Source: Vulcanimicrobiota bacterium (lineage in GTDB: Bacteria; Vulcanimicrobiota; Vulcanimicrobiia; Vulcanimicrobiales; Vulcanimicrobiaceae). Taken from it: a stretch of 11,407 bases of DNA. The notes beneath the pieces were generated by a model, which was not told the origin of the DNA, did not search any database, and was given only the letters and a program-made list of their open reading frames with translations. The stretch's first letter is position 1; every line of letters begins with the position of its first letter. The position numbers were made by a program, and so were the translations under genes. Positions 1 through 11,407 of this stretch are shown here, one piece after another. The DNA lies in assembly GCA_030040695.1 (NCBI GenBank), contig JASHTE010000146.1, positions 1 to 11,407 of the forward strand, given 5' to 3'.

Positions 1-377
1 AAGTCGCCGTTGAGGAACGTCCAGCGGTCGGGCTCCGCCGTGACCGGGATGAAGTAGATGCGGTCGAAGGTGAGAAAGTCGGAGACCGCCGCGCCGGAGA
101 GCGTCGCCGATTTCGTCCGCAGCGTCACGTTGCCGGCAATGAGAAAACGGTTCAGCTTCAGGTCCATCGAGAAGACGTCGCCATGGATCTCCATGCCGTT
201 GCTCGTGCGCACGACGACGTTGCCTTCGGCCTGTATGACGAACCGATCGTAGTAAAACTCGATGCGGTCGGCGTGGAGGCGAACTACCGTCATGGCGGCT
301 TCCGCCTGAGCGCACGTGAAGCAGATGATCGCTGCAATGGCGGCGATCATGAGGCCACCTCGCGTGCTATGCCTCAT
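1..377 (-). CDS. OstA/LptA-like periplasmic protein, 3' part missing
   Basis: Read on the minus strand this gives 125 codons before the window edge. From ATG 377 the N-terminus is a signal peptide: a basic start (MRHSTR), a hydrophobic stretch (IAAIAAIICF) and a likely cut after AQAEA. The secreted part has the repeating beta-strand pattern of the OstA/LptA-type domain: LHADRIEFYYDRFVIQAEGN, then a strand around EIHGDVFSMDLKLNRFLIAG, then NVTLRTKSATLSG. Proteins of this fold bind or carry lipopolysaccharide across the periplasm (LptA) or form the periplasmic part of LptD. Two other starts are possible: ATG 389, 6 nt after the rfbD stop, and the ATG at about 350. I prefer 377 because GAGG lies 6 nt upstream and the signal peptide then has a charged n-region. 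It is the last visible gene of the minus-strand rhamnose run, consistent with a link between O-antigen and LPS export. The OstA-like assignment is moderately sure; whether it is LptA itself is not decided. Confidence 0.72.
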   Translation of the reverse strand, partial: MRHSTRGGLMIAAIAAIICFTCAQAEAAMTVVRLHADRIEFYYDRFVIQAEGNVVVRTSNGMEIHGDVFSMDLKLNRFLIAGNVTLRTKSATLSGAAVSDFLTFDRIYFIPVTAEPDRWTFLNGD

Positions 378-395
378 CGACTGCCTCATCGACGG

Positions 396-1250
396 CTACT
401 GTAAGCCTTCCTGCACTCTCTGCGCAAGATAGGCGCGAATGCCCTCGCGCCACTCGGGCAAGGTGACGCCGAGCGAGCCGAGCCTCGTGCTCTCGAGCGC
501 CGAGTACGACGGCCGCGGCGCGATGCGCGCTCGAGGCGGACCTGGACGCGGCGCCGCCGCGATGCCGCTCTGCCGCATCGCCTCGGCTGCGAACTCGAGC
601 CACGTTACGGGGCCGCGATTGACGGCGTGGTAGAGCCCGTACCGATTGCTCGCGACGAGCGTTTGCAGCGCCGCCGCGAGGTGGCCGACGAACGTGGGTG
701 AAGCGACGACGCCGTCCTCGATGACGATCTCTTCACCGCGTCGTGCGCTTTCGAGAATTCGATCGACGAAGGAGGGCTTCGCCGGACGCTCGGCGCGGCC
801 GTAGAGCCCGCAGGTTCGCACGACGTAGGTTCGTGGATTGGCGGCGGTGGCGAGCACTTCACCTGCGAGCTTCGAAGCGCCGTAGGCCGAGAGGGGATTC
901 ACCGTATCCTCCTCGGCGTACGGGCGTCGCAGCGCACCGTCGAAGACGTAGTCCGTGCTGAAGGTCATGAGCGCGGCGTCGTGGCGCGCACACGTACGGG
1001 CGAGATCGTAGACGGCGTACGCGTTGACCGCAAAGGCGCGCTCGGGTTCCTGCTCGCAGCGATCGACGTCGTGAAAGGACGCGCAGTTGATGACGAGCGC
1101 GGCGCTCGTCGAGCGTAACGCGGCGTCGATCTTTTCGTGACTTTCGACATCCAGCTCGCTTCGCGGCGGGGCGACGATCTCGACGCCGCTCCAACATCGC
1201 CGGATCGCCGTGCCGAGTTGGCCGTATCCGCCGATGAGGAGCGTCTTCAA
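396..1250 (-). CDS. rfbD: dTDP-4-dehydrorhamnose reductase (RmlD/RfbD)
   Basis: This enzyme catalyses the last step of dTDP-L-rhamnose synthesis, the NAD(P)H-dependent reduction of dTDP-4-dehydro-L-rhamnose in the cytoplasm. The 284-aa protein is of normal family length. It opens with an NAD(P)-binding Rossmann motif GGYGQLG (residues 7-13), followed by NCASFHDVDRCE, the STDYVFDG motif (98-105) and the YGASK catalytic Tyr/Lys pair (Y123, K127). RTCGLYG (145-151) and ASPTF (183-187) match the usual RmlD RTxxVYG and GxPT positions. The start is TTG at 1250: it puts the Rossmann strand at the very N-terminus, and no ATG lies nearby. rfbB ends only 10 nt upstream and the OstA-like gene follows at once, so all three are probably co-transcribed. 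No strong Shine-Dalgarno is seen, suggesting translation coupled to rfbB. Confidence 0.95.
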   Translation of the reverse strand: MKTLLIGGYGQLGTAIRRCWSGVEIVAPPRSELDVESHEKIDAALRSTSAALVINCASFHDVDRCEQEPERAFAVNAYAVYDLARTCARHDAALMTFSTDYVFDGALRRPYAEEDTVNPLSAYGASKLAGEVLATAANPRTYVVRTCGLYGRAERPAKPSFVDRILESARRGEEIVIEDGVVASPTFVGHLAAALQTLVASNRYGLYHAVNRGPVTWLEFAAEAMRQSGIAAAPRPGPPRARIAPRPSYSALESTRLGSLGVTLPEWREGIRAYLAQRVQEGLQ

Positions 1251-1260
1251 AGCACGCTGT

Positions 1261-2283
1261 TCAGGCAGTCTCTTTGCGGGCTTCGAGGCGCTTCAGCGGA
1301 CGCCACCACGCCTCGTTGGACTTGTACCACTCTACGGTTTCGAGGAGCCCGTCGTCGAACGGCACGCGCGGCTCCCAGCCGAGCGCCTGCGCCTTCGCGC
1401 CGTTCATCGCGTATCGGCGATCGTGGTTCATGCGATCGGTAACGTGCTGCACGTGCGTGCGCATCGAGCGCCCGCACGCCGCGACGAGCTTGCGCGTAAT
1501 GTCGAGGTTCGTGCGGTAGTTGTTGCCGCTCAGGTTGTACGTGTTGCCGGGCTCACCGTGCTCGAGGATGTGCAGCACGCCGCGCGCGTGATCGTCGGCG
1601 TGCAGCCAATCGCGCACCTGCAGGCCGTCGCCGTAAACGGGCACGGGCCGGTTTTCGATGAGGTTGGTCACGAAGAGCGGGATGAGCTTCTCCGGATACT
1701 GGTACGGTCCGTAGGTGTTGCTTCCGCGTGTGACGAGCACCGGGAGGCCGTGCTTCTCTCCGAAGACGAGCGCGAGCTGCCCCCCTTCGGCTTTGCTCCG
1801 GCTGTACGGATTGCTCGGGTTCAACGGACTCTCTTCGGTGAAGAACTCGCCCGCGGGTGCGGTGCCGTAGACCTCGTCGGTCGAAACCTGTAAGAACCTT
1901 CCGACTCCTGCCGCGTGCGCCGCCTCGAGCAACACCTTCACGCCGAGCACGTTCGAATGGTAGAACGGTGCGGCGTCGAGGAGGGATCGATCGACGTGCG
2001 TCTCCGCGGCAAAGTTCACGATCGCGTCGACGCCGCTGCCGATCGCCTTGCGCACGTCTGCGGCATCGGCGATGTCTCCGTGAACGAAGTGATAGCGCTC
2101 GCAGTGCTCGACATCCCGAAGGTTCGCAATATTACCGCAATAGGAAACCGCATCGAGGTTCACCAGCTCAACGTTTGGGCGCTCCGCGAGCACGAGGCGC
2201 GCGAAGTGGGAGCCGATGAATCCTAATGCCCCCGTGACGAGCCAGCGTTCAGTAAGCAAGCTGGCGGGGCTCTTCGTGGGCAC
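1261..2283 (-). CDS. rfbB: dTDP-glucose 4,6-dehydratase (RmlB/RfbB)
   Basis: This enzyme converts dTDP-glucose to dTDP-4-keto-6-deoxyglucose, the second step of dTDP-L-rhamnose synthesis. It is a 340-aa extended short-chain dehydrogenase. Visible motifs are the NAD-binding GALGFIG (residues 18-24; family members more often read GGAGFIG), NFAAETHVDRS (90-100), VSTDEVYG with the catalytic Thr-Asp-Glu at 135-137, and YSRSK with Tyr160 and Lys164. SNTYGPYQYPEKLIP and the late DRRYAMN (288-294) are diagnostic of RmlB. The start is GTG 2283, with GAGAGGA about 11 nt upstream as a possible Shine-Dalgarno. This gives about a dozen residues more than usual before the Rossmann strand; an in-frame TTG (SLL region) would shorten it. 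A small hairpin overlapping the stop of the upstream hydrolase lies in the 36-nt gap. rfbD follows after 10 nt. Confidence 0.96.
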   Translation of the reverse strand: MPTKSPASLLTERWLVTGALGFIGSHFARLVLAERPNVELVNLDAVSYCGNIANLRDVEHCERYHFVHGDIADAADVRKAIGSGVDAIVNFAAETHVDRSLLDAAPFYHSNVLGVKVLLEAAHAAGVGRFLQVSTDEVYGTAPAGEFFTEESPLNPSNPYSRSKAEGGQLALVFGEKHGLPVLVTRGSNTYGPYQYPEKLIPLFVTNLIENRPVPVYGDGLQVRDWLHADDHARGVLHILEHGEPGNTYNLSGNNYRTNLDITRKLVAACGRSMRTHVQHVTDRMNHDRRYAMNGAKAQALGWEPRVPFDDGLLETVEWYKSNEAWWRPLKRLEARKETA

Positions 2284-2312
2284 CGGGCCCGGCGTCCTCT
2301 CTGTATGAGTTA

Positions 2313-2327
2313 GGGGCTGCTAGCCCC
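2313..2327. repeat. Small perfect hairpin over the hydrolase stop codon
   Basis: GGGGCT, three loop bases and AGCCCC form a perfect 6-bp stem. The TAG stop codon of the lipoprotein hydrolase (minus strand, 2322-2320) sits partly in the loop. On the minus strand the bases after the stem are TAACTCATACAG, not a T tract, so it does not look like a standard intrinsic terminator. It may act as a processing or attenuation structure between the hydrolase and rfbB. The same bases form part of a motif that recurs in inverted orientation at 3928-3947. Confidence 0.55.
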
Positions 2328-3285
2328 CACTCGCTGCGAACGCTTGGGCGGCGGTAAGCGAGGGTTTGGCTGCGAGACTGGCGGTGTAAAGGCCGAAGTC
2401 GCCGGTGCTGCCGTCAGGCTGCGGCGTTCCATCCGTCAAGCAGTACCATACGAAGGGGATTTGCAGCTCGCCGCACGCCACCGCAAGGCTCGTCAAATCT
2501 TGTGCCTGCTGCGTATCCGACGTCTCGGACGAGTCGACGCCGTATTCGGTGGCGATGAATGGCAAGTTCGTGAGTTTGCGCAGCTGAGCGATGTTCGGCG
2601 GCAGCGACTCGGCAGTTTGCCCGTACGGGTGGAGGCCGACCATCGTCACCGCCGGGGGAAGATCCGAGAGAAATCCTTCGTAAAATGTGATGTCGATCCC
2701 GGACAAGCCGGCGGAGATGACCTCAGCGGCGTTCGGCGAGACCGCCGGAGCGAGCGCGGCAAGATACGCAGCATACGCGCTCACATCCGGCGCCGGAGGC
2801 CAAAAGTACGCTTCGTCCGGCTCGTTGCCGATCTCCCACCAGCAACCGGGATACCGCGCCGCCATCGTTTGGTGGAACGCCGCACAGATCGATAACTGGT
2901 CGCTCGTCGTCGGCGCATCGGAAAAGTAGAGCGGATTTGTGACGGCGCTGATCAGGAGAAACTTCACGCCGGCGGCTTGCAGCGGCGGGATGACGCTGTC
3001 GTAGTACGACCAGTCGTACACGCCTTCTGTGGTTTCGATGTCGTTCCAGGCTACGGGCATGCGGGCAAACGTCACGTCGGCTGCGGTGACGAGGCTCAGA
3101 TTAGCGTTCTCGTAGATCTCGTACGTGAGGTTGACGCCTAATTGGTGGAACGACGGCGTCTGCGACGTCGGCGCAAGCGTGCTCTGCGCGGACGGCACGA
3201 CCGATGAACCACCACCCCCACCACCACCGCATGCGACGAGCGCGGCCGTCGAGCCGAGTGATGCGAGAAACAAACTCCGCTTCAC
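2320..3285 (-). CDS. Glycoside hydrolase-like lipoprotein (clan GH-A type)
   Basis: The 321-aa protein starts at GTG 3285. It begins MKRSLFLASL and has a lipobox LVAC with the lipidated Cys at residue 19, so it should be membrane-anchored outside the cytoplasm. Seven glycines and a Ser/Pro/Thr linker (to about residue 45) precede a TIM-barrel-like domain. That domain shows clan GH-A hallmarks: ARMPVAWNDIE (74-84), WWEIGNEPDE with the probable acid/base Glu155, GLHPYG with His219, and FIATEYGVD with the probable nucleophile Glu247, then FVWYCLTDG near the end. Families GH5, GH39 and relatives use this arrangement; I cannot choose among them, and the substrate is unknown. It sits between rfbC (53 nt upstream) and rfbB (36 nt downstream) on the same strand, so a role in trimming or editing the rhamnose-containing polymer is a reasonable inference. 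The fold call is fairly sure, the role is not. Confidence 0.82.
   Translation of the reverse strand: MKRSLFLASLGSTAALVACGGGGGGGSSVVPSAQSTLAPTSQTPSFHQLGVNLTYEIYENANLSLVTAADVTFARMPVAWNDIETTEGVYDWSYYDSVIPPLQAAGVKFLLISAVTNPLYFSDAPTTSDQLSICAAFHQTMAARYPGCWWEIGNEPDEAYFWPPAPDVSAYAAYLAALAPAVSPNAAEVISAGLSGIDITFYEGFLSDLPPAVTMVGLHPYGQTAESLPPNIAQLRKLTNLPFIATEYGVDSSETSDTQQAQDLTSLAVACGELQIPFVWYCLTDGTPQPDGSTGDFGLYTASLAAKPSLTAAQAFAASGG
3208..3228 (-). repeat. GGT-type trinucleotide tract encoding seven glycines
   Basis: Seven consecutive glycine codons (six GGT, one GGG) follow the lipobox cysteine codon directly. The tract is in frame, so slippage by repeat units would change the length of the lipoprotein tether and not break the gene. 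Confidence 0.75.
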
Positions 3286-3289
3286 GCAT

Positions 3290-3295
3290 ACAATA
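3290..3295 (-). promoter_or_regulatory. Possible -10 element before the lipoprotein hydrolase
   Basis: On the minus strand TATTGT lies 4 nt before the GTG start of the hydrolase. A TTTATG-like hexamer lies about 18 bp upstream as a poor -35. The same TATTGT occurs 6 nt before the rfbC start. If real, the transcript would begin almost at the start codon (leaderless). This rests on short motif similarity only. Confidence 0.2.
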
Positions 3296-3338
3296 ATCGT
3301 CTCGATGCGCGCGCATAAAACGCGTGGTTACAAGCAAT

Positions 3339-3878
3339 TTACAGTCCGTTTACGATGTCGGACAGCGGCGGATTTCGCGCGTCTTTTTCGCTCAGAATCG
3401 GGTCGTCGCCATCGAGCGGCCAAGCAATCGCAATGTCGGGATCATTCCAAGCAACACCAAACTCTTGTTGCGGATCGTACGTCATCGTCTGCATGTAGAG
3501 AAAGACGACGTCGTCGGTGAGCGCGAGGAAACCATGCAAGAATCCGCTCGGCACGTAGAGCTGGGCGCCGTCCGCTGCGCCGAGCGTCGTGCCGTACCAC
3601 TGAAGATACGTCGGGCTCTCGCGCCGCAGGTCGACGATCACGTCGTACGCTTCGCCGGCGAGCACCTGGACGAGCTTCGCCATCCCCGGTGAACCGTGGA
3701 GGCCCCGCAGCACGCCGCGCTTTGAACGGGAGAGATTCGCTTGCGTGAACTCGTTCGCAATGCCGATACCGCGATAGCGCGGCATCGAGAAGAGCTCCAT
3801 GAACGAACCGCGCGCGTCTTCAAAGACCCTTGGCCGGATCAAGAGACTGCCCTCGAGCGGCAGCCGTTCCACGTGCAT
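3339..3878 (-). CDS. rfbC: dTDP-4-dehydrorhamnose 3,5-epimerase family protein (RmlC/RfbC)
   Basis: This is a 179-aa cupin of the RmlC family, which epimerises dTDP-4-keto-6-deoxyglucose at C3 and C5 in the cytoplasm. Visible elements are the N-terminal RPRVFEDARGSFMELF, LRGLH with the catalytic-type His61, GEAYDVIVDLRRESPTY (75-91), YVPSGFLHGFLAL with His115, and the terminal WNDPDIAIAWP. Two places depart from the textbook form. After LRGLH the usual YQ-containing loop is replaced by a shorter GSPGMA before KLVQV. The usual YY pair in the later active-site strand reads TYD (133-135). Both resemble an RmlC-like subgroup used with other nucleotide sugars. The presence of rfbA, rfbB and rfbD still makes rhamnose synthesis the most likely role. 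The start is ATG 3878, first gene of the minus-strand run, with no clear Shine-Dalgarno. Confidence 0.9.
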   Translation of the reverse strand: MHVERLPLEGSLLIRPRVFEDARGSFMELFSMPRYRGIGIANEFTQANLSRSKRGVLRGLHGSPGMAKLVQVLAGEAYDVIVDLRRESPTYLQWYGTTLGAADGAQLYVPSGFLHGFLALTDDVVFLYMQTMTYDPQQEFGVAWNDPDIAIAWPLDGDDPILSEKDARNPPLSDIVNGL

Positions 3879-4104
3879 TGCTCTACAATAGCTTGAGAGG
3901 CCGGGGTGGGTCTAGGGCACTACGGAATGGGGGTGCTTAGCCCCTAATTTAAATGGTGACCGGAAGGAAGCGAGCCCTTTTGAGATAGAATAGGCGCCGA
4001 ACGGTTGGCACAGCCTTCCAAGCGGCAGCTTATGGCCGCGCGGTATGGCTGTCTCTCCGGGAAACGACGCGTATCGCTTCAGAAGGTCGAGGTTTTTTCT
4101 TCGG
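3879..4104. promoter_or_regulatory. Divergent intergenic region between rfbC and rfbA
   Basis: This 226-bp stretch separates the divergent rfbC and rfbA genes and must hold promoters for both directions. It is locally AT-richer (TAATTTAAAT at about 3945-3954). TATTGT on the minus strand (3890-3885) lies 6 nt before the rfbC start. For rfbA, TAGAAT at 3986-3991 is a possible -10 without a convincing -35. A G-rich motif at 3928-3947 repeats one found at the hydrolase/rfbB junction. I see no convincing gene in it. Confidence 0.5.
3928..3947 (-). repeat. Second copy of a TTAGGGGCT-N5-CCCCCA motif
   Basis: Read on the minus strand this is TTAGGGGCT, five variable bases (AAGCA), then CCCCCA. The plus strand at 2310-2329 reads TTAGGGGCT, GCTAG, CCCCCA. 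The 15 fixed positions are identical, and both copies are intergenic or at a gene end in the same locus. This copy forms only a weak 4-5 bp stem. Confidence 0.5.
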
Positions 4105-4908
4105 ATGAAAGGTGTGATTCTCGCAGGGGGCCTCGGCACGCGTTTACGGCCGCTCACCAAGATTGCGAATAAGCATCTCTTGCCGGTCTACGACCGGCCG
4201 ATGATCTACTTCCCGATCGAAACCCTCTGCCGGGCGGGCATCCGAGACATCATGATCGTCACCGGCGGGAACTCGGCCGGCGACTTCCTGCGCCTGCTCG
4301 GGAACGGACGGCAGTTCGGTCTCGACGACATCGCCTACACCTATCAGGAGGGCGAGGGGGGCATTGCCGAGGCTCTCGGCCTCTGCGAGCACTTTGCCGA
4401 CGGCGATCGCATCGTCGTCATGCTCGGCGACAACATCTTGGAAGACGACATCAGCCCCTACGTGCGCGCTTTCGAAGGGCAGCCTTCGGGTGCGCGCGTT
4501 CTCTTGAAGCAGGTTCACGATCCGGAGCGGTTCGGCGTCGCAGAGCTTTCCGAAGATCGAATCGTGCGTATCGTCGAGAAACCGGCGATCCCGAGAAGCA
4601 ACTACGCGGTGATCGGCATCTACATGTACGACTGCCGCGTCTTCGACTTCATCAAGCAGCTCGAGCCCTCGCCGCGCGGAGAGCTCGAGATCACCGACGT
4701 CAACAACGCCTTCATCAGAGAGAACGCGCTCTACTACGACGTGGTCGACGGTTGGTGGAGCGATGCAGGCACGATCGAGGGCTTGCACCGTACGAGCCGG
4801 CTCGTCGCCGCGCGGCAGACGAAGATCTTCGACGTGCAGTGGGAGGCGCTCTCGAACGGGAAGCCGAGCCACGAGCTGCAGCCGGCAGAGTTACCCGAGA
4901 AGAAATAG
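4105..4908 (+). CDS. rfbA: Glucose-1-phosphate thymidylyltransferase (RmlA/RfbA)
   Basis: This enzyme joins glucose-1-phosphate and dTTP to give dTDP-glucose, the first step of dTDP-L-rhamnose synthesis. The 267-aa protein begins with the nucleotidyltransferase signature MKGVILAGGLGTRLRPLTK (residues 1-19), then LLPVYDRPMIYFP, TGGNSAGDFLRLLGNG, QEGEGGIAEALGL, the metal-binding LGDN (Asp109), VEKP (157-160), GELEITD (192-198) and GWWSDAGT (216-223). Length and motifs match the shorter RmlA branch common in archaea and deep-branching bacteria better than the roughly 290-aa enterobacterial form. The frame is open back to an ATG at 4045, but I start at 4105 because the signature belongs at the N-terminus. 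GAGG lies 12 nt before this start, a rather long spacing. It is divergent from rfbC and followed after 67 nt by a WaaL/Wzy-like gene on the same strand. Confidence 0.94.
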   Translation: MKGVILAGGLGTRLRPLTKIANKHLLPVYDRPMIYFPIETLCRAGIRDIMIVTGGNSAGDFLRLLGNGRQFGLDDIAYTYQEGEGGIAEALGLCEHFADGDRIVVMLGDNILEDDISPYVRAFEGQPSGARVLLKQVHDPERFGVAELSEDRIVRIVEKPAIPRSNYAVIGIYMYDCRVFDFIKQLEPSPRGELEITDVNNAFIRENALYYDVVDGWWSDAGTIEGLHRTSRLVAARQTKIFDVQWEALSNGKPSHELQPAELPEKK

Positions 4909-4917
4909 CACCGCGCC

Positions 4918-4941
4918 TGTCATCCCGAGCGGAGGATGACA
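4918..4941. repeat. Perfect 8-bp inverted repeat downstream of rfbA
   Basis: TGTCATCC and GGATGACA are exact reverse complements separated by the 8-nt loop CGAGCGGA, starting 10 nt after the rfbA stop. No T tract follows, so it is not a classical intrinsic terminator. From memory it resembles the GTCATCC...GGATGAC palindromes scattered in intergenic regions of many bacterial genomes, so it may be a short dispersed repeat. It could also slow or trim the transcript between rfbA and the ligase-like gene. Confidence 0.6.
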
Positions 4942-4975
4942 AGGGCTTCGCATCTTCGCTCCAAACACCGGTAGC

Positions 4976-6703
4976 GTGCCACGCCTCGCGCTCACGCTAC
5001 TCTGGATGCTGTTGCTCAGCGCGCAAGCGAGCTTCGCGAGCGGCGCGCCGATGTACCCCGACGGTGTCTCGGAGCGCGACGTCGTTTCGGGGCTCTACCA
5101 CGCCGACGCAGGCTGGTGCTGCTGGATCGGCAAGAGCGCGACGCTGGAACTACCCGTTCCCGCGGGCGCGAACGTCGTGGTCGTCACGTTCCTCATCCCG
5201 TCGTTTGCGACGGCTCGCGCCGGCACCGTACTTACCGCGTCGTTCGACGGCGTCGCCGTCCCGGCAGCGTGTTGCTTCCACGAGGGCGTCTACCAAGCAG
5301 CCTTCGACATTCCGACGGTCACCGCCAAGGATCGCCGCGTGACGCTACGCCTGACGCCGAGCACGCATTTCGTCCCCGCGCAACGTGGAATGAATAGCGA
5401 TCGCCGGACGCTCTCCATCCTGCTGCGAAGCGTCGTCGTGGAGAATACGCTGACGGGCGCGCGCTACAGTGACGGCGTTCCGATGCTGAAGAGCGTGAGT
5501 GCGCTCGTCTTCGTCTGGTATCTCATCGTGGCGCTGACCGGACTCGTCACGCTCGTACTGAGCCTGCGACGTCCTGCCCTCGGATGGGTGATGCTCCTCG
5601 TCACGGCGCCGTTCGGGTTCGCCGGCGTGACGATGCTCTGCGTCGCCGCGGCGTTCCTCTGGCAGCGGCTGTCGCTGCGGCCGCTCCTCGACCGCCGCAT
5701 GGTCGCGATGACGATCGCCTTCGCCGCGCTCGTCATCGTCATGCTCCTCTCGGCGCTCCACGCCGCGTATCGCGGCGCCGCGCTCAACGCAACGATGTAC
5801 ACCGCCGCCTACTTCCCGGCGTTCGTTATTGCGGCGTTCGCCTATCGCACCGATCCCGACCCGAAACTCTTGCGCAGCGTCCTTGCGTATCTGACGATCG
5901 TCGTCTCAGCGCTCGCGCTCGTGCAGGTGGCGTTCGGTTCGCCGGAGAGCCTGCTTCTCGACGGTCACACCCTGCGCCGGGTCGCGGGGCCGCTCGAAGG
6001 GCCGAATCAGCTCGGTGCGTTCTTGGGGCTCACGTTACCGCTCTTGCTCGCGCTCGTTCTGCGCAGCCGCGTTCGCAGTGAGGAGCTTGTCGCGTTTGCG
6101 ATCGGTGCCGTCGCGCTCGTGCTCACGTTCTCACGCGCGGGGCTCGTCGCGTGCGTCTTGGCATGCGTCCTCGTGCTGCTTCTCCGGCTACCGCGGCCCG
6201 CGATCGTCCTTGGCGCCGTTGCGGCGCTCTGGTTGACAGTCGCGTTCGCCGTGATGGTCGACGCAATGCGAATACCGAACACCGAGGGCACAATGTCGCG
6301 GCTCTTCCCCGAGCGCATCACCGACCCGTACAACGGCGGGCTGGGAACGCGTGACGCGCTCTGGCACGGCGCACTGGCAATGTGGAGGGCGCATCGCCTG
6401 CTCGGCGTCGGCCCCGGTAACTACGAGCTCGAGGTCTCTCAGCTCGTTCCCGGCGTGCGAACGCACCCGAACAACTACTACCTGCAGGCGCTGGCGGAAG
6501 ACGGCATCCTCGGCCTCCTCGCGTTCCTGCTGCTCATCGGAACGACGGTGCTCGTGCTCTACGGCAGGAGCGAGGCGTTGTGCATCGGTGTGCTCGCCAT
6601 CGTCATCGCGTTCTCGTTCCACCAGCTCCTGGATGGCCTGCTCATCTATCCGAAGGTGGGCAACATGTACTGGATTCTCGTCGGCCTCGCCACGCTGTCA
6701 TAG
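4976..6703 (+). CDS. O-antigen ligase/polymerase-like membrane protein with N-terminal Cys-Cys domain (copy 1)
   Basis: The 575-aa protein starts at GTG 4976. A signal peptide (about 1-22) is followed by an extracytoplasmic, beta-strand-rich domain (about 25-165) with two Cys pairs, WCCWIG (C48-C49) and AACCF (C99-C100), and the signature SDRRTLSILL. Many hydrophobic segments run from about 172 to the end. The C-terminal half is WaaL/Wzy-like (PF04932 type): AGPLEGPNQLGAFLG (337-351), TFSRAGL (384-390), GVGPGNYE (477-484) and the periplasmic-loop motif RTHPNNYYLQ with Arg495 and His497, then EDGILGLL. Such proteins transfer lipid-carried glycan to lipid A-core or another acceptor, or polymerise repeat units; sequence alone does not tell which. 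It follows rfbA by 67 nt and converges with the methyltransferase. An in-frame ATG at 5006 would shorten the signal peptide. A close paralogue lies at 8142-9854 on the other strand. Confidence 0.85.
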   Translation: MPRLALTLLWMLLLSAQASFASGAPMYPDGVSERDVVSGLYHADAGWCCWIGKSATLELPVPAGANVVVVTFLIPSFATARAGTVLTASFDGVAVPAACCFHEGVYQAAFDIPTVTAKDRRVTLRLTPSTHFVPAQRGMNSDRRTLSILLRSVVVENTLTGARYSDGVPMLKSVSALVFVWYLIVALTGLVTLVLSLRRPALGWVMLLVTAPFGFAGVTMLCVAAAFLWQRLSLRPLLDRRMVAMTIAFAALVIVMLLSALHAAYRGAALNATMYTAAYFPAFVIAAFAYRTDPDPKLLRSVLAYLTIVVSALALVQVAFGSPESLLLDGHTLRRVAGPLEGPNQLGAFLGLTLPLLLALVLRSRVRSEELVAFAIGAVALVLTFSRAGLVACVLACVLVLLLRLPRPAIVLGAVAALWLTVAFAVMVDAMRIPNTEGTMSRLFPERITDPYNGGLGTRDALWHGALAMWRAHRLLGVGPGNYELEVSQLVPGVRTHPNNYYLQALAEDGILGLLAFLLLIGTTVLVLYGRSEALCIGVLAIVIAFSFHQLLDGLLIYPKVGNMYWILVGLATLS

Positions 6704-6709
6704 CGCCGC

Positions 6710-7387
6710 TCAAGCAGCCTTCGTGGCCCTCACGGTTATGATTAACTGGTAGTCAGGGTCGCAATAGTCCAGCTCTTCTGGACTCAGCTCCTCGACCGAA
6801 AGGCCATGTAAAAAGGCGATCGCGGTAAGGACGTTTCCATGCGCACGTACACGGACGTTTTCTGGTGGGAAAACCTCCTCGAAGAGCATACGCGCGGAGG
6901 TATCCGTGAAGCGCCAGCAGTCGGCGTCCCCAAGTTGTATCGCGATTCGATCGATTTGCGAGATGCCTGGTACGGTGCACAGTAACGTTCCGCCAGGCTT
7001 GAGGGCGTCTTCGAGCGCTCTTAGCGCAGCGCGGAGGTCGTAAACGAAGAGCAGCGTCTGCGTAAGGATGATGCAGTCGTAGAAACCACTGCGAAGCTCT
7101 CCGGGTCCATTGTTGAGATCCGCGATGACGGTAGCGAGCGGGTTATTCGGCGTCCGGTGCAACACATCCGAATGCGTGACTCGGTTGCCGCCGAAGTTGC
7201 GCGTATAGCTCGAATCCAGTGCCTCGAGAGTCGATCCCCGGATTAGGGTTTGGTGCTCGCCGAGGAACCGCTCGATGTAGTGGCGATCGATCGGTGTTCC
7301 TCGTCCGTAGCCGAAGTTTCGCTCGAACGGAGTGACGCGACGGAAGCTTCCCCACTGTAGCTGCTCTCTGTCGGATTCGCCGGGCAT
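6710..7387 (-). CDS. SAM-dependent methyltransferase-like protein (class I)
   Basis: The 225-aa protein looks like a class I methyltransferase of the type found in glycan clusters. After a conserved-looking lead-in (YGRGTPIDRHYIERFL, 27-42) come TLEALDSSYTRNFGG (53-67, where the glycine-rich SAM motif I would be), THSDVLH (71-77), VIADLNN (87-93), FYDCIILTQTL (102-112) and LKPGGTLLCTVPG (129-141). Motif I is unusual because the expected acidic/Gly pattern is reduced to LEALD. Relatives I recall read LEIGD there. A sugar O- or N-methylation role is inferred from the neighbours; the substrate is unknown. The ATG overlaps the stop of the PIG-L gene by 1 nt (TAATG), so translation is probably coupled. 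Its stop faces the stop of the copy-1 ligase with 6 nt between. Confidence 0.78.
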   Translation of the reverse strand: MPGESDREQLQWGSFRRVTPFERNFGYGRGTPIDRHYIERFLGEHQTLIRGSTLEALDSSYTRNFGGNRVTHSDVLHRTPNNPLATVIADLNNGPGELRSGFYDCIILTQTLLFVYDLRAALRALEDALKPGGTLLCTVPGISQIDRIAIQLGDADCWRFTDTSARMLFEEVFPPENVRVRAHGNVLTAIAFLHGLSVEELSPEELDYCDPDYQLIITVRATKAA

Positions 7388-8142
7388 TAGGCCTCCTGGC
7401 GTTGGGGAGCGATGCCGGCGGCGGCCGCAGCACTCACGTCGCGAAACCAGACTCGCTCACCGCCGATCCGCCGCGCCGATGCGATCACGGCCGCTATATC
7501 GCTTGGAGCTATCTGGCTCTTGTAGACCTTCAGGAGCGCGAGCTTCTTTTCGATCCACCCGTCGTCGGGAAGGATGATGGCCTGCGAGCGCGGCGGCAGG
7601 CTTCGCAGTTCCCCGGCGAGGCGATCCTCACCGAAATACCCGGCATACGGCAAGTCTTCGTAGTATACGATCATGCCTTCGAACACCGACTCAGCGGCGA
7701 GCCGCACGATCCAATGGTCGGCGTGGCCGCCAACGGCGAGCGGAGAAAAGACGCAGCTCGGTCCACGGTCGCGCTTGATGCGCAGCATGACTTCGCGCGC
7801 GGCGTCGAGGATGGGGTCGCATGACGCGCGGTCTCGAGAAACGAGAATGCTTTCGAGCGACGGATACCCTCCACGCAACAACGGTTCCGGCAGGTCGTAA
7901 TGATTTACGGCAACACCCACTTCCTCCGCAAAACGGTGGTCTTCCGCGAGGCGGAGGGCTGTAATGCCGTCGACGTCGGTCTCAGGGAGCTCCCCGAACG
8001 GGCAGTACACGCTACGCGTGAATACCGTGTGGATCTGGCATCGCTCGAGTGGAAGTTTGGCGGCTGCGAGGCTTCCCCCGAGGGAGTAGGCGATGTCGTC
8101 ACAGTGCGGGGAAAGCAAGACGATGCTTCCGGTCGATCCCAT
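7387..8142 (-). CDS. PIG-L/LmbE-type deacetylase
   Basis: The 251-aa protein shows the zinc site of the PIG-L (LmbE) N-deacetylase family: SPHCDD near the N-terminus (His13, Asp15, Asp16) and GGHADH (His140, His143), with the intervening ALRLAED segment (62-68) typical of the family. Members remove N-acetyl groups from GlcNAc-type sugars in GPI, mycothiol, bacillithiol and glycan pathways, so deacetylation of a sugar in the local polysaccharide is a fair inference. It has no signal peptide and should act in the cytoplasm. The ATG at 8142 overlaps the stop of the copy-2 ligase-like gene by 1 nt (TGATG), and its own stop overlaps the methyltransferase start, so the three are an obvious coupled unit. 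The family call is confident, the substrate is not. Confidence 0.9.
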   Translation of the reverse strand: MGSTGSIVLLSPHCDDIAYSLGGSLAAAKLPLERCQIHTVFTRSVYCPFGELPETDVDGITALRLAEDHRFAEEVGVAVNHYDLPEPLLRGGYPSLESILVSRDRASCDPILDAAREVMLRIKRDRGPSCVFSPLAVGGHADHWIVRLAAESVFEGMIVYYEDLPYAGYFGEDRLAGELRSLPPRSQAIILPDDGWIEKKLALLKVYKSQIAPSDIAAVIASARRIGGERVWFRDVSAAAAAGIAPQRQEA

Positions 8143-9854
8143 CAGAGGGCGATGCCGATGACCGACCAGTAGACGTCGCCGACTTTGGGATAGATGAGCA
8201 AGCCGTCGACAATTTGGTGGAACGAGAACGCAATGACGACTGCGAGCACACCGGTGCGCAACGCGTTCGGACGGGCATACAAGACAGAGACGGTTGCACC
8301 GACGAGCAGGAGGAACGTGAGCAGCCCGATCACGCCCTGCTCGGAGAGCACCTGCAGATAGTAGTTGTTTGCATGCGTGCGAACGCCCGGTGCGAAGGCC
8401 GAGACGCGAAGCTCGTAGTTTCCGGGGCCCACACCGAGAAGCATGTGCGAGCGATGCATCGCGATCGCAGCGTGCCAGAGCGCCGCGCGCGTCCCAAGCC
8501 CACCGTTGTACGCGTCGGTGCTCCGCGCGGGAAAGACCTTATTGAAGATGCCGTCGCCGTGTGCTGCGCTCTCAAACGCTGCAATGCCGACGGCGAACCA
8601 GATCACAGCCGCGGCCGCCAACACGACGCCGCGCGCGCGCAAGCGCAGAAGAAGAACGAGCGCGCAAGCGGCGAGGCACCCGACGAGCCCCGCGCGCGAG
8701 AACGTAAGCACGAGCGCGAGGGCGCCGAGCGCAAAGGCGGCAAGCTCCTCGGCCCGCGCGCGCTCGTCGATGACGAGCGAGAGCAAGAGTGGGAGCATGA
8801 TGCCGAGGAACGCGCCGAGCTGGTTCGGCCCTTCAAGCGGTCCGGCAACGCGCATGAGCGTGTGGCCGAGGAGAAAGATGCTCTGCGAAGAGCCGTAGTG
8901 CAACTGTGGGATCGCGAGCACCGAGACGAGGATCGTCACGTACGCGAGCGTGCGGCGTAGCAGCGCTGGATCGGGATCGGTGCGATAGGCGAGCGCCGCG
9001 ACTGCAAAGGTCAGCAGGTAGCCCACGGCCTTGAGCGTCTCCCGCATCGCTGCGCCGTGATAGAGCGCGTGAACGCTCGAGAGGACCATCGAGGTGATGA
9101 ACAGGATGAAGGCGCCGGCGAGAATGAGGAAACGGCGGTCGCGCAGCGGTTGCAAACGCACGCGCTGCACGGCGAGCGCGAGAATCGCCGCGAGCAACAC
9201 GACTTTCGGAAGCGTCAGCGTCGTGCCGGCAACGGGCACCGAAAGCGCGAACGGATCGGTTGCGATGAGAGCGATCCATGCGTACGCGACCCGGCGCCGG
9301 ACGAGGACGAAGGTAACGATACCGCCCACGAGCAGGAGGGCGAGGAAGGCGAGGATCTCCGCGCGATCTTGAACCGGAGCGCCCGCGGAGGCCCCGTAGG
9401 TGATGCCGCTGATCGTGTCTTCCACCGCCACGCCGCGCAAGAGAATCGAGAGCGTGCGCCGGTCGTTGTTGATGTGGCGTAGCGCCGGAACGAAGTGGCT
9501 GCTCGGCGTGATGCGCATGATGACCGTATGATCGCGCGTGCTGCGGTGCGGCAACGCAAACGCGGCCTGATAGACGCCGATGCCGAAGCAGCAGACGCGC
9601 GGCGCCGCGACGCCGTCGAAGGAGGCGGCGATCGCGGTGCCGCCCCGCACCGCCGCCTGCGGTGGAACCTCGATCGTCACGACGACCGAGTCGGCGCCGG
9701 GAGGGACGTCGAGGCGCAACGCGCCCGAGGCGCCGATCCAGCAGCAGCCGCCCGGGTCGCCTCCGGGATAGATGCCCGAGATGATGCTCGCCGGTGCGAC
9801 GCCGTCGGGCCAATAGAAGGCGGCGAGTAGAGAGAAAAGCGCGAGCGTTTTCAA
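8142..9854 (-). CDS. O-antigen ligase/polymerase-like membrane protein with N-terminal Cys-Cys domain (copy 2)
   Basis: This 570-aa paralogue of the protein at 4976-6703 has the same architecture: a short hydrophobic N-terminus (MKTLALFSLLAAF), an extracytoplasmic domain with GCCWIG (C37-C38) and RVCCF (C88-C89) and NDRRTLSILLRG, then a multi-spanning WaaL/Wzy-like region. Shared motifs include AGPLEGPNQLGAFLG (337-351), TFSRAGL (384-390), GVGPGNYE (474-481) and RTHANNYYLQ with Arg492 and His494. The start is TTG 9854: upstream in frame there is a TGA at 9905-9903 and no ATG, GTG or TTG in between, and no Shine-Dalgarno is evident, so the exact start is uncertain. It heads the coupled unit with PIG-L and the methyltransferase. 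It may be the polymerase where copy 1 is the ligase, or the reverse; the sequence does not settle this. Confidence 0.85.
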   Translation of the reverse strand: MKTLALFSLLAAFYWPDGVAPASIISGIYPGGDPGGCCWIGASGALRLDVPPGADSVVVTIEVPPQAAVRGGTAIAASFDGVAAPRVCCFGIGVYQAAFALPHRSTRDHTVIMRITPSSHFVPALRHINNDRRTLSILLRGVAVEDTISGITYGASAGAPVQDRAEILAFLALLLVGGIVTFVLVRRRVAYAWIALIATDPFALSVPVAGTTLTLPKVVLLAAILALAVQRVRLQPLRDRRFLILAGAFILFITSMVLSSVHALYHGAAMRETLKAVGYLLTFAVAALAYRTDPDPALLRRTLAYVTILVSVLAIPQLHYGSSQSIFLLGHTLMRVAGPLEGPNQLGAFLGIMLPLLLSLVIDERARAEELAAFALGALALVLTFSRAGLVGCLAACALVLLLRLRARGVVLAAAAVIWFAVGIAAFESAAHGDGIFNKVFPARSTDAYNGGLGTRAALWHAAIAMHRSHMLLGVGPGNYELRVSAFAPGVRTHANNYYLQVLSEQGVIGLLTFLLLVGATVSVLYARPNALRTGVLAVVIAFSFHQIVDGLLIYPKVGDVYWSVIGIAL

Positions 9855-9895
9855 ACGCCGGAATATTCGAGCACGCTGCGGAAAGGACCCGGCAC
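9855..9895. promoter_or_regulatory. 41-bp gap between divergent ligase-like and GT2 genes
   Basis: Two divergent genes start from this 41-bp gap, both at TTG codons. The plus-strand side has a good Shine-Dalgarno, AAAGGA at 9882-9887, 8 nt before TTG 9896. No Shine-Dalgarno is seen for the minus-strand gene. The gap is too short for two separated promoters, so at least one must lie inside the opposite gene's coding sequence. Confidence 0.5.
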
Positions 9896-10981
9896 TTGAT
9901 CGTCATTGCTCTCGTCGTCAGCTGGAACGGGTGGCGCGACACGCTCGATTGCGTTCAAAGTATCTTGGGTGCGCAGCGCCTTCCCGAGCACGTCCTCATT
10001 TGCGACAACGGCTCGATGGACGGCTCGGTGCAGGCCCTCGAGGCGTGGTTTTCGGAGAAGGGCTTCGCCTACACGTCCTTCCCCTCACCCGAAGCGTTGC
10101 TCGCCGGCGAGCCGCTGCGCACGCGGATCGGCATCGTCGAGATCGGTGAGAACCTCGGCTACGCCGGCGCCAACAACCTCGGCATGCGGTACGCGCTGGA
10201 GCGCTGCAACGCTGATTACGTCTGGATCCTCAACAACGACGTCGTCGTCGGCTCGCAGGCGTTGCGTAGGATGCTCGAGCTCGCGCAAGGCGACGACGCG
10301 ATCGGCATCGTGGGCGCGAAGCTCTTGCGCTACGACGCGCCGGAGACGATCCAAGCGATGGGCGGCGGCTTCATCATCCCGGTGATCTGCCACGACACGC
10401 AGCTCGGGCACGGGCGCGCGAGCACGAGCTTCGATGATACGCCGATCCGGCTCGACCATCTCATCGGCGCGTGCCTCCTCGTGCGAAGCACTGCAATTCG
10501 CCGTGTCGGCTTCATCGACGAGTCGTACTTCCTCTATCGCGAGGAGACCGATTGGTGCATTCGTATGCGCCGTCACGGCTGGAAGCTCTACTGCTGCGCG
10601 GCCGCGGACGTGTGGCACAAACAGTCGCGTTCGTCGGGCTTCAGAAGCCAACTGCACGACTACTATGCGGTGCGCAACATGCTGCGCCTCGTGCGCAAGT
10701 TCTATCCAACGTATCTGCCGACCGCGTTCGCGTACTTCGCAACGAGAGCGCTCGTCCCGAAGCTCCTGCGCTTGGAGTTCGCGCGGATCGAAGCGGTGCT
10801 GCAAGCGTTGCGCGACTTTGCGCTCGGCATCGGCGGTCGCGCGAGCGCGCACACCGACGAGGTGCTATTCGACCAATACCTGGGCAGAGGCGAGAATCTC
10901 GTCGAAGGCGGGCGTGACGCCGGCGGGGGTAAAGCGGGCGGCGAGCCCAGGCGCTCCGGACGCGAAACGCGTCCACGCTGA
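9896..10981 (+). CDS. Family 2 glycosyltransferase, rhamnosyltransferase-like
   Basis: The 361-aa protein from TTG 9896 has a GT-A fold: IALVVSWNGW at the start, CDNGSMDG (Asp37 region), ENLGYAGANNLGMRYAL, the metal/nucleotide motif WILNNDVVV (NND at 113-115), IGACLLVRS and the late EETDWCIRMRRHGWK (216-230) with the probable catalytic base. The pattern matches WbbL-type rhamnosyltransferases, which fits the dTDP-rhamnose genes nearby, but donor specificity cannot be read from sequence. It should act at the cytoplasmic face of the inner membrane. AAAGGA lies 8 nt before the TTG. The frame is open further upstream, but that extension is Arg-rich, antisense to the copy-2 ligase gene, and lies before the natural first beta-strand. 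The last 38 codons (Gly/Arg-rich) overlap the 3' end of the opposing GT4 gene and look like read-through. Confidence 0.9.
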   Translation: MIVIALVVSWNGWRDTLDCVQSILGAQRLPEHVLICDNGSMDGSVQALEAWFSEKGFAYTSFPSPEALLAGEPLRTRIGIVEIGENLGYAGANNLGMRYALERCNADYVWILNNDVVVGSQALRRMLELAQGDDAIGIVGAKLLRYDAPETIQAMGGGFIIPVICHDTQLGHGRASTSFDDTPIRLDHLIGACLLVRSTAIRRVGFIDESYFLYREETDWCIRMRRHGWKLYCCAAADVWHKQSRSSGFRSQLHDYYAVRNMLRLVRKFYPTYLPTAFAYFATRALVPKLLRLEFARIEAVLQALRDFALGIGGRASAHTDEVLFDQYLGRGENLVEGGRDAGGGKAGGEPRRSGRETRPR

Positions 10982-11407
10982 TTCGCTCTCGTAGAGGAGG
11001 ACGATCGCCTCGGCGATCGCCGCGGGATCCTCGACGACGATACCGCCGACGCCATCCAACCCGATTCCCTCGTTCCCTATCTGCGTTGTGACGACCGGCA
11101 ATCCGTTTGCCAGCGCCTGCACGATCTTGCCTTTGACACCCGCACCGTAACGAAGCGGAGCGACGAAGACGCGGTGACGGTCGAGCAACGCTTCGAGCTC
11201 TTCCACGAAACCGGTCACCTCGACACGCTCATTCGCAAGGCGCCGCACGCGCGCGGTCGGCTCAGCGCCGGCGAGCCTCAGGCGCACGCCGGGAAGGTTG
11301 CGCCAGACGAGCGGCATTATCTGCGAGCGGAGCCACTGCGCCGCATCTTCATTCGGCGCGTGCGCGTAGTTGCCGACGAACACGATGTCTTTGCGCTCGC
11401 TCCACGC
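10865..11407 (-). CDS. GT4-like glycosyltransferase, C-terminal part only
   Basis: The frame is open through the right edge, so 180 codons plus the stop of the C-terminal half are visible. It shows the donor-binding domain of a GT-B fold, family 4-type enzyme: DIVFVGNYAHAPNEDAAQWL, LRLAGAEP, VTGFVEELEALL, FVAPLRYGAGVKGKIVQALA and GLPVVTTQIGNEGIG. Where most such enzymes have Glu after GKI(V/L), this one reads Gln (VQAL). GTG 11383 lies mid-domain and is not the true start, since the coding pattern continues upstream (WSERKD). Donor and acceptor are unknown; a role in building the same glycan is inferred from the neighbours. Its 3' end overlaps the GT2 gene by 117 bp in antiparallel orientation. 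Confidence 0.88.
   Translation of the reverse strand, partial: AWSERKDIVFVGNYAHAPNEDAAQWLRSQIMPLVWRNLPGVRLRLAGAEPTARVRRLANERVEVTGFVEELEALLDRHRVFVAPLRYGAGVKGKIVQALANGLPVVTTQIGNEGIGLDGVGGIVVEDPAAIAEAIVLLYESESAWTRFASGAPGLAARFTPAGVTPAFDEILASAQVLVE

Follow-up and report, generated by a model that had tools for sequence, protein, structure and literature searches.

Little is understood of how Wzy_C ligases and polymerases choose their polymer and their acceptor, and the two kinds of enzyme can seldom be told apart by sequence alone. WbdD is the cytoplasmic chain-length regulator of the ABC-exported O-antigen of E. coli O9a. For O-antigen ligases of the WaaL type, a solved structure is 7tpg, from Cupriavidus metallidurans. 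According to the passages of PMC10920833 that concern these enzymes, Arg191 and Arg265 of 7tpg bind the donor diphosphate and His313 activates the acceptor, and WadA is a bimodular ligase in which GT25 and GT121 modules are joined. Here we describe a single genome that carries both a protein with the ligase signature and a duplicated, domain-fused pair, A and B, with an altered active-site residue. The reading we favour, tentatively, is that A and B may be two non-canonical, glycan-recognising ligases acting on an ABC-exported polysaccharide, with two acceptors or two polymers.

The paralogues A and B, their locus and their origin

The window, by which we mean the whole stretch of 11,407 nucleotides analysed, lies on a contig of an Eremiobacterota MAG that is 76% complete. 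Gene A (4976–6703, plus strand; 575 aa) encodes an N-terminal hydrophobic segment, a domain with Cys–Cys pairs (the CC domain) and then a multi-spanning Wzy_C enzyme; gene B (8142–9854, minus strand; 570 aa, TTG start) is its paralogue, with an N-terminus that did not reach the hydropathy threshold. The first-pass annotation had described paralogues of near-equal length with 28 of 33 residues identical from residue 330 in both, and this is borne out by the full-length alignment (560 columns, 313 identities, 56%, 545 bits) and by a recount of exactly 28/33. The Pfam Wzy_C family is matched at 75.7 and 78.2 bits for the two paralogues (cut-off 31.7), at 6092–6529 (+) in A and 8310–8741 (−) in B.

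Directly upstream of A is an rmlA-type nucleotidyltransferase gene (4045–4908, +; above the Pfam cut-off, under that of the NCBIfam rmlA model), and on the minus strand to its left are rmlC (dTDP-4-dehydrorhamnose 3,5-epimerase, 3339–3878), a putative glycoside hydrolase with a lipoprotein-like start (2320–3285; Pfam barely above cut-off), rmlB (dTDP-glucose 4,6-dehydratase, 1261–2283) and rmlD (dTDP-4-dehydrorhamnose reductase, 396–1250). The genes first annotated between A and B as a methyltransferase and PIG-L were confirmed: a SAM methyltransferase (Methyltransf_23/11; 6710–7387, −) and a PIG-L family deacetylase (7387–8142, −). Since the PIG-L start overlaps the B stop (TGATG) and the methyltransferase start overlaps the PIG-L stop (TAATG), the three genes look like a single minus-strand operon opposing rmlA–A. 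Beyond B lie a GT2 glycosyltransferase gene (9794–10981, +), which matched a rhamnosyltransferase model under its cut-off and probably starts, in reality, downstream of the B start at 9854, and a GT4 glycosyltransferase gene truncated by the contig end (10865–11407, −).

In trees, A and B fall in sister clades (UFBoot 98 for the A clade, 100 for the B clade and 99 for the joint node; FastTree, with four proteins at least 98% identical to another omitted, 0.975 for A and 0.994 for the joint node, with B as a clade at only 0.51). Placement in unrelated clades, looked for as the outcome contrary to duplication, was not what the trees gave, and the derivation proposed at first pass stands; the sister clades therefore support, at the level of sequence, a single duplication within an Eremiobacterota lineage. 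Whether both copies always occur together received a mixed answer: a close relative (L032), the single one showing both genes, retains the convergent pair in the same orientation with a different gene in between, while of the 14 genomes in the survey that have a fused gene, many of them incomplete, 11 show one copy. Against L032, dN/dS was 0.19 for A and 0.05 for B (121 codons of B only).

Active-site residues and the CC domain

Searched against the PDB, the Wzy_C family profile matched the solved ligase 7tpg at E 2.4e-10 and the oligosaccharyltransferase 9rmk at E 0.059; single-sequence PDB searches with A and with an lpx-linked protein returned nothing useful. The counterparts in A of Arg191 and Arg265 of 7tpg are R387 and R459, and N499 stands where 7tpg has His313. 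Both donor diphosphate-binding Arg residues are kept in each paralogue (R387 and R456 in B); they lie within the Pfam matches, which also include an H-x-N motif (H497-x-N499 in A, H494-x-N496 in B). Asn occupies the ligase-His position in A, B and all 25 of 25 fused proteins, and also in 59/63 stand-alone Wzy_C relatives; His is found there in 3/3 lpx-linked proteins. H497 is replaced by Ser in two of the 25 fused proteins. The genome of A and B has a separate Wzy_C in its lpx cluster, with the ligase His; the lpx cluster of G000 holds a separate Wzy_C, and the arrangement is the same in G005 and G001. We regard the lpx-cluster Wzy_C as a candidate housekeeping ligase, and the lpx-linked H-x-H and fused H-x-N proteins offer a natural functional contrast.

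The CC domain spans residues 26–164 of A (5051–5467, +), with Cys pairs C48–C49 (5117–5122) and C99–C100 (5270–5275), and residues 14–153 of B (9396–9815, −), with pairs C37–C38 and C88–C89; the extra Cys–Cys domain noted initially is thus indeed common to both, with two pairs in each. It had no significant family match in Pfam, NCBIfam or PHROGs, and its best PDB profile match, to a sugar-binding GH2 protein, was weak (E 1.5). Elsewhere it occurs as a lipoprotein adjoining Wzy_C genes and at a terminus of a membrane protein, and on the tree it is tied to Wzy_C by one fusion and by lipoprotein pairs in two separate clades. From 163 domain rows we obtained 83 unique domains with at least 100 positions and 78 at 90% identity; among the latter, P0009, L170 and P0118 are without the stretch holding pair 1, and some weak rows are GT2 proteins. 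Pair 1 is kept without pair 2 in 27 of these 78, which makes obligate bonding between the two pairs unlikely; the other alignment columns hold at most two Cys each, and the residue that follows an adjacent Cys pair is mostly Trp or Phe.

In the arabinofuranosidase 1wd4, as treated in the relevant part of PMC12102755, a vicinal disulfide contacts the bound sugar. The likeness of the CC domain to 1wd4 is limited to the adjacent Cys pair, and the CC domain is a putative sugar binder. The parts of the literature reached by our search held no recognised description of the CC domain or of a paired ligase of this kind. As a more speculative proposal, and one we think rather unlikely in its entirety, the CC domain could be a new extracytoplasmic sugar-recognition module that uses vicinal disulfides as sugar-contact plates and has been tied repeatedly to lipid-linked-glycan transferases in Eremiobacterota; the Wzy_C fusion would then be an H-x-N ligase class reading an exported polymer, and A/B a two-channel version for different polymers or acceptors served by one export route.

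Ligases, polymerases and the export route

The first-pass annotation offered either a polymerase plus ligase pair or two ligases. We tentatively prefer two ligases, as fitting the neighbourhood better, because the active-site motif is shared and a separate lpx-cluster Wzy_C carries the ligase His. Under the two-ligase reading, a polymer would be completed in the cytoplasm on undecaprenyl diphosphate and exported in finished form by Wzm/Wzt. Outside the inner membrane the extracytoplasmic CC domain, as a glycan-binding module with its adjacent Cys residues forming vicinal disulfides, would recognise the polymer, and the membrane-embedded Wzy_C part that follows it, a glycan transferase of GT-C type, would transfer it to an acceptor. 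A and B would be ligase-type transferases with non-canonical chemistry, separate from the putative housekeeping ligase of the lpx cluster, and the two copies would serve two acceptors or two polymers.

One Wzm subtype (>300 bits) occurs in 17 of 149 genomes of the phylum, and a strong CC domain accompanies it in 17/17, against 9/132 of the others (Fisher 3e-16, kinship of genomes uncorrected). The association is partly ascertained, since the seven Wzm seeds were drawn from CC loci; 10 of the 17 subtype genomes contributed no seed to the Wzm profile, and five of 31 genomes, with weak CC matches alone, were not scored as strong. The extra domain, which tracks one exporter subtype across the phylum, is small, and its ligand could be sought directly. 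Fused genes lie within 10 kb of the subtype Wzm in 6/14 genomes. The genome from which the window comes (76% complete) gave no Wzm match, and neither did three carriers of the CC domain (G029, G037 and G123); G128–G131 and G134 have a distant Wzm only, in G002 the Wzm sits on a different contig, and distant Wzm proteins adjoin stand-alone Wzy_C genes too (G032, G056). Several Wzm loci hold a protein of somewhat WbdD-like build, a methyltransferase with a long Pro-free charged tail; a coiled-coil heptad test, a soft call, passed 7, 8 and 10 windows in three such proteins and none in two. A Wzt with a C-terminal sugar-binding domain was rejected as a partner, PF14524 being found in 0/25 genomes, and a long Wzt in L138 turned out to be an ABC–RmlA chimeric frame.

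The main rival to the ligase reading, to which we give a smaller but still substantial chance, is that A and B are both Wzy-type polymerases that join lipid-linked repeats on the outer side of the inner membrane while the CC domain keeps hold of the growing chain, the two copies making two linkages. The H-x-N motif is shared with the stand-alone relatives that have Asn at that site (59/63), and a PF13440 flippase lies within 10 kb of a stand-alone Wzy_C in 13/25 genomes, in nine of these away from Wza, the motif having been checked in only some of these flippase-near proteins; together these observations hint at polymerase chemistry. In agreement, the fused proteins nest among stand-alone relatives in a tree rooted on the lpx-linked proteins by a long branch (repeats were omitted, as were Wzy_C pieces shorter than 330 residues or scoring <100 bits), and G054 has no Wzy_C outside its lpx cluster other than the fused one, its only candidate polymerase, with a flippase about 38 kb away on the same contig. 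Against this, PF13440, the sole flippase family searched, had no match within 10 kb of any fused gene in the 14 genomes, seven of these genes being on contigs of <16 kb, where an absent neighbour is weak evidence. With the same limit from short contigs, PF02706 (Wzz), present in 16 of the 25 genomes in frames always of 729–807 residues and mostly beside Wza, was never found by a fused gene, and the neighbouring Wzm/Wzt suggest an export route with no need of a polymerase.

The split offered at first pass, with one copy the polymerase and the other the ligase, we consider unlikely: 56% identity allows functional change and, in the A clade, 11 residues are deleted between early membrane helices, but the same motif residues are kept in A and B, and the ligase His already exists in the separate lpx-linked Wzy_C. 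Still less probable is that A and B act as PglL/TfpM-type protein O-oligosaccharyltransferases, for which the family-profile match to 9rmk and weak TfpM matches (E 1.2e-7 and 4.9e-5) may be cited; the latter score 31.1 and 22.5 bits in NCBIfam, far under the cut-off of 600.

The inverted repeat and comparison with known systems

The long imperfect inverted repeat first reported around the inner genes is real but weak, with two nucleotide-level arms, one of 247 nt (72%) and the other of 117 nt (79%). A and B share 64% of nucleotides over 556 aligned codons (third positions 51%) and a longest exact match of 22 nt (10 nt in a control of B against rmlA), and by these measures the repeat is the residue of two diverged coding copies, not a recent repeat. 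Nor do the arms simply frame a 1.4-kb cargo, as had been proposed and is now rejected because of the stop-to-start overlaps of the inner genes with their operon neighbours. That A and B serve as inverted repeats flipping the methyltransferase/PIG-L segment is barely conceivable: opposed paralogues do surround a variable segment, where L032 carries an unrelated methyltransferase (blastp E 0.07), but the inversion once envisaged is unsupported, recombination between A and B being rejected on their divergence and on the same orientation in both known examples, the window and L032, and the inner genes being bound to their neighbours by overlap.

Finally, considering the described systems, the relatives' loci resemble E. 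coli O9a in holding Wzm/Wzt together with a methyltransferase with a Pro-free charged tail; they differ in that no PF14524 domain was found and in an added CC-domain Wzy_C, and the likeness to WbdD is judged from the methyltransferase and the tail. With the WaaL-type ligase (7tpg; CAZy GT121), A and B share the Wzy_C core and both donor-binding Arg residues, whereas they have Asn for the acceptor-activating His313, an extra CC domain and a location outside the lpx cluster. The clan GT-C1 polysaccharide polymerases, going by the sections of PMC10920833 devoted to them, belong to the same superfamily and are also without the ligase His; their families have Asp or Glu there (GT127 excepted) where A and B have Asn, and no PF13440 flippase was found beside the fused genes. 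In WadA, as outlined in the same source, a GT121-type core is joined to a second domain, as in A and B, but its partner is a globular glycosyltransferase and theirs the extracytoplasmic CC domain.

Paralogy and mosaic structure of the locus

The fused genes A (4976–6703, +; 575 aa) and B (8142–9854, −; 570 aa) both encode a Wzy_C domain above the cut-off, and their products are 56% identical across 560 aligned columns; a recount of the stretch in which the first-pass annotation had found 28 of 33 residues identical gave exactly that figure. An IQ-TREE phylogeny was built from 93 Wzy_C cores, with three proteins from lpx clusters as the root; in it, all proteins fusing Wzy_C to the Cys-Cys (CC) domain form a single clade (UFBoot 92). 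The A clade (A, the copy in genome G002 and database proteins P0003, P0006 and P0008; UFBoot 98), which has a common 11-residue deletion, and the B clade (B, P0005, P0007 and P0009; UFBoot 100) are sisters (UFBoot 99), in agreement with the one duplication proposed earlier. FastTree (65 proteins) gave 0.994 for the joint node and 0.975 for the A clade, but just 0.51 for the B clade.

That the copies occur together holds in part: fused genes were found in 14 surveyed genomes, a single copy being visible in 11, while the window genome (G000) has two and G002 an A orthologue plus a B fragment, again convergent. G007 has one intact fused gene, together with a truncated one and the 3′ fragment of another. 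The truncated copy (L136, contig C188, 940–2592, +) ends after the first helices, its frame continuing into what by eye appears to be an IS605-type TnpB end; a P-loop gene, zeta-toxin-like by eye (L134, contig C223, 13665–14903), sits between the intact gene and the 3′ fragment. Beyond these genomes, P0003 and P0011, the latter outside both clades, are listed on one and the same 1,372,627-base contig, so that an additional genome seems to carry two fused genes other than an A–B pair.

The window reads rmlD, rmlB, glycoside hydrolase and rmlC (−), rmlA and A (+), methyltransferase, PIG-L and B (−), GT2 (+) and GT4 (−). Its closest relative record, L032 (isolate JOPF017, genome G002; protein identity 87–88%), has the A orthologue and, at the contig end, 122 residues of the convergent B orthologue; between them lies one plus-strand methyltransferase, which overlaps the end of A and is unrelated to that of the window (blastp E 0.07). 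For A, dS between the two contigs is 0.39, with 0.32 over the final 121 codons; it reaches 1.00 in the B fragment and lies at 0.55–0.70 in five flanking genes, which makes the locus a mosaic, perhaps an exchange hot spot. Synonymous divergence rises sharply from 0.32 at the A end to 1.0 at the B end (window 4976–8142; L032 4836–7783), with unrelated genes between. Gene exchange at these ends accounts for the pattern without the inversion envisaged in the first-pass annotation. Third-position GC is 0.67 and 0.73 in the two genes between A and B and 0.70 in the one so placed in L032, against 0.82–0.86 for A and B across both contigs; yet it is likewise lowish (0.74–0.77) in rmlC and the putative glycoside hydrolase. 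The latter (2320–3285, −; L032 2077–3042, −; 90% identity), flanked by rmlB and rmlC, starts like a lipoprotein, contains a Gly run and matches Pfam Glyco_hydro_cc barely above cut-off. Both copies are maintained (dN/dS is 0.19 in A and 0.05 in the short fragment of B), which implies two specificities.

The CC domain and its partners

The CC domain (~140 residues) is preceded in A by a hydrophobic segment (4–22) in a simple hydropathy scan, which left the short N-terminus of B below threshold and flagged a false-looking segment within A's domain. Since Arg residues follow the next helix in both proteins, the domain would lie outside the cytoplasm. Pfam, NCBIfam and PHROGs gave nothing significant, and the best PDB match of its profile had E 1.5. 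The domain is present in 31 of 149 phylum genomes (26 strongly), 29 of the 31 in the window's own family. Searching its alignment against 5.8 billion proteins, restricted to similar length, found 26 stand-alone CC proteins without Pfam domains (25 of 146–194 aa, one of 95 aa); the six read in their loci start with what we take to be a lipobox-like motif. A stand-alone CC gene directly adjoins a Wzy_C gene in G045, G029, G037, G014 and G044, and four of the five partners are in the IQ-TREE phylogeny, where they fall into two distinct clades, one joining L063 to L079 and the other L029 to L031 (genes also present in L052 and L057). This pairing could reflect an old linkage lost many times, as the weak deeper nodes of the tree would permit. 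Records L051 and L052, titled Rhodospirillales, carry Eremiobacterota-type Wzy_C genes; the L052 title looks wrong, its genes being those of G014, placed in the window's family.

More weakly, the domain is present in GT2 proteins. It also ends a ~620-aa membrane protein (L056 12633–14510, −; L067 12615–14471, −) that has no significant Pfam match, is possibly an undescribed GT-C enzyme and shares its locus with a stand-alone Wzy_C. Among 78 non-redundant domains, weakly aligned rows included, 43 have both Cys pairs, 27 the first only, two the second only and four neither; two weakly aligned rows have a lone Cys, and no further column holds more than two. As 27 domains keep the first pair alone, it does not depend on the second. 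The simplest reading is that each pair would form a vicinal disulfide, which, according to PMC12102755, can pack against sugars.

Export neighbours and the ligase question

With a Wzm (exporter) profile built from seven CC loci and a subtype threshold of >300 bits, Wzm was found in 17 of 149 genomes, all 17 with a strong CC domain, which also occurs in 9 of the 132 others. Of the genomes in the window's genus, both occur in G002, G003 and G007 and neither in G001, G004, G005 and G006; G000 (1.9 Mb in 342 contigs, 76% complete, the window being the entire contig C271) has the CC domain and no Wzm match. Where the two share a contig, a CC domain comes to within 2–12 kb of a Wzm in 10 of the 17 genomes and to 26 kb in G036; in the remaining six they lie on separate contigs. 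Five further genomes have a distantly related Wzm 6–18 kb from the domain. Fused genes lie <10 kb from a >300-bit Wzm in 6 of 14 genomes (G003, G007, G013, G017, G054, G099). Pfam confirms the identity of Wzm and Wzt, which NCBIfam matches below cut-off; Wza and Wzz matches sit on other contigs. In 13 of 25 genomes (in nine of them away from Wza) a PF13440 flippase lies <10 kb from a stand-alone Wzy_C; the same holds for the fused gene in 0 of 14, seven of these on contigs <16 kb. At L138 an open frame (7467–8606, +) joins the first part of the Wzt ATPase to most of RmlA, a real fusion or an assembly error.

The family profile matches the solved ligase 7tpg (E 2.4e-10). Counted along this alignment, R387 and R459 of A correspond to Arg191 and Arg265, and N499 to His313, residues whose roles PMC10920833 describes. 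Whereas 7tpg has His, Asn stands there in 25/25 fused proteins, 2/2 rows labelled lipoprotein partners and 59/63 stand-alone proteins; His is kept in 3/3 lpx-linked proteins. One of these, with an H-x-H motif (L131, G000 contig C313, 7952–9370, +), is encoded with LpxC, LpxD, LpxA, LpxB and an ABC ATPase that, from its position, is probably LptB, and is a candidate housekeeping O-antigen ligase; as G000 thus has a candidate ligase of its own, A and B are something else or extra. We tentatively suggest, at somewhat below even odds, that they are non-canonical ligases, because a polymer finished inside the cell requires attachment, not polymerisation, and would then be attached by the fused enzyme; active-site logic is neutral to contrary. 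That A and B are polymerases, which we rate as somewhat less likely, would fit the missing ligase His, a feature of stand-alone relatives too, some of them near flippases.

A possible likeness to WbdD

Proteins with a similar tail and a Pro-free charged stretch, 122 to 628 residues long (153 in the cut L038), occur in four Wzm loci (L033, L038, L143, L139) and one fused-gene locus (L034). That of L033 (2873–5071), the one scanned, contains a methyltransferase by Pfam; those of L034 (3123–5990) and L143 (16120–17442) resemble it by eye, that of L139 not clearly. The tails of L033, L034 and L143 are very unequal in length, with a conserved FWKxKR-type end. In a heptad test seven windows passed in L033, eight in L034 and ten in L139; L038 and L143 had none. 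The likeness of these methyltransferase-like, Pro-free-tailed proteins to the WbdD ruler (PMC3482155) is therefore suggestive only.
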